Of a DNA stretch of 62,447 nt, positions 1 through 62,447 are shown one piece after another (within the stretch, counting starts at the first letter, position 1; every line of letters begins with the position of its first letter). The notes beneath the pieces were generated by a model that made no database searches, was not told the origin of the DNA, and worked only from the letters and a program-made list of their open reading frames with translations. Source of the stretch: Planctomycetaceae bacterium (GTDB taxonomy: Bacteria > Planctomycetota > Planctomycetia > Pirellulales > Pirellulaceae); assembly GCA_947463915.1 (NCBI GenBank), contig CANHVO010000006.1, positions 1-62,447 on the forward strand, written 5' to 3'. The translations under genes were made by a program, and so were the position numbers.

Positions 1-1
1 C

Positions 2-625
2 ATGGACCAATCGTTTGAAAGAGCGTATGGATTGGATACGGTCAGTGTGACTTACCTGGATGGTCTATCCATTGAAAGCCGCAATCGCGGCCGAGGGAAT
101 TACTACGAGGGGACACGCTTGATGCCGCTACGGAGATTGATTCCTCAAATGCGGGCATTGGTTGCTCCAGATAGCGCGTTGGTGGATTGTGGTAGCGGAA
201 AAGGAAAGGTTCTCCTCGTCGCAGCGGAGTGCGGCGTGAATCAGGTGCGAGGCATTGAATTCGCGAAGGAGTTATGCGAAATAGCGTCGTCGAATTGGGC
301 CAAGTTCGATGCTCGCAAGCAGACGGGCTCGAAGGTCGAGATTCACTGCTCCGATGTTTTGGACTATCCCGTTCAGCCAAACGATTCGATGTTCTTTTTG
401 TTCAACCCGTTCGATACTTATATTTTGGAAGCACTCCTCGATCGCATTGCCGAATCTGTTGAAATGCATCCTCGCAAGATCGTGATTGCCGTTGCGTTTT
501 TGAGCGAACCGTATCGCAAGGTATTTGAAACGAAGCTATGTTTTGAGAAACACACGACAGTCGTGCATTGGGCATGTAAGTTCACGTTGTACACAGTGTC
601 GAACGATTGTCCTCAATCGTTTTAG
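2..625 (+). CDS. Class I SAM-dependent methyltransferase-like protein (5' end probably outside the window)
   Basis: Predicted cytosolic SAM-dependent methyltransferase of unknown substrate. The glycine-rich SAM loop VDCGSGKGKVLL lies near residues 61-72, an acidic residue that could bind the ribose follows (E86, in GIEFAKEL), and an NPF motif near residues 135-137 fits motif IV. The first Met is at base 2, so the true start may lie upstream; proteins of this kind usually have more residues before the conserved GxDT-like segment seen here. The last codons (NDCPQSF) are read from one arm of an inverted repeat (604-673), so the extreme C-terminus may not be native. The fold is likely; the substrate cannot be told. 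Confidence 0.75.
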   Translation: MDQSFERAYGLDTVSVTYLDGLSIESRNRGRGNYYEGTRLMPLRRLIPQMRALVAPDSALVDCGSGKGKVLLVAAECGVNQVRGIEFAKELCEIASSNWAKFDARKQTGSKVEIHCSDVLDYPVQPNDSMFFLFNPFDTYILEALLDRIAESVEMHPRKIVIAVAFLSEPYRKVFETKLCFEKHTTVVHWACKFTLYTVSNDCPQSF

Positions 626-673
626 TTAATCAAGAACGACCTAAAGTGCGGGCCAAGCGATTGAGGACAATCG
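604..673. repeat. Inverted repeat CGATTGTCCTCAATCG, 16-bp arms
   Basis: The arm at 604-619 reads CGATTGTCCTCAATCG and the arm at 658-673 is its exact reverse complement. Each arm is also partly self-palindromic (CGATTG/CAATCG). The left arm codes for the last residues and stop region of the upstream methyltransferase. The pair lies between two converging genes and could act as a bidirectional terminator, although no clear T-tract follows it. Confidence 0.8.
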
Positions 674-684
674 CTTTACACTTA

Positions 685-1245
685 CTACGGCTCCTCTGGA
701 GGTACTCGGGTCGCAATGAGTTTGGCAAGGCTGTCATTGAGTTGCTCTAGAACTTTGGAAAACTCTTCGCCTGAGCGAACCACAAAAAACTTGTGTCGAT
801 CACGTCCGTTCGAAAGGATCAACTCGTCCGGGGACCATTCGTGCAACTGCAACGGGGGCGAAACTTCAAAGCGATAGTCGTCAGATAACCGAATGCGAGT
901 AATTCCCGTGCATAAGCCAAAATGCCACGAGTCGATTTGGAAAACGCCACGATCGGAAGAGACGGAAAATCTGAGTTTCGCCGTAACAGCCCAAATGGCA
1001 AGCATTGAGATCAAAACAAACATGACTTTGCCGTACCAAACATCGATCACAAAGATGGCAAGAAACAAAAAGACGGTTGGTATCCCAAGCAAGAAGAAGT
1101 AGCTCAGCGACTTCGCAAATCGGCTTTCTTTCCTGCACATCAGAAATAAGTCTCTAGACGGAGTCACCCAAAACGTTAGTTCTTCCGCCGAAATCGCTCG
1201 CCCCGGCCGGAACCAAATGGTCCATTTTAGGTTCTCTGTAGGCAT
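685..1245 (-). CDS. Hypothetical membrane protein, two transmembrane segments
   Basis: 186 residues, no recognised family. Two adjacent hydrophobic helices are seen near residues 47-68 and 72-89, with a polar N-terminal part and a C-terminal region of about 90 residues rich in beta-type alternation. The layout resembles small bacterial proteins with two helices followed by a PH-like or SHOCT-like cytoplasmic part, but I see no diagnostic motif. It faces the methyltransferase convergently across an inverted repeat. The function is unknown. Confidence 0.6.
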   Translation of the reverse strand: MPTENLKWTIWFRPGRAISAEELTFWVTPSRDLFLMCRKESRFAKSLSYFFLLGIPTVFLFLAIFVIDVWYGKVMFVLISMLAIWAVTAKLRFSVSSDRGVFQIDSWHFGLCTGITRIRLSDDYRFEVSPPLQLHEWSPDELILSNGRDRHKFFVVRSGEEFSKVLEQLNDSLAKLIATRVPPEEP

Positions 1246-1313
1246 TCTATGTTCTTCATGTGCACTACTGACGAGGAGGCGGTAGTAGTTGTCGGCGATG
1301 CCTGGGTTGCAAA

Positions 1314-1337
1314 GCTCGGCAGGAGCCTCGCTCTCCC
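1314..1337. repeat. Single arm of the GCTCGGCAGGAGCCTCGC repeat
   Basis: The sequence GCTCGGCAGGAGCCTCGC followed by TCTCCC matches, with few changes, the right arm of the palindrome at 26042-26103. Only one arm is present here, in a gene-free stretch (1246-1481). Confidence 0.75.
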
Positions 1338-1407
1338 GTCAGAGCCATGTGAAGGTGCTTAGCCTGCTCGCCTTAGACGAGCGGCGTGAGAGGACCTACA
1401 ACGATTC

Positions 1408-1461
1408 GTAGCTGGATTCGCCAGAATTCAGTATGTTCTGAATTCTGGCGAATCCAGCTAC
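1408..1461. repeat. Perfect palindrome of the GTAGCTGGATTCGCC family
   Basis: Two perfect 24-bp arms beginning GTAGCTGGATTCGCC and ending GAATCCAGCTAC enclose a six-base loop (TATGTT). Related copies occur at 4893-4946 and 50960-51013. In RNA or single-stranded DNA it would form a very stable hairpin. It sits about 20 bp downstream of the BFD-like gene and may end that transcript. Confidence 0.9.
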
Positions 1462-1481
1462 GGTAGTTTTGTGACTGCTGC

Positions 1482-1760
1482 CTAAAGCGATTCTCGGTAT
1501 TTTTCGCGGCCGGATGCGTAGACTTGTTTGTTGGGGGAACGGTCCTTGAGCCACGCTTCGATGTCGCTGGCTTCGGGTGGGACTTCGTTGACTTGTACGG
1601 TGAGCTTCTCGAGTTGTTTGCGGCACCAGCCGCAGCCGGTGCCAGCTCCCCCGCATTCATTGAGCATGCTCGGCTTTTTCACTCGATGAATGCGGATGTA
1701 GTTAATCACCTTGCGCCAGGATATGTGGAAGCACAAACAGAGCTCGTCGTCCGGTTCCAT
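1482..1760 (-). CDS. BFD-like [2Fe-2S]-binding protein
   Basis: 92 residues resembling bacterioferritin-associated ferredoxin and the BFD-like [2Fe-2S] domain. Cysteines sit at C8-x-C10, followed by FH, and then in ECGGAGTGCGWC (C36, C42, C45). This is the spacing expected of a BFD fold, with an extra cysteine. In the characterised family the cluster helps release iron from bacterioferritin or serves in NifU-like and reductase proteins; which applies here is not shown. It starts only 8 bp after the stop of the NtrC-like regulator and is very probably in the same transcript. A strong palindrome follows it. Confidence 0.8.
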   Translation of the reverse strand: MEPDDELCLCFHISWRKVINYIRIHRVKKPSMLNECGGAGTGCGWCRKQLEKLTVQVNEVPPEASDIEAWLKDRSPNKQVYASGREKYRESL

Positions 1761-1768
1761 GATGCAGA

Positions 1769-3253
1769 CTAATCCTGACGGTATTTGTCGAGTTTGCGAT
1801 AAAGGGTTCGTGCGCCAATGTCGAGAACCTTGGCCGCTTCTTCTCGGTTCCCTGCTGTCAGCTTAAGCGTCTCCTCGATGGCCCAACGCTCGATTTCGTC
1901 CATGGTCTTACCGATCAATTCGCCGGGCAGTTGAAGCCCCGAGACCGATTCGGTCATTCCCATCTCGATCTTTGCCCCTGCAAGTACTTCGCTCGAGACA
2001 TCCATTCCCGGCTCAATCAACTCGGGTGGCAGATCGTCGAGATCCAATCGCCCATCGGTATCGAGCACAACCATGGTCTCGACGAAGTTTCGAAGCTGGC
2101 GAATATTGCCTGGCCAATCGTACGCGTAAAACTTCCGTGTGACTGCGGGCGAAAAATTGCAAGAACCGTGGCTATGTCGTTTGATGAACGTCTTTCGGAA
2201 ATGGTCCATCAGTGGAATGATATCATCGCGGCGTTCACGCAACGCTGGCAAATGAACCGTCACCACCTTCAAACGATAGTAAAGGTCGTTTCGGAATTCG
2301 CCTGCCTCGATCATGTTCTCGAGTGGTCGATTCGTAGCCGAGATCAACCGTACGTTGACTTTGATCGGTTTGTTGTCGCCGACTCGTGTGATTTGATGTT
2401 CTTCGAGGACACGCAGCAGTTTGATTTGAGTGCTCATCGGCATATCGCCAACTTCATCCAAGAACAGAGTGCCGCCATCAGCGTATTGAAACGCACCTTC
2501 GCGATCGGTCACAGCGTCGGTATAGGCACCGCGGACGTGGCCAAACATTTCGCTCTCGACCAAATTCTCAGAAACCGCGCGAACATTGAGAGCTACCAAG
2601 CGTTTGTTTTTGCGTGGGCTGTTCTGGTGGATGGCTCTCGCGATCAACTCCTTGCCTGTCCCGCTTTCGCCGGTGATCAAGACGGTCGCGTCGGTGGGGG
2701 CAATACGCTTGAGCCGGTCGATGAGCGACTGCACTTGCGGGCCTGCGTAGACGATCCCTTCGAATCCGAACTTTTCGTCGAGACGCCGGCGAAGTTCGAT
2801 ATTGGTCTGCTTGAGCTGGACCGATTCGACCGCTTTGGCGGCGATTGCTCGGAGCCGGTTTGGGGTGATCGGCTTTTCGAGGAAGTTAAAGGCACCGAGC
2901 TGCATGGCTTCGACGGCTTTGGTCACGGTGGCATGGCCGGTGACCATGACCACTTGGCAATCGGGCAGAAGTTGGCGGGCCAAGGCCAAAACTTGCATTC
3001 CGTCGAAATCGTTCATCATCAAATCGGTAATCACGACGTCGTACGTGTTTTGTTCGAGCATCCGTTTCCCTTCGGGCCCGCTGGTCGCAACGGTGCATCG
3101 GTAACCGGTTCGTTCTAGGCTTTCGGTCATTGCTCGTGCATGAGCCGGGTCGTTATCGACGATTAGAATCGTGAATAGCTTCGGATCGAGCTCTGGCGGG
3201 ACGGTCGAGTCGAGCGAAATTGGGTTGTTAACGAGTGATTCGTCAGCTTGCAT
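1769..3253 (-). CDS. Sigma-54-dependent NtrC-family response regulator
   Basis: 494 residues in the order receiver, AAA+, Fis-type helix-turn-helix. The receiver (about 27-140) has an acidic VDND pair and the phospho-acceptor Asp77 in VVITDLMM. The AAA+ domain has Walker A GESGTGKE and Walker B GGTLFLDEVGD. The C-terminus (about 445-494) is a typical Fis helix-turn-helix ending TLYRKLDKYRQD. The family activates sigma-54 RNA polymerase by ATP hydrolysis. The sigma-54-contacting loop reads GAYTDA rather than GAFTGA. No histidine kinase is adjacent; the nearest NtrB-like kinase here is at 57744-58571. It is followed by the BFD-like gene. Confidence 0.92.
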   Translation of the reverse strand: MQADESLVNNPISLDSTVPPELDPKLFTILIVDNDPAHARAMTESLERTGYRCTVATSGPEGKRMLEQNTYDVVITDLMMNDFDGMQVLALARQLLPDCQVVMVTGHATVTKAVEAMQLGAFNFLEKPITPNRLRAIAAKAVESVQLKQTNIELRRRLDEKFGFEGIVYAGPQVQSLIDRLKRIAPTDATVLITGESGTGKELIARAIHQNSPRKNKRLVALNVRAVSENLVESEMFGHVRGAYTDAVTDREGAFQYADGGTLFLDEVGDMPMSTQIKLLRVLEEHQITRVGDNKPIKVNVRLISATNRPLENMIEAGEFRNDLYYRLKVVTVHLPALRERRDDIIPLMDHFRKTFIKRHSHGSCNFSPAVTRKFYAYDWPGNIRQLRNFVETMVVLDTDGRLDLDDLPPELIEPGMDVSSEVLAGAKIEMGMTESVSGLQLPGELIGKTMDEIERWAIEETLKLTAGNREEAAKVLDIGARTLYRKLDKYRQD

Positions 3254-3412
3254 AAGTACGGGAATTCGGGGGTGGTTTGTGCTTGGTTTGTTTGCAAAGG
3301 CGAAGAAAAACGACTCAAGGTATTGCGGCTGTTAGGAAAACAGGTACCGTGTTGGGCCGTCCGTATATGGTTGAATTTTCGGTAATTGCTCAGTTTTGAA
3401 AAGGACTAATGG

Positions 3413-3868
3413 ATGTCGGAAAACACGGTGTGCCGTGGAGTTCGCGGTGCAACCACCGTCGAAGCTAACACGCGTGATGCGATTCTCAAGGCCACTCGTC
3501 AGCTTTTGGCACTAATTATCCGCCGCAACGGAATAGATTCTACCGACGTGGCCAGCGCTGTCTTTACGGTAACCCGGGACTTGGACGCAGAATTTCCCGC
3601 CTTGGCGGCTCGTCAGTTTGGGTGGCTGGACGTCCCCTTGCTCTGCGGTTACGAAGTGGAAGTCCAAGGTTCGCTGAGTTCCTGCGTTCGTATTTTGCTC
3701 CATTGGAACACCACAAAAACGCAAAAAGAAATCCAACATGTTTACATTCATGATGCGGTCGCTCTCCGACCGGACTTGAGCAAGCTGCCCCCAGTGGATT
3801 GGAAAGAGCTCGAGCAATGGATCAGCGAGCAGGTCGTGTCTCGAGACTCAAGCAAGCCTGCTAAATAA
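3413..3868 (+). CDS. aroH: Chorismate mutase, AroH class
   Basis: 151 residues matching the monofunctional AroH-type (Bacillus-like) chorismate mutase, which converts chorismate to prephenate for phenylalanine and tyrosine synthesis. The N-terminal [11 protein letters not shown] carries the active-site Arg, [12 protein letters not shown] carries the second key Arg, and [14 protein letters not shown] holds the Tyr and the closing Arg of the family signature. The family is about 120-130 residues, so there is a short tail. AAGGA lies a few bases before the ATG. The stop overlaps the next start (TAATG), so the two genes are translationally coupled. It is divergent from the NtrC-like gene. Confidence 0.92.
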
Positions 3869-4767
3869 TGCACTTGACCTGGACTCCAAACGCTTCGGCC
3901 AGCGCCTTGCATGCTTCGCAATCTATTTGCGTGTACGGCGACAAGTTGGCGGACGTGCGCGTCTCCGAATCCATAGGTAAATACGCTTTGAACTTGGGGA
4001 AGTGGATCGAAACCGCAGCCCCGTTTGATTCCGCTCGCTTTTGGTCACTTTTGATCGGCCATTCGGCGTTGATCGATTCGAACACGGAGCTGGCGCAAGC
4101 GGTCGTGCGAAAAGCTGCCGTTCGCATCGACAATAAGTCCGCCACATCGCAATTGTCCGGTTTCGTTTCCGATATCGAAGCGGCTTACAATCAACTCTTT
4201 CCAAAATTCCAGGAACAGCTTCCTCTGAGAGCGAGGCCCATCCAAGAGCACTGGTTAGGCTTTGGACCTGGCTTGCTCGCCCATTTGGGGCGATTGACGC
4301 AAAAAGACCTGCTGGTTCCCGAAGCTCGTGTCGTGCTGTTGCAGCCCATACTCGGCGGGGCAGGATATGCGCATATCGATCAGAATATAGTTCGCCTCGA
4401 AGCGGTACTGACCAATCCCTTGGTCGAGCTGCCTGAAGTTGTTAGATTGGCGTGGTTATTGTCTCAGCTACAACTCGACTTGCCGGTCCATAGCGACTCC
4501 ATCGGTACTAATCTACTCGCGCGGATTGCTCCGCTAGCCATGTTGCCGCCGATTTTGGCAGCGGCCGAAGTTATGGAATTGGGACGCTGCGATGAAGCTG
4601 TGGTCGAACTTGCTATCGAACATTGGCACATTCCCGTCCCGAAGGATCGAGATGTTCACTCCGAGATCGTCCCAGTCATGATGGATTGGTGGGAAACCTA
4701 TTTGCAAACTAGGCCGGCTTGGCAAACGGCACTGCAGGCGTTTGCAAAGATGCTGAATTTGCAATAA
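3868..4767 (+). CDS. Hypothetical protein coupled to aroH
   Basis: 299 residues, not recognised. No signal peptide or membrane segment is seen. The protein is rich in Leu, Ala and Trp and predicted mostly helical, with many Leu/Ala-rich stretches (for example near residues 170-240). Its start overlaps the aroH stop by one base, so it is co-translated with chorismate mutase, but nothing in it points to an aromatic amino acid enzyme. It is probably a planctomycete-conserved protein of unknown role. Confidence 0.7.
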   Translation: MHLTWTPNASASALHASQSICVYGDKLADVRVSESIGKYALNLGKWIETAAPFDSARFWSLLIGHSALIDSNTELAQAVVRKAAVRIDNKSATSQLSGFVSDIEAAYNQLFPKFQEQLPLRARPIQEHWLGFGPGLLAHLGRLTQKDLLVPEARVVLLQPILGGAGYAHIDQNIVRLEAVLTNPLVELPEVVRLAWLLSQLQLDLPVHSDSIGTNLLARIAPLAMLPPILAAAEVMELGRCDEAVVELAIEHWHIPVPKDRDVHSEIVPVMMDWWETYLQTRPAWQTALQAFAKMLNLQ

Positions 4768-4790
4768 CGCGAGAAGCAGGCGGAAAACTA

Positions 4791-4946
4791 CCGTAGCTGA
4801 ATTCGCCCCACCGTAGCTGGATTCGCCCTGCCGTAGCTGGATTCGCCCTACCGTAGCTGGATTCGCCCTGCCGTAGCTGGATTCGCCCTGCCGTAGCTGG
4901 ATTCGCCAGAATTCAGTACGTACTGAATTCTGGCCAATCCAGCTAC
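4791..4946. repeat. Ladder of six 20-bp half-sites ending in a full palindrome
   Basis: Six exact-period 20-bp units start at 4791, 4811, 4831, 4851, 4871 and 4891, each reading CCGTAGCTGGATTCGCC plus three bases (the first has GAATTC in place of GGATTC). The sixth unit is the left arm of a full palindrome (4893-4946, loop TACGTA) of the same family as 1408-1461. The right arm differs from a perfect match by one base. The array fills the gap between two converging genes. Confidence 0.9.
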
Positions 4947-4977
4947 GAATCATGGTGTGATTTTTCCTCCCGCTGGC

Positions 4978-5784
4978 TTAACGATTTTCCGCCATTAGCA
5001 TGATCGCTTGAAGTCCCAGCTGGACGAAGGCTGCTGTTCGAGGATTGTGCGAGTGCACGTTTCTTTCCACCCGATACTCGATCGGGTGGACCGGGCTAGC
5101 AGGTTGTTCAATGTAGGGTGCCGAATCAAATTCGTAAGTGTCCCGTGGATACGGCAGAGATTTGAACCGAGGCTCGTCGCTTGGTAGGCATCGCTTAACG
5201 TGTGAGGGATTGCTTGGTACTGCTCGCAATTGGAAACTGCTGTTCCAGCCGCCATTGTGCGAATTTGCGAACGGGTCCAATTGAGGTTGTACATTCCAGT
5301 TAGGTCGTTGCGTTACGATTGGCTGAGGGTAAAACTTGGGCTGAGTCTTTGAGTAGGCCTTGTCCAAGTTACATCGAAGCCGTTCCACTCGTTTTGAGAG
5401 ATCGTTCATGTAATCGCGAGTCCGGTTGTCGTTCCGCACGTGACAGTCTGTATTTGCCATTTCGTTCACTTGCGACGCAAGAGAGCAGGTTCGACTCAAG
5501 GATGCTTGAACTTGCTCCCAAGATGCTCCCGACTTAACATCGTCGACCATTTGGCAGGCTGCATTGTCCATGTAGAGCGCTAGCGTGGTTGCTTGACTGT
5601 ATGGGAATTCCCGGTTCAGTCGTTCCGCGATGTCTTTCGTGCGAGCTTGCACAGATCGGGCGTCTCCCAAAGCCCATGACCAGGGATTTGCAAATGCTGA
5701 CGGAGCTAAGGCCGCTAAAAAGGCGATAGCAGAAAACATTGCAACCGTTCTATTGAAAACCGACCCGGTACTTGAAAACATCAT
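4978..5784 (-). CDS. Secreted hypothetical protein
   Basis: 268 residues. An N-terminal signal peptide is clear: a hydrophobic core near residues 14-30, then APSAFA with likely cleavage after A32. The mature N-terminal part (about 33-140) looks helical and has four cysteines (in NAACQM, SRTCSL, NTDCHV, LRCNLD) that could form two disulfides. The C-terminal half is rich in Pro, Asn and Gln and looks disordered. No family was recognised. Confidence 0.7.
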   Translation of the reverse strand: MMFSSTGSVFNRTVAMFSAIAFLAALAPSAFANPWSWALGDARSVQARTKDIAERLNREFPYSQATTLALYMDNAACQMVDDVKSGASWEQVQASLSRTCSLASQVNEMANTDCHVRNDNRTRDYMNDLSKRVERLRCNLDKAYSKTQPKFYPQPIVTQRPNWNVQPQLDPFANSHNGGWNSSFQLRAVPSNPSHVKRCLPSDEPRFKSLPYPRDTYEFDSAPYIEQPASPVHPIEYRVERNVHSHNPRTAAFVQLGLQAIMLMAENR

Positions 5785-6095
5785 TCATCCCCCAAACATG
5801 CAATTGCCAAATCAACTGTCTTTGTCCAAATCGGACGAGATAGGGAATATACAAATGCTGTACCAATTGAGATGATTAAAAAGGATATGGGCGTACCTCG
5901 GACTTACTCCCAATGGCGTTGAGTTAGCAAATAGTGGAATCTCGTGAGAGTTCCTGAAGTGCCTCGAACTCCAGGAAGTTTGCAACTTCCGCTACGAGTG
6001 CCGTCAGTTCGAGTACATAGTACTCTTTTGGAATGCAAAGCGGCCGAGTTCTTGCAAACCCGGCCGCAGTGTTTTTTTGAGACGAAGTGAAAGGT
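5785..6095. other. Gap between two minus-strand genes with two small hairpins
   Basis: No gene seen. It contains a short palindrome GGAAGTTTGCAACTTCC (5974-5990) and a GCGGCCG/CGGCCGC hairpin (6040-6067) followed on the plus strand by a run of T (6071-6078). The T-run is on the wrong side to end the giant minus-strand gene whose stop is at 6096, so its role as a terminator for that gene is doubtful. Confidence 0.5.
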
Positions 6096-9000
6096 CTAGA
6101 TAAGACTTCCAAGGATATCGTCGATAGCAAGGTTCAAGGCGAGTCCTGAATCTTTCTCCTCGGTCGAATCCTCCGTTGGAAGAACGCTTGACCAGTCGAG
6201 TTGATCGACGGCCAGTGCTGGCCCAATGTTGGACGAAACCGAAGCGAGATACGAATCGAGAGTCTGGATCGCCCTCGATGCTTCCACCCTCGAAGGTGTT
6301 CTCACTTCGTTCGATGGCTTTGTCGTGACTTCTGGAGCGGCATAGCTTGCAGCGGAAACCCATCGATCGGACGCGGGACCCTCGCCTTCGCCGCCAACTC
6401 CACCACCCGATGTTTGCGAGTTGATGTAGTTGATAACGGTAATGACATCGAGTGGTCCGACAAATCCGTCACCGTCCACATCCAAGTAAGGAGGTGTGTT
6501 AAGTGCTGGGAATGGCAACAGTCCTGAGCCGTTTGCATTGATGTAATTCACCAGTTGGAGAACATCCAACGGCGAAACACCACCGTCTGCGTTGACGTCC
6601 AGGCGGTTCGACTGATTGGTATACGGATTGCGATTGATGTTGACGTAGTAATCTTCTACTTCTCCATCTGGCACTTCCCCGTTTGGCCAAACTCCAGTCG
6701 GTCCAAGCTGTAGAGCCGTTCCGTTCGGTACCGGTATATTCTCTCTTGAAGACAATCTTACTCGCAAAGCCACTGGCCCATTCGTCTTAGAAGTGCCAGG
6801 AATGATTGTCCTTGGAATCGAGATCGTATTGTTGCCTTCTCCAATTCGTCCAGAAACCGGAATCTTTTCGGTCGATTCGAAAGTTCCGTTTCCGTTCGCG
6901 TCGAGCCAAGCACTGATGAATGCCGGTCTGGACCCGGTGATAATTCCTTGGACGTTGACAACGATTGAACCGCCAAAGGAAGCCGTCAGCGCTCCGACCG
7001 TTACGCCATCATCCGAATCTAAGTCAATCAAGCGTGCATCCGCATCGGCAGTCACCGTAGGTCCGAGTGAGAAGCCGTTGACGACGACGTGACGCGGGCC
7101 GTTGCTTGCTTTTTTGGTTGCATAGATTGGATCGGCGGCATCTCCATAATCGAGTCCTTGACCCAAGAAAATGGTAACCAATGTTTGGCCGTTTATCTCA
7201 GTCGCTCGCATTGCATTGCCAGCTCGGTCACGGATACCGCTTACTGGCCCTACACCCAAACCAGCCAATCCGCGGGCTCCTTCGATGAGGATCGTGGATG
7301 CAAGTTGAGTCAACCGAACTCCAGGCAGATTGCTTGCGACAATCGCCTTCGAGAGTGCTTCGGCAACTTCTTCACTTGTTGTGATTTGCGTCAGATCGAT
7401 CGTGACAGGAATCGACGCCCCCTGGCCAGGAGTACCAACTACTAGCAAAGCGGTGCTGGACGCTTGGATTCTCAAATCGGATTGTGTTCCTACCGAAATC
7501 AGACCACCGGGCAGTGCGACCGCAGTCAATCCCAGATTCGCCCCGTTGATCGCGGAAACGATGCCAGCGGCAAAACCAGCCGTTGAACCGGTGTTCAATG
7601 GAACTCGAATGTTGTTTGCACCAATCGTACCGTTATCATCAAGCTCGAAGACTAGCGTTGTATTTCCGCGTTGGATGGTAAACCGTTGACCATCGGCAAC
7701 ACCAACTGGCAATCCGTTTGTCGTAGGTATTTGAAGCCCATAGCCCGGCGTGGTTCCTGCACGACCCGTAACGGTCATTTGGCTGTCTTCCGCGAAAACA
7801 TTTACGAGACTTCCACCCAAAATCTGCAGCTCACTGCCTCCGATTGCTTTTGCTGTTAGGTTTAGGCCAGCGTTGCGTATGGTTGCTGCCACTTTCTCGG
7901 CCAATACACTCGGCGGATCCTGAGTACTGATGAGAATTTGGACATTGTTAGGTCGCACATTCGCATTGTCATCGAATTCGAATGTGACGCTTCGGAAACC
8001 GTCATCCACTCGGAATGTAGTGCCGTCAACCGCCGCAGTCGTAAAGCCATCGATCGAAGACGGTACCGCGAGACGAATGCCAGTGTCGAGCTCAAACCGT
8101 GTACTGAAATTCGTGGAATCCAAAACAGTGTAGATTGTTCCGTCTACAATATTCTTTGGGGCTACCAGTGTTATGGCTGATTCATTGGTATTGATAAAGC
8201 GAGCTTGGTAGACCGCTTCTCGATCCCAAATTCCAGCCAACGGTGTTAAGCGAATGATGTTGCTGGTGGAGTCAAATCCAAAGCGATAATCCAGTCCCTC
8301 GACGAGAATCTGCCCATTCTTGTACAACAGAATCGAGCTTGAAGTAACGGACAACGGATTAACGCCCGTTCCCTGCGTCTTGTTTCCTACCTGCGAAGTA
8401 TCCAAAATTTGGAAATCGAAGTAAGTAAACGTCTGATTCGCTAATTCGACGATACCGAGGGCAGGATTCTTGTCTGCTCCCAGGGCGTCGTTGTCAAAGG
8501 GATAGACTGAAATCGCTGATGGGCCCGCAAAGTCTGCTCTATCCGCCGCTCCGCGATCCTTGAATATTCCTTCGCCGAGCCCCGGTGGAGTTTCTACGCT
8601 GGGGTCATCCACTCGAAGCATACCATTGATGTCCGTAGATGGAGCAACGATAGGCGATGCAGCGAGTCCGAGGGGTTGTTTTACCGAAAGGAGCGCGGAT
8701 CGATCCACGAGAGTATCGATCGTAGCGTCAATTGCGGCCGAGTTCGGAACAGGGTAGAGATTACCTGTGGCCGCGTTGGTGAACAAAGGAACACCGTTGG
8801 GGACAATCGTCGCAAACTGTCCTAACGGAGCGGAACCTCCGGAGTTGGCCGTGTTCCCCTGGTAGAGTGTTGCTCCGATCACAGTCGAAGTACTTGATGC
8901 ATCGACAGAAATTCCTGTCACATGATTGGCGACGATGTTGTTCATCAGTGTTGGGCTCGCGTTCGCACCAACGCGAATACCGGTCCCTAAAGGTATGAAC

Positions 9001-12000
9001 GTCTGCCCTGGACGGCTTGAAATTGCCCCAACAGCATCGATATCCGCACCTACCGAGTCGCCGCTCTGGGCACCGTCGTTCGCAACATCCGTCAATCGCA
9101 CAAAGTAGAGTTGGCTCAACGAGTTGAAGCCAAACGCATCCAAATCGATGTAACGGTTGTTGAACGAGGCGAAGCCCACCGAAGTGTAGTTCGAACCGTC
9201 AGGACTGACCTCGACTCGAACTTGTTCCGAAGATCCAACCTCATACACTGCCAAGTCGGCACGAGCGTCGTCTGACCCGGTCAAAATGTTGTTGGTAAAT
9301 TGAACGACCAAGCTTCCACCGCGGCCGAGCGACACAGCCCCTTGGCCTGCGATCGGTTCGCCGATCCCACTGTAGTTGGGAGCGTTCAGCGCGTTGGATG
9401 GGACTTGCAAACCAGCTATCGGGACAGGACCGCCGTTAGCCCGCGGATTGTAACCACCATTTGGAATGAAGTCGGCGAAAGAAATACTGCCCAAGCCGTA
9501 GAAATCGCCTTCGAAGGTGGCCGCAGGCGTTGCTGTTACCGTATTGATCGTTCCACCCAAGATCGTGTTGTTCACAATTCGAGCAAACGGGACGGAAGCG
9601 GCAGGGACGTTTCCTGTGGCCGTATCGCCAACAATGCTAATCCCACCACCTATATTTCCAACAAGTTCATTGTTGACCACAACAGCACCGGGCAACAGAC
9701 GCTGGTTGTTGAGAGTCACGGTGTTTCGAACTGCGCCAGGGTTCGGAGCATTGGAGACCGCATCGCGAGCGTCGGCTCGCAATGTGATTCCAAATCCGGA
9801 AGAGTTCGAAATTCGAGTGTTCTCGACGACCACTTGCCCTTGTTCGCGAACCGTATTGCGATCCCCGTCCAGAAGCAACGATCTCGCCACGCCGATCGAT
9901 GCTGGTATTGTTACCGTAACCGTACCGACAATCGATATCTCATCGTTGTCCTGGCCAACAACGCTTCCGTTGACAGAAACAGCAGCGATCGAGATCAGAC
10001 TCTGAACGGTACTACTGTTGATGATGTCTCGAACACGCGAAGCGATGACGTTACCTGACTCATTCAAGGCGCTGTTGTAGGGTACTGGCAAATTACCAGG
10101 ACGCACCCCTCTCGCCGAAGAATTTACCGGTAGGGAAAGATCCTCAAACTCCAATGTCACGGAATTGATGCCATCATTCAGAACGATGGTCTGCCCGTCT
10201 GCGATTCGGAACGATCCGTTGAACTTGACGGTTTGAGATCGAGATTGCTGCTGGTTTGGCTCAAAGCTTTGAACCAAGCGAATGCCGCCAAGAGTCGGCT
10301 GGCCATATTCCTGACCGCCGCGGATTTCTAGCTGGTACGGGCCAACCAAAATATCACTTCCCGGGGATGAAACTGTCACAAACGACGTGTCGTTGCTTGC
10401 CCCAGTTACGGTTTCGCCTCGTTCCGCCAAACCGATGATGAAGTCATCGAGATAAACTCCTTCGAACGCATTGCCCAATGCTCTAGGTGCTGTACTTGGC
10501 AAGAAGCCAGTGCGATACTCAGAGAAGCTATCCTCGCCGCGAGGCGTTGTCACCGAGAATGGCCCGGCTGAGCCCACTGCTAGACCGGTGATATCGATGT
10601 ACCTGTCCCGCTGTGCGTAGGTTGCGTATCGATCTGAACCGCCGGCCAAGGCTCTTTCAAACGCCGCCGCGACTTTGCTCGCGACGATCGCTTCCGAATC
10701 GGTTTGCTGAATGTAAATTGGAACATTCGACGGGTCATTGAGGCCAGCTCCACCCTCGAGGATGATTGGCGAATTCACTACGCTAACACTGGTCGCACCA
10801 TCAAGCTGAATACGATTGCCCAATATGGAGAAGTTCCGACGCGGTGTAACGTCGATTGCCAGCTCGTAACGCCCCTTCGAGCCGCCGTTTGTCCCACTAT
10901 TGAAAACACTCGGACTATAGCGAGGATTTCCTGCCCCTGAAACTCCGACGTAGTACAGTCCACTAGACGCTACCGTAAAGGTGATATTTGAGTCCAGTTG
11001 ATTGACGCCATTGTTACCGCCAGCGAGTTCATTTCCGCTTGCGTCGAACAATCGCAAGTAGGAATCTAGCGTAGACGAAGTAGTTGCTAGTACTACTGTC
11101 GACCCTGCCTCCAAATTCAAGCTGAATAAATCGACATCTCGGTCATCGTTTACGCCAGTCAAAAGGGGATTGTCATTTATCGATCCACCCGTCACCGTAA
11201 AGCTAACCGCTCCAAGGCTCGCAGAACTTCCAGGTACTTCTATTTTCGTCGCTCGGTTCAAAACATCCGAGACATCCACGCGTGGCGGACCATCCAAATT
11301 AATGGTTTGCCTTGGCTTGGTGAATACTGCACTGTTGACCGCAGCAAAGATGGATTGAGCAACGACGTCCGGAGTGTCCGAGGAATTAAAGCGAACCACA
11401 TTTCCCACTGGTGCGGTGCCGGTTCCATTCCAGAAGACGAAGTCGACCCCCATCACAGTCAATCTGTTGCCGGTCGCAAGACTGGCCCCCGAAGGCACAA
11501 CAAGCGTGTAGCCCATCTCGATCTCAAACTGCCGACCGCCAACCGTCAAAGTCTGTCCGTCACGCAACTCGGCTCCAGACACCACTTGCATTTCAATTCC
11601 ACCAGCTCGTGCTGTTCCAAATCCCATGCTGCCCGCGGTATTGAACTCAAATCGAAGTCTTACATCTTGGCTTCCTGCCAAAACGCCAAGATCGACTCGG
11701 GCTTGTCTCCAAGCCCTACCGGGAGCCGTCGTGCTTCCCGGCAAGTTGTTTGTTGTCCTTTCAATCGCAGTTTCCAACGTGTAATTCGTTGTCAACAAGT
11801 GCCAAGCACCTGCATCATCCGAACCATAGACGCGGAAGGAGTCGGTCGCAAACGATGCCGCGCTTTGTGAGTCATCGGTGTCAAGGAAGTAGTTGAAGTA
11901 CAGGGTAGGCAAGTCTTGCCTTACCATCCCTGCCAACGAGAATGATTGACTTTCGAGCACACCCAACGCTCCCCCAGGGAAATTGTAGGTGTTTACCAGA

Positions 12001-15000
12001 GGTTCGTTATTGAACCGTGGTGATCGCGTTGGGTCGCTGAATGCATCGAAGGACGCGTTGCTATGGAGGTTTCCTGACGGACCATTGGGATTCTCGAAAC
12101 CGAAATACCAACTGGTAGTTCCATCGCTCGAAGTATCGCTTCCGTCGTTGGGGGTCGGGACTCCGTGTCCAGCATCCGTTCCTCGCTGTGTCGTCTGGTG
12201 CCATAGATTGTAATCAAGGTTGGAAAACGCCAAACCTTGGAGTCCTGTTGCTCCAGACCCTAACAATGCAGACGATTGGCCATTGGCAAAAACGTTCTGC
12301 AATTCACCAGAACGATTGAAGGCATAGACCCTGCCGTTCACATCGGTTCCGAAAAGGAGGTTCGAGTAGCGGCCACCCTGTAAGTTGGCCGGCCCTGCGG
12401 TCAATCCACGAAACTGAATTCCTTGCAACTGATAGGAACTGGCAACATAAGAGCCAATCGCTCCAGCACGATTGCTCGCAAGTTCATTTGCCGTAACCCG
12501 GTACAAGCCGCCATTGTCGCTCACCGCAAAGAGTGCTCCATCGATGCCAGCGATTCCACGAATCAATCCGCCTGGAGCAATACCCACTCTCTGCGCACCA
12601 CCAACCGATCCAGCAGCTGGGGTGGTCGGCAATACCGTACCACCAACGACTTGAACCCAGTTTGTATTTGTTGCGTCGACTGCCGCAGATAGTCCAGGAA
12701 ATCCAGCACCACTGATCGCTTGAGCTAATCGAACGGCGATGGTCTCAGCAGTGTCCTCTGCAAGGAAATTGACCGGAATGCGACCGCTGGTCACGTTTCC
12801 GCTCGTCAGTAAATCCGTCACCACGCTGTTGTTCAGGGTCCCGAACGACCCTGTAAGACCTACAACGTCTCGGACAAAGTTCACTCGCGTTCCATCAAAA
12901 CCGACTTGGATGTTCGATGGTATAGAATTACGAAGCGACTCAACAAACTGCTCGTTTGTCATCGAAGGGGTGTAAAAGACATTGCTTGAACTCGATGGAC
13001 TGGAGCTGACGTTATACCGAACATTGTTCAAGGTAAAGAAATCGCCATTATTGAATCGTCTCGGCGGATTCGCATTTGGAGCAAGGTCTAACGTAAACTG
13101 TGGCCCCGCGTTGAATTCAAAAAAGACAACTTGGTTCGAAGCGCTATCGCGCACTCGTACGCTGTCACCATCGTTAATCAACGCCAGAGTGGATGCTCTG
13201 ACTTCAGTCGCTTCAGAAACGGCGATCGTTGTCGAGACTGCCCCAGAGGGTGGATTCGTTTCGATAAAGCCACGTTCCGTAACGTTGGTTCCTGCACCAT
13301 CAATCTCATCTGGTGGATCAGGAACACCAACTGTTACGCGGTTGAACGCGTCGGGTCTGGCGGGGTCGCTGAGCCCTTGGCCTGTTACCGGGTTAAATCG
13401 GTAGAGAATATTGTTGGTGTACTTGACTCCTCCACCCGCACTGCGGTTTGCAATCAGAAAACCGGTTTCTCCACCCTCATATTCAACGAAGGTGAGTGCT
13501 TCTACGTCGACTCCGAAATTCTGAACACCGAGGGCAATGGTGATAATCGGAGGGGTCGTAGGATTGACTGTAGTAACGAGTTGTTGCGTAACTATGCCGA
13601 AATTCCCCACTACCGTCGTTGCACCGGTTCCGGAGTTGATATTGATATAGGCTGCATTGGCGTCGGTCGAATTCAATTCCCGACTTCGGAATCCGCGGAT
13701 ATCTCCGTTGGGTCGGATCGCAATGTCCCTCAAATCTTCGCCATTGAATCCGACTGAGTTGGTTGCAGCACCCGTGAACGAGTTGCCTAGATAAACTTGC
13801 GATTGCTGTCCACGATCGGCAATGTAATACATCGGTACATCGCCTAGATCGTATTCAATTCGCGATGATTGCGGCAAGAACGATGGTGTGATTGGGCCTT
13901 GGGCCACTGCACTAAGACGGTCACCAACGCGATCTTCAACGATAAAGCGTCCGCTGTTAATAGGCTGAATTCGAACGCCCGAGTTATCGTTTCCTGTTCG
14001 GTTCAGTCGGTTCGCCAATACCGTTGGAACCTGAGAACGATTGGTCACCGCCAACAGGTAATTGCCCGCAGGCAATTCGACCGAGCCGATGAATGGATCC
14101 AACGACCCAGTCGTGCCTCGACCTAAATCCGTGTTGTCGGCCCCTCGTAAGGACGTGTTCCGGTCGTCAAGGATATTGCTGTTTTCCCCAAACTGTATCA
14201 ATGTACCGCCGGTCAGAACATTGTTGGTGACCGTTGGCCTAAACAGGTACATCGACATGTCAGCGCGGCCGATGCCGTCGGCGTAATCAATATCGAAAAC
14301 GGTGGATAGATATCGCGCGAGTGGACTGATCAAGGATTGATAATCGATTGAGAACGAGTACCAATCCACATCGGTGTTACTGCTTAAATTTCCGGCAATC
14401 GAAATTGTTTGTCGATCCGTCTGGACAATGTTTCCTAGAGGCTGAGCGGTTTGAATCGAGTCATTGGACGTTGTCTGGACCTCGGCTGTTTCTCCAACCA
14501 AAGGCGAATGCCGCGGTACTCCAGACAGAGTAACGCCAGTGGACGAAAATCGAATGTCGGCGTAGCTAATCGATGTACCTGGTAACTCCTGGGTTTCACT
14601 CAGGCGGACTTGCAGTTGGTACGATCCCTTGGAAAGTCCATTACCGACCAAGGCGGGATCACGCAATGCTGGGGTATCCGAAGATTGACTCGTCGTCAGA
14701 TTGCTGCTTCGAACACGAACGTGATACAACGAAGCTTGATTGGCTTGTCCTGGCAGCAAAACTCGCATGCCAGCGTCCTTCGGATTGGTTCCGTAATCAT
14801 CTCTCGCCTCACCGCGCGAAGTCCGGGGCACTTGGATGAGTGAACCCTTTCGCAATGGGTTCGCGCTGTTTCCGGAGAGGGTGGAATACAACGGATTGGT
14901 CAACGGTTGCGTTTCCTCGAGATACGAATCGTTCGAAAGAGCCAAGATGGTTCCATCAGCCGCTACCAACTCAACGACCGTATCCAAACCGGTCGTTGTT

Positions 15001-18000
15001 CGATCGATGTCAAGCCAAACTTCGGTTCGCCCGTTTGCTGTGAAACTATAAACGTCTACGTCCGATGGCTTATTGAGTACGCCCTGTATCTCAAAGCCCA
15101 ATCGAGCATTTTCGTCACCGCTCGTTGCAAGTTTTGCAAGTTGTCCAAGGTATTGAGACGTAGACGGTGCATCGTTCGCCGACGGCGCACTGGCCCGAGC
15201 AGACTCTCGCTCGGAAACGACTCCGACGTTGCGGTCGTTCGAATAGGTCTGTGCCGAAACGCCTTGCCACGCTCCAGGAGTCGCCACCTGTTGAATTGCC
15301 GTCGGAACCAGCTCCAAGAAGCTCATGATTCTGGCCGAAGTCGCATTCGGGTCGACGCGCCATGCGAAGGCGGTAGTCACATCTGCTAGACCGTTAACAG
15401 GTCCAAGAACACTGTCGTTTCGGGCTGGCAAATTGGCGGTGTTGATGTTGCCAGGCAACGTGTAAGTTGTACCTGTCGTTTCGATAGCACCGGCCAAGGA
15501 TCGAAATCGATCGGCTGACCAACCGGTGTAGGTGGCATTCTGAAGATCCACACCCTGCTCGTAGATCCCGCCGTGCGAAAACCCAACACGCTCAAAATCG
15601 TCGATTGTAAACGCACGGAAATCGGGCTGCCCCGGTGTTCCGGTAACGTAAAGGAAATCGTCGCTTGGGGCTTGTATGTCTTCATCCAAATAATTGATGA
15701 AGTCGATTGCTCCAAGCGGCTGATCGCTGTTCAAAATCAACGTATTGAACAATTTCGATACACCGTTATCAAATCGGGACTCGACTCGCCATCGGACCGG
15801 GACTCCATTGTTGCCGGGGAACGTACCCTCGCTCACAACCAAGTCTGGCGAAACCAGAGTTGGCTGCAACGTAATGGTGGTATTGGCAAGCTCGAATCCA
15901 TTGCCAACCGCACCGATATCAATGTAGTTGGTGAAATCGAAAATCACGTCCGTATTAACGAACTTCTGGCTGGTCCCTTGCGCTGTAATACCGGAATTCG
16001 AAAGGAACGAGTTGTTGCCGCCCGCCGTAGGCCTGAACGAAAAGAAACCGGGCAAGTTCACATCGACGTCATTGTCAATAAGTGTCCCGCGATCCACTTC
16101 AGGTCCGGTCGGTAGCCGCACGAGACCCGTCGTAACGTCGTTGTTGTCCGTATCAAATGCCGATCGTCCATCGATTCCAAAGCCTGCTCCAACGCTGTCA
16201 TCTGAAAGCGAGGTAAGAATGACTGGGAAATTGGGCTGTCCAACAATTTGAATGCTGCCGCCTACCCTGTTGTCAATATCCAAAGGGGTTCCAGTGGCAT
16301 TGAGCCCCGCAAGCGAAGTCCCACCGCCGAACTTAACGACCAAGCTCTCGGTGGCAGAACTCTTGAGCCTCAAACCACCGTAGGTATGGAAATTATCCGA
16401 AGTGATTTGGTTCTGAACCACATGGACGATATCGGTGTCATCCCAGACGCTTTGGGTAGTCAAGGTTTGGCCACGAACAACCATACCGTTGATCGCATTT
16501 CGCGAAAGTCGATTACCGTCAACGAGCGGCCCCTGGTTTTCCGAGTAGTCCAGTGTGCGACTCAGTAAATCGGATTGGCGTCCTGGATCATTGACCAGAT
16601 CAGGCCCAAGCGAGTTCACGTCGATACTGATCGCAGGCCCTTCGTTATCGTTGATTCGATTGTTGACCAAAACAGGTTGCGATCCTCGAACAAAGATTGC
16701 CGCTGCCGAATTTGTTCCTCGGCCAACACGTGTGGAACCAGGCGAACTTTCATCGCCTGCTGCGTTGTTTTCCAACCGTGAGTTGGTCAACCGGAAATCC
16801 GCCTGATGCACTTCGATAGTATTGAAAGAAGTGAATCCGCCTTCCACTCTTGTTGTGCCACCGCCGTAGGACAAGCGACTGTAATCCAACGATGCAGAAC
16901 TGCCGTGCCCAACAAAAATTCCGCCCCAATCACCCTCATCCGGTTGACGGGTGCCACGAGTATTCGACGTATCAAAAGTCCCGCCAAAGCCATAGCGACT
17001 GTCATTCAAACTGGTGAATACAATTGGCAACGACGGAGTACCCTCAGCGATCAGTGTACCGCCATCGCTTACCTCGATCCTAGCGCCTCGCAACTTGAGG
17101 ATAGAACCGGCATCGATCACCAATCCGCCATCCAGCCTCGATCTGACCTTGACCGTCAGCGGCTCCAATTGGCTACCAGTAACAGTGCCATTGTCGACAA
17201 AGGTATTCGCGACGGCATTAAGTTGGGAGACCAGTCGGTATGTGCCTGCCCCTGTAGCCTCGCTTCGATACAATCGTCGCGCTACGTAAGGAGACCCGCT
17301 GACGATGGTTGGCAAATTGCTGAGTGCAATCGAACTGTTCGCCAAAACCGTGGCGGACGCTGTCGGCATCGAGGCCAAGCTTTCGTTGCCAGCAGCATCA
17401 ACATAAACCAACTTGTAGTTGAATGTGCCTGCTGTAAGGGAGCCGGCTCCTGCAAGTGCATTTAGAACAACAACGGTTGTCGGCGGTGAAGCCGTATCGA
17501 CGATCCCGCCACCAGCTTTCCCAGCGATAACCAAATTCTCTCCGATGACATGAGTCAGATCAATATCATCGAATCGCGCCGTAACCGTAAGGGTTTCTAA
17601 GGCTTCAGCGACACCGGTGCGTGTCTTGACGAAAAGCCCGTTGATTGTGTTGTTGAAAACGCGATTCCCGTGAATTTCCGGACCCACTCGATCGTAGTCT
17701 GGAATAAAGAATCCATTGGCCTGAGATCGAGGGTCGACGAAATCGTCTTCCTTGAAGCTGTTAGGTGTTGCCGCAAGTGCGGCATCTGCGCTTCGGGTAA
17801 TCAAATTGTTTACGATGGAGGGTCGTGAATCCACCATGTGAATTGGTGTTATGACTTGTGAAACACCGTCGACAACAACTTGTCCGCCGCCGAAACGAAT
17901 TTCTGAATGGACTACCGCGTTCAAAAAGAGTCCATTGCGTTCCTTGTCCGTTCGCGTTTCATCACTTCCGTCAATTCTATTTCTAAAATCGATTCCGCCC

Positions 18001-21000
18001 CAGTCTCCGGGCGCCGCAGCAGGCGGAGTTCGATCTGGATTGACGCCAATTCCGACAGTGTCGTTGATCGAAGTAACAATGACTCGAGTGTCCGGTGTTC
18101 CGAGCAATTGGAGGGAGCCTCCGCTTCGGTCTACGCTTACCGTCGAACTGCCTGAGCTAATTCGAGCGCGGCCGACCTTAATGATCGCACCAGCGTCGAT
18201 CATCACCGTCACGTTCTTCGGAACGTCAAAAGTCTCACCGTCCGCAAGGGCTGCGCCAAAGCGATTGAAGCCGATTTCGTAAGCACGGTTTGTGGTATTA
18301 CCAAGAATCCGCACCGTGACGGCTCTGCGACCAGTTGTATCCTGGCTGACAGCTCGGCCAGCATCCTGTAATGCCGCAGCAATCGTAGTGTAGGGACGAG
18401 CGAGTGTCCCGAGTGGAGGAAGTGGGAGAGTCGGGTCGTTGACCGGCGGGGTCTTGGTCACCCAAACCGTATACGCGGAGGTATCGGGAGTACCAGGCAC
18501 TACGTCCGCCCGATCTTGCCTCGATGGAACAAACCAGTAGTTAAACACCCCACCAGGGCGACCGTTTCCATCCCCATCCAAAGCAGTCGCGGCACCGTTC
18601 AAGTCCACTAGGCTGGAAGCGGCGGGTGGCTTGTAATCGATTCGCAACTGGTACTTGCCTTCCGATTTTCCACCTATTCCGGAGTCTTCGACTTGCGGGT
18701 TGTAGGAGGTATTTCCCTTTGCGCTCACTCCGATGATGTAGTCGCCACCACGGACAGACTCAAGATTGATGCGAGGGTCTTCACTGAAATAGTCTTCGTT
18801 GGCAGCAATCTCAGTCCAGCGGGGAGCGGATACGGTGCCTTCGTTTCGATAGAGCCGTAACGACGCATCGAGCAAGCTCGAATCGGCTTGACGCTCTGCC
18901 GCAATTTGCAACTGGAGCTTGCCGCCTTGTGCTGGAATCGAGAACTTGTACAAGTCAATGTCTTTGCCTTCGGGGCGAAGTACAAACTGACCGTGGATGA
19001 TATCTGCATTGCCAGGAAAGACCTGCTCTACATTTGGATCCGCGATAGGTTGGTTGTTTTGGACCGTTGACTGAGGTAGCTCGTCCGCGTTTCCAAGACC
19101 CAAAAGGACACCAACACCGCGCATAAACGAGCGGAAAAGTTCGGTTCCGAAAAGGTTGTCGTCGGCACGGTTAAAATCTTGACTATCGATAATCACCGCC
19201 GACTGAGCGGGATTGGAGAGCAAAGAACCCGCGGCATAAGTCAAGAAGCCAGGGCGATTGGCTTCGACGGTCGTAAGCGAGGTTGCAGGGTTGATCGCTT
19301 GCATATCGCCGACTGCAATAGTGAATCCAAGATTATCGCTCTCAGTAAACCGGACCCCGAGGTACCGTTCGTAAAGAGACATGACCTGTCGAACCAAGTT
19401 CTTTTGAGGTTCGGTGATCGTGTTCAGTTGGACGCTGGAATTCGCCGTGCCAAGTTGCGAAGCGAAATTATAGCTCACAATGGCTATTCCATCGGCATCT
19501 ACGCCTGTGATGTGATGTTGATAACGATTGTCTCGATTGCCTTGTTCGTCGTTCGCGCCTGGATAGTCCAGGTTATAGGTTGTCGTGTTTTTGATCTCGG
19601 AATTGACAATGGCTGCCTTGGCACCCGGGCCAGTAAGCCAACCACTTCCCAAGTCGGTTGCGTTTGCAAATCGACTTCCGGGATCTGCTGCAGGATTAAT
19701 CACAGGAACAGGTGAGTTGGATGGGGACTCGCTGTTCCCTATCCTTAAACGCATCGCAGCAACAGGTAGAGTTGCTAACGTGGTAGGGTCAACAAAAGTA
19801 TCTATGAACCTGTTGAACACGAGGGTGGCTCGATTCAAGGACGCATCATAACTTACCGAAGTCGGACGGAACGAAATGTCATCCAGACCACTCAACGTAT
19901 CGCGGGTGTAGATGAGTTGATAGAAATCGGTCTTGACCGCTTCGATCGGGTTTAAATCGTCGTCATTGAAGTAAACAAAAATCTGATTTCTGAGTTGAGT
20001 TAGTTTGCCATCGGCTCCACGCACCACGGGTTGTGGTACGACGGCCTGAACGGTCGTTCCTAAATCCAAGTCGAAGCGGACGCTTTGGCTGGAACCTCCA
20101 TTGAACGGAAGTCCGTCGGTGTTGCGAAGGGCGAACGGTCCTGTTCCCAAGATATCAATGAGGTAGAAATCGTCAGGCAAGGTTTCAGCAAATCGAATGA
20201 CAACTTCGCGATTCGAATCTCCAAAACCAATGAATCCAGGCGTGATCGAAACGTCATCACCCGATGTCAATGCAAGTTTTGTTGGCGTGGGGAAATTGGC
20301 GCCAACGCGGGCAGATGGCGAACCGCTCACCAACCGTGCTTGCACGACGGCAGTCGCCTCCGACGAGTTATTGATCGCATCGATTACTTCTTGAGCAGTT
20401 GTCAAAAATCTTGAATTGCTGTTTACCTCGACTCGGACAGCTTGCCCCGTAACTGTGACCGTCGGCGCGACTTGGCCACCAAAATCGCGAGAAATGAACT
20501 CAATGGTAGTGTTTGCACCAGCAGTGCCTGGCCTTGTCGAAAGGAACTCGACTTGAAGGAAATTGTTGCCACTATTTAGATTTGAAGAAACGCGTGCCGT
20601 ATCAGCACCTTGAAGCGTTAGAATTCGCCCCGCCGGAACCGTATCCGCAATGATCGTGCTCTCAGCCCCCCGAAGTCTCTTTACCAAAACTTTGGAAGCA
20701 ACCAGCGGATTCTCGGTTTCGGACATCGCCCGAATCAAATCCGAAGCGGTAGTTTTGTTTCCCGCTAGAGTGTTGACTTCTATGTTGATGCGATTGCCTT
20801 CGACAGACAAAATTGGCCAGCTCAATGGCTTGCCTTGAACGCTAAAGGTACGAGCGACTTGCGTAAACCTTAGCTCCAGGCCATTGCCTTGCTGACCCGG
20901 CAGCGAGGCGCTAAAGTCCAGGACAACTTGCCCGCTCGTTCCAAGATCCGTGCTCAGGTACGCCGTGTCCAAAATCCCATCGGCACCAGCCCGTTTCACT

Positions 21001-21299
21001 TGAATCCCGGACAGAGTGTTTACATCCAGCGCGGTCGTATCATCAAACCGCAAAACGATTTCGCGAGGGCTTGTATTTAATACGGTCGCGCTAGCACCTG
21101 TACCCCCAAGCGCGATCATGGAGCCTTCGTTTGGCTGAACTCCAATGAGCTGAGGCCCCGCAGCCATTAGGTGGCGGGATTCTAAAGATTCCAAAAGCGA
21201 TTGCCGAATGGAAAGGTGTTTACGCTTTCTTTCGCGATCTTTTCTTGGGGTACTGTTGGAAAAGGAACTACTTCCGAAACCGACGGTAGTCATCGACAA
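6096..21299 (-). CDS. Giant secreted multidomain protein with C-terminal dockerin
   Basis: 5067 residues. The N-terminus is basic, then LLESLESRHLMA (about 35-46), like the LEPR-XLL motif at the start of giant planctomycete exported proteins. Residues 640-745 resemble a metallopeptidase domain, but the zinc site is degenerate (MRGVGVLLGLGN, 726-737). Several pre-peptidase C-terminal-like beta modules follow (for example 765-890). Long beta-helix-like stretches and at least four copies of a module of about 90 residues, with DGxTFxxxDGxxxVTFEFD-like segments, fill the middle. Near the C-terminus are GEVEDYY (about 4882) and a paired dockerin type I module (about 4895-4965: DVNADGGVSPLDVLQLVNYI and DVDGDGFVGPLDVITVINYI). 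It probably acts at or outside the cell surface through Ca-dependent docking; its ligand is unknown. The reading frame is intact over 15.2 kb. The next gene upstream is divergent (ffh). Confidence 0.93.
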   Translation of the reverse strand: MSMTTVGFGSSSFSNSTPRKDRERKRKHLSIRQSLLESLESRHLMAAGPQLIGVQPNEGSMIALGGTGASATVLNTSPREIVLRFDDTTALDVNTLSGIQVKRAGADGILDTAYLSTDLGTSGQVVLDFSASLPGQQGNGLELRFTQVARTFSVQGKPLSWPILSVEGNRINIEVNTLAGNKTTASDLIRAMSETENPLVASKVLVKRLRGAESTIIADTVPAGRILTLQGADTARVSSNLNSGNNFLQVEFLSTRPGTAGANTTIEFISRDFGGQVAPTVTVTGQAVRVEVNSNSRFLTTAQEVIDAINNSSEATAVVQARLVSGSPSARVGANFPTPTKLALTSGDDVSITPGFIGFGDSNREVVIRFAETLPDDFYLIDILGTGPFALRNTDGLPFNGGSSQSVRFDLDLGTTVQAVVPQPVVRGADGKLTQLRNQIFVYFNDDDLNPIEAVKTDFYQLIYTRDTLSGLDDISFRPTSVSYDASLNRATLVFNRFIDTFVDPTTLATLPVAAMRLRIGNSESPSNSPVPVINPAADPGSRFANATDLGSGWLTGPGAKAAIVNSEIKNTTTYNLDYPGANDEQGNRDNRYQHHITGVDADGIAIVSYNFASQLGTANSSVQLNTITEPQKNLVRQVMSLYERYLGVRFTESDNLGFTIAVGDMQAINPATSLTTVEANRPGFLTYAAGSLLSNPAQSAVIIDSQDFNRADDNLFGTELFRSFMRGVGVLLGLGNADELPQSTVQNNQPIADPNVEQVFPGNADIIHGQFVLRPEGKDIDLYKFSIPAQGGKLQLQIAAERQADSSLLDASLRLYRNEGTVSAPRWTEIAANEDYFSEDPRINLESVRGGDYIIGVSAKGNTSYNPQVEDSGIGGKSEGKYQLRIDYKPPAASSLVDLNGAATALDGDGNGRPGGVFNYWFVPSRQDRADVVPGTPDTSAYTVWVTKTPPVNDPTLPLPPLGTLARPYTTIAAALQDAGRAVSQDTTGRRAVTVRILGNTTNRAYEIGFNRFGAALADGETFDVPKNVTVMIDAGAIIKVGRARISSGSSTVSVDRSGGSLQLLGTPDTRVIVTSINDTVGIGVNPDRTPPAAAPGDWGGIDFRNRIDGSDETRTDKERNGLFLNAVVHSEIRFGGGQVVVDGVSQVITPIHMVDSRPSIVNNLITRSADAALAATPNSFKEDDFVDPRSQANGFFIPDYDRVGPEIHGNRVFNNTINGLFVKTRTGVAEALETLTVTARFDDIDLTHVIGENLVIAGKAGGGIVDTASPPTTVVVLNALAGAGSLTAGTFNYKLVYVDAAGNESLASMPTASATVLANSSIALSNLPTIVSGSPYVARRLYRSEATGAGTYRLVSQLNAVANTFVDNGTVTGSQLEPLTVKVRSRLDGGLVIDAGSILKLRGARIEVSDGGTLIAEGTPSLPIVFTSLNDSRYGFGGTFDTSNTRGTRQPDEGDWGGIFVGHGSSASLDYSRLSYGGGTTRVEGGFTSFNTIEVHQADFRLTNSRLENNAAGDESSPGSTRVGRGTNSAAAIFVRGSQPVLVNNRINDNEGPAISIDVNSLGPDLVNDPGRQSDLLSRTLDYSENQGPLVDGNRLSRNAINGMVVRGQTLTTQSVWDDTDIVHVVQNQITSDNFHTYGGLRLKSSATESLVVKFGGGTSLAGLNATGTPLDIDNRVGGSIQIVGQPNFPVILTSLSDDSVGAGFGIDGRSAFDTDNNDVTTGLVRLPTGPEVDRGTLIDNDVDVNLPGFFSFRPTAGGNNSFLSNSGITAQGTSQKFVNTDVIFDFTNYIDIGAVGNGFELANTTITLQPTLVSPDLVVSEGTFPGNNGVPVRWRVESRFDNGVSKLFNTLILNSDQPLGAIDFINYLDEDIQAPSDDFLYVTGTPGQPDFRAFTIDDFERVGFSHGGIYEQGVDLQNATYTGWSADRFRSLAGAIETTGTTYTLPGNINTANLPARNDSVLGPVNGLADVTTAFAWRVDPNATSARIMSFLELVPTAIQQVATPGAWQGVSAQTYSNDRNVGVVSERESARASAPSANDAPSTSQYLGQLAKLATSGDENARLGFEIQGVLNKPSDVDVYSFTANGRTEVWLDIDRTTTGLDTVVELVAADGTILALSNDSYLEETQPLTNPLYSTLSGNSANPLRKGSLIQVPRTSRGEARDDYGTNPKDAGMRVLLPGQANQASLYHVRVRSSNLTTSQSSDTPALRDPALVGNGLSKGSYQLQVRLSETQELPGTSISYADIRFSSTGVTLSGVPRHSPLVGETAEVQTTSNDSIQTAQPLGNIVQTDRQTISIAGNLSSNTDVDWYSFSIDYQSLISPLARYLSTVFDIDYADGIGRADMSMYLFRPTVTNNVLTGGTLIQFGENSNILDDRNTSLRGADNTDLGRGTTGSLDPFIGSVELPAGNYLLAVTNRSQVPTVLANRLNRTGNDNSGVRIQPINSGRFIVEDRVGDRLSAVAQGPITPSFLPQSSRIEYDLGDVPMYYIADRGQQSQVYLGNSFTGAATNSVGFNGEDLRDIAIRPNGDIRGFRSRELNSTDANAAYININSGTGATTVVGNFGIVTQQLVTTVNPTTPPIITIALGVQNFGVDVEALTFVEYEGGETGFLIANRSAGGGVKYTNNILYRFNPVTGQGLSDPARPDAFNRVTVGVPDPPDEIDGAGTNVTERGFIETNPPSGAVSTTIAVSEATEVRASTLALINDGDSVRVRDSASNQVVFFEFNAGPQFTLDLAPNANPPRRFNNGDFFTLNNVRYNVSSSPSSSSNVFYTPSMTNEQFVESLRNSIPSNIQVGFDGTRVNFVRDVVGLTGSFGTLNNSVVTDLLTSGNVTSGRIPVNFLAEDTAETIAVRLAQAISGAGFPGLSAAVDATNTNWVQVVGGTVLPTTPAAGSVGGAQRVGIAPGGLIRGIAGIDGALFAVSDNGGLYRVTANELASNRAGAIGSYVASSYQLQGIQFRGLTAGPANLQGGRYSNLLFGTDVNGRVYAFNRSGELQNVFANGQSSALLGSGATGLQGLAFSNLDYNLWHQTTQRGTDAGHGVPTPNDGSDTSSDGTTSWYFGFENPNGPSGNLHSNASFDAFSDPTRSPRFNNEPLVNTYNFPGGALGVLESQSFSLAGMVRQDLPTLYFNYFLDTDDSQSAASFATDSFRVYGSDDAGAWHLLTTNYTLETAIERTTNNLPGSTTAPGRAWRQARVDLGVLAGSQDVRLRFEFNTAGSMGFGTARAGGIEMQVVSGAELRDGQTLTVGGRQFEIEMGYTLVVPSGASLATGNRLTVMGVDFVFWNGTGTAPVGNVVRFNSSDTPDVVAQSIFAAVNSAVFTKPRQTINLDGPPRVDVSDVLNRATKIEVPGSSASLGAVSFTVTGGSINDNPLLTGVNDDRDVDLFSLNLEAGSTVVLATTSSTLDSYLRLFDASGNELAGGNNGVNQLDSNITFTVASSGLYYVGVSGAGNPRYSPSVFNSGTNGGSKGRYELAIDVTPRRNFSILGNRIQLDGATSVSVVNSPIILEGGAGLNDPSNVPIYIQQTDSEAIVASKVAAAFERALAGGSDRYATYAQRDRYIDITGLAVGSAGPFSVTTPRGEDSFSEYRTGFLPSTAPRALGNAFEGVYLDDFIIGLAERGETVTGASNDTSFVTVSSPGSDILVGPYQLEIRGGQEYGQPTLGGIRLVQSFEPNQQQSRSQTVKFNGSFRIADGQTIVLNDGINSVTLEFEDLSLPVNSSARGVRPGNLPVPYNSALNESGNVIASRVRDIINSSTVQSLISIAAVSVNGSVVGQDNDEISIVGTVTVTIPASIGVARSLLLDGDRNTVREQGQVVVENTRISNSSGFGITLRADARDAVSNAPNPGAVRNTVTLNNQRLLPGAVVVNNELVGNIGGGISIVGDTATGNVPAASVPFARIVNNTILGGTINTVTATPAATFEGDFYGLGSISFADFIPNGGYNPRANGGPVPIAGLQVPSNALNAPNYSGIGEPIAGQGAVSLGRGGSLVVQFTNNILTGSDDARADLAVYEVGSSEQVRVEVSPDGSNYTSVGFASFNNRYIDLDAFGFNSLSQLYFVRLTDVANDGAQSGDSVGADIDAVGAISSRPGQTFIPLGTGIRVGANASPTLMNNIVANHVTGISVDASSTSTVIGATLYQGNTANSGGSAPLGQFATIVPNGVPLFTNAATGNLYPVPNSAAIDATIDTLVDRSALLSVKQPLGLAASPIVAPSTDINGMLRVDDPSVETPPGLGEGIFKDRGAADRADFAGPSAISVYPFDNDALGADKNPALGIVELANQTFTYFDFQILDTSQVGNKTQGTGVNPLSVTSSSILLYKNGQILVEGLDYRFGFDSTSNIIRLTPLAGIWDREAVYQARFINTNESAITLVAPKNIVDGTIYTVLDSTNFSTRFELDTGIRLAVPSSIDGFTTAAVDGTTFRVDDGFRSVTFEFDDNANVRPNNVQILISTQDPPSVLAEKVAATIRNAGLNLTAKAIGGSELQILGGSLVNVFAEDSQMTVTGRAGTTPGYGLQIPTTNGLPVGVADGQRFTIQRGNTTLVFELDDNGTIGANNIRVPLNTGSTAGFAAGIVSAINGANLGLTAVALPGGLISVGTQSDLRIQASSTALLVVGTPGQGASIPVTIDLTQITTSEEVAEALSKAIVASNLPGVRLTQLASTILIEGARGLAGLGVGPVSGIRDRAGNAMRATEINGQTLVTIFLGQGLDYGDAADPIYATKKASNGPRHVVVNGFSLGPTVTADADARLIDLDSDDGVTVGALTASFGGSIVVNVQGIITGSRPAFISAWLDANGNGTFESTEKIPVSGRIGEGNNTISIPRTIIPGTSKTNGPVALRVRLSSRENIPVPNGTALQLGPTGVWPNGEVPDGEVEDYYVNINRNPYTNQSNRLDVNADGGVSPLDVLQLVNYINANGSGLLPFPALNTPPYLDVDGDGFVGPLDVITVINYINSQTSGGGVGGEGEGPASDRWVSAASYAAPEVTTKPSNEVRTPSRVEASRAIQTLDSYLASVSSNIGPALAVDQLDWSSVLPTEDSTEEKDSGLALNLAIDDILGSLI

Positions 21300-21878
21300 A
21301 CCTCAATCAGGTGCCATAAACAAGGGCCAAAACATTAAGCGAAACAATAGTGACTCGCAATTTCGAGTCTAATTCGCGTCGCAAGCATTGCAACGAATCA
21401 AGTGCAGTTAGATGCGACTTCCTGGTTTGCAAGTCGTTTTAAATCCACTACTTGCTACCAAAAAGCCCTACAACTGGCACGATCCACACAATTGAATGCT
21501 TGGCTTGGAGGGGGGGGGAGCTGCAAAAGTTCCCCTTTCGGGCTCGATGTGACTCTAATCGCAAAAAAGTGCTCAAGTCGGGTTTTGTACGCTTTCTGGA
21601 CCATCCGAATAAGCTCTGCACCACAGAATCCCGCTCTTTCCGGTTCCTAAGAACCACTATTCCCAAGTTCTCAAAGCTTTTCCAATCTAAGACTAGCTCT
21701 AGTTTTCGCTGAAATTGCCAAAAGACCTCAAAATTCGAGCACGAGTCTTTCGGAGATTCATGCACCCGAATACAAATTACAGGACGACAACATGTTTTCA
21801 GGGGGCGGTAGCCCTCCCGTCTTCGCTGCCATTTGTCTAATTCCTTCACTATTCCCTTCTTCAAAACCATCAATAAAA
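21300..21878. other. 579-bp divergent intergenic region, no gene seen
   Basis: It lies between the giant gene (minus) and ffh (plus), so promoters for both should be here; I could not pick a convincing -35/-10 pair. It holds a nine-G run (21510-21518). Short reading frames on both strands lack coding character. I looked for a 4.5S SRP RNA because of ffh and did not see the conserved GGAA-tetraloop core. Confidence 0.5.
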
Positions 21879-23351
21879 ATGTTTCAGTCGCTTCAAGAAG
21901 GCCTACAAGTCGCTTTCCAATCGCTCCGAGGCAAAGGGAAACTTACGGAAGCCAACATGCGTGATGGTTTGGCCATGGTTGAAAAATCCATGGTCGAGGC
22001 TGACGTCAATATTGATGTGGTTCGGAAATTCATGGCCGACGTCTCCGATGCTGCCGCGGGACGAAGAGTCCTGCTTTCGCTTCGCCCCCATGAAGAATTG
22101 GTCAAAATCGTTTACGAAGAGCTGGTCTCCCTCCTCGGACCCGTAGATAACGCGATTCCCATGCGCCGCGGCGAACTGACCACCATTATGATGTGTGGCC
22201 TTCAGGGGGCAGGAAAAACAACAACCTGCGGAAAACTGGCCCTGCTCGTCAAAGAAAAGAAACTAAAACCTTTCCTAATCGCCGCTGACTTGCAGCGGCC
22301 AGCCGCTATCGAGCAACTCCATGTGCTTGGAACGCAGCTAAACGTAGGTGTCTTTAGCAAAGTCGGCGCTAGTGATCCAGTTGCGGTTTGCCGTGAAGGA
22401 CTCGCTGCAGCCAAGGCTGCCGGGGCAGACGTTGCAATTTTCGATACCGCAGGGCGATTGGCTATCGATCAAGAATTGATGGACCAGCTCAAGCAAATCG
22501 ACAAGCAAATCGCACCACAACAGGTTTTTTTGGTGGTCGACGGGATGACTGGCCAAGATGCGGTCAATAGTGCGAAGGCATTCAATCAAGCTCTGACGCT
22601 CGATGGCGTCATCATGACAAAACTGGATGGCGACGCTCGCGGTGGAGCACTGCTGAGCGTAAAGGCGGTGACACAGGTTCCGATCAAGTTCATCGGGACC
22701 GGTGAGCATATGGACGCTCTGGAACCGTTCCGACCTGAAGGGATGGCGAGCCGGATCCTCGAAATGGGCGACATTCTGGAAGTTGCTCGCGAAGCGCACA
22801 AGCTCATCGATGAAAAAGAGCGAAAGCAGCTCGAAGAGCGGATGTCCAAGGGGATTTTCACCCTGGGGGACTTCCGCGATATGATGCAAAAGCTCAGAAA
22901 ACCTGGGTTAATGACCAAAATGCTGACCCTCATGCCTGGCATGGGCGACCTGTCCAAAATGATGGCCAACGCAGATAGCGACAAAGAAATGCGTCGGCTC
23001 ACGGGCATCGTCGACTCCATGACCCCAGAGGAACGCAAAAATCCAAAGGTCATTGATCCATCCAGGAAAAATCGAATTGCCAAAGGTTGCGGTGTTCAAC
23101 CAAATCAAGTGAGTGACTTGGTCAAACAGTTTGAAATGCTGGCCCCAATGCTCCAGATGGCGACTTCAGGCAGCATGGGGGACAAAATGAAAATGCTCCA
23201 GCAAATGCAAGGAATGATGGCGAATAACCCCAACAACCCAATGGAGGGGATGCGAGTTAAGCAAAGTACCGGAAAACGCCTGACCCCAAAAGAGCGAGAA
23301 AAGATGCAAAAGGAGCGAGAAAGGCTCCTGCGGAAGAAAAAACGGGGCTAA
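21879..23351 (+). CDS. ffh: Signal recognition particle protein Ffh (SRP54)
   Basis: 490 residues from the ATG at 21879. This start is preferred to an in-frame ATG at 21792 because MFQSLQEGLQVAFQSL is the usual Ffh beginning. The N domain is followed by the G domain with GLQGAGKTTTCGKLA, DTAGRLAIDQELMDQL, TKLDGDARGGALLS and GTGEHMDALEPF, and then the Met-rich M domain with RNA-binding SRKNRIAKGCG and repeated MQ/MM segments. It binds 4.5S RNA and signal sequences and, with FtsY, targets nascent membrane proteins to the translocon. rpsP and trmD follow on the same strand. Confidence 0.97.
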   Translation: MFQSLQEGLQVAFQSLRGKGKLTEANMRDGLAMVEKSMVEADVNIDVVRKFMADVSDAAAGRRVLLSLRPHEELVKIVYEELVSLLGPVDNAIPMRRGELTTIMMCGLQGAGKTTTCGKLALLVKEKKLKPFLIAADLQRPAAIEQLHVLGTQLNVGVFSKVGASDPVAVCREGLAAAKAAGADVAIFDTAGRLAIDQELMDQLKQIDKQIAPQQVFLVVDGMTGQDAVNSAKAFNQALTLDGVIMTKLDGDARGGALLSVKAVTQVPIKFIGTGEHMDALEPFRPEGMASRILEMGDILEVAREAHKLIDEKERKQLEERMSKGIFTLGDFRDMMQKLRKPGLMTKMLTLMPGMGDLSKMMANADSDKEMRRLTGIVDSMTPEERKNPKVIDPSRKNRIAKGCGVQPNQVSDLVKQFEMLAPMLQMATSGSMGDKMKMLQQMQGMMANNPNNPMEGMRVKQSTGKRLTPKEREKMQKERERLLRKKKRG

Positions 23352-23457
23352 GAAGCCACTCAAATCAAAAAATAGGGGAAATACGTCTCCACATGCTCAA
23401 CCGGAGTCGTTATCATTTCCTCCCTCGCAAACTCAATTTTCACGGAGAATTAGCACA

Positions 23458-23781
23458 GTGTCGGTTCGTATTCGAATGAAGCGTTTGGGCAGAAAAAATC
23501 GCCCGTTTTATCGTCTTTGCGCCATCGATCAGCGTTGCCCACGCGACGGTCGAGTGTTGGAAGAACTGGGCCATTATGACCCAATGTGCAAGGAAGTTGA
23601 CGCCCGAGCCATCATCAAGGGTGAACGAATCGACTATTGGCTCAGTGTTGGTGCTCAGCCTAGCGAAAACGTTCAGGTACTCATCAAGAAGTACGGCTCC
23701 AAGGGAACTCACTTGCAGCAGCAAGCAGATGCGTTGGCTCGAATCGGTGTAGTCGCCAAACAACCAGTTGCCGCGTCATAG
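23458..23781 (+). CDS. rpsP: 30S ribosomal protein S16
   Basis: 107 residues, matching bS16: SVRIRMKRLGRKNRPFYR at the N-terminus, then GRVLEELGHYDP and ERIDYWLSVGAQPSE. The start is GTG at 23458, supported by GGAGA at 23444-23448 and by the family N-terminus. It lies about 106 bp after ffh and 8 bp before trmD, so rpsP and trmD are probably co-transcribed. The C-terminal 25 residues are a short variable tail, as is common for S16. Confidence 0.97.
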   Translation: MSVRIRMKRLGRKNRPFYRLCAIDQRCPRDGRVLEELGHYDPMCKEVDARAIIKGERIDYWLSVGAQPSENVQVLIKKYGSKGTHLQQQADALARIGVVAKQPVAAS

Positions 23782-23789
23782 CGACCGCT

Positions 23790-24491
23790 GTGCGATTTGA
23801 CATTATCACTCTCTTCCCGCAAATTTTCGCGGGATATCTCACCCAAAGTTTGCTTGCCAAGGCAATCGATCGTGGATTGGTAGAAATCCATATCCACGAT
23901 TTGAGAGAGTGGTCGACCGACACCAAACATCACAAGATTGATGATAAACCCTACGGTGGTGGCCCCGGTATGCTCATTTGTGTCGACCCGGTGGTTCATT
24001 GCGTCGAAGCTGTCCAGCAAATGTCGGAGAAACCTGGGGTTGTCGTTATGATGACTCCCCAAGGAGATAGATTGGACCAGCGTCGTGTGGAGGAAATCGC
24101 ACGCTTCGAGAGAATGATTTTGCTCTGTGGTCGGTATGAAGGATTCGACCAGCGCGTTATTGATATCCTTGCCCCGTTAGAGCTCAGCGTCGGTGACTAC
24201 GTCTTGAATGGCGGTGAAGTTGCTTCGATGGTCGTGGTGGATTCCACTGTTCGAATGATTCCGGGCGTCCTAGGAGACGAGCAAAGCAGCTGGGACGATT
24301 CCTTCTCGCGGGGCAACAGGATGCTGGAGTTTCCGCAATACACCCGTCCCGCTGAGTTCCGAGGACACACAGTACCTGATGTTCTATTGAGCGGTGATCA
24401 CAAACGGATCGCAAATTGGAGAGCGGAACAATCTCTCAATAAAACCAAGCTCAGGCGCAACGACTTGTTCGACAAAGAAGGCGACGCGTAA
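23790..24491 (+). CDS. trmD: tRNA (guanine37-N1)-methyltransferase TrmD
   Basis: 233 residues, GTG start, 8 bp after rpsP. TrmD methylates G37 next to the anticodon and prevents +1 frameshifting. It is a SPOUT-fold protein: the knot signature is seen in PYGGGPGML, CGRYEGFDQRV and GDYVLNGGEVASMVVVD, and the C-terminal domain has DDSFSRGNRMLEFPQYTRP and VLLSGDHKRIANWR, as in the family. The usual rimM between rpsP and trmD is absent, and no rplS follows. Confidence 0.97.
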   Translation: MRFDIITLFPQIFAGYLTQSLLAKAIDRGLVEIHIHDLREWSTDTKHHKIDDKPYGGGPGMLICVDPVVHCVEAVQQMSEKPGVVVMMTPQGDRLDQRRVEEIARFERMILLCGRYEGFDQRVIDILAPLELSVGDYVLNGGEVASMVVVDSTVRMIPGVLGDEQSSWDDSFSRGNRMLEFPQYTRPAEFRGHTVPDVLLSGDHKRIANWRAEQSLNKTKLRRNDLFDKEGDA

Positions 24492-24520
24492 GTAGGCGAC
24501 GCGTAAGTAGGCAACGCTGT

Positions 24521-24633
24521 GAAGCATTTTGCGTTGCTAAAGACAGGCTTTTAAGTAGCGAAAGTCGTCAAGACTTTCGGTTGCATCGCCTAAACCGCCG
24601 AAACTCTTGACGAGTTTTGCTACAAAATGCTTC
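24521..24633. repeat. Inverted repeat of the GTAGCGAAAGTCGTCAAG family, copy 1
   Basis: Outer arms GAAGCATTTT (24521-24530) and AAAATGCTTC (24624-24633) enclose inner arms starting GTAGCGAAAGTCGTC (24555-24580) and ending GAGTTTTGCTAC (24598-24623), which pair with a few mismatches. A second copy lies at 41659-41737. This copy has about 24 extra bases between the left outer and inner arms. Confidence 0.8.
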
Positions 24634-24746
24634 AAAGCGCTCGTAAGGAGGGGGGCGTCTTGTTCACTGCCGATGGTCAAGCAGATGCAGATGCCGATGG
24701 CGAAGCAGATGCCGATGGCGAAGCAGATACTGTTGAGCTAAAGTAA
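24627..24746 (+). CDS. Possible 39-residue acidic repeat peptide (weak)
   Basis: An ATG formed inside the right arm of the preceding inverted repeat opens a frame of 39 codons ending TAA. It includes an 18-bp unit repeated twice (GATGCCGATGGCGAAGCA) that gives an Asp/Ala/Glu-rich stretch (ADADGEADADGEAD). A purine-rich GGAGGGGGG run lies inside the frame, not before the start. This is most likely a simple-sequence expansion without a gene; it is listed because the frame is open and the repeat is real. Confidence 0.15.
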   Translation: MLQSARKEGGVLFTADGQADADADGEADADGEADTVELK

Positions 24747-24788
24747 CGCACTGATTGAAGAACGTGTTTTGTTTTCAATGCCCTCTCA

Positions 24789-25934
24789 ATGTCGGAGTTT
24801 CGAATGTTCCTCGTCTCTCGTTTGTTCACCACGCGGCTTCGGTGCATTGCACTTGGATTCATCCTTTTGGCAATTCCTCTTCGCGGCTTTTCAAATGCGC
24901 AGGAATCGGCCATTTTGTCTTCCGAGTTCATTTACGAGAAAGCCCCATTCCCCAGTTGCCATGCATCGACGATTGTTGAAACGAATGATGGGGCGCTTGT
25001 GGCCGCATGGTTTGGCGGCCAGCATGAAAAGGCACCTGATGTGGGAATATGGGTGTCGCGAAAGATCGATCAAGTTTGGACCGTTCCAGTTGAAGTTGCC
25101 AATGGAGTGCAGTATCAAAAACTCGATGGCACGATTGTCCGTCACCCCACCTGGAATCCAGTTCTCTTTCAGCCAAAGAACGGGCCGCTGCTCTTGTTCT
25201 ACAAAGCCGGGCCTGACCCTCAACGTTGGTGGGGGATGGTGACGGAATCTGCAGACCAGGGCAAGACATGGGCAACGCCGCGACAGTTGCCCGAAGGAAT
25301 TCTTGGCCCAATTAAGAACAAGCCGATCGAGCTAGCCAATGGAGATATTCTTTGTCCTAGTAGCACTGAGTCACCCACAACGAATTTATGGCAAGTGCAC
25401 ATGGAGGTCACGTCAGACCATGGGCTAACATGGAAGAGGTCGGACGCACTGAATGATGGCGTCGCCTTTGGAGCGATTCAACCTAGTTTGTTGAAACTGG
25501 CTGGAATGGAACTATTGGCTGTCGGTAGAACGCAACAAGGATCGGTTTTTCAAATGCGATCGAACGACAGCGGTCGAACTTGGGGGCAGATGCAGGCCAG
25601 TACGCTACCTAACCCAAACTCGGGTATCGACGCAGTCACGCTGAATGATTCCAAGCACTTATTGGTCTACAACCATGTGCAGACGGAGCCTGGTGTCTGG
25701 AAGGATCGATCTCCGCTCAATGTCGCTTTTTCAACGGACGGCGTTGCGTGGCAGGCTGCGTTGGAGCTTGAAAATGCTGCCAAGGAAGAGTTCAGTTACC
25801 CCGCAATCCTTCAGACGCGGGATGGCCTTGTTCATATTACCTACACTTGGAATCGCAAGAAAATCAAGCATGTCGTAGTGGATCCCAAGAAAATCGTGCC
25901 AAAACCATACACTGGTGGGAAATGGCCGAAATAA
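24789..25934 (+). CDS. Exported sialidase-like (BNR/Asp-box) protein
   Basis: 381 residues with a signal peptide (hydrophobic core CIALGFILLAIPL, then a likely cut after GFSNA). Three Asp-box motifs are visible (ADQGKTW, SDHGLTW, NDSGRTW), as expected of a six-bladed beta-propeller of the sialidase/BNR_2 family. The early ASTIVETNDGALVAAWFGG and WNPVLFQP segments also match that family. It may cleave sialic-acid-like or other sugars outside the cytoplasm, but many members are not true sialidases and the substrate is uncertain. An in-frame ATG at 24804 is an alternative start. The gap to trmD carries an inverted repeat. Confidence 0.85.
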   Translation: MSEFRMFLVSRLFTTRLRCIALGFILLAIPLRGFSNAQESAILSSEFIYEKAPFPSCHASTIVETNDGALVAAWFGGQHEKAPDVGIWVSRKIDQVWTVPVEVANGVQYQKLDGTIVRHPTWNPVLFQPKNGPLLLFYKAGPDPQRWWGMVTESADQGKTWATPRQLPEGILGPIKNKPIELANGDILCPSSTESPTTNLWQVHMEVTSDHGLTWKRSDALNDGVAFGAIQPSLLKLAGMELLAVGRTQQGSVFQMRSNDSGRTWGQMQASTLPNPNSGIDAVTLNDSKHLLVYNHVQTEPGVWKDRSPLNVAFSTDGVAWQAALELENAAKEEFSYPAILQTRDGLVHITYTWNRKKIKHVVVDPKKIVPKPYTGGKWPK

Positions 25935-25995
25935 AATAGTTGTCACAGCAGATTCCATTGCGTCGGTATGAATTTGCTACTCGCCCGGTGCGTTT

Positions 25996-26147
25996 GGAGG
26001 CCGTCTCACTTTTGAACCCAACAAAACGCTTGGGGTAAATTGGGAGGGCGAGGCTCCTGCCGAGCCATTTACGCATCAAGCTCGGCAGGAGCCTCGCACT
26101 CCCGTTGAAATTGCAAGCAAATCCAACAAGAAAGTGAGACGGCCTCC
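25996..26147. repeat. Nested double inverted repeat
   Basis: Outer arms are perfect 17-bp complements: GGAGGCCGTCTCACTTT (25996-26012) and its reverse complement (26131-26147). Inside lies a second pair of 24-bp arms, left GGGAGGGCGAGGCTCC... (26042-26065) and right GCTCGGCAGGAGCCTCGC... (26080-26103), matching at 23 positions. One inner arm recurs at 1314-1337. The element ends about 48 bp before the sigma factor start. Confidence 0.88.
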
Positions 26148-26194
26148 TTGCCCGGTGGGCTAGCCAGGGCAGCCTGAGTTTCCGTCTCAGAATA

Positions 26195-26743
26195 ATGGGG
26201 AGTTTTGGTATTACTTCGTCGGAGTTCGAGTGTTTCATCGGTTCGATCGAGACTCGGGTAATGCAAACGGTTTGGCGTGTCACACGTAACCAAGCTGATG
26301 CCGAGGATGCCGTTCAGGCTGCGCTAAGTACGGCCTGGCGTCGTAGGGAAGTTTTGGCTGCGCATCCTAATCCCGTCGCTTTGATGCTCAAAATTTGCAT
26401 CGATGCTTCGTTGGACTTGGTTAAGAAGAAACGTTCGACGCGTGGAACTTTAGAACGATATGTCAACGCAGATATTCAGCCAACAAGAATCGCCGCTCCA
26501 TCTGAACTTGCCGAAAGTGAAGAGTCCATTGCCCTCATTTTGTTCGAAATCCAACAGCTTCCGCGAAACCTGTCGGAGGCAATTTTGATGCGATTGGTCA
26601 ATGAGCTTCCCTACAGTGAAATTGCCTCGGCACTTGATTGCACAGAGGTAGCGGCTCGCAAATACGTTCAGCGTGGCAGGAGTCAGTTGCAGGCTAGACT
26701 GCGATGCCTAGATCTCGATCAATTCACTGGAGGAAACCGATGA
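26195..26743 (+). CDS. ECF-type RNA polymerase sigma factor
   Basis: 182 residues with the two conserved regions of ECF sigma factors. Region 2 spans about 20-80 (RNQADAEDAVQAALSTAWRR, the -10-binding helix). Region 4 spans about 118-170 (LPRNLSEAILMRLVNELPYSEIASALDCTEVAARKYVQRGRSQLQ, helix-turn-helix for the -35). It directs RNA polymerase to a small set of promoters, usually under control of a membrane anti-sigma factor. Its stop overlaps the start of the next gene (ATGA), which encodes a single-span membrane protein and is the natural candidate partner. No clear Shine-Dalgarno sequence precedes the ATG. Confidence 0.9.
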   Translation: MGSFGITSSEFECFIGSIETRVMQTVWRVTRNQADAEDAVQAALSTAWRRREVLAAHPNPVALMLKICIDASLDLVKKKRSTRGTLERYVNADIQPTRIAAPSELAESEESIALILFEIQQLPRNLSEAILMRLVNELPYSEIASALDCTEVAARKYVQRGRSQLQARLRCLDLDQFTGGNR

Positions 26744-27657
26744 ACGAATCCAGGGATGATTGGGAATTGGGACTTGAGTTTCCTCACTGGAAAAGAGAGT
26801 TGCAATCGGATATTCCACCCGATGCGATTGACGGCATGCGTGCTGTAATCCGAGATTTTCACGCATCGAATCGAAAAAGCGTCGTGTCGGCGAGAGACCG
26901 AATCGAAAGTGTTTCGTTGGCAATTAAGCATCCTGTCATCGATCGCGTTCCGCGATGGCTGGGCTATGCGGGGGCAGCGATTGCCGTGCTGGCATCTTGC
27001 GTCGTGACTGTTCTCCTGTCCAACCATTCGCATCGCAGTTTCGTTGATACCAATGTAAACAATCGGGAATTGAGTCTTGGTGCAAGCAATTCGCAGTTGT
27101 TTCCTTCGATGATGGTTTCTTTAACAAGTCCTCGAAATTCGATTCAGTCGTTTGCTCGAATTCGAAATGCAAGTTTCGAAGATGCCGAGTTCAGAGCTTA
27201 TCAATCGGAGTCGCAACCGATCCCTGGATGGTTCTTTCCTACTCCGTGTAGAGATGCTGGATATCGGGTCGAAATCGATTCGCTGGAACGGTGCGACGGT
27301 CGTCGTTCTGCTGTTATCGATTGTCGAGTGGAGCAGCCCGGTCTGATAGGGAATTTAATGCAAACGCTGGATGCGACGGGCTATCGGAACAAAACGATTC
27401 GCTTGACCGCGGCTTTGCGTGCCGACGTTGCTGACGACGGCGGGCAGGTTCAGATGTGGTTGCGAATAGACGATGAGGATATGGGCATCGGCTTCTTCGA
27501 TAACATGGAAGATCGGCCGGTTCGAACGAATGACTGGCAATACGTGGAGATCGTTGCTCGTGTTCCTAGGAACGCGCAATTCATTAATTTTGGTGCGTAC
27601 CTTCGTGGAACTGGCACTGCTTGGATCGATGATTTTCAATTGGAAGTAATTGACTAG
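26740..27657 (+). CDS. Membrane protein with carbohydrate-binding-like outer domain, putative anti-sigma partner
   Basis: 305 residues from ATG 26740, chosen because GGAGG (26729-26733) lies just before it and the start overlaps the sigma stop. The N-terminal cytoplasmic part (about 1-70) has no zinc-finger HxxxCxxC motif. One membrane helix lies near 75-95 (YAGAAIAVLASCVVTVLL). The outer C-terminal part (about 140-305) resembles a galactose-binding/CBM-like jelly roll: SFEDAEF near its start, and late in it MWLRIDDEDMGIGFFDNMEDR and GTGTAWIDDFQLEVID. Such domains often end in a buried Asp-Asp-Phe strand. I infer it senses an extracellular sugar or wall component and controls the sigma factor; this is not proven. 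Confidence 0.8.
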   Translation: MNESRDDWELGLEFPHWKRELQSDIPPDAIDGMRAVIRDFHASNRKSVVSARDRIESVSLAIKHPVIDRVPRWLGYAGAAIAVLASCVVTVLLSNHSHRSFVDTNVNNRELSLGASNSQLFPSMMVSLTSPRNSIQSFARIRNASFEDAEFRAYQSESQPIPGWFFPTPCRDAGYRVEIDSLERCDGRRSAVIDCRVEQPGLIGNLMQTLDATGYRNKTIRLTAALRADVADDGGQVQMWLRIDDEDMGIGFFDNMEDRPVRTNDWQYVEIVARVPRNAQFINFGAYLRGTGTAWIDDFQLEVID

Positions 27658-27945
27658 CGGATCGTCGCGAAGCCCAATGGCACTCACTTTGCATTTGGTC
27701 CAGTCAAATTACTTAGCTAGCGCCAAAAGTCTTAAGTCCCTTCCCCTTTTTTTGCCGAAAAAAACGAAAGAAGGCGAAAGAAAATCAAATTGTTGCTTCC
27801 CCATTCGGTGGTCATTATGGCTGCGGACGAAGAGAGTCATTGATCAACATGAACTCATTTATTCGAGAGCGCCTGTTTTAGGCTTTTTCGCTTTTTTCGG
27901 CTCATTTGTCTTATCAAAAACGGAAGAAACTTCTGGTTCAAAGCA

Positions 27946-28863
27946 CTACTCTAGTGCCTCTTCCTTTGTCGGTTGCGATAAGATTACCCAAACCGTCGAT
28001 GCAACAACCAAGGTGATACCGAGCATGCTCCCCAAGGTTGGGATCCGCTGCTCCATGTACCACTTTACCAAGGCTGCGACCACCACTTGCGACAGCCCAA
28101 CGACGCTGACTCGGGCCGGGGTGCCAGTTGAAAAGGCCTTCGTCAAACAAAGTTGCCCCACCGTTGCCGCAACCCCGACACCAATCAACCGAGTCAACGC
28201 TGCGAAATCGATTGGGCGAGTTGGTGTCGCAACCGGTATCAAGAGCCAAACAACCAAACTGCAAGCCGTTGCCACGCCAGAAAAATGCGCCACCACTGCG
28301 CGAGTGTCGATGTCTTTTACTCGATGCAAATTGATCAATGCCACGCCGCTCAGCATGCCGGCTAATATTGCCGCTGGAATAGCCGTTTCTGGGGACGATA
28401 GGCTGCTTTCGGTAGAAACGGCATCGAGACTGCTAGAGTAAACAAGCCACATCCCGAGGCAGCTGATTGCGAGAGCTACCCATGTTTTCTTGGACGGAAG
28501 GATACCGAGCAATGGCCAGGATAAAACCGCGACCCAAAGCGGATACATGTTGCTCAAGGCCAAAACGATCTCAACGTCGTAATGGGTCATTGCGTAAAAT
28601 CCACAAATCATGCTGGCCCAGCCCGAAAGCGATCGGACCCAAAGCGTCACCGGCTTAAGGAAGACGAGTCTTACTCCAGCGGTCAATGTCAGGCCAATCG
28701 CCAACACGGTAGCGACACCAGAGCGTACCATTGTGATCCAAGGGTAACTAAACTGTTCTTTGAGCGATTCGGCAAGCAAAGCCATAATCGCAAAGAAAAT
28801 TGACCCCACCAGCATCCATAAATAAGCCAAAAAAGTCTCCTCAATGTTATTCTGACTTGCCAT
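27946..28863 (-). CDS. DMT-family (EamA) transporter
   Basis: 305 residues, ten predicted membrane helices in two EamA repeats (about 10-140 and 165-300), as usual for drug/metabolite exporters. Recognisable features are the first-helix YLWMLVGSIFFAIMALLAE, WASMICGFYAMTHYDVEIVLALSNMYPLW and, in the second repeat, GVAATVGQLCLTKAFSTG. The substrate is unknown; family members export amino acids, purines or other metabolites. It stands alone, converging with the sigma/anti-sigma operon and diverging from the sugar isomerase. Confidence 0.88.
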   Translation of the reverse strand: MASQNNIEETFLAYLWMLVGSIFFAIMALLAESLKEQFSYPWITMVRSGVATVLAIGLTLTAGVRLVFLKPVTLWVRSLSGWASMICGFYAMTHYDVEIVLALSNMYPLWVAVLSWPLLGILPSKKTWVALAISCLGMWLVYSSSLDAVSTESSLSSPETAIPAAILAGMLSGVALINLHRVKDIDTRAVVAHFSGVATACSLVVWLLIPVATPTRPIDFAALTRLIGVGVAATVGQLCLTKAFSTGTPARVSVVGLSQVVVAALVKWYMEQRIPTLGSMLGITLVVASTVWVILSQPTKEEALE

Positions 28864-28961
28864 AGGCTACAGAAACACCACGATATGGTAAATGTCCTCT
28901 CGTCCCTTTCTCGGAACTGCGACGAATATTCGATCCTCTAATACGTGAAAGAATCGTCCGC

Positions 28962-29777
28962 ATGAAGTCAGCCATAACGTTGTCGCTCGTCGAAGAAGCA
29001 CGAGGCGGGCCGTTCGTTTTTTGGGGCGATGCTAAAAATGCGATCTTTCAAGCAAAGCAGTTGGGTTTTGACGCAATCGAGATTTTTCCACCGGACGCAG
29101 ATAGTCTTCGGCATTTGTTTCTAGACAAGGTTTTGGCGGACATGGGCATGTCGGTTGCCGCCGTTGGAACAGGAGCCGGCTGGGTGAAACATCGGCTTCA
29201 GCTCGCGGACGAAGATCAAATTGTCCGGCAGCGCGCCGTAGACTTTATCAAGACTATTATTGACTGCGCTGCCGAGTTGGGGGCTCCTGCCATCATTGGC
29301 TCCATGCAGGGGAGATCGAGCCAAGCCGTTAGGAAAGAGACCGCGAATGCATATCTGCGCGACGCCCTCGATACTTTGGGGCGACATGCGGCTCAATACG
29401 ACAAGGTCCTGCTTTTCGAACCACTCAATCGATACGAAACAGATCAAGCTAACACACTTGATCAGGGCCTTGCTTTGATTGAGGGGATGCCGAATGTTCG
29501 GTTGCTCGCGGATCTCTTTCACATGAACATTGAGGAGGCGGATATCGCCAGTTCGATTCGTCGTACCGGCCATGCAATTGGTCACGTGCACTTCGCCGAT
29601 ACCAACCGCATGGCAGTCGGCTTCGGGCACTTGGACGTACCACACATCATTTCCGCATTGAGGGATATCAACTATTCAGGATACCTAAGCGCTGAGGTTT
29701 TTTCCAAACCCGATGCAATCCAAGCTGCACAAAAGACGATCGATTCTTATCGCGCCGCGACAGCGCAGGTGGGATAG
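28962..29777 (+). CDS. Sugar phosphate isomerase/epimerase-like TIM-barrel protein
   Basis: 271 residues, the xylose-isomerase-like AP-endonuclease-2 fold. Metal-binding acidic and histidine residues are apparent in LLFEPLNRYE, VRLLADLFHMNIEE, IGHVHFADTNR and GYLSAEVF. The family isomerises or epimerises sugars or sugar-derived acids (myo-inositol, tagatose, hydroxypyruvate and others); the substrate here cannot be told. The last codons and the stop (GTGGGATAG) fall inside a dispersed repeat arm (29769-29791), so the native C-terminus may have been replaced or the repeat landed at the stop. Confidence 0.85.
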   Translation: MKSAITLSLVEEARGGPFVFWGDAKNAIFQAKQLGFDAIEIFPPDADSLRHLFLDKVLADMGMSVAAVGTGAGWVKHRLQLADEDQIVRQRAVDFIKTIIDCAAELGAPAIIGSMQGRSSQAVRKETANAYLRDALDTLGRHAAQYDKVLLFEPLNRYETDQANTLDQGLALIEGMPNVRLLADLFHMNIEEADIASSIRRTGHAIGHVHFADTNRMAVGFGHLDVPHIISALRDINYSGYLSAEVFSKPDAIQAAQKTIDSYRAATAQVG

Positions 29778-29850
29778 GCTTCCAGCCTGTCATCGGCAAG
29801 TTCTCTTAGACTTCACCCAAGCATTTGCGACTTCGGCGGGACAAGCTCAC
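29769..29850. repeat. Two repeat fragments after the isomerase
   Basis: 29769-29791 is one arm of the GTGGGATAGGCTTCC family, whose two-armed copy lies at 48985-49062. 29817-29850 matches the minus-strand reading of the 129-bp tandem unit at 61614-62447 (AAGCATTTGCGACT, then CGGCGGGACAAGC) with two differences in 34 bases. No gene is seen between 29778 and 29970. Confidence 0.8.
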
Positions 29851-29970
29851 CGCGTGGACTTCGTTGTGGCTAGGTCGCTGCTCAAGTAGAATCAAGTATT
29901 CCCGATCCTGTTCGACATTGCCCCCGAATTGACTGGGCCAAGTCATTTCCCTCCGAAGTTTGAGAAAACG

Positions 29971-32625
29971 ATGCGTTTGATAGCTAGTGCATTTGGATTA
30001 TGGGCCGTGGCTGCGACGGTTCGTTTGCACGCCGACGACAGTATTTCGTACAACCGAGATATCCGACCGCTACTCTCGGATCGCTGCTTCGCTTGTCATG
30101 GTCCGGACGAAGGGAAACGAGAGGGGAACCTGCGTCTTGATCTAGCCGACGATCCGCTCGGCCCGTTTCGCACGGCAGAGTCCAATTCCGTGGATGGTAC
30201 CAAAGGCAACAGTCAAGCGATCAAACCAGGCCATCCAGACCAGAGCGAAGTATGGACAAGAATTTCGACCGATGATCTATCGATCCAAATGCCTCCACCG
30301 GAGTCTGGCAAGAAGGCTCTCACTCTTGAACAACGCGACCTGTTTCGTAAGTGGATCGAGCAAGGTGCAAAGTACGAAAAGTTCTGGTCCTTCGAACCAC
30401 TTCGGTCTCAAACGCATCCGACCGTAGAGCATCCGAACTTAGCTTCGAATCGAATCGACCAGTTTGTTGTCGCGTCACTGAAGAAGCACGGCCTTGAGCC
30501 TCAGCCTTTGGCTGATAAGCGAACGCTGATTCGTCGCGTAACATTAGACCTCACGGGCTTGCCGCCCACACGTGAAGAGATCGCTCAGTTTGAATCGGAC
30601 AACTCGCCGGACGCTTACGAAAAATTGGTCGACCGCTTGTTGGGGGCGCCACAGCACGGTGAACATTGGGCTCGCCATTGGTTGGACTTAGTTCGATTCG
30701 CGGATACCAACGGTATGCACCACGACCACTATCGCGAACTGTCGCAGTACCGCGATTGGGTCATACGAGCCTTCAACGCCAACATGCCCTTTGACCAATT
30801 CACTACCGAGCAACTTGCGGGCGATTTGTTGGAGAACGCGTCTATCGATCAACAAATTGCGTCTGGTTACAACCGGCTACATATGGTGATGGACAAAGGA
30901 ACGAATCCACCGCAGGAAAGCTACACTAGGAATGTCGTCGATCAGGTGTCTGCCTTCGGAACGGTGTTCATGGGAATGACGCTGGAGTGCGCGGTTTGCC
31001 ACGATCACAAATACGATCCGGTTAAGCAAAAGGATTTCTATCAGCTCTTCGCGTTCTTCAACAACATCGACGGCGATCCGGAAACTCCTGGTCGAGAGCA
31101 ACAACCGCCGCTGATTCGCTTGCCGTCGCCGAAACAGTCGCGAAACCTGGGCGAGATTGACTCGCAACTTGCTTCAGCCAAGTCCATCGTCAATCAATTG
31201 AAGCAGACGCTCAACGAAGCAACCGCAGCCAAGACTGCGAGTGAAGCAAAAGCTAAGGCTGACGCTGAAGCCAGAGTCGAAGCAGTTAAGCCTGAAACTA
31301 TCACGAAATCTGAGAAGGCTCAAGAAAGCACTCAAGCTGCGTCAAAGCCTGACGCTGAAGAACCTTCCCCGGAGGCCGAACGAATTAAGGCTCTGACAAG
31401 TCAGCTCAAAGACAAGGAAGAGGAGCTTCGTCGAATCCAATCCTCGCGAGACGAACTGCAACGAGAGATTCCGTTAGCGTTAGTTATGAAAGAACGCGCC
31501 GACCTGCGTCCGGCTTACATTCTCAAACGCGGTGCCTACGATCAGCCCGGCGATGAAGTCACGCGAAACACGCCTTCATTCTTGCCACCCGCCGAATCCA
31601 GCGGCAATAGCTTGACTCGACTTGACCTGGCCCGATGGATCACTGACAAGCGTCACCCGCTGATGGCTCGCGTGACGGTCAATCGCTTTTGGCAACAGCT
31701 TTTCGGCGTCGGCTTAGTGAAGACCTCCGGCGACTTCGGCGCTCAGGGCGAATACCCGAGGCACCCTGAGTTATTAGATGATCTGGCGAACACCTTCATC
31801 GATTCGGGTTGGAATATCAAGTCGCTGATTCGATCGATAGTGACGTCGCAGACCTATAAGCAATCATCACGCGTTTCGCCCGAGGTGTACATCAACGACC
31901 CCGAAAATCGGATGCTCGCACGCGGCTCACGGATTCGTTTAGATTCGGAAGTCATTCGCGATCAAGTGTTGGCCATAAGTGGCTTGTTGAATAGCGAGAT
32001 GTACGGCAAGAGCGTCAAGCCGCCTCAGCCTGCGGACCTTTGGAGAACTGTTTCGATGGTTTCGTCCTCGACCTATTCTTTCAAGGAAGACACCGGCGAC
32101 AAGATCTATCGACGAAGCTTCTACACGTTTTGGAAGCGAGCGATGCCACCTCCACAGATGACGATCTTCGATGCGCCAACTCGTGAAAGTTGCACTTCGC
32201 GACGTGAACGCACCAATACGCCCGTTCAAGCTTTGTTGATGATGAACGAGAGCCAGTACTTTCAAGCCGCTCGACACTTCGCAATGACTTTGTTGAAAAC
32301 GCAGACTCAAGGTGGCGATCGCGCTCAAGCTGCCCCTTCACAAACGGGTGACTCAAATCGGCTTACAATAGCCTTTGAGACGATCACCGGACAATTGCCC
32401 AAGGATGCCGAGTTATCCGATCTGCTCCATGGCTTAAACAGCTTCCGCGAGATCTATCGCGAGGATGTGGAGGCAGCCCGAGCGATGACTGCCGACCTAA
32501 GTTCGAGTGCATCAACTTTGAGTGACGCAACATTGAGTAGCGATGCTGATCGAATCGAGCTAGCCGCATTTACGATGGTCGTGAATGCACTTTTCAGTCT
32601 TGATACAGCCAAAACGAGAGAATAG
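29971..32625 (+). CDS. Planctomycete cytochrome-c/DUF1549/DUF1553 protein
   Basis: 884 residues from ATG 29971; an upstream TTG at 29929 is less likely because the signal peptide (MRLIASAFGLWAVAATVRL) starts at 29971. A haem-binding CFACH (39-43) lies in a planctomycete cytochrome c domain. DUF1549 follows (DQFVVASLKKHGLEP, NGMHHDHYRELSQYRDWV) with a second CAVCH, then DUF1553 near the C-terminus (DLARWITDKRHPLMARVTVN, GSRIRLDSEVIRDQ, TPVQALLMMNE). Between them is an Ala/Lys/Glu-rich coiled-coil insert (about 385-495). The next gene, a DUF1501 protein, starts 6 bp after the stop; this pairing is typical of planctomycetes. It is likely periplasmic, but the reaction is unknown. Confidence 0.92.
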   Translation: MRLIASAFGLWAVAATVRLHADDSISYNRDIRPLLSDRCFACHGPDEGKREGNLRLDLADDPLGPFRTAESNSVDGTKGNSQAIKPGHPDQSEVWTRISTDDLSIQMPPPESGKKALTLEQRDLFRKWIEQGAKYEKFWSFEPLRSQTHPTVEHPNLASNRIDQFVVASLKKHGLEPQPLADKRTLIRRVTLDLTGLPPTREEIAQFESDNSPDAYEKLVDRLLGAPQHGEHWARHWLDLVRFADTNGMHHDHYRELSQYRDWVIRAFNANMPFDQFTTEQLAGDLLENASIDQQIASGYNRLHMVMDKGTNPPQESYTRNVVDQVSAFGTVFMGMTLECAVCHDHKYDPVKQKDFYQLFAFFNNIDGDPETPGREQQPPLIRLPSPKQSRNLGEIDSQLASAKSIVNQLKQTLNEATAAKTASEAKAKADAEARVEAVKPETITKSEKAQESTQAASKPDAEEPSPEAERIKALTSQLKDKEEELRRIQSSRDELQREIPLALVMKERADLRPAYILKRGAYDQPGDEVTRNTPSFLPPAESSGNSLTRLDLARWITDKRHPLMARVTVNRFWQQLFGVGLVKTSGDFGAQGEYPRHPELLDDLANTFIDSGWNIKSLIRSIVTSQTYKQSSRVSPEVYINDPENRMLARGSRIRLDSEVIRDQVLAISGLLNSEMYGKSVKPPQPADLWRTVSMVSSSTYSFKEDTGDKIYRRSFYTFWKRAMPPPQMTIFDAPTRESCTSRRERTNTPVQALLMMNESQYFQAARHFAMTLLKTQTQGGDRAQAAPSQTGDSNRLTIAFETITGQLPKDAELSDLLHGLNSFREIYREDVEAARAMTADLSSSASTLSDATLSSDADRIELAAFTMVVNALFSLDTAKTRE

Positions 32626-32631
32626 ACACTC

Positions 32632-34110
32632 ATGAACGATGAACTTTTAGAAGAGTATCGTTGGCTGCAGAATCGCCGCCGATTCCTGAATCGTTCTGCG
32701 GTCGGATTGGGTGCAGCCGTGCTTGGGTCTCTCGCGGCCCAACGAGCAACGGCATCGCTACCCGAGCTACCGCATTTCCGTCCACGCGCTAGTCGAGTTA
32801 TCTTTCTGTTCATGGGCGGCGCGCCCAGCCAGATTGATTTGTACGACTACAAACCGGGCTTGGAGGAAAAGTACAAACAGCCTCTGCCCGAAGATATCCG
32901 CGATGGTCAGCGCGTCACTGCCATGACCGATGGCAAGGAAAAGCTGATTCAGCCCTCGATTTTTAAGTTCGCTCAGCAAGGCAAGTGCGGAAAGTACATG
33001 AGCGAACTGTTGCCGCATTTGTCGACGGTGGTAGATGACTTGTGCTTCATCAAATCGATGCGCACCGAAGCGATCAATCACGATGAAGGCAAGACTCAGT
33101 TTTGTACCGGTTCGCAGGTTCAAGGCAAGCCCAGCCTTGGTGCATGGCTAAGCTACGGACTAGGGTCGCTCAACAAGAACTTGCCCGACTTCATCGTGTT
33201 GAATTCGGCCTTTTGGTCCGGCGATCAACAGAATGTTCAAGCTCTTTACAGCCGACTATGGGGGACTGGTTTTTTACCATCCAAGTATCAGGGCGTGGCC
33301 TTTCAGTCTGCTGGCGATCCCGTTCTGTTTTTGTCTAATCCGACCGGAGTTTCGCGAAATAGCCGCAGCAAGATGCTCGACTTGGTAACGCAACTCAATC
33401 ACCGGCACGCTGCTGAGATTGGCGACCCAGAGATTCAAACTACGATCGCTCAACAGGAAATGGCCTTCCGTATGCAAGCCTCGGTACCAGAATTGACCGA
33501 CTTGAGCGATGAACCCGAGTCGATCAAGAGCTTGTACGGCCCTGAGGTAGAGAAGTCTGGTTCGTTCGCACGCAATTGTTTACTCGCTCGACGGATGGTC
33601 GAGCGCGGAGTCCGCTTTGTGCAGGTGTTCCACCGCGGATGGGATCATCACAGCGCGTTGCCTGCGAAGCTTCGAGGCCAATGCAAAGACGTGGATAAGC
33701 CTTGGGCCGCACTCATTCAAGATCTGAAGCAGCGAGGAATGTTGGAAGACACCCTCGTGGTGTGCTCGGGCGAATTCGGACGCACGGTCTATTGCCAAGG
33801 CAAGCAGAACGAGACGGACTATGGTCGTGACCACCATCCAAGGTGCTTTACGGCTTGGTTGGCTGGCGGTGGAATCAAAGGGGGTATCGAGCATGGTCGA
33901 ACTGACGAATACAGCTACAACATTGTCGATGCGAACGGTCAGAAGACGACGCGATTCGAAGACGATGCCGTACACATCAACGATCTCAACGCAACCATCC
34001 TCCATCAGCTTGGTATCGACCACCGCCGCTTTACATTCGCCTATCAAGGCCTAGACCAACGACTGACAGGAGTCGAAGAGGCGCATGTCGTCCAAAAGAT
34101 CTTGGCTTAG
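32632..34110 (+). CDS. DUF1501 protein with Tat signal
   Basis: 492 residues. The N-terminus has a twin-arginine-type signal (RRRFLNRSAVGLGAAVLGSLAA). The body matches DUF1501, a sulfatase/alkaline-phosphatase-like fold: FLFMGGAPSQIDLYDYKP, SMRTEAINHDEG, VVCSGEFGRT and YGRDHHPRCFTAWLAGGGIKGG are the landmark segments. It follows the cytochrome/DUF1549/DUF1553 gene by 6 bp and is surely co-transcribed. The two proteins presumably work together in the periplasm. The biochemical role of this common pair has not been established to my knowledge. Confidence 0.92.
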   Translation: MNDELLEEYRWLQNRRRFLNRSAVGLGAAVLGSLAAQRATASLPELPHFRPRASRVIFLFMGGAPSQIDLYDYKPGLEEKYKQPLPEDIRDGQRVTAMTDGKEKLIQPSIFKFAQQGKCGKYMSELLPHLSTVVDDLCFIKSMRTEAINHDEGKTQFCTGSQVQGKPSLGAWLSYGLGSLNKNLPDFIVLNSAFWSGDQQNVQALYSRLWGTGFLPSKYQGVAFQSAGDPVLFLSNPTGVSRNSRSKMLDLVTQLNHRHAAEIGDPEIQTTIAQQEMAFRMQASVPELTDLSDEPESIKSLYGPEVEKSGSFARNCLLARRMVERGVRFVQVFHRGWDHHSALPAKLRGQCKDVDKPWAALIQDLKQRGMLEDTLVVCSGEFGRTVYCQGKQNETDYGRDHHPRCFTAWLAGGGIKGGIEHGRTDEYSYNIVDANGQKTTRFEDDAVHINDLNATILHQLGIDHRRFTFAYQGLDQRLTGVEEAHVVQKILA

Positions 34111-34137
34111 GCATCAGTCTTAGGCCCGAATGGGCCG

Positions 34138-34338
34138 GCATATCCTCTGCCGGTGGTGATAACCACCGGTTGCATATCCACAAATAACGCAAAAGCCCGA
34201 AGGGCTGACATACATTGGGTTTCATGATAAGAAGGCGTAACAAGATGCGTGTGTCGGCCTTTCAGGCCTTTGCGTTTCAATCGCAATCTGTCACCGGGGC
34301 CTTCGACCCCGGCATAGGATGTGTCAGCCTTTCAGGCT
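34138..34338. repeat. Cluster of short hairpins, composite repeat copy 1
   Basis: In order: GGCATATCC then GCCGGTGG/CCACCGGT (34149-34170), GCCCGAAGGGC (34195-34205), GGCCTTTCAGGCC (34256-34268), CCGGGG/CCCCGG (34294-34312) and AGCCTTTCAGGCT (34326-34338). The first two parts recur in the same order at 53957-54021. There is no gene in this stretch. Confidence 0.75.
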
Positions 34339-34384
34339 TCGAGCAAGGCGACGGCCAGCGGAGATTGAACTAGCACAGAGCGAC

Positions 34385-34872
34385 TTAGCGGACGTCTTTG
34401 CCGATGTTCATAAGCTGGGCAAAGACTTCCTCGGCTTTATCGTTAGTCGTTGATCGTGCCTGCAGGGGAAAAGACATCAGAGTATGCTTTGCTACATTGT
34501 TATGGAATTCAGAAACTCGTTGCCGTAGTTCACGTCGAAGGACTTCCCTGCCGGAGAGTTCCCCATCGCGGTTTCGAGCCGTTCTACGATCGCCTTCAGG
34601 CGTTCTGCTGAAAAAGCCCGATGTCTTCGAATATTGATTTGGGCTGGCTTGATGGTGGCTGCAACCGCATTTCCGAGGGACTCATGTTGATAACGCAAGC
34701 CTGGTAGTGATGCGTCAGAATGTTCTGTGTTATGCGGGAAGAAATGCGCGGCGTGTTCATTGAGAATCAGCTTTAGGAAGTAGCCTTCCTCGGCAAGACA
34801 CGACTGCAGAAAATCTTTACCAACAATATGCATCGGTTTTCGGTCTACTTGAGCCATTGATAGCAACGACAT
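34385..34872 (-). pseudogene. Hypothetical gene with a probable frameshift
   Basis: The uninterrupted frame 34872 to 34492 gives 126 residues ending NYGNEFLNSITM. In a different frame, sequence continuing from 34510 to a TAA at 34385-34387 also reads as good protein: EFHNNVAKHTLMSFPLQ, then KAEEVFAQLMNIGKDVR. Joining NYGNEF to HNNVAKH gives a smooth product of about 160 residues, and removing eight bases near 34505-34515 would restore it. I infer a recent frameshift (or a sequencing error). The family is not recognised; DASLPGLRY lies in the middle. It is part of a decayed stretch with the truncated exonuclease upstream. Confidence 0.5.
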
Positions 34873-34922
34873 CCGTTAAACGAGCAACTGAGGAACACTA
34901 ATCTTCACTAATTGACGCTAAT

Positions 34923-35108
34923 TTAGGACGGTAAGCATTCTCCCTGATTGGTGAAGGTTTCGGGAACGAATTGATCTGAGATTGGTTTTAGTTTTCCATA
35001 GAATGTGCGTTTCAGTTCCGGCTCAACAATGACTGCACCAAAGCAAATCATCGAATAGTCGCCAGGAATCGGACCATCGGATTCGATGTCTACCATGACG
35101 TAGGGCAT
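34923..35108 (-). pseudogene. Truncated DnaQ-like 3'-5' exonuclease fragment
   Basis: 61 residues. MPYVMVDIESDGPIPGDY and SMICFGAVIVEPELKRTFYG match the beginning of a DEDDh-type exonuclease family whose members are about 170-190 residues long. The first catalytic Asp and Glu (VDIESDG) are present. The similarity ends after KPISDQFVPE, and the remaining residues (TFTNQGECLPS) are unrelated; the later catalytic motifs are missing. The following bases carry a short AT-rich sequence that may be another repeat. It is most likely a gene remnant cut off by a rearrangement. Confidence 0.6.
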
Positions 35109-35116
35109 AACTGGCT

Positions 35117-35389
35117 TTACTCTTTCATTTCGGGAAACGTAAATGAACGACCACAACAGGCACACGAGTCCTTGACCCAACCTTTGCCGAGCCATGCATT
35201 GCAAAAGGGACATCGCCAAACAAAGCGAGCGATGATGGAACACACGATGGTGGCTGCAATCATCGAATAAAAGTTTCGATCCGACTTCTCACCGCTCAAC
35301 AGTAGTGAAGAGGCCACGAACCAAGAAAGGGTCAAAGCAACGACGACCAGCATTATCTTGCGACGAGAATCGATATGTGATTTTTGCAT
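35117..35389 (-). CDS. Small membrane protein with a four-cysteine zinc-ribbon-like tail
   Basis: 90 residues. Two hydrophobic segments (about 12-33 and 42-57) are followed by CPFCNAWLGKGWVKDSCACC, a CxxC...CxCC arrangement that could bind zinc. No family recognised. It ends 8 bp before the truncated exonuclease start, so they were probably one transcription unit. Confidence 0.55.
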   Translation of the reverse strand: MQKSHIDSRRKIMLVVVALTLSWFVASSLLLSGEKSDRNFYSMIAATIVCSIIARFVWRCPFCNAWLGKGWVKDSCACCGRSFTFPEMKE

Positions 35390-35407
35390 TGGGAAGTCTC
35401 AATGTGC

Positions 35408-36208
35408 TTACTGCTTATCCGATTCGAAGCCAGAGTGGCGTGTCCAGCGTCGCAAGAGCGTTGCGCTCAATAGATTGACCAGCCCGAAGAGAATGATTCC
35501 GAGGCAAGTGCATGCCATCAACGCGGCAATCAACTCCGCCGTTTTCAGGTTTGCTTGTCGTGACGTCATAATTGTCCCCAGCCCGTCATACTCGCCGCTG
35601 TTGCCGACAAAGAACTCAGCCACAATTGCACCGATGACCGACAAGCCCGAACTGACTCTCAATCCAAGAACCAACTGCGGAATGGCTGCTGGAATGCGAA
35701 GCTTGGTCAGCATTTGCCATCGGGTCGCCGATTGCATTTGAAACAGTTCTCGCAAATTTTCATTGATGGAAAGCAGTCCACTTGTCACGTTGGCGATCAC
35801 GGGAAAGATGCTGATGATGGTTGCTACCAGCACAATGGTTCGGAAATTGTTACCCGACCAGATGATCAATAGCGGAGCTATGGCGACGATGGGTACTGTT
35901 TGCAAAAAAATCACGTAGGGATACAACGCGATCCGCAATAGTGATGACTGACTGAACACAACTGCGATCAAGCTGCCGAAGATCGCACTGCATAGCAGGC
36001 CGACTGCGGCTGCTTGGAGAGTTATCCAACTCGCGTTCAAAAGTACCATTCGTTCTCGCCAAAGCGCGTTTGCAACAGCGATAGGACCCGGCAATATGAT
36101 CGGTGGGATTTTGAAAAGGACGACGACAAAGTGCCAAATGGTCGCAACCAACAGAAAGACAATCACCGGCGCTGGATTGGTCAAGTGTTTTCCGAACGAG
36201 GAGTTCAT
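35408..36208 (-). CDS. ABC transporter permease (nitrate/sulfonate/pyrimidine type)
   Basis: 266 residues, about six membrane helices. The permease EAA-type loop is seen in LFQMQSATRWQMLTKLRIPAAIPQLVLGLR (the region that contacts the ATPase), followed by SGLSVIGAIVAEFFVG, typical of the SsuC/TauC/ThiX group. Its start overlaps the stop of the ATPase gene by four bases, so the two are co-translated. No substrate-binding protein gene is next to them, which leaves the cargo (sulfonate, taurine, thiamine precursor or other) open. Confidence 0.9.
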   Translation of the reverse strand: MNSSFGKHLTNPAPVIVFLLVATIWHFVVVLFKIPPIILPGPIAVANALWRERMVLLNASWITLQAAAVGLLCSAIFGSLIAVVFSQSSLLRIALYPYVIFLQTVPIVAIAPLLIIWSGNNFRTIVLVATIISIFPVIANVTSGLLSINENLRELFQMQSATRWQMLTKLRIPAAIPQLVLGLRVSSGLSVIGAIVAEFFVGNSGEYDGLGTIMTSRQANLKTAELIAALMACTCLGIILFGLVNLLSATLLRRWTRHSGFESDKQ

Positions 36209-37029
36209 GAGTGACCTCTCGCAAGCGACGTGGCAACTTGACCGTAGTAAGCAGCAAACTCGGGTGTGCTTCTCAAGCTCGCTTGGCGGGGAAACGCAAA
36301 CGGTACCTTCAGCCGTTCAGCAATGCGGCCTTGGCTCATGACCGCGATCGCATCGCTCAAGTAAATTGCTTCGGAGATGTTGTGGGTCACAAACAGCATG
36401 GTGCATTTTTGTTCCGAAGCGATGGTGAGCAGCAAGTCGTTGAGCTTTGATCGCAACATATCATCCAAAGCCGCAAACGGCTCGTCTAATAACAAAATGG
36501 TCGGTCGGGTCGACATGGCTCGAGCAATGGACGCACGCATTTTCATTCCACCTGAAAGTTGCGACGGAAACTTGCCCCAATCCGATTTTTGAAAACCAAC
36601 GAGGCCGAGAAGATGCTCGACCAAATCTTTCACGTTTGTTTGTTGTTGCACGCCTCTGAGTTGTGACGGAAGCATGACGTTTTGCCAAACCGTTCGCCAT
36701 GGCAAGAGGGCTGGTTCTTGAAAGACAAAGGACATTTTCTCTCGTGAACTACGGGGCATTTGACGTGCAACCTTTGCTCCGTCGACGATGACGCTCCCCT
36801 GGTCGGCTGCGATCAAACCGGCGATGACTCGCAATAACGTGCTTTTGCCGCAGCCGCTTGGACCGAGCAGCGACACAATTTGGCCTTGGTGAACTTCGAG
36901 ACTAAGGTCGTTAAGGACTGATTGGACGTTACCCTTTGTGCCAAACGCGAGCCGAACTGCGTTGCAGGAAATGATTGGCTGCTCTGATTCCGCGATCGGA
37001 CTGTTTGCTTCGAGGAGCGTTGGCCCCAT
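36205..37029 (-). CDS. ABC transporter ATP-binding protein (SsuB/TauB-like)
   Basis: 274 residues with all ABC ATPase motifs: Walker A GPSGCGKST, Q-loop FVFQEPALLPWRTVWQN, signature LSGGMKMR, Walker B ILLLDEPFAALD and H-loop FVTHNISEA. The Q-loop PALLPWRTVWQNV is characteristic of the nitrate/sulfonate/taurine importer group. It powers the permease encoded just downstream. The upstream gap (37030-37280) is occupied by a tandem repeat that also overlaps the pterin dehydratase gene. Confidence 0.93.
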   Translation of the reverse strand: MGPTLLEANSPIAESEQPIISCNAVRLAFGTKGNVQSVLNDLSLEVHQGQIVSLLGPSGCGKSTLLRVIAGLIAADQGSVIVDGAKVARQMPRSSREKMSFVFQEPALLPWRTVWQNVMLPSQLRGVQQQTNVKDLVEHLLGLVGFQKSDWGKFPSQLSGGMKMRASIARAMSTRPTILLLDEPFAALDDMLRSKLNDLLLTIASEQKCTMLFVTHNISEAIYLSDAIAVMSQGRIAERLKVPFAFPRQASLRSTPEFAAYYGQVATSLARGHS

Positions 37030-37088
37030 TCGTTTAGCTTTCTAGCATGTTGTGATTGGTTGGTTTGTTTGGCAGGGATTTCTAACAA

Positions 37089-37328
37089 GTCACCCTCCCT
37101 CTGGGAGGGTCGGCCAGAGGCCGGGGAGGGTGAACAGACTCGTGCAATTGTAGCTGGCACTTCACCCTCCCCTCGCTTCGCTCGACCCTCCCAGGGGGAG
37201 GGTGACTATGGAATCGATTCCTCCGGGAGGGTCGGCCATAGGCCAGGGGTGAACTGACTTGTGCAATTGCGGTTGGCACTTCACCCTCCCCTCGCTTCGC
37301 TCGACCCTCCCGGAGGGAGGGTGACTAT
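37089..37328. repeat. About two copies of a ~120-bp tandem repeat overlapping a gene end
   Basis: Blocks such as CACTTCACCCTCCC-CTCGCTTCGCTCGACCC recur with a 119-bp offset (37158 and 37277), and GGGAGGGTCGGCC with a 122-bp offset. Each copy is made of GGGAGGG/CCCTCCC inverted segments and ends with GTGACTATGGAATCGATT. That last segment is also the 3' coding part of the pterin dehydratase gene, whose stop lies at 37281 inside the repeat. Confidence 0.85.
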
Positions 37329-37667
37329 GGAATCGATTTTGGATGCCAGGATAAAGTCATTTTCGCTGAGGCCATCGATGGCGTGCGTTGAAATCGCAAT
37401 CTCAAGGTTTCGATAGCCCGTCAAATGGAGGTCGGGATGGTGCGCTTCCGACTCCGCAAGCTCAGCAATTTTGTTGATGCAGGAAACCGCTTGGACAAAA
37501 TTTTTGAAGACGAGTTTCCTATGAATCCATTTTCCGTCCAAGCTTAGGTGCCAATTCGGCAGGAGGGCCAGTTGGTTTCGAGAATGCTCGAGCGTACAGG
37601 CTTCCACGCCCCCTTCGCAGGGCAAGCACTTTTTGGAAATCAATTCGTCTGCCGGTACAATTTGCAT
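37281..37667 (-). CDS. Pterin-4a-carbinolamine dehydratase-like protein with repeat-derived tail
   Basis: 128 residues. EAHHPDLHLTGYRNLEIAIS and THAIDGLSENDFILASKID are the family hallmarks, including the HHP catalytic motif. The enzyme dehydrates 4a-hydroxytetrahydropterin after aromatic amino acid hydroxylation; related proteins assist molybdopterin or act as cofactor-recycling enzymes. Family members are about 95-110 residues and end close to the AAKID-like segment. Here the tail SIVTLPPGGSSEARGG is coded by a tandem GC-rich repeat. An extra N-terminal part has two cysteines (KKCLPCEGG). No pterin-dependent hydroxylase gene is nearby. Confidence 0.88.
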   Translation of the reverse strand: MQIVPADELISKKCLPCEGGVEACTLEHSRNQLALLPNWHLSLDGKWIHRKLVFKNFVQAVSCINKIAELAESEAHHPDLHLTGYRNLEIAISTHAIDGLSENDFILASKIDSIVTLPPGGSSEARGG

Positions 37668-37814
37668 GGTTCGTTCGCTCGTTTTGTGTCGTAAAGTCTA
37701 TTCAACAGCGTAAAATGGTAACAGTCAGCTTTGTGTATCCCAACCCGAAGCGTGAGCGAGCGGCCGCTTTAACCTCAATTAGATAGTCCACAGGTCTCAA
37801 ACCGATATCCTGAA

Positions 37815-40211
37815 ATGCTCGATCGTCACATCGCAAACCTAACCATAGATTCTAACGCTAGTTTGCCCAGGGCTCGATTGCGTCTCGTTTCCGTTGTGCT
37901 GTTTTTGATTCATTCTTGCTGCTGGTCAACCACACCGAGCGCTCAGGCAATCGATTGGGCGGCCCGCGACAAAGAGTTTTTTGAGAAAATTCAGCCAATT
38001 TTGAAGGCAGCTTGCTTGGAGTGCCACTCGGGCGCCGAAGCCGACGCTGGTCTCGCTCTCAGCAATTTCAAATCATCGAAAGCGATTCTCAAGGAACGAC
38101 AAACTTGGGAAAAAGTGATCCAACGCCTCGAATTGGAAGACATGCCTCCAAAAGACGCTACGCCACTGGCTAAAGCGGATCGGAAAAAGTTGGTTGATTG
38201 GCTCAAGTCAGCGATCAACGATATCGAATGCGGCCGAACCCCCAATCCTGGAAGCGTCACGCTCAGACGGCTAAACCGAGCGGAGTATCGCAACACTGTT
38301 CGTGATCTGCTTGGCATCGACTATCCGGCAGCGGCGGGTTTTCCTGGGGACGACGTTGGCTATGGTTTTGACAACATCGGTGACGTTCTGACTTTGCCAC
38401 CGTTGTTGATGGAAAAGTACATGACGGCCGCGGAGGAGATTAGCCGGCAAGCGATCATTGCTCCAGAGCCTGGTCCGGTGTTTGAATCGAGTCGCAAACC
38501 CTCACAGCTTTCCGCAGGCAACTCGGGCAAAGCCAACGACAAGAACTTCTCTTTCTACTCCAACGGAAAGATCACCATCGAAGAACAGCTTCCTTGGAAA
38601 GGTTCCTACACGCTGGACCTGGGAATGACGGGCTCGCCAGCCGGAGGCGAATACCCGCGAATGGTCGTTTCGGTCGACGGGAAAAAGGCAAAGGAGTTCG
38701 CTATCCAAACCGAGAACATGACGAATCCCAAAAACTTCGTCGTACCCATTCGGATCGCCAAAGGTGGCAAGCGAACGATCACGCTTGAATTCACAAATGA
38801 CAAAATGATTGAGGCGAAAAACGGAAAGCCAACGGAAGACAGAAACATCGCAATTTACGATCTAAAGATCACGGGACAGAAACCTGCCGATCCGATCCCT
38901 GAATCGCAATTGCCAGAGAGCCACAAGAAAATCGTTAAATCAATGCCGAATGCAACCGTATCTGTTGAGCAAGCGGCGACCGAAGTCCTTCGGCCGCTTG
39001 CCAGCAAAGCGTTTCGCCGAACCGCCACGACTCAAGAAGTAAAGCGATTGGCCGCGTTGGTTAATGATGTTGTTGAGTCCGGTGAATCCTATGAAGGAGG
39101 CCTGCAAGCCGGGCTGCAAGCGATTCTGGTTTCGCCGAGTTTTCTATTTAAAGTCGAAGAGCCTTCGCCTCAAGTCGCTGGCCAGTTTCCATTGTTGACA
39201 GACTTCGAATTAGCCACTCGCCTAAGTTACTTTCTTTGGAGCTCGATGCCGGATCAAGAGCTACTAACCGTCGCACACAAAAAACAATTGCGTGACCCTG
39301 TCGTCTTGAAACAACAGCTTGATCGCATGATCAACCACAAGCGGTCGAGTGCATTCGTTGAGAACTTTGCGGGGCAATGGCTGACACTTCGCAAGCTCGA
39401 TCAATTTGTTCCTAATGCCAACCAGTTTCCACAGTGGAACGAAGAGATTCGTGACTTAACGCGTCGTGAAACGTATTTGTTTTTTGCGAATGTGATGCGT
39501 GAGAACAAGAGCATTATGCGATTGCTCGATGCGGACTACACCTATATGAACGGCAAGCTCGCTAAGTTTTATGGTGTGCCGGGTGTTGAGGGGGACGAGT
39601 TCCGAATGGTTTCGACTAAGGGGCACAAGCGACTTGGGATTTTAACCCACGCATCGATTCTCGCGGTCAACAGCAATCCGACTCGGACGAGCCCTGTCAA
39701 GCGAGGCAAATGGGTATTGGATAACTTGCTTGGAACGCCTCCACCTCCTGCACCAGCCGGCGTGCCAGAATTAGATAAAGCCGAACTGACGGGTACGCTA
39801 CGTCAACGCATGGAGCAGCATCGCGCTGATCCAGCTTGTGCTTCCTGCCACAAATTGATGGACCCGATTGGAATGGCGTTGGAAAACTACGATGCCATTG
39901 GTCGTTGGCGAACCCTCGATTTTGGGCAACCCATTGATACGTCGGGCGAACTGCCAGGTGGCGATAAAATCAAAGGACCCGCCGACTTGATCCGAAACAT
40001 TAGTGGCAAAAACGCCGATAAATTTGCCCGGTGCCTGGCTGAAAAACTGCTAGTGTATGGACTGGGGCGCGGACTCGAATACTACGATCGATGTGCCATC
40101 GACAAAATCCAAGTTGCACTCGTTCAAGACGACTACAAGTTCTCAACTCTCATTTACCAAATCGTGATCAGCGATCCGTTTCAACGCAAAGGAGTTCGCG
40201 ACGAACTATGA
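37815..40211 (+). CDS. DUF1592-type planctomycete cytochrome c protein
   Basis: 798 residues with an exported N-terminus (hydrophobic RLVSVVLFLIHSCCW). A haem-binding CLECH (67-71) lies in a cytochrome-like domain. DUF1587 (VTLRRLNRAEYRNTVRDLLG), a carbohydrate-binding-like middle (about 230-350), DUF1595 and DUF1592 (ATRLSYFLWSSMPDQELL), DUF1588 (RTSPVKRGKWVLDNLLGTPPPP, with CASCHKLMDPIG) and DUF1585 at the end follow in order. This is the full family layout. A DUF1552 gene follows by a four-base overlap. It is likely secreted and bound to haem; the enzyme activity is unknown. Confidence 0.93.
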   Translation: MLDRHIANLTIDSNASLPRARLRLVSVVLFLIHSCCWSTTPSAQAIDWAARDKEFFEKIQPILKAACLECHSGAEADAGLALSNFKSSKAILKERQTWEKVIQRLELEDMPPKDATPLAKADRKKLVDWLKSAINDIECGRTPNPGSVTLRRLNRAEYRNTVRDLLGIDYPAAAGFPGDDVGYGFDNIGDVLTLPPLLMEKYMTAAEEISRQAIIAPEPGPVFESSRKPSQLSAGNSGKANDKNFSFYSNGKITIEEQLPWKGSYTLDLGMTGSPAGGEYPRMVVSVDGKKAKEFAIQTENMTNPKNFVVPIRIAKGGKRTITLEFTNDKMIEAKNGKPTEDRNIAIYDLKITGQKPADPIPESQLPESHKKIVKSMPNATVSVEQAATEVLRPLASKAFRRTATTQEVKRLAALVNDVVESGESYEGGLQAGLQAILVSPSFLFKVEEPSPQVAGQFPLLTDFELATRLSYFLWSSMPDQELLTVAHKKQLRDPVVLKQQLDRMINHKRSSAFVENFAGQWLTLRKLDQFVPNANQFPQWNEEIRDLTRRETYLFFANVMRENKSIMRLLDADYTYMNGKLAKFYGVPGVEGDEFRMVSTKGHKRLGILTHASILAVNSNPTRTSPVKRGKWVLDNLLGTPPPPAPAGVPELDKAELTGTLRQRMEQHRADPACASCHKLMDPIGMALENYDAIGRWRTLDFGQPIDTSGELPGGDKIKGPADLIRNISGKNADKFARCLAEKLLVYGLGRGLEYYDRCAIDKIQVALVQDDYKFSTLIYQIVISDPFQRKGVRDEL

Positions 40212-41551
40212 CCCAACAACGACTATCTCGCCGTACCGTTTTACGTGGCCTCGGCACAGCCATGAGCTTGCCATTGTTGGATGCCATGCTTCCAGTGGGA
40301 CGCGTTGCAGCCGCAGCCCCTTCGGCACCGTTGCGCACCATGTTCTTCATGGTTCCGAACGGTGCTCACATGCCAGCTTGGACGCCGGCTGTCGAGGGTG
40401 CTGGATATGCCCTGTCAGCAACGATGGAGCCATTGGCCAAACATCGGGAATATGTTTCGGTGTTCACGGGGCTAACGTTGGATGGTGCGCGAGCACACGA
40501 GGACGGCGCCGGTGATCATGCTCGTTCTGGAGCTTCGTTTTTAACTGGTGCGCATCCAAAGAAGACGAACGGTGCCGACATCAAGAATAGTATTTCGGTC
40601 GACCAAGTGGCCGCTCAAGTCATCGGTTCGAAGACTCGATTTGCATCTTTGGAAATGGGACTTGAGGGGTCCGCTCAAGCTGGGAATTGCGATAGTGGAT
40701 ACTCGTGTGCGTATTCAAGCAACTTGGCCTGGCGAAACGAAAACAGTCCGTTGGCCAAAGAAAACGATCCGTCCGCGGTCTTCGATCGGTTGTTCGGCAA
40801 TGGAGACAATGTTAGCGAAGGAAAGAACCGAGCCGCGCGTGTAGAGCGACGCAAGAGCGTTTTGGACTTCGTTCAAGAAGATGCCGGCGCATTGCAGAAG
40901 AAACTTGGTATTGCCGATAAGCGAAAGCTCGACGAATACCTGTACGCGGTGCGCGAAGTTGAGAATCGGTTGGTCAACTCGGACAAGCTGCGAGTGGGTG
41001 AAGACGGCATCCCCAACTTCCCAAGACCTGCAGGTGTACCACGCGACTGGAGCGAGCACTGCAAATTGATGTTGGACATGGCGGCCATTGCCATTCGAAG
41101 CGATTCGACGCGAGTGTTGACGTTCATGATGGCGAACGAAGGCAACAACCGAGGCTATCCAGAGATCGGGGCTCCCGAGGGGCACCATGACTTGTCGCAC
41201 CACGGCAAGAGCGAAGAGAAACAAGCCAAAGTGCAAAAGATCAATTTGTTCCACATGCAGCACTTCGCCTATTTGCTAGACCATTTTGCCAACGTCGAAG
41301 AGGGTGGTGGCAAGTTGCTAGACAACTGCATGATTATCTACGGAAGTGGTATCTCGGATGGGGATCGGCACAACCACGACGATCTTCCGATCATCATGGC
41401 CGGCAAGGCGGGTGGCAAAATCAAAAAGGCATCGCACTGGCGATTTCCAAAAGACACCCCGCTATGTGATCTCTATTTGTGGATGCTCAATCAAGTCGGA
41501 GTTAAAGCGGATAGCTTCGGCGACAGCAAAGGTGTGCTGAAGTTTTCTTGA
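40208..41551 (+). CDS. DUF1552 protein with Tat-type signal
   Basis: 447 residues from ATG 40208, which overlaps the previous stop (ATGA). An in-frame ATG at 40091 lies inside the upstream gene and is rejected. The N-terminus is a twin-arginine signal (SRRTVLRGLGTAMSLPLLDA). The rest matches DUF1552: FMVPNGAHMPAWTP, LTGAHPKKTNGADIKNSISVD, SEHCKLMLDMAAIAIRSDSTRV and NCMIIYGSGISDGDRHNHDDLP, which resembles the metal-binding part of DUF1501/sulfatase-like proteins. It is the constant partner of DUF1592-type cytochromes. The role is unknown. Confidence 0.93.
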   Translation: MTQQRLSRRTVLRGLGTAMSLPLLDAMLPVGRVAAAAPSAPLRTMFFMVPNGAHMPAWTPAVEGAGYALSATMEPLAKHREYVSVFTGLTLDGARAHEDGAGDHARSGASFLTGAHPKKTNGADIKNSISVDQVAAQVIGSKTRFASLEMGLEGSAQAGNCDSGYSCAYSSNLAWRNENSPLAKENDPSAVFDRLFGNGDNVSEGKNRAARVERRKSVLDFVQEDAGALQKKLGIADKRKLDEYLYAVREVENRLVNSDKLRVGEDGIPNFPRPAGVPRDWSEHCKLMLDMAAIAIRSDSTRVLTFMMANEGNNRGYPEIGAPEGHHDLSHHGKSEEKQAKVQKINLFHMQHFAYLLDHFANVEEGGGKLLDNCMIIYGSGISDGDRHNHDDLPIIMAGKAGGKIKKASHWRFPKDTPLCDLYLWMLNQVGVKADSFGDSKGVLKFS

Positions 41552-41568
41552 TGGAATAACACGCTGGT

Positions 41569-41737
41569 TCCTAGGCTCTGCCTGGGCAGATACTCCACCG
41601 GAGGCTCAGCCTCGCAGCTTTTTGTCTTTACTCCCCTGTCCCTTTAGGGGAAAGCTGTGAAGCATTTTGTAGCGAAAGTCGTCAAGAGTTTCGGTCGCTT
41701 AGGCTATGCTACCGAAAGTCTTGACGACTTTCGCTAC
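41569..41737. repeat. Two hairpin elements in a 366-bp gap
   Basis: First, CCTAGGCTCTGCCTGGG (41569-41585) and GGAGGCTCAGCCTCG (41602-41616) followed by TTTTT (41621-41625), which could act as a terminator for the DUF1552 operon. Second, copy 2 of the GTAGCGAAAGTCGTCAAG family: GAAGCATTTT (41659-41668), left arm 41669-41694, right arm 41712-41737. The rest of 41552-41947 has no supported gene. Confidence 0.75.
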
Positions 41738-41947
41738 ACGACAGGGAAACGCATGGGATTGTCGCGGCTGCGACCAACGATGAGGGGCGAAGAAGACGAT
41801 TGTAGGGAAAAAGACGCTGATTATTTCAATTACGCAACTCTCGCACGCGCTCCGAACTCGCGAATCCCTGCCCTCCGATTAAGCTAAAATCCGTTCGTTT
41901 CTGAATATGTTGATTGCGTGCATTTGGAACTGTTTCGTACCCAAGTT

Positions 41948-42754
41948 ATGATCGATCTCGGCAAAAAGAATCTTCTGGGCGTAAACATCAACGCGATCGA
42001 CTACGAAGCCGCGGTGGGGCAGTTCGTTGACTCGGCAAAGCAATCCAGGCGTCTCACGGTTACTGCCTTGGCCGTTCATGGCGTGATGACAGGGGCATTG
42101 GATTCAGAGCATCGCCACCGACTGAACAGCCTTGATCTCGTCGTGCCTGATGGAATGCCCGTGAAATGGTGCGTGAATTTGCTCCACAAGGCTGGCCTAG
42201 AGGATCGGGTCTACGGTCCAAACTTAATGCTCAAAGTATGCGAAGCTGCCGCAAACGAAGGCTTGCCGCTGTATTTCTTTGGTACTCAAAGCGAAACGCT
42301 TGAAAAGTTGATTGGCAACCTTAAGGCCAAGTTTCCCAACATCCTCATCGCCGGTTGCGAGCCATCTCAGTTCCGAAAGCTCAACGAGGCCGAGAACGCG
42401 GAGATGGTTCAGCGAATCAAGGCCAGCGGAGCCAAAATCACGTTTGTCGGGTTAGGGTGCCCACGCCAAGAAATTTGGGCCTATGAACTTGGCGATCAAT
42501 TGAACATGCCGGTCTTTGCCGTTGGTGCGGCATTCCCTTTCCACGCTGGCACGCTTCCGCAAGCTCCAGCCTGGATGCAAAACAATGGCCTTGAGTGGTT
42601 GTTTCGACTGATGTCGGAACCGCGAAGACTATGGAGACGATACCTGTATCTCAACCCGGCGTATCTTACATTGGTAGGACTCCAGTTTTTGAAACTTCGT
42701 ACCGTTGATCCCACGTCAACGAAAGAACCGACTGAGAAACATCGTTTCGGATAG
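41948..42754 (+). CDS. WecG/TagA/CpsF-family glycosyltransferase
   Basis: 268 residues from ATG 41948; an in-frame GTG at 41918 would add ten residues. The family transfers a sugar, usually N-acetylmannosamine or its acid, onto a lipid-linked first sugar during teichoic acid, enterobacterial common antigen or capsule synthesis, at the inner face of the membrane. Signature parts are LVVPDGMPVKW, RVYGPNLMLKVCE, LPLYFFGTQ, FVGLGCPRQEIW and AFPFHAGTLPQAPAWMQNNGLEWLFRL. It converges with the dockerin protein gene with only 23 bp between stops. It stands alone here rather than in a polysaccharide cluster. Confidence 0.9.
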   Translation: MIDLGKKNLLGVNINAIDYEAAVGQFVDSAKQSRRLTVTALAVHGVMTGALDSEHRHRLNSLDLVVPDGMPVKWCVNLLHKAGLEDRVYGPNLMLKVCEAAANEGLPLYFFGTQSETLEKLIGNLKAKFPNILIAGCEPSQFRKLNEAENAEMVQRIKASGAKITFVGLGCPRQEIWAYELGDQLNMPVFAVGAAFPFHAGTLPQAPAWMQNNGLEWLFRLMSEPRRLWRRYLYLNPAYLTLVGLQFLKLRTVDPTSTKEPTEKHRFG

Positions 42755-42777
42755 TCGATCCGTACTTCAATTTCACA

Positions 42778-45700
42778 CTAAGTTGATTTCCGTAAATGCC
42801 GAATTGCTGTGCTCGGTGTTCGCGATTGCCTTTGAGGTAATCGATCATCTTGGTCCGCAGTGAATGTCCCCATCGCAAAGAGCAGGTCAGTTGCTTGCCA
42901 TTTTTCGCCTTCGCCACCGCCATTGGCACCGCTGCCGCCGCCATTGGCTCCGAGATTGATTCGATTGATGACCTGAAGAACATCCAAGGGGCTCAGGAAG
43001 TTGTCGCCATCGGTGTCGTAAAATCCCGACGGGGAGGTCGTTTGTCGAGGCGGAAGTGTGCCGGTTGGGAAAACATCGGCGTTGATTGCATTAATGAGGA
43101 CCAATACATCCAATGGAGAGATGGTTTTATCTCCATCGGCATCTAGTCGCGATACTTCGTTGCGCCAGGGTCGCGCACTGACGACTTCCAAAGTGCTAAC
43201 AGCATTCGTATCTTTGTCCACATTGGTATAGGTTTGGACCCAAGCATTGTTCTCGATTCGACCTGTCTGCGCGGACCAAATGTTAGGTGTTGAAAGAGCA
43301 TCCTCCACGTTCATAACCACCTTAAGCTTTTTCTGACTGTTGATCGACTGAACGTCCGTTTCCTTGAGTGAAAGAATGTTTTCACCTGATTGCCGAAGAT
43401 CGATGGTTTGAACCCCTTGGACGTTTCCTGTACCGTAGTTTGTCAGGTTCAGATTGCTTGTCGTGACCTTTAGTTCAACCGTCGAATTCAACTCGTTGTA
43501 GTTTATCGCCCCTGGAAATGCACTTGAGAAATCATGTAATTCGGAGACGATGTTACCGTTTTTGTCCAAGCTGGAGAGCTTCGTTAATTCGTTGGCTGAA
43601 ACGCTCCACACGGCGGTTCCCGCAACGGAAATGGTAACTTTCCCATCTGCAATTCTTATTTCATGTGCTCCCAGTTCGTCCACAAAAAGTTTTGGAAACG
43701 AAGTACTGCCACCATCGAAACGGACCGGGATATCCTTGCTAAAATCTCCCTCTTGCAACGTTCCATTGGGAGTCATCCCTCCGACCTTGCTCAAGCGAAA
43801 ACGCGCATTCCGGTCACTTGTCCCTGTTGATTTCGGTATCGTGAATGGAATTATGTTTCTACCCGTTGCCACCGCAATTTTGGTCAAAACCTGATCTTCT
43901 GGATCGTCCCAATCACCGTCTTTGTTGAAATCGACCCAGGCATCCACGAAACCTGGCTTTGCCGCATTCACGACAAAGCTGGATGTTGTTGGGGTAGTTG
44001 GGCTTACCCAATTTGTCATGGGCGAGGAAATCTCGATGCCATTTCGAATCGCGATGGTTGCAGAGGGGAGAACGACTTGACTTTGCGTTAAATACTGGCC
44101 GTCTCCTCCCAACATCGAAATTCCCAATCGCTCGCTATCCAGTGTTGAGATGGATTGTTCCAATTGAATCGAACCGAGCCCAACCGCCGTAAACAGGGTG
44201 TCGTAAGCTGCGATTGAACTACCTGCCATCGCAGCGGGGAAAACCGTGCGATTCGACGTTCTCCCTACCTTTTGTAATGCACGCTGGCCAGCCTTCGAGG
44301 CCGTTAGATCGACTAATTTGCTGTTCGCTGCATGGGAGTAATCGGAAGAGGAGGATGTGTTTTCAAAGGCGATCTTCGCTGCATTGGAACCATCGCTATT
44401 GGTGTAGTTGAAATCCGTATACGCACTAAACACACCTCTCGGGTCCACTCGCAAGTCGCGAATAAAGGTCCGGACGATAAACTGTTCCCCTAGCCCAACG
44501 ATTGCTTCCAACTTGCCATCATTCGGATTGGGATCCAAATTCCGACCGTCTTTGGAATAGAAACCATAGGTCAACTCAGCTAGCAATGGCGGCGAACTGC
44601 TGCTTGGAGAGGCATTGAGCTGATCCACTATCTTCAAAGCATCCAGTGGCGTTACCAAGTCATCTCCATCGACGTCGAAGTAGTTTGGTGGTCCTAGCAA
44701 ACCTAGGACCGATGTCGATGCCCCCCTTGAGTTCAATAAGTTGATGACGGTTAGGTAGTCAAGTGGACTTACACTTCCATCCCCGTTTACATCGAGTGGA
44801 TTTATCGGATTTTGATATCCCCGAGCCGGAGGTGTGACAACGACGGTAAACGATTGCCTCGTTTGCAGTCCCGCTTGATCTTGTACCAAAACAACAATTT
44901 CCGATGCGCCAAACTTATCGGCGACCGGTGTAAAGGCAATGGAACCCGAGGCGTTTGGAGATACGTAGGTCAGCGTAGGATTCGGAATGAGTGAAGGGTT
45001 GCTACTGCTGACGAAAATGGCGACGGGTCCAGATTCACCTGGCCCATCGCTAATTCCATTAATAATGACGGTTTGCAAGGATGCGTTTCGGGACAGAGTC
45101 TGATTTGAGATCGGATTGAGGGTCGGGACGTCATTGGCCGGAAGCACATCGATAGTCACAGTGCCTACAGATTGATCTCCAAGATTGTTTCGCACTGTGT
45201 AAGTGAAAGTCACTTTGCCATAGAAGTTTGCTGCGGGGACGAAATCGATGGTCGAACTATTGCTTTGAAAGCGAACAATACCTCCGACAGAGGGCTGTGT
45301 TACCGCAATAATTCCGCGTGATGTTCCGGAGCGATCTACGTCGTTTGTCGTTAGGTCAAACGTCTTGGATCCCGCATCTTCCATTATGGAAAAACTATCA
45401 CTAGTTGCGACCAATCCCTCACGGATGGTGAGGGTAGCATTTGGTAAGACAACTTGGCTGTCCGACAAATAATTGCCCGAGCTAAGAAACATAGATACGC
45501 CTAGTTTCTCGTTTCCTGGCTGCGAAAGGGTCAGCGAAATCCGAACAACTCCGGTGTCTCGGGCGGTAAAGAGCGTGTCGTATACCGGCTGAAATGTCCC
45601 AGCCGCTTCACTTGCGAAAGAAAAGCGGTTGGTAAATCGACCGACTTTTTGCAGCACTCGTTTTCCTGGTACCGTAGCTGTGAGGTCGACTAGATTTCCA

Positions 45701-47307
45701 GAGGCACCCGATGTGTACTCGATTGATGAAGCAGTACGATCAAATACGATCTTGGCTGGCGCTGACCCATCCGCGTTTATGTAATTAAAGTCGGAGTACA
45801 CACTGAATACGCCGATTGGATTGGCTCGCAAGTCCTTTACATACGTTCGTACGATAAACTGCTCTCCTGGGCTAACTGTTGCCTCCAATATCGCGTCGTT
45901 CGGATTGGGATCAAGGTTATTGCCGTTCAATGAAAAAAAGCCGTAGGAAAGCTGGGCCGCCCCACCGCCATTGCCATCAAACGGCCCCCCAAATGTCAGA
46001 TAGTCTATGACTTTTAAAACGTCTAGCGGTGTGACGAGATCATCGCCGTCAACGTCATAAAACGGTGGTGGCCCAGGTAGTCCCACAACCGAGATCGAGG
46101 CTCCTTTGGCATTCAATAAATTGATGATGTTCAATGCGTCGAGCGGGTCCACCGATGCGTCATTGTTGACATCCAACGGATTCGAGGGGTTGCGATAGCC
46201 ACCTGGAGGCACGGTCACGATGATCTTCGCTGTCGGCAAAATCACTTGTTCGGCTTTCAGTTCAGCGAAGCCTCCATACATGGTCATTCCATTACTGGGT
46301 TCACCCGGAGCCGCGGTCCGAATCGTTTGGCGAATATTGATAGTACCTGCTTCGGATGCAACGAAGATTTTGTCTTCTGCTGCGAAGTAGTTTCCGGCAA
46401 CTTGGGCTGGAATTGAGGTAGCAGAACTGATGCCTCCTACGCCTTCCAAAACACGATTCCCGGGTATGGACGCCGTCTTGTCCACTAGGCGTCCAAAGAT
46501 CCCTCCATTGTATAAGGGGACTTGGCTTGGGACCGGCGTTTTGTTGAGTGCCGCTTCTAGAACCAATGGTGTCGAAGGTGAAGGGTTATCCACCCCCGTC
46601 ACGGTCACGGAAACCGGCGCGGGGTTGCTTGCCGAAATTGTCAGCGAATTGCTAACTAATTCTGGATTGGGAATGTCGGTACGTGCGAGGGCGTTTCGGA
46701 AGGAAACACCATACAACGTATCATTCCGGGCTCTTACAAGAACGTTTCCGACACCTATATTGGGGAGATTTTCTATAGCAGCCTGAATGTTCGACGCTGT
46801 GAGATTCCGGTCCACTACGATGAACCCGGAAGGTTCCTCTCGCAGTCCCATCGAGATATTGGATGTGGTGTTGGCCCCATACCGCAATTGAAAGGTACCG
46901 GCCTTGGCTCCATTACTGAATGAAATCGTGTTGGATTCACCCCACTGAACCTTAATCTTTTCCGCCGCAGAACCATCCGAATTGGTGTAATTGAAGTCGG
47001 ACATGGTGCTAAAGACGCCCTGAGGCGATTCTCGCAAATCTCTCACTAGAGTCCTTACAACGAATTTTTCTCCGAGCTGAACGTTTGCCTCCAGCTGGGT
47101 ATCATTCGGATTCGGGTCAAGATTCCTACCCGTCGTTCCGTCTGTGTTGAGGGCATAGAATTCGTACGTTAGCTGTGCAATCTCACCAGCCATCACACGC
47201 CGTTCTTCCAAAGTCTCATATCGAAGCTTCCGACTAGCCAATCGACAAACTTTTTGGAATTCCTTTTTGCGAATTCGGTTCTTCTTGGCAGCTTTCGAAA
47301 TGGTCAT
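42778..47307 (-). CDS. Secreted scaffold-like protein with repeated cohesin-like units and three dockerin modules
   Basis: 1509 residues. The N-terminus has LRYETLEERRVMAGE (about 28-42), the planctomycete LEPR-XLL-type motif. Three related units begin near 45, 447 and 908, each with LDPNPND, ...E(A/Q)VVRT or EQFIVRT, V(R/K)DLR...GVFS and DFNYxNxDGS, and end ...SQVVLP(N/S)AT. They resemble the cohesin-like domains seen in planctomycete proteins. Dockerin pairs follow at about 372-440, 829-895 and 1383-1452 (each with NPLDVNxD or RLDADGD and YDVDGDDLVTPLD). A cadherin-like module (about 629-725) lies between. Unit 1 carries an extra insert of about 140 residues. Dockerin binds cohesin through calcium, so the protein could self-assemble or join a scaffold. 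Confidence 0.92.
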   Translation of the reverse strand: MTISKAAKKNRIRKKEFQKVCRLASRKLRYETLEERRVMAGEIAQLTYEFYALNTDGTTGRNLDPNPNDTQLEANVQLGEKFVVRTLVRDLRESPQGVFSTMSDFNYTNSDGSAAEKIKVQWGESNTISFSNGAKAGTFQLRYGANTTSNISMGLREEPSGFIVVDRNLTASNIQAAIENLPNIGVGNVLVRARNDTLYGVSFRNALARTDIPNPELVSNSLTISASNPAPVSVTVTGVDNPSPSTPLVLEAALNKTPVPSQVPLYNGGIFGRLVDKTASIPGNRVLEGVGGISSATSIPAQVAGNYFAAEDKIFVASEAGTINIRQTIRTAAPGEPSNGMTMYGGFAELKAEQVILPTAKIIVTVPPGGYRNPSNPLDVNNDASVDPLDALNIINLLNAKGASISVVGLPGPPPFYDVDGDDLVTPLDVLKVIDYLTFGGPFDGNGGGAAQLSYGFFSLNGNNLDPNPNDAILEATVSPGEQFIVRTYVKDLRANPIGVFSVYSDFNYINADGSAPAKIVFDRTASSIEYTSGASGNLVDLTATVPGKRVLQKVGRFTNRFSFASEAAGTFQPVYDTLFTARDTGVVRISLTLSQPGNEKLGVSMFLSSGNYLSDSQVVLPNATLTIREGLVATSDSFSIMEDAGSKTFDLTTNDVDRSGTSRGIIAVTQPSVGGIVRFQSNSSTIDFVPAANFYGKVTFTYTVRNNLGDQSVGTVTIDVLPANDVPTLNPISNQTLSRNASLQTVIINGISDGPGESGPVAIFVSSSNPSLIPNPTLTYVSPNASGSIAFTPVADKFGASEIVVLVQDQAGLQTRQSFTVVVTPPARGYQNPINPLDVNGDGSVSPLDYLTVINLLNSRGASTSVLGLLGPPNYFDVDGDDLVTPLDALKIVDQLNASPSSSSPPLLAELTYGFYSKDGRNLDPNPNDGKLEAIVGLGEQFIVRTFIRDLRVDPRGVFSAYTDFNYTNSDGSNAAKIAFENTSSSSDYSHAANSKLVDLTASKAGQRALQKVGRTSNRTVFPAAMAGSSIAAYDTLFTAVGLGSIQLEQSISTLDSERLGISMLGGDGQYLTQSQVVLPSATIAIRNGIEISSPMTNWVSPTTPTTSSFVVNAAKPGFVDAWVDFNKDGDWDDPEDQVLTKIAVATGRNIIPFTIPKSTGTSDRNARFRLSKVGGMTPNGTLQEGDFSKDIPVRFDGGSTSFPKLFVDELGAHEIRIADGKVTISVAGTAVWSVSANELTKLSSLDKNGNIVSELHDFSSAFPGAINYNELNSTVELKVTTSNLNLTNYGTGNVQGVQTIDLRQSGENILSLKETDVQSINSQKKLKVVMNVEDALSTPNIWSAQTGRIENNAWVQTYTNVDKDTNAVSTLEVVSARPWRNEVSRLDADGDKTISPLDVLVLINAINADVFPTGTLPPRQTTSPSGFYDTDGDNFLSPLDVLQVINRINLGANGGGSGANGGGEGEKWQATDLLFAMGTFTADQDDRLPQRQSRTPSTAIRHLRKST

Positions 47308-47504
47308 TTTGGCCTTACTACAAGATCGGGTGTTTTTTGGAGCGTGTTCTCAGTTAAATTGCCCAACAAATAGTAACAAAAAACATAAGCCGACGCGACG
47401 AAAAAGATAAAGCGGGGAAAGATAAAACGAATTCGAAACCAAAGATAAGTAAAGATAAAAGAGTGGCAATGATGTGATGCATTTTCTGAGTCGGTGGGGT
47501 GTTT

Positions 47505-48956
47505 TCAGATCGATGCGTTGATCGCGGCGACTAAGCCTGCTGCCTTGGTCCAAGTCTCTTCCTCTTCGTGCTCCGGAACACTGTCCGCAACGATTCCTCC
47601 TCCCACTTGGAACTGCCACCAGCCTCTTGAAGCGGTTAGGGTACGAATGAGTATGTTCCAGTCCATGCTGCCGTCGGAACTAAAGTACCCCAGCGAACCA
47701 CAATAAGGACCGCGCACGGTCGGTTCAAGCTCGGCGATGATCTCCATCGCGCGGATTTTGGGAGCACCGGTAATGCTGCCACCTGGGAACATCGCAGCCA
47801 CCAACTCGGTAACCGTCGCATCGGTTCGCAATCGAGCTCGAATACTGCTCACCAAATGGAGGACATACGGAAAGGCTTCCACATCGCACAGTTGGGTCAC
47901 ATTCAAGGAATCGATTTCGCACACTCGCGACAAATCATTGCGGAGGAGATCCACAATCATGATGTTCTCAGAGCGATCTTTCTCGCTCGACTTAAGCTCT
48001 TCGGCGATTTTTGAATCGAGGGCCGCGTCCCCTGTCCGGCGGCGCGTTCCCTTGATCGGTCGCGTTTCGATCCAACGCTCTTTGACTTGTAGGAACCGCT
48101 CGGGTGAAGCGCTTATGATTTGTGATGTCCCAAGATCAAAGTAGCCCGCAAAGGGGGCTGCGTTGACTTGACGAAGCTTTTGATACAACGCAGCGGAGTC
48201 ACATCGCGCAGGGCAAAGCAGTCGCTGCGACAAGTTGACTTGAAAGATATCGCCCGCATAAATGTAGTCGCGTGCTTTTTGAACCACTTCGCGAAAGCCA
48301 CAACTATCGAAGTTACCCAACCAGCCGCCTCCAAGCCGCGTTTCAAACTGAGGTGCTGTCAGTCCGTGTGCCATCGCATGCACTTGATGCATTGGAGGAG
48401 AACTCGTCCGGTGCGAGATCGTCGCATGCTCTACCTTATCTTGTGATAACAAGCCGAGAAACTCTTTGCATCTTTGTTTGGCTCGTTCGAGACGGGCGCG
48501 AACGCTGGACGATTCAGGAAACCCTTGAGAGATAATCCAGCTCTCTCCGGTGCTGTGGTCCCAAGCCAACACGACATCGTAAAGCCCCAGCGTCGCCAAA
48601 GGCAATTCGAATTCATTGTGCTTGGCCGGCGGGACACGCTCAAAACATCGCCCCAGTTCGTATCCCATAAAGCCGGCCACACCACCTTGAAACGGCGGTA
48701 AACCTGGGATCGTTATCGACTGAAACCGCGCAAGCCACTGCTCCAGCTTGGCCAACGGATCGGCAACAACCCTATCCACCGTCAAAATATCGATTGGATC
48801 AGCCGCCAAAAAACTGTATCGAGACTGCTTGTCGCCAACCAAGGCACTGTCCAGCCAGCAGCAGTTAGGCAGATGCTTCATTCGCTCAAAAGCGACCGCC
48901 GAAGTCAAGCCGCTCGGTAACTGTTCGACGTGAGCGGCTGTAGCATGAGCGATCAT
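47505..48956 (-). CDS. pabB: Aminodeoxychorismate synthase component I
   Basis: 483 residues, the chorismate-using subunit that makes 4-amino-4-deoxychorismate for folate. The C-terminal domain carries ETRPIKGTRRR (Lys in PIKGT points to PabB rather than TrpE, which has PIAGT), SEKDRSENIMIVDLLRNDLSR, FPGGSITGAPKIRAMEII and GGGIVADSVPEHEEEE. The N-terminal part has the fold's usual LPPFQGGVAGFMGYELGR. No glutaminase partner (PabA) or lyase (PabC) gene is adjacent. It is divergent from the NrnA gene, with a strong palindrome between them. Confidence 0.93.
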   Translation of the reverse strand: MIAHATAAHVEQLPSGLTSAVAFERMKHLPNCCWLDSALVGDKQSRYSFLAADPIDILTVDRVVADPLAKLEQWLARFQSITIPGLPPFQGGVAGFMGYELGRCFERVPPAKHNEFELPLATLGLYDVVLAWDHSTGESWIISQGFPESSSVRARLERAKQRCKEFLGLLSQDKVEHATISHRTSSPPMHQVHAMAHGLTAPQFETRLGGGWLGNFDSCGFREVVQKARDYIYAGDIFQVNLSQRLLCPARCDSAALYQKLRQVNAAPFAGYFDLGTSQIISASPERFLQVKERWIETRPIKGTRRRTGDAALDSKIAEELKSSEKDRSENIMIVDLLRNDLSRVCEIDSLNVTQLCDVEAFPYVLHLVSSIRARLRTDATVTELVAAMFPGGSITGAPKIRAMEIIAELEPTVRGPYCGSLGYFSSDGSMDWNILIRTLTASRGWWQFQVGGGIVADSVPEHEEEETWTKAAGLVAAINASI

Positions 48957-48984
48957 GAATATTCGATATTTCGGAGAACATTAT

Positions 48985-49062
48985 GTGGGATAGGCTTCCA
49001 GCCTGTCGGACTTTTTGCATTGGCAGACAGCTCTCGTAAGACAGGCTGGAAGCCTATCCCAC
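48985..49062. repeat. Perfect palindrome of the GTGGGATAGGCTTCC family
   Basis: Two perfect 23-bp arms, starting GTGGGATAGGCTTCCAGCC (48985) and ending in its complement (49062), lie around a loop of about 32 bases. It occupies the divergent control region between pabB and the NrnA-like gene, just 28 bp before the pabB start. A single arm recurs at 29769-29791. Confidence 0.9.
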
Positions 49063-49236
49063 GGCAGGGCTTAGAACTATCAAACTCCAATCCTACTGTA
49101 ACCAAAGAACAATACGAGGTCATTTTGAAGGCAAAACCGTTGGCCTTTGTCCGTTCCGTCAATACGCCGCTATAATGGGCGGAAACTAAAACGACTGCGT
49201 CGGCAGACGCAAACCTCAGAATGAAAAGCTTTGGAA

Positions 49237-50235
49237 ATGACGATAGATTGGGATACCCTTGTTTCGCTTATCCGCAAACATGATCGATTTGTGCTGACGA
49301 GCCACATTCGACCGGATTGCGATGCCCTCGGCAGCGAACTTGGAATGGCTGGGATTTTGGAAGCCATGGGTAAAGAGGTTGTGATTGTCAATGGTCACCA
49401 AACCCCACCAATCCTGTCGTTTCTTGATCCGACCGGCAGCATTCGAGTCATCGGCGAAAACATTCTCGGCGCCGACGTCGAGGGCGATTGCCTGATCGTT
49501 CTGGACACAAGCGCTTGGGCCCAGTTGGGGCCGATGGCAGAAGTCATGCGACGCTTCGAAGGAACCAAAATCGTTATTGACCACCACGTTGGCGAAGATG
49601 ATTTGGGTGCCCAATTCTTCAAAGACACCAGCGCCGAAGCTACTGGTCACTTGGTCGCCCTGCTTGCCAAACACGCCGGCGTACCCATCACGCGGCCTAT
49701 GGCAACCGCCCTATACGCTGCCATTGCAACGGACACCGGCTGGTTTCGATTCAACTCAACGACCAGCGATACTTATCGCGTCATCGGCGACCTCGTGGAC
49801 TGCGGCGCATCCCCATCTTCCATCTACAGCGATTTGTACGAACGCGATACGCTCGGACGAGTCCGACTTCGCGGGCGAATTCTTTCTCGCATTCAAGTTG
49901 AAAATGCCGGCCTGTTAGCTCATACGTTTGTTCGCAAAGAAGACTTCGTGGAATCTGGAGCCCTAGCGAGCGACACCGAGGATGCCATCAATTTGGCATT
50001 GGCTATTGTCGGTGTCAAAGTCGCGTTCATCATGATCGAGCAACTCAAGGGTGGTTTCAAAGTAAGCTTTCGCTCGCGTTGCCACGTTGACTGCAACGAA
50101 TTGGCGAGAACGTTTGGCGGAGGCGGGCACCGAGCCGCCGCAGGAGCCTTCGTCGAAGGGGACTTCAACGAAATGCAAACTCGCGTTCTACAAGCCACAC
50201 GGGCCGCTCTTAACAACAAACCTGTTCATGCTTGA
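49237..50235 (+). CDS. nrnA: DHH-family phosphoesterase (NrnA-like oligoribonuclease/pAp phosphatase)
   Basis: 332 residues from ATG 49237 (a TTG six bases upstream is possible). The DHH domain has SHIRPDCDALGSELG with the metal-binding Asp pair, VLDTSAW and VIDHHVGEDDLG. The DHHA1 domain ends in FGGGGHRAAAGAFVEG, the substrate-binding glycine-rich motif. Homologues degrade very short RNAs and dephosphorylate pAp, and some act on cyclic dinucleotides. I choose NrnA over the c-di-AMP phosphodiesterase GdpP because no PAS or GGDEF part is present. The next gene overlaps its 3' end. Confidence 0.85.
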   Translation: MTIDWDTLVSLIRKHDRFVLTSHIRPDCDALGSELGMAGILEAMGKEVVIVNGHQTPPILSFLDPTGSIRVIGENILGADVEGDCLIVLDTSAWAQLGPMAEVMRRFEGTKIVIDHHVGEDDLGAQFFKDTSAEATGHLVALLAKHAGVPITRPMATALYAAIATDTGWFRFNSTTSDTYRVIGDLVDCGASPSSIYSDLYERDTLGRVRLRGRILSRIQVENAGLLAHTFVRKEDFVESGALASDTEDAINLALAIVGVKVAFIMIEQLKGGFKVSFRSRCHVDCNELARTFGGGGHRAAAGAFVEGDFNEMQTRVLQATRAALNNKPVHA

Positions 50236-50881
50236 TCTGCTTCGATTCGCGATAGCTTTGTTGCCCCTCGCCGCTTACGCCAACGTCCTTGGGCTGCTTC
50301 GGCTTCGGTCATGCCCAACCGTACTGAGCGGCGCGATGGACTTGATCCTGCTAGGCTTCGCGGTCATTGGACTTATTGCTATTGGCCCAATCGAACTTTT
50401 CTTCCCGCGTGCGGCTTACTCCCTGCTGGGTGGTTGGGTTTGGATCATTCTGATCGCGTTGTACTTGTTTGTCTTGATGCTTCTGGCATTGAACACAACT
50501 CCAAAGCTGGTGGTCTATGGGCTCGACCACAGTCAGCTTCGTGAGCAAGTGTGCGACATGTTGCAGAAAGAAGAGATCCGCTCGGAATGGCTTGGCGATC
50601 TGCTGGAGTTGCCGGAATTGGGAGTGCGAGCGTGCCTAGAGCAAGCCGGGCGAGGCGTGTCGCAAATCCATGCTGCTGGAAAACAACAAAACCTAACAGG
50701 ATGGTTTACGTTGGAGCGTCTCTTGGTCGACAAACTGGCATCGGCACGAATCAGACAAACACCTCAGGCAATACTCTGGCTGAATATCAGCTTCGTACTC
50801 TTTGGGATTGCGGCAATTCTGATTGCCAACGACCTACCGCGACTTCAACAGGCGATGGTGAGTATTTTCGAAGGGGGCTAA
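50228..50881 (+). CDS. Integral membrane protein of unknown function
   Basis: 217 residues. An in-frame ATG at 50087 lies inside the NrnA-like gene; 50228, overlapping its stop, is the sensible start. Helices are predicted near 3-23 (RFAIALLPLAAYANVLGLL), 35-58 and 65-90, plus a last helix near 188-207 (ILWLNISFVLFGIAAILIA). The middle (about 100-180) is soluble and rich in charged and leucine residues. No family recognised. Translational coupling to the phosphoesterase suggests linked expression. Confidence 0.7.
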   Translation: MLDLLRFAIALLPLAAYANVLGLLRLRSCPTVLSGAMDLILLGFAVIGLIAIGPIELFFPRAAYSLLGGWVWIILIALYLFVLMLLALNTTPKLVVYGLDHSQLREQVCDMLQKEEIRSEWLGDLLELPELGVRACLEQAGRGVSQIHAAGKQQNLTGWFTLERLLVDKLASARIRQTPQAILWLNISFVLFGIAAILIANDLPRLQQAMVSIFEGG

Positions 50882-51290
50882 CAGATGAGATTATACGATT
50901 TCATCATTGTTGGAGCGGCTACTGTTCGCCTATAAGGCGAGCGCAGGCTGAAGATTTCCGTAGCTGGATTCGCCAGAATTCAGAACGTACTGAATTCTGG
51001 CAAGTCGAGCTACTTTTGCCCAAAGTGTCGTTTGGATCTGTCGTATTGTTCGGCTCGGGCTTGACCCGACCGAACAACGCTTTGGTGTTCTAATGGGCCT
51101 CGAGATGAAAACGACACCTCCGAATTCGGAGGCAAGCGAGCGGCGTGAATCTAGAACTCCAAAACTGCGGACGGTGGGGTCAAGCCCCAGCCGTCCTCAC
51201 ATGATCCGAAGCGGGGCGAGTGGGAGGAATACACACCAAATTCAATGTGCGACATCACCGAGATGCACAATTCGAAAAAAGAATTTTTCA
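50882..51290. other. Gene-free stretch with three hairpins
   Basis: It contains a worn copy of the GTAGCTGGATTCGCC palindrome (50960-51013), a GTTCGGCTCGGG/CCCGACCGAAC hairpin (51048-51075) and a GGACGG..GGGG/CCCC..CCGTCC hairpin (51169-51196). No gene is supported; short open frames here run into the operator region. Confidence 0.75.
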
Positions 51291-51299
51291 AAAACTCGG

Positions 51300-51344
51300 T
51301 TGACTACCTCAGTAGTCTTTCTTAAGATGCCTACAGGTGTAGTC
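51300..51344 (+). promoter_or_regulatory. Promoter of the BlaI-M56 operon with two BlaI-type operators
   Basis: A -35 box TTGACT (51300-51305), a 17-base spacer and a -10 box TAAGAT (51323-51328) form a good housekeeping promoter. A palindrome GACTAC-CTCA-GTAGTC (51302-51317) covers the end of the -35 and the spacer. A second, CTACA-GG-TGTAG (51331-51342), lies over the expected transcription start (about 51335). BlaI/MecI operators have CTACA/TGTAG-type arms (TACA-N-TGTA core), so both sites fit autoregulation by the repressor encoded 50 bp downstream. Bound dimers would block polymerase at both places. Confidence 0.75.
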
Positions 51345-51393
51345 AGGTGCCTTGTCACGTGCGTTTTGACAAGCAAGTGACATTTGAGCGAGC

Positions 51394-51864
51394 ATGGCGA
51401 TGCAGTTCCTCGCTGACGCGTCGGGTTTCCAAAAACAATTTGTGCACGGGATGGTTCGAATGGTTTCGAAAGCGAAAACGTTAGGCAAGGCAGAACTGGA
51501 ATTGCTCCAGTACATCGACGAACGGCATCCGGCGACCGTTCGCGAAGTGGCTGACCATTGGGAAAAGAAGGCCGGACTCGCAAGAACAACCGTCTTGACC
51601 ATGATGGATCGCCTGAAGGAAAAAGGATTCTTGACTCGCAAGAAGATCGATGGCGTTTTTCACTACAGTCCCAAGCGCTCTGCATCGAGCGTCCTCGAAG
51701 GGCTCGTCAAAGACTTCGTCCAGGGAGTTCTTGGCGGTTCGCTCGCTCCGTTTGCTGCCTACTTGAACGATGCCAAGGATCTCGATCCCGAGGAAGTCGC
51801 CAAACTGAAAAAGATCGTGCGAGAGCTTGATAGCACTCCGTCAGAAAAGGACTCACCCAGATGA
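51394..51864 (+). CDS. BlaI/MecI/CopY-family transcriptional repressor
   Basis: 156 residues. A winged-helix domain is seen at about 30-100 (LGKAELELLQYI, ATVREVADHW, ARTTVLTMMDRLKEKGFLTRKK), the typical BlaI signature. The C-terminal helices (about 105-150) would form the dimer. In the known systems, cleavage of the repressor by the partner BlaR1/M56 protease lifts repression. ATGs at 51451 and 51460 are possible alternative starts, since most family members begin about ten residues before the LGKAE segment. The stop overlaps the M56 gene (ATGA). Two operators lie upstream. Confidence 0.9.
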   Translation: MAMQFLADASGFQKQFVHGMVRMVSKAKTLGKAELELLQYIDERHPATVREVADHWEKKAGLARTTVLTMMDRLKEKGFLTRKKIDGVFHYSPKRSASSVLEGLVKDFVQGVLGGSLAPFAAYLNDAKDLDPEEVAKLKKIVRELDSTPSEKDSPR

Positions 51865-53855
51865 CCTACTTTTTTCAATGGCTCTCCGAGGCTTGGCTTA
51901 GCTCGATCGCTCGAACCATCCTACTAGGCGGAGTTGCCATCCTTGTTTTTTGGCTGATCGACCGAGTTTGCCAATCCTTGGCCGCCACTCAACGCTCCTG
52001 GCTATGGCGGCTGCTGTATATCAAACTGGCAAGTTTGCTTTTTTGCTCGTTCACCGTCGTTTCTCTACCTGCTGCAGCCAACTTTTGGTCCAGGCCGTCG
52101 ACCGAATCCGCCATGACCATTGGCATGTCCGCTTCGGATTTCTCTGCGCACGATTTAGTTCCAGCTAATCCACAATCGAACTACGCTGAAGGTTTCCCCC
52201 AGCTTTCGCCTCAGGCGTCTGTGGCTCCAATGAGCCAGCGGTGGCCGGCTTTACCTATGGTTCTTGCGATCGTGTGGATTGTTGGAGCCCTTGGGTTAGC
52301 TACGCTTGCTTTTTCAAGGTATCGCAGTCTTCTTGTGAGATTGCGAAAAGCGACGGTACCAACTGATTCGGGGACTGCCATGCTCTATCGGTCTGTCCTA
52401 AACGAGCTGGGGATTCGCAAGGGGCCTGAGCTGGTTTTGGTGATGCTCGATTGCAGCCCATGTCTTGTGTGGGATCGCCGCACCTGCATCGTGTTGCCCT
52501 TTGACTTTCGCCAGTGCTATGGCAAAGAAGCGTGCAGGATGGCGGTGGCTCATGAGCTGGGGCACTTCGTTCGCCGAGATCTGCAATGGAACGCTCTAGC
52601 GGCACTCGTGTCCACCTGGTTGTTTTTCTTTCCTTTGATTTGGTTGATGAATAAGCGGTATCGCATCGCCTTGGAAATGGCCTGCGACGCTTACACGATC
52701 GATCGAGCACGTGTCGATCGCATTGGTTATGCAAATTTACTTGTCGGTCTTCTCGATTCCAGAAGCCGATGGGCGGCCTCGGCAACGTTTGTTGCCATGG
52801 CTGGTTCCGGTTCTTTCCGTTCTCTTTCAGCAAGGTTGAATGCTATGAAGTTTCGAAAGCAAAGTCACGTTTGGTTGAGAAGATTGTCGCTTGGCGCTGC
52901 TGGTTGCGTTGTTGGTGCTTCGCTTTTGCCATGGGGCTTCGCGAGCGATGACGAGCCCAAGCAAAAGAAGAAGGCCAAGTCGAACTCGGAAGCGAAGGTT
53001 GAGTCCAACCTGCAAGTCGGCTCGAGCAGTTCCTCTGACAGCGTGGTTGTGACTGGCGTGATCACAGCGGGGCAACCAGTTGGCGAATCGTTTAGTGTCT
53101 CCGCCGGTAATGGTAGCATCGCAAGTTCGTCATCGAGTTCTGCGGGTACGGGAGGTTCTTCTGGTTCAGGAAGTTCGGCGAGTGCCAGCAGTAGCCCTGG
53201 CCAAAAGAATCAGGAGAGCGTTTCCAAAACTATCAATACGGTGGATGGCAAGCGAACGATGACCATGGCGGTGACTTCCAAATCCCGAACGATACTCATT
53301 CATCAAGATGCCAAGGGGACCTTTCGCGTCGAGATTCAAGATAATACCGTGGGGAATTCAGAGAAGAGGAGCTATGTCGCCGAAAGTCGCAAAGAGTTTG
53401 CACAGGCACACCCAGAGGTCTATGAATCAATCAAGTCTTACCTTCAGGATCATCCGCCTGTAGTTCTGGCAGATCGCAAACCTCGCGACCCTGGTCAGAT
53501 GAATCTTTTCCCAAACGTGAAGGGAGCGATGGTCGAGGGCAAGCCACTCTCGCGTGCCGTCGCTGGCGTGCCCCTTACTCCTAGCGTACCTTCAGCACCA
53601 AGCGTACCTTCAGCACCAAGCGTCCGTGCTATAGTAGGTGTCCCTGCTGCACCGAGCGTCCCGGCCGTGCCGAGCGTTGCTGCCGTGCCGAGCGTTGCTG
53701 CCGTGCCGAGCATTCCGACAGCACCAAGTGCACCTGCATTACCCGCCCTAGAAGGTGTACTCGAAGCACTCGACAAGATCCGATCGGAGTCAGCGGGGAA
53801 TGTGGAGATCGAGAAACTCATTGAGAGCATCAAAGCAAAGCTTGATGAAAAGTAG
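51861..53855 (+). CDS. M56-family (BlaR1-like) membrane metallopeptidase with a long repetitive tail
   Basis: 664 residues. Four helices are seen early (about 14-34, 50-72, 129-152, 246-264); the zinc motif HELGH (231-235) lies in AVAHELGHFVRRD, with LEMACDAY (about 281-288) holding the third ligand. A fifth helix follows at about 341-360. There is no penicillin-binding sensor domain. The outer region has a Ser/Gly-rich linker (about 388-447), a compact part of about 80 residues (450-530) and a Pro-Ser-Val-Ala repeat (about 571-630). The protease would cleave its cognate repressor in response to an unknown signal. Confidence 0.88.
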   Translation: MTYFFQWLSEAWLSSIARTILLGGVAILVFWLIDRVCQSLAATQRSWLWRLLYIKLASLLFCSFTVVSLPAAANFWSRPSTESAMTIGMSASDFSAHDLVPANPQSNYAEGFPQLSPQASVAPMSQRWPALPMVLAIVWIVGALGLATLAFSRYRSLLVRLRKATVPTDSGTAMLYRSVLNELGIRKGPELVLVMLDCSPCLVWDRRTCIVLPFDFRQCYGKEACRMAVAHELGHFVRRDLQWNALAALVSTWLFFFPLIWLMNKRYRIALEMACDAYTIDRARVDRIGYANLLVGLLDSRSRWAASATFVAMAGSGSFRSLSARLNAMKFRKQSHVWLRRLSLGAAGCVVGASLLPWGFASDDEPKQKKKAKSNSEAKVESNLQVGSSSSSDSVVVTGVITAGQPVGESFSVSAGNGSIASSSSSSAGTGGSSGSGSSASASSSPGQKNQESVSKTINTVDGKRTMTMAVTSKSRTILIHQDAKGTFRVEIQDNTVGNSEKRSYVAESRKEFAQAHPEVYESIKSYLQDHPPVVLADRKPRDPGQMNLFPNVKGAMVEGKPLSRAVAGVPLTPSVPSAPSVPSAPSVRAIVGVPAAPSVPAVPSVAAVPSVAAVPSIPTAPSAPALPALEGVLEALDKIRSESAGNVEIEKLIESIKAKLDEK

Positions 53856-53956
53856 TAAGCGGGATCATCTCGACGTACTTAGTCAACTAGACGAGCAGCC
53901 CTTACGATACGCCGACAAAGCCTTGAGGACGGCATATCCCTGAAAGCCCGGAGGGC

Positions 53957-54021
53957 GGCATATCCCTGCCGGTGGCGTAAGCCACCGGTCCTGAATGTTC
54001 CTTGTATTGAGCCCGGAGGGC
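53957..54021. repeat. Composite hairpin repeat, copy 2
   Basis: GGCATATCC, then GCCGGTGGCGTAAGCCACCGGT (53968-53989), then about 20 bases and GCCCGGAGGGC (54011-54021). A further GCCCGGAGGGC precedes it at 53946-53956. It copies the order seen at 34138-34205. It separates the converging M56 and cold-shock genes. Confidence 0.75.
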
Positions 54022-54059
54022 GACACATCCAGGCTCAAATAGACGCCGTTTTGCAGATT

Positions 54060-54443
54060 TCAGTCAGCCATCGACTCGGGCGGATTCGACTCAGGATTCG
54101 ATTCCAGCTCTTCCTTGGGCCCTGATTTCTCACGCCACGTTGGTTTCCGTTGGCGAGCTCTTGGATGATGCGAAGCTTGCAGTTCGCGAATCAATTTTTC
54201 GTCGAGTGTCTTGGAAAGCGGGCGCGCGGGAGTCTGCACGATCGTCGCCTCTAATTTTTGCTCATCCAGTCGCAAGATCTCATTGATTTCAAACTCAACT
54301 TCTTGGTTCTCCTCGAGCAGTCGCCCCTGCAGGCCGCCTCGAAGCGCGGAGAAGTGAAAGAAGACATCGTCCCGAAAGTGATCGGTTTTGATGAAGCCGA
54401 ACTTTCGTTCTGGAATCAACTTGATGATATGTCCAACGCGCAT
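54060..54443 (-). CDS. Cold-shock-domain protein with charged C-terminal extension
   Basis: 127 residues. The first 65 are a cold-shock domain: IPERKFGFIKTDHFRDDVFFHFSAL contains RNP1-like (FGFI) and RNP2-like (VFFHF) motifs that bind single-stranded RNA or DNA. The remaining 60 residues are basic then acidic (RQRKPTWREK, EELESNPES) and probably disordered. It starts 3 bp after the zinc-finger-like gene's stop, so it is the last gene of the fatty-acid-type operon. It may regulate its transcripts; this is inference. Confidence 0.85.
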   Translation of the reverse strand: MRVGHIIKLIPERKFGFIKTDHFRDDVFFHFSALRGGLQGRLLEENQEVEFEINEILRLDEQKLEATIVQTPARPLSKTLDEKLIRELQASHHPRARQRKPTWREKSGPKEELESNPESNPPESMAD

Positions 54444-54446
54444 CGC

Positions 54447-54848
54447 TTAGCCTCGCCCCTCAGGACGCAAACGCCCCACGCTACTCTGAAAATACTTTTT
54501 TCGTCTGGCCACTACCGCGTCGCGGTGTTGGCTCTCGGACAAATCGTCCAAATTCGACTGGCAAAAACGGCAGCCAATCTTCTCCAGGTGAAATTTAATG
54601 TAATTGGCTTGATCGTCCATCATGGCGCCAAGAAGGTAGCTGCCTAGATCTTCGCGACTTGGGCAACTCAGCCGATGTCTTCGCCAAATATCGCCAACAC
54701 TATGGACGCCGCTGTCGCGTCGCGAGATCACTAGCCCAAGCTGTTGTCGCAGCGACTCATCATTTCGCAACGCCGCCTCAATACGAGCCATTACGTCCGC
54801 TGGCAAGGATTCGTCGATGTAGGCCAAAAGAGTTGTGTCGTTGAACAT
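54447..54848 (-). CDS. Planctomycete conserved small protein, zinc-finger/anti-sigma-like
   Basis: 133 residues. The N-terminal helix (LLAYIDESLPADVMARIEAALRNDESLRQQL) resembles the start of zinc-finger anti-sigma-like proteins. A later segment, CPSREDLGSYLLGAMMDDQANYIKFHLEKIGCRFCQSNLDDL, has His and two Cys arranged as HxxxxGCxxC, which could bind zinc. It starts 5 bp after fabF and 3 bp before the cold-shock gene. Related proteins seem common in planctomycetes, but I know no function. Confidence 0.7.
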   Translation of the reverse strand: MFNDTTLLAYIDESLPADVMARIEAALRNDESLRQQLGLVISRRDSGVHSVGDIWRRHRLSCPSREDLGSYLLGAMMDDQANYIKFHLEKIGCRFCQSNLDDLSESQHRDAVVARRKKYFQSSVGRLRPEGRG

Positions 54849-54853
54849 GTGCT

Positions 54854-56140
54854 TTAGCCGTTTCTCAAGGCACCGACAGCTAATGTCACGTTTTGCCCAC
54901 CAAAACCGAAACTATTATTCAAGGCAACCTTGATCTTAGCTGGCCTAGCGACATTGGCTACATAGTCTAGATCGCAATCTGGGTCTGCTGTTTCTTGATT
55001 GATCGTTGGAGGCAAAACACCATCGCGAATGGCCATCATGCAAACGATCATCTCGGTCACGCCCGCAGCTGCAATCAAGTGTCCCATCATGCTCTTGGTA
55101 CTCGATACAGGTGTCAGTCTAGCACGATCGCCAAACACGCCTTTGCAAGCAAGCGTTTCAGTACGATCATTGACCGAGGTGCTCGTGCCGTGAGCATTGA
55201 CGTAGCCGATCTCGTCCAGGTTCAATTTCGCGTCTGCGATGGCATTTCGCATGCATCCAATTGCTCCTCGGCCTTCAGGATGGATGTCGGTGATACGATA
55301 AGCGTCAGCCGTACTGCCGTATCCGAGCACTTCACCTAGGATCGCAGCGCCACGTTTTCTGGCGTGTTCGTATTCTTCAAGAATGACAATGGCCGCCCCT
55401 TCGCCGAGCACGAATCCGTCGCGATCTTTATCGAAAGGACGAGAGGCCTTGGTCGGATCGTCATTGCGTTGCGACAAGGTTGTCAACAAGCTAAAGCCTG
55501 TCAAGCCAAAGGGGTGGATCATGCTGTGAGCCCCACCTGCAATCATGGCATCGGCATCGCCACAACGGATTAATTCCGTTGCTTCACCGACCGCTTGGCT
55601 GCTCGCGGCACATGCTGTCAAGCAATTGCTGTTTGGCCCTTGAGCATCGAACATGGCTGCTAAGTGAGCAGAAGGCATGTTTGGTTCTTGTTCCAATTCG
55701 GCTTCGACGTTTAAGACCTGTCGGCCTCGTCTCAAAAATGCGGCCAAGTCAAAAGGACCATTTTGAACGCCGGCAGCCATCATATTGGTGAAATTCGGGA
55801 AATCTTGGTTGCCTTCGCCGGCTCCCATGTAGACTCCAAGTCGGGTCGGTGCTAATCCGGAATCGAGAAGTCCCGATTGAGCCATGGCCTGTTTGGCAGC
55901 TCCAATCGCAAAACGAGTATGTCGGCCTCGGTTCTTCCAAACGGCAGCGTCTTCGCCCGCTTTAGAAATACACCAGTCTTTAACTTCGGCAGCGATCGTT
56001 GTAGGGTAGCCGGTTGGGTCGAAGACGGAGATCTGCCCCACCCCGCTTTTGCTTTCCCTAAGTGCGGACCAAACCGTTTGGACGTCATGACCAAGCGGAT
56101 TAACCATTCCGATTCCAGTTACTACAACACGACGGCGCAT
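54854..56140 (-). CDS. fabF: Beta-ketoacyl-ACP synthase II-like (FabF)
   Basis: 428 residues from the ATG at 56140 (MRRRVVVTGIGMVNPLG, the usual start); an upstream in-frame start at 56173 is less likely. It condenses malonyl-ACP with acyl-ACP to lengthen a chain. The catalytic Cys-His-His set is complete: Cys177 in LTACAAS, His317 in NAHGTST and His354 in MMGHLIAAAG, and the C-terminal NNSFGFGGQN is intact. It sits in the order ACP, dehydratase-like, FabF, which suggests a dedicated fatty-acid or polyketide-like product, not only the housekeeping pathway. Confidence 0.93.
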   Translation of the reverse strand: MRRRVVVTGIGMVNPLGHDVQTVWSALRESKSGVGQISVFDPTGYPTTIAAEVKDWCISKAGEDAAVWKNRGRHTRFAIGAAKQAMAQSGLLDSGLAPTRLGVYMGAGEGNQDFPNFTNMMAAGVQNGPFDLAAFLRRGRQVLNVEAELEQEPNMPSAHLAAMFDAQGPNSNCLTACAASSQAVGEATELIRCGDADAMIAGGAHSMIHPFGLTGFSLLTTLSQRNDDPTKASRPFDKDRDGFVLGEGAAIVILEEYEHARKRGAAILGEVLGYGSTADAYRITDIHPEGRGAIGCMRNAIADAKLNLDEIGYVNAHGTSTSVNDRTETLACKGVFGDRARLTPVSSTKSMMGHLIAAAGVTEMIVCMMAIRDGVLPPTINQETADPDCDLDYVANVARPAKIKVALNNSFGFGGQNVTLAVGALRNG

Positions 56141-56239
56141 CAACGCAATCACTCCCAAATGTGGTGTCTGCAAAAATCAAACCCAAAGCGATTGCGGATG
56201 GAATTATAACCAAAACTCGCCAGCGATAGCCAATCCAAG

Positions 56240-56812
56240 TCAGGCTGGCTTGGATTGCGAGATCGCGCGACTCTGTATAATACCTCGCGCCGCTTGGCGT
56301 TCAGCCTCGAGCATGTGCTCAGGCGCATGTATTCTATTCCCGTTTTGATCTACAGCAACATCGAACAGCTTGAGAATACGTAGCGTTCGCAGCAAATCTT
56401 CGGGAGGAAACAGGCCCTTCTCTCCGAAACGATCGTCGAGAAAGGCAAAGGAGAGTTCCAATTCCGCTCGAACTTGTCCATTTACCGTAACAGTGCCCTC
56501 AATAATGGCTCCGCTCGGCTTTTTGTCTTGGACGACAGCCGTCAAAAAAATTTGGTCGCCCGGAACAATCAATTCGTGAAATACGGCTTTGGACACCTTG
56601 GCCAAAACGGTTTTCGTGCGAAAACCACCTTCCTCAGATACCAGCAAACCACCCGTCTGAGCCATTCCCTCAATGATGAGAGAATGGGGGTAATGGGGGT
56701 GACCTGGCAGATAATCGTCGATTGGCTCCTCGCCAAACGATACGTTTTTTATGGTCGTCGCACGCGTATTGCGTACGAATTCAATAAATCTATCTATCCA
56801 AAACCAACGCAT
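56240..56812 (-). CDS. FabZ-like hotdog protein, altered catalytic histidine position
   Basis: 190 residues. The hotdog core is clear: DDYLPGHPHYPHSLIIEGMAQTGG aligns with the FabZ motif HFPGxPxxPGVLxxEAMAQ, and later segments (VLAKVSKAVFHELIVPGDQI) follow the family. The Glu (E48) is kept, but the His expected before the PG is Tyr34 (YLPG). It may have lost dehydratase chemistry, use another His (H38 or H40), or act as a binding or structural partner. A C-terminal extension (about 150-190) is specific to this protein. The next gene upstream is an ACP, 18 bp away. Confidence 0.85.
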   Translation of the reverse strand: MRWFWIDRFIEFVRNTRATTIKNVSFGEEPIDDYLPGHPHYPHSLIIEGMAQTGGLLVSEEGGFRTKTVLAKVSKAVFHELIVPGDQIFLTAVVQDKKPSGAIIEGTVTVNGQVRAELELSFAFLDDRFGEKGLFPPEDLLRTLRILKLFDVAVDQNGNRIHAPEHMLEAERQAARGIIQSRAISQSKPA

Positions 56813-56830
56813 TTATTTACTCAAACGCAA

Positions 56831-57214
56831 TTAAGCGATCTTGGATTCCACGTAACGGCACAAGTCGCTCACGGTTAACAGATCGCCGAAGTCTTGAACT
56901 CGAGGATTTGTTTCGAACTTGCTGAGATCTGCCCAAGGCATTCGCTTCTTCAATTCGGCGATACCTGTGGCGGTCACTTTGCCGTCTTGCACATAGGTGC
57001 TTTCGGTCAAAATGTCCTTCGGGAAAAGATCTTCTGTGGCAACTTTGATGCCGAAGCTTTTTTCAAGCTTGAAAACGATGTCCAAAAAGTCAATGGATTC
57101 CGCGCCCAAGTCACCGACCATCGTCGCTTGTGGCGTCACCTCGTCATCGTCGACCCCGAGGGCGTCAATCAAAGCGGCTTGGACCTTGGAAAAAACTTCT
57201 TCGCTAACTTGCAT
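56831..57214 (-). CDS. Acyl carrier protein, long form
   Basis: 127 residues from ATG 57214, preceded by GAGG ten bases upstream. The phosphopantetheine serine is S40 in GDLGAESIDFLD, in place of the DSLDxVE of housekeeping AcpP, which is typical of specialised ACPs. Usual ACPs have about 77-80 residues; this one has an insert and C-terminal extension (GKVTATGIAELKKRMPWADL and VQDFGDLLTVSDLCRYVESKIA). It begins an operon with the FabZ-like and FabF genes and probably carries their acyl chain. A TTG seven codons upstream could extend it slightly. Confidence 0.9.
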   Translation of the reverse strand: MQVSEEVFSKVQAALIDALGVDDDEVTPQATMVGDLGAESIDFLDIVFKLEKSFGIKVATEDLFPKDILTESTYVQDGKVTATGIAELKKRMPWADLSKFETNPRVQDFGDLLTVSDLCRYVESKIA

Positions 57215-57352
57215 TTTCGATTGTTCCTCGAACAAAGACTTCGAAATTTCTTTGAAATTGTAAATGGTGAATGGAAGTGAAAGCTTTTTGGGCTTCTTTA
57301 AATAACGTTTCTATCGCAAATTGACTAGCCCAATGGGCTTTTTTCTTTGTTT

Positions 57353-57607
57353 TTACAAGCTTCGAACGTCCAATAGTTGGCACATTTCGTCCCACCACTC
57401 GGTTTCGCTCCAGTCTAATTGATTCAGGGCGTTTCGCGACTGCTCGAACTGCTCGGGAACTGTCAGGGACTCGTCAACAAACAAAATCGGCCTGTTTCCA
57501 ACGCGCACTAACCCACCGCGAACTCCGCCAAGCCACTCGCAACGAACCGCGATCCCCTCGTTTTCGGCGATTTCTAGAAGTTTCTCCAGCCGATCTAAGA
57601 TTTGCAT
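57353..57607 (-). CDS. Small conserved hypothetical protein
   Basis: 84 residues from the ATG at 57607; in-frame starts further up (57649, 57841) are possible, but the longest would overlap the divergent kinase gene. The protein is acidic, with IAVRCEWLGGVRGG followed by PILFVDESLTVPEQFEQ, a pattern I associate with a small planctomycete family of unknown role. It lies 139 bp before the ACP operon on the same strand and may share its promoter or have its own. Confidence 0.6.
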   Translation of the reverse strand: MQILDRLEKLLEIAENEGIAVRCEWLGGVRGGLVRVGNRPILFVDESLTVPEQFEQSRNALNQLDWSETEWWDEMCQLLDVRSL

Positions 57608-57743
57608 CGTGATACTCGCTTGGTTCCAGCTTGATTCGGATGAGGGCATCGTGTAATTAGACCATTCGGGAGGTCGCGACCAACGCACTGGCTGACCTTC
57701 CGGCACGGTAGCGTCTGACCTTTTCGACCGCCATATCAACTGA

Positions 57744-58571
57744 ATGCCACTTATGCCGGAAAACCTTTCCACCGACTTTCCAAAAATCAGCCAGCTCGGC
57801 CCCCACTTCTCGCCCCAAAAAGCCGAGCCGGAGGATACCACGATTGGTCAGTTGCAATTGCGATTGGCGCAGATGGAAAGGCTCGCGGCGGTCGGTGAGC
57901 TAACCAGCACAACGACTCACGAATTCAACAACCTGTTGATGACCATCCTTAATTACGCAAAGATGGGCCTCCGCAACAAAGATGATGCGAGTCGAGAGAA
58001 AGCCTTCACTCGAATCCTCGATGCGGCAAACCGTGGTGCCAAAATCACCAATACCGTCCTCGGTCTAGCTCGCAATCGAAGCGGCGAGATGGAACCAACC
58101 AACCTGGTTCCGCTGATCCAGGACACACTCGTTTTGCTTGAACGGGAAATGCAAAAGTACCGCGTGGCAATCGAAACACAATTCGAAGAAGTTCCAGATG
58201 TTTTGGCTGCTGGCAACCAGATTCAACGTTTGATGCTCAATCTGTTGACCAATGCGAGGCAAGCCATCGGCGAAGTGGGTACCATTCTTATCCGAGTCGC
58301 TTTCGAAAAGAAAACCAATTCGGTCGTCTTGACGGTCCGAGACTCGGGGCATGGAATCGCCGCCGAAAACCTACCCAAGATCTTTGAACCCTTCTTCACG
58401 ACGAAAAACGGACCAGACGATAGCGGCAAAGGCGGGACGGGCCTAGGACTCTCGGCGTGCAAAGAGATCGTTGACCAACACCAAGCTAGAGTGCGAGTTG
58501 AAAGCACCGTCGGCAAAGGAACGGCGTTCAGCATTCGCTTCCCTGCAATCGTTACGGCAGAAGTCGCTTAA
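57744..58571 (+). CDS. NtrB-type sensor histidine kinase, soluble
   Basis: 275 residues. The phospho-acceptor His59 sits in TTTHEFNNLLMTILNYA, the NtrB/two-component H-box. The ATP-binding domain has N-box LLTNARQA, G1 DSGHGIA, FEPFFTTK and G2 GGTGLGLSACKEIV. There is no membrane segment and only a short N-terminal region (1-45), so it is a cytoplasmic kinase and may sense an internal signal or a partner protein. No response regulator is adjacent; the NtrC-type regulator at 1769-3253 is one candidate, about 54 kb away. Confidence 0.9.
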   Translation: MPLMPENLSTDFPKISQLGPHFSPQKAEPEDTTIGQLQLRLAQMERLAAVGELTSTTTHEFNNLLMTILNYAKMGLRNKDDASREKAFTRILDAANRGAKITNTVLGLARNRSGEMEPTNLVPLIQDTLVLLEREMQKYRVAIETQFEEVPDVLAAGNQIQRLMLNLLTNARQAIGEVGTILIRVAFEKKTNSVVLTVRDSGHGIAAENLPKIFEPFFTTKNGPDDSGKGGTGLGLSACKEIVDQHQARVRVESTVGKGTAFSIRFPAIVTAEVA

Positions 58572-58660
58572 AAAGTTCTAAGGTTTTCCTGGCGCTCCGG
58601 CATTTCGACCCGGTGTAAGTTCAGCACTGGGCTGAATACCGCGATGCGGTTAAAGAAAAT

Positions 58661-58735
58661 AGCCGGTGGCAAGCGAAACGCCACCACCGGTCTTCTCCCA
58701 AGGTCCCGGTGGTGGCGCTTCGCTTACCACCGGCT
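58661..58735. repeat. Long GCCGGTGG-family hairpin
   Basis: A 30-bp left arm (58661-58690, starting AGCCGGTGGCAAGCG) pairs with a right arm (58706-58735, ending TTACCACCGGCT) at 28 of 30 positions, around a 15-base loop. Its core is the same GCCGGTGG/CCACCGGC as the shorter hairpins at 34149 and 53968. It lies between the kinase and lipoprotein genes. Confidence 0.85.
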
Positions 58736-58858
58736 GTCGTCTACGATCCTTTCAGGATCAAGTTGCTAGTGTACAATTTGGTCCACGGCGATGGATGCGG
58801 TATGGAATCTTCAATCGTCTATCCAACCCCATTTCCCGTCCTAACTCACACGCAAGCT

Positions 58859-59398
58859 ATGAAATTCAATTCCCGTTGTTCACTCGCGCTATTTCTTTTT
58901 TTGATAGTTGCTCAAGTCGGTTGCAAACCAGCAGATACTTCGGTGAGTCTGCCGCCGACCACCGCACAATCGACTCCGGACACAACGCCAACTGTTGCTC
59001 CCAAGACACCGACTCCAAGCGAATCGATTGCCGCGACCCCGGCGATAAAGACAGACGGCGTTTGGAAAGTCCAGTCCGCGATCATCGCCGGGCAGCCGCT
59101 TCCCCCCGAAGCCGCTAACGCAATTACACTGACGCTCACGAACGAACAGTATGTTGTCGATTTGGGCGGCGCAACCGACAAAGGAACGTTTACCACAGAC
59201 CTTAGCACCACACCAAACCGCATGACGATCAAGGGAACCGAGGGCCCCAATACCGGAAAAACCATGCTCACGATCTTCGACGCACCGGACACCCAGACAA
59301 TGCGTCTCTGTTACGACCTGGAGGGCAAAGAGTTTCCTCAAGCGTTCGAGTCAACCGCCGATAATAAATACTTCTTCGTAACCTACGTGCGTCAATAG
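58859..59398 (+). CDS. Exported (probable lipo-) protein, TIGR03067-like
   Basis: 179 residues from ATG 58859, chosen because the signal peptide (SRCSLALFLFLIVAQVGC) begins there. The Cys after VG at about position 21 is a possible lipid-attachment site, though the lipobox is weak. A Thr/Pro-rich linker (about 24-62) leads to a C-terminal domain of about 110 residues (DGVWKVQSAIIAGQPLPP...) resembling the planctomycete TIGR03067 family, which is of unknown function. It probably sits on the outer side of the cytoplasmic membrane. Confidence 0.75.
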   Translation: MKFNSRCSLALFLFLIVAQVGCKPADTSVSLPPTTAQSTPDTTPTVAPKTPTPSESIAATPAIKTDGVWKVQSAIIAGQPLPPEAANAITLTLTNEQYVVDLGGATDKGTFTTDLSTTPNRMTIKGTEGPNTGKTMLTIFDAPDTQTMRLCYDLEGKEFPQAFESTADNKYFFVTYVRQ

Positions 59399-59501
59399 AA
59401 TCCAATGTTGCAAGCACGCACCGCGCGCCGTCGCACGTGCCTGCTACTTCGATGTTTCTACGCGCTGCAAGCAAACTTCCAAATTTCGATTTTTTGCTTT
59501 C

Positions 59502-59738
59502 CTAAGACATCGCTGCGGAGACGACCAGCGCGATCCCGATGATGACGGATGCGACGACGATCGCTACCGCCACATTTTTGTTCTCTCCAAGCTCTTTCTC
59601 CAAATCGATCTTTGGGGTCATTATGTCAAATAGCTTGAAGCCACTCAGCATGAGAACGATTCCCACCAATCCGAAGATAGCCGTGGCTAAAAGTGCGGCG
59701 CCAAAAGCATTCCAGTCAGTTATCAATGCTAACATCAT
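59502..59738 (-). CDS. DUF350 small membrane protein
   Basis: 78 residues, two hydrophobic helices (about 10-34 and 55-77) with FGLVGIVLMLSGFKLFDIMTPKIDLEKELGENKNVAVAIVVASVIIGIAL, matching DUF350 (YjfL-like). It is the last gene of an operon with a glutathionylspermidine-synthase-like gene and a YgiB/YjfM-like lipoprotein gene, the same set seen in enterobacterial yjf operons. No molecular function is assigned. Confidence 0.85.
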   Translation of the reverse strand: MMLALITDWNAFGAALLATAIFGLVGIVLMLSGFKLFDIMTPKIDLEKELGENKNVAVAIVVASVIIGIALVVSAAMS

Positions 59739-59767
59739 CTACTTGTGTTCCCCGTATCTATTGCTTG

Positions 59768-60886
59768 TCAACCAAAAAAGTGTGGCACAAAACGACTGTC
59801 GTTTCCTGTAATCAATCCACTGTCTTCTCGAATACCGATTCCAGCGGCATAGCCATTTACCATCCAGCTTCCGATCACTGGCGTCTGACCGTCAAATTTG
59901 CGGATCGCATTGTAACGTTGATAAATCGTGCCGCTATCGGTCTCATGATTACCCGCTAACACGTTTCCACCAACCCGAATCTCGACCCCTTGCCCCTCGC
60001 GACTTTGGCAGGGCTTGCGAACATAGTCCCCGGAGATCGGCGAGAACGAGGTCTCCAACAAATAAGGGCTATCTGGAAAGAGGTCCCACAGCACTGCCAT
60101 GATTGCTTTGTTGCTGAGCAAAATCTTCCAGGGTGGTTCGAGCCACTTCATTTTTGCATAGACCAAATGTTTGCCAAACGCTTCGTTGAGCATCCACTCC
60201 CATGGGTAGAGTTTAAAGGCGCTCGAGATCGCTTGATTCTGTGCGTCCACGAATTGTTCCGTGCGACTGTCGAACCCCAATTCCTCGATCGACAAATACT
60301 CCGTGCGAGCGCCGGCTTGAATGGCTGTGTCGCGGAGGTAGTTGACGTTCATGTAGTCTTCGAGGTGGCCGGCCGTCGACAAAAAGTACAAAACGCCGTT
60401 GCTCTCGGCGATAAATCGTTGCCACGCTTCGACGAGTCGTTCATGGAGCGAATTGAACTGATCCATATCAGGACAACAGTCTTGCTGCCAATACCATTGG
60501 ATAGCCGCTGCCTCGAGCAGTCCCGTCGGTGTGTCCGCGTTGTACTCAAGCATCTTGGGTGAATCATCCCCATCGTAAGCGAAGTCAAATCGCCCCACGA
60601 TTGTGTGTCTATCCACTTCCCAACTGTTGCGTATCCAATCGCGATAAACGGGAGCGATTCCAAACCGATCCCACATCCCGTCACGAATCACAGCTTCGAC
60701 TGCTTCGAGGCACATGCCGTCGATCGCATAAGTCGCTTGCTCGATCGCATCGATTTCGTGCTCTTCAAAATGGTAGCAAGCGCTTTCATCCCAATAGAGA
60801 ACGCCATCGAAGGTATGGTAGTGAAGGCCTTGGGACTCGACTGTTTTCTTCCAGTCCGGCCGCGGATTTGATTTGAGTCTTCGCAT
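59768..60886 (-). CDS. Glutathionylspermidine-synthase-family protein (YgiC/YjfC-like)
   Basis: 372 residues, the synthetase-like C-terminal type without the amidase half of Gsp. The ATP-grasp-like parts are visible: GRFDFAYD, MLEYNADTPTGLLEAA, and the late RKPCQSREGQGVEI (the KPxxxREGxxV motif) and GSWMVNGYAAGIGIRED. In E. coli the Gsp synthetase half joins glutathione and spermidine; YgiC/YjfC activity is not established. It starts 8 bp after the lipoprotein gene and is followed by the DUF350 gene at 29 bp. Confidence 0.88.
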   Translation of the reverse strand: MRRLKSNPRPDWKKTVESQGLHYHTFDGVLYWDESACYHFEEHEIDAIEQATYAIDGMCLEAVEAVIRDGMWDRFGIAPVYRDWIRNSWEVDRHTIVGRFDFAYDGDDSPKMLEYNADTPTGLLEAAAIQWYWQQDCCPDMDQFNSLHERLVEAWQRFIAESNGVLYFLSTAGHLEDYMNVNYLRDTAIQAGARTEYLSIEELGFDSRTEQFVDAQNQAISSAFKLYPWEWMLNEAFGKHLVYAKMKWLEPPWKILLSNKAIMAVLWDLFPDSPYLLETSFSPISGDYVRKPCQSREGQGVEIRVGGNVLAGNHETDSGTIYQRYNAIRKFDGQTPVIGSWMVNGYAAGIGIREDSGLITGNDSRFVPHFFG

Positions 60887-60894
60887 TGCTTAGC

Positions 60895-61458
60895 TTACGA
60901 ACTCGCAGAAGCATGCCCGCCAAATCCACCTCGCGAAACACTGGGTGAACTCGCGACATGGGATGAGCTGGTGTGCGTTGTTGGCGTGTGCGCGGTTGAT
61001 GTATGGGTGGCTGACGAATTGGAAGTGGTCGAGTGGCTAGCTGCGGGCTGCGTTGAGTTTTGGGCACCAAAATGAGACGCCGGTCCTGAGCCCGAACCGC
61101 TAAAAAAACCCGAGTTACTGCTCGACCGGCTGGAGCTACTAGAGCTCCAGTTGTTCGAGCGACCAGAGCCATAACCCCAAAAGAATGGGTTGTAGCCCCA
61201 ACTGGAGTGGCTGCCGAAATGATTGGGCTGTTGCTGAGCCTGAGGCATGGATTGAACGACAGGCAACTGTCCACCGTTAGCCTCCCGCAGAGCTTCTTTC
61301 TGCTCTTCGGTAAGTTGCGATTGAGCCATTTGTTCTGGCGTCATTGCTGGAACAGGCAAGTCTTCTTTTTTGGGACGACATCCTTGGAGGATGAAGGCGG
61401 AGCTGACCAAGAGTAATTTGATGGCTTTGGTCGATCGTTTTTTGGATGTTGATTTCAT
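60895..61458 (-). CDS. YgiB/DUF1190-like serine-rich lipoprotein
   Basis: 187 residues from ATG 61458 (MKSTSKK), since a lipoprotein signal (LLLVSSAFILQGC) follows; an in-frame ATG at 61503 would place the signal too far in. The Cys at the lipobox would be acylated. A linker with TEEQKEAL precedes a region NPFFWGYGSGRSNNW, then Ser/Gly/His/Thr-rich low complexity to the end. The overall look and the gene neighbours (GSP-synthase-like, DUF350) match the YgiB/YjfM family. Confidence 0.7.
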   Translation of the reverse strand: MKSTSKKRSTKAIKLLLVSSAFILQGCRPKKEDLPVPAMTPEQMAQSQLTEEQKEALREANGGQLPVVQSMPQAQQQPNHFGSHSSWGYNPFFWGYGSGRSNNWSSSSSSRSSSNSGFFSGSGSGPASHFGAQNSTQPAASHSTTSNSSATHTSTAHTPTTHTSSSHVASSPSVSRGGFGGHASASS

Positions 61459-61613
61459 GGTTTTAGGGGAAACGTATTGAAGTCGATTCCTTTTTAGGCC
61501 CATCCATCTTGTGGAATGGGCGCCGCCTATTCAAATTCTCGTGCCCTGCGGCCTATCTTGATTGGATACTATAACAGGGATTCAGCGAGATTTGTGAGTC
61601 GCCTAACGATGGT

Positions 61614-62447
61614 CTTTTAGCACACCAAGCATGTTGCGAACATTGGGCACAAGGCCCAAGTTCGCGAAGGCGAGCGACTGGTGGGCTTGTCCCGCCATAG
61701 TCGCAAATGCTTGGCGTGCTACTCCGCGGAGCGAGCGTTTATCTTTTAGCACACCAAGCATGTTGCGAACATTGGGCACGAGGCCCAAGTTCGCGAAGGG
61801 GAGCGACTGGTGGGCTTGTCCCGCCGTAGTCGCAAATGCTTGGCGTGCTACTCGGCGGAGCGAGCGTTGATCTTTTAGCACACCAAGCATGTTGCGAACA
61901 TTGGGCACGAGGCCCAAGTTCGCGAAGGGGAGCGACTGGTGGGCTTGTCCCGCCGTAGTCGCAAATGCTTGGCGTGCTACTCGGCAGAGCGAGCGTTTAT
62001 CTTTTAGCACACCAAGCATGTTGCGAACATTGGGCACGAGGCCCAAGTTCGCGAAGGGGAGCGACTGGTGGGCTTGTCCCGCCGTAGTCGCAAATGCTTG
62101 GCGTGCTACTCCGCGGAGCGAGCGTTTATCTTTTAGCACACCAAGCACGTTGCGAGCATTGGGCACGAGGCCCAAGTTCGCGAAGGGGAGCGACTGGTGG
62201 GCTTGTCCCGCCGTAGTCGCAAATGCTTGGCGTGCTACTCCGCGGAGCGAGCGTTTATCTTTTAGCACACCAAGCATGTTGCGAACATTGGGCACGAGGC
62301 CCAAGTTCGCGAAGGGGAGCGACTGGTGGGCTTGTCCCGCCATAGTCGCAAATGCTTGGCGTGCTACTCGGCGGAGCGAGCGTTGATCTTTTAGCACACC
62401 AAGCATGTTGCGAACAATGGGCACGAGGCCCAAGTTCGCGAAGGGGA
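61614..62447. repeat. 129-bp tandem array, more than six units, running off the window
   Basis: Units begin at 61614, 61743, 61872, 62001, 62130, 62259 and 62388 (CTTTTAGCACACCAAGC), an exact period of 129 bp; the last unit is cut by the window end. Units differ at only a few positions (for example CCGCGGAG/CGGCGGAG and GTTTATC/GTTGATC). Because 129 is divisible by three, long frames stay open on both strands (minus: LGVLKDKRSLRGVARQ and QAFATTAGQAHQSLPFAN repeats of 43 residues; plus: MLRTLGTRPKFAKGSDWW repeats). Coding is not established on either strand. Confidence 0.92.

Follow-up and report, generated by a model that had tools for sequence, protein, structure and literature searches.

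The window analysed here, i.e. the whole stretch of 62,447 nucleotides (contig C6 of a source genome of 7.6 Mb in 618 contigs), encodes a protein of 1509 residues in which three cohesin-like units and three dockerins occur in one chain. We read this protein as an extracellular scaffoldin-like adaptor of a non-cellulosomal cohesin-dockerin system and assign to this reading a probability of slightly more than one half; an expanded adaptor of a "planctosome"-like system is its most likely form. Dockerins 1-3 would plug into cohesin-like receptors at the cell surface, with a genus-wide dockerin-unit protein or a cyclophilin-unit protein as candidates, and units 1-3 would hold further proteins that bear a dockerin, among them several peptidases. 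We infer binding between units and dockerins, presumably calcium-dependent; polymerisation of the window protein, like any assignment of a given dockerin to a given unit, would be conjectural.

Architecture of the window protein and predicted fold of its units

The protein is read from a single frame without break on the minus strand (42778..47307; translation and Pfam), and all coordinates given here refer to this strand. Near its N-terminus, Pfam weakly indicates a planctomycete extracellular N-terminal motif (residues 25-43, 47179..47235; 21.4 bits against a cut-off of 25.5). Judged from this weak motif and the kinds of domain present, the protein is probably secreted; the hydrophobic core of a signal peptide does not stand out at its N-terminus. 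The chain continues with unit 1 (residues 41-365, 46213..47187; alignment and profile), dockerin 1 (residues 379-438, 45994..46173; Pfam and dockerin profile), unit 2 (residues 445-632, 45412..45975; structure model and profile), a cadherin-like/Big_9 (tandem-95) region (residues 633-830, 44818..45411; Pfam) and dockerin 2 (residues 839-898, 44614..44793; dockerin profile and genome search). It is followed by unit 3 (residues 906-1092, 44032..44592; alignment and profile), a GEVED domain (residues 1121-1188, 43744..43947; Pfam), a C-terminal domain (residues 1190-1382, 43162..43740), dockerin 3 (residues 1389-1452, 42952..43143; dockerin profile and genome search) and a tail. Pfam alone reports Dockerin_1, Big_9/cadherin-like repeats, GEVED and the sub-threshold N-terminal motif. 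The stretches dockerin 1 plus unit 2 and dockerin 2 plus unit 3 are 56% identical, which makes intragenic duplication the probable origin of at least some of the layout. The flanking genes, coding for an anthranilate synthase-like enzyme, a WecG-type glycosyltransferase and planctomycete cytochrome-type proteins, contribute nothing to the adaptor reading.

The C-terminal domain is common to several large proteins of the source genome and recurs on C539, C44, C125, C1, C323 and C46 with E-values from 7.5e-60 to 2.7e-19. A dockerin stands just after it on C539, C125, C1, C323 and C46, and none is listed for C44. The proteins on C539 and on G007:C119 have their C-terminal part in common with the window protein and carry no unit.

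The three related units, whose presence agrees with the original prediction, start near residues 44, 448 and 909, can be aligned end to end and show 51% (units 2 and 3), 48% (units 2 and 1) and 47% (units 3 and 1) identity over the aligned residues. Among the three, unit 1 alone is interrupted by an insertion of about 150 residues (approximately residues 119-265, 46513..46953). The genus-wide paralogue (L087), which has a single unit, carries an insertion at the same place in it, and an iterated search started from the insertion gave 37 rows in the fetched frames.

The window protein has no match to the Pfam Cohesin family (PF00963) at E<=1, and the assignment of the units to cohesins starts from structure. 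Unit 2 was the unit that was folded, with an alignment of 22 sequences from the window and the public loci as input. The AlphaFold2 model has a mean pLDDT of 89.7 and a pTM of 0.86; it consists of eleven strands plus a short helix. A Foldseek search of this model against the PDB returned 41 matches at E<=0.001 (best E 1.9e-6), of which ranks 1-9 are all cohesins and 23 bear titles that name a cohesin, a scaffoldin or a cellulosome; 3kcp, which we take to belong to them as well, would be the 24th. The TM-scores for ranks 1-9 are modest (0.40-0.47 normalised by query, 0.44-0.63 by target). Another model, comprising dockerin 1 and unit 2, was less confident overall (pLDDT 75.9, pTM 0.65), with a linker below pLDDT 50, and had cohesins again as top PDB matches. 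Thus, unit 2 is confidently modelled as the jelly-roll of cohesins, as the original prediction had expected for the repeated unit.

Profile searches point in the same direction. An independent profile, built from related domains under exclusion of the rows of the window and its nearest relative (L130), matched unit 2 with 3e-10, unit 3 with 2.6e-9 and unit 1 with 5.3e-6, while 2000 shuffles of units 2 and 3 reached 2.1 at best. The match to unit 2 extends over most of the profile (22-157), those to units 3 (25-86) and 1 (22-64) over its first half only. The profile made from the three units alone found relatives outside the genus in seven genomes (best E 3.9e-8 to 1.2e-5). Moreover, some members of the unit family exceed the Pfam Cohesin cut-off. 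The two-unit relative on C63 of the source genome reaches 31.3 bits protein-wide, with no single stretch passing alone, and G023:C24 reaches 33.1 bits protein-wide with a best single domain of 24.9 bits; G021:C9 scores 24.1 bits and G054:C46 28.8 bits, the latter with both profiles matching at one place. Seven residues are invariant in ten members (G39, D50, R52, G57, D64, G106 and G114 in the numbering of the unit-2 segment), and the family can be described by the motif D-x-R...G-[VI]-[FY]-[SA]-x-[YF]-x-D.

Direct sequence comparison with known cohesins gave weaker signals. The family profile found no PDB chain at E<=1, phmmer of the window protein against the PDB gave chance-level matches only, and a related domain hit one scaffoldin weakly (E 0.58). 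An iterated profile that had drifted into the insertion repeat and Calx-beta domains was dropped in favour of an alignment of insertion-free units (A4). In profile-profile comparison, A4 aligned with the canonical cohesins of the genus end to end and in register (E 0.012, probability 1.6%), versus E 0.045-0.89 for five control domain families; another alignment, A3, was not better than the controls (E 0.46). The profile-profile relation is accordingly a weak indication and not our main evidence. Based on the fold match, the independent profile and the family members above the Pfam cut-off, the units form a separate divergent cohesin branch that is mostly missed by Pfam; they have the cohesin fold, as modelled for unit 2, and cohesin ancestry is very likely.

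Dockerins of the source genome and their cargo

The dockerin assignment is straightforward. Pfam Dockerin_1 matches the window protein with E 3.7e-26 and 91.5 bits (cut-off 22.9) in four stretches, and dockerin profile and genome search together resolve these modules as three complete type I dockerins (PF00404), each consisting of two calcium-loop halves. All six half-repeats carry D at positions 1, 5 and 12 and D or N at position 3, and the model of dockerin 1 contains two helices, as expected for the duplicated calcium loop-helix of this type. The three dockerin pairs proposed from the sequence are therefore confirmed. The same holds for the 5067-residue neighbour in the window, which had been named as another dockerin protein and carries a dockerin near its C-terminus (6420..6599; dockerin profile and Pfam) that might act as partner.

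In the source genome, the genome search gave 53 dockerin matches versus 36 dockerin frames found by profile in the fetched stretches, the gap reflecting low-scoring matches that the profile did not find again and stretches that were not fetched. Two L108 frames (contig C1), with a dockerin by profile and none by Pfam at E<=1e-4, are included in the 36, which may also count one gene twice since C483 (L088) and C342 (L091) hold an identical dockerin. This identity on two contigs could represent a recent duplicate or one gene that was assembled twice. In 67 of 77 half-repeats, Pro-Leu occupies loop positions 10-11, mostly alike in both halves; positions 1, 3, 5 and 12 were used for selection in this count, leaving only positions 9-11 free. 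In classical dockerins, loop positions 10-11 set the specificity. The dockerins of the source genome are nearly uniform in this respect, and dockerins 1-3 of the window protein share the loop residues of the majority. Hence, it is plausible from this uniformity that a single specificity class serves most of the genome.

All 36 dockerin frames were scanned with Pfam, the E limit varying between 1 and 1e-4. Peptidase domains were found in five of them, namely a matrixin (L069), subtilases of family S8 (L095, L108), a reprolysin-like domain (L096) and a trypsin (L074). Other cargo domains include haem peroxidase (L077), AhpC/TSA (L081) and HbpS-like domains (L072, L073); the haem peroxidase fused to a dockerin on C50 is of the animal type, and the AhpC/TSA fusion lies on C110. 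None of the 36 frames has a glycoside hydrolase or cellulose-binding domain recognised by Pfam. The expectation of a scaffold that is not based on cellulose degradation fits these numbers, and the docking system may serve to collect secreted proteases instead of cellulases.

Unit-dockerin tandem and distribution among Pirellulales

Units and dockerins are preferentially arranged side by side. Altogether, 86 unit-bearing frames were counted, taken from stop to stop in the fetched stretches and partly cut by contig or stretch ends; L109-L130 were excluded as repeats of places already counted. In 51 of these frames the profile also detects a dockerin, which is a lower bound, because the profile misses some dockerins (L204 has none by profile and one by Pfam). 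A distance of no more than 30 residues separates unit and dockerin, whichever comes first, in 42 of these 51, and seven of the nine others exceed this limit only slightly (31-37 residues). Random placement of the dockerins within the same frames, a null model that ignores relatedness, gave a mean of 6.9 and a maximum of 15 in 1000 trials. One genus-wide family contributes 13 of the 51 frames; without it, 33 of 38 frames lie within the limit (hand count; the null refers to the full 51).

Such a direct tandem in both orders would also be expected if the unit served as a cis helper that stabilises or caps the neighbouring dockerin like an X module, instead of being a receptor in trans. However, we consider this quite unlikely. 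No dockerin was detected by profile in 35 of the 86 unit frames, including L204 and some frames that are cut by contig ends, and 32 of the 36 dockerin frames of the source genome lack a unit; hence, unit and dockerin seem to form a favoured tandem while being apparently not dependent on each other in cis. Furthermore, X modules are Ig-like, whereas unit 2 has the cohesin fold, and the linker in the model of dockerin 1 and unit 2 has a low pLDDT. The linkers between neighbouring units and dockerins comprise 8-13 residues between profile edges, and with linkers this short a pairing of adjacent unit and dockerin within the chain is less likely.

Other arrangements of the same modules exist in the genus. 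The genus-wide paralogue, mostly 1550-1710 residues long where complete, has an N-terminal dockerin, an insertion-bearing unit and then cadherin repeats; it was found with the three-unit profile in 25 of the 26 other genus genomes, with the dockerin directly before the unit in 24 of the 25 and the last one cut by the contig. Other family members combine two units with a C-terminal dockerin. The nearest unit-bearing relative (G012:C368 = L130), cut by the contig end, contains one unit, a GEVED-like region and a C-terminal dockerin. In several genus genomes, a cyclophilin-type isomerase domain is joined to one unit and cadherin repeats (L107 = C562, L161), with no dockerin detected. At least three unit matches also occur in the frames L184 and L203, in both of which the dockerins are confined to a single place. 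Three units together with three dockerins in one frame were found in the source genome only, among the fetched stretches. A scan of public contigs with the three units gave no relative, and a scan with the alignment of the genus orthologues gave 22 loci. The window protein itself is rare, and its 3+3 layout lacks conservation across the genus.

This bears on the originally proposed idea of a self-assembling polymer, in which the dockerins would bind units in other copies of the protein and produce a cross-linked extracellular network of valence 3+3. The chain contains each module three times, the Pro-Leu loop residues of dockerins 1-3 are those of most dockerins of the genome, and the short linkers argue against pairing between neighbours. 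Nevertheless, such a network appears unlikely to us given the lack of conservation of the layout in the genus, and in known adaptor scaffoldins the cohesins and the dockerin are usually of different types, which prevents self-binding. A wider version is rather speculative: in Pirellulales, an as yet unnamed cohesin class and its dockerin might form a near-linkerless, transferable module that chains giant surface proteins and secreted peptidases into a calcium-held extracellular polymer, with the window protein as cross-linking hub. If this module reading were true, receptors would be at hand for many planctomycete dockerins that now have no recognised partner, and a tandem module that chains itself would lend itself naturally to the design of protein polymers switched by calcium.

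The adaptor reading can also be considered at the level of genomes. Within the genus, the unit branch is present in 27 of 27 genomes (profile, E<=1e-4) and dockerins likewise in 27 of 27, with 5 to 53 matches each, whereas Pfam Cohesin finds anything, canonical cohesins included, in 7 of 27. A correlation between the numbers of dockerins and unit matches in these 27 genomes (Spearman 0.41, p 0.036) was not relied on, because the dockerin number also tracks genome size (0.55). In the order sample, 34 of 117 genomes contain the unit branch, all 34 with dockerins, compared with dockerins in 40 of the 83 genomes without it. Fisher tests of the co-occurrence gave 5.5e-9 at genome level and 1.4e-4 at genus level, ignoring relatedness. 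In the phylum sample, the branch was detected in 6 of 199 genomes at E<=1e-5, including the source genome.

The distribution is relevant for one further alternative, namely that the unit has kept the jelly-roll and lost dockerin binding, acting as an adhesion or ligand domain of giant surface proteins, while other cohesins receive the dockerins or the latter are adhesins themselves. The weak sequence relation to canonical cohesins and the presence of canonical Pfam cohesins in the source genome are consistent with such a loss. The same is true for several dockerin-rich genomes without units (G042, G044, G258 and G331, with at least 34-50 dockerin matches; a canonical Pfam cohesin is present in all of them except G331, which matches neither cohesin profile), and for the adhesive role suggested for a giant Omnitrophota protein (PMC10066038). 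Yet the co-occurrence and the direct adjacency of unit and dockerin speak against it. Moreover, among the 74 of 117 order genomes with dockerins, only 14 have a Pfam cohesin, and the addition of the unit family raises the number with a possible cohesin partner to 41, leaving 33 with neither. We therefore regard a loss of binding as distinctly unlikely and prefer the adaptor reading. With the partners added by the unit family, the function of planctomycete dockerins is open to direct tests, in a system whose cargo seems to consist of peptidases and surface giants, not cellulases.

Relation to known cohesin-dockerin systems

A second arrangement with cohesin and dockerin in one chain apparently exists in the same genus, as suggested by sequence motifs. 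Canonical Pfam cohesins (PF00963) occur in giant cadherin-type proteins, in the source genome on C170 and C220 (L010-L012), and also on G002:C67 and G009:C66 (L157, L158). After these cohesins comes a different dockerin-like motif, GDxNGxxxYxAxDA (recognised by eye), which on C220 lies between two cohesins. Like the window protein, the proteins of C170 (a frame of 1807 residues) and C220 combine cohesins and dockerin-like segments in one chain; unlike it, their cohesins are canonical and their motif is missed by the SPLD-type profile.

With cellulosomal scaffoldins, the window protein has several cohesin-fold domains and a dockerin in one chain in common, but it lacks a carbohydrate-binding module (CBM), and dockerin-tagged cellulases were not found by Pfam among the 36 frames. 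Adaptor scaffoldins of complex cellulosomes carry both modules in a single secreted protein (PMC11557425), and the window protein, probably secreted as well, resembles them in this respect. It differs by its three dockerins, its divergent cohesins, the tight unit-dockerin tandems and the absence of recognised glycoside hydrolases from the scanned dockerin frames. The original interpretation is supported in part, namely regarding the cohesin fold, modelled for unit 2, and the non-cellulosic basis; the occurrence of both partners in one chain is a common trait of adaptor scaffoldins.

Multiple modules per chain have also been reported from other prokaryotes. In ANME archaea, proteins with a dockerin and up to five cohesins per chain were described, whose role is unclear (PMC9012536); they are similar to the window protein in this combination and differ by their archaeal origin. 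The Omnitrophota giant, with nine dockerins, is similar in having several dockerins per chain, but in the accessible part of that source no cohesin is named and adhesion is suggested (PMC10066038). The huge proteins of Planctomycetota show a raised proportion of Dockerin_1 (PMC11573180).

The closest counterpart is the hypothetical planctosome (Andrei et al. 2019; PMC6461901), proposed for Nemodlikiaceae, with peptidases as the cargo of a dockerin-HYR-cohesin adaptor; a later paper repeats the idea in one sentence (PMC11840708). Both systems belong to Planctomycetes, have dockerin and cohesin in one adaptor chain, and seem to share peptidase cargo, possibly including the M12B type, with no cellulose link in the accessible part of the original description (PMC6461901). 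Specific to the planctosome are the HYR domain in the adaptor, the lamin-tail anchor, the M12B and M14 cargo and the occurrence in Nemodlikiaceae (PMC6461901). In contrast, the system described here belongs to a Pirellula relative and is characterised by the cohesin branch mostly missed by Pfam, three dockerins and cargo of the S8, M10 and trypsin types. Pfam finds no HYR domain in the window protein despite its dockerins and cohesin-like units, and among the 36 scanned frames there is one M12B-like domain and no M14, with other peptidase families instead. Among the papers listed for planctomycete or non-cellulosomal cohesin-dockerin systems, titles and abstract openings revealed no description of the branch or its dockerin tandem. 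Collectively, the non-cellulosomal cohesin-dockerin adaptor is known as a kind, and a one-chain adaptor has already been proposed for Planctomycetes; new are the divergent cohesin class, the dockerin tandem in which it occurs and the 3+3 layout.
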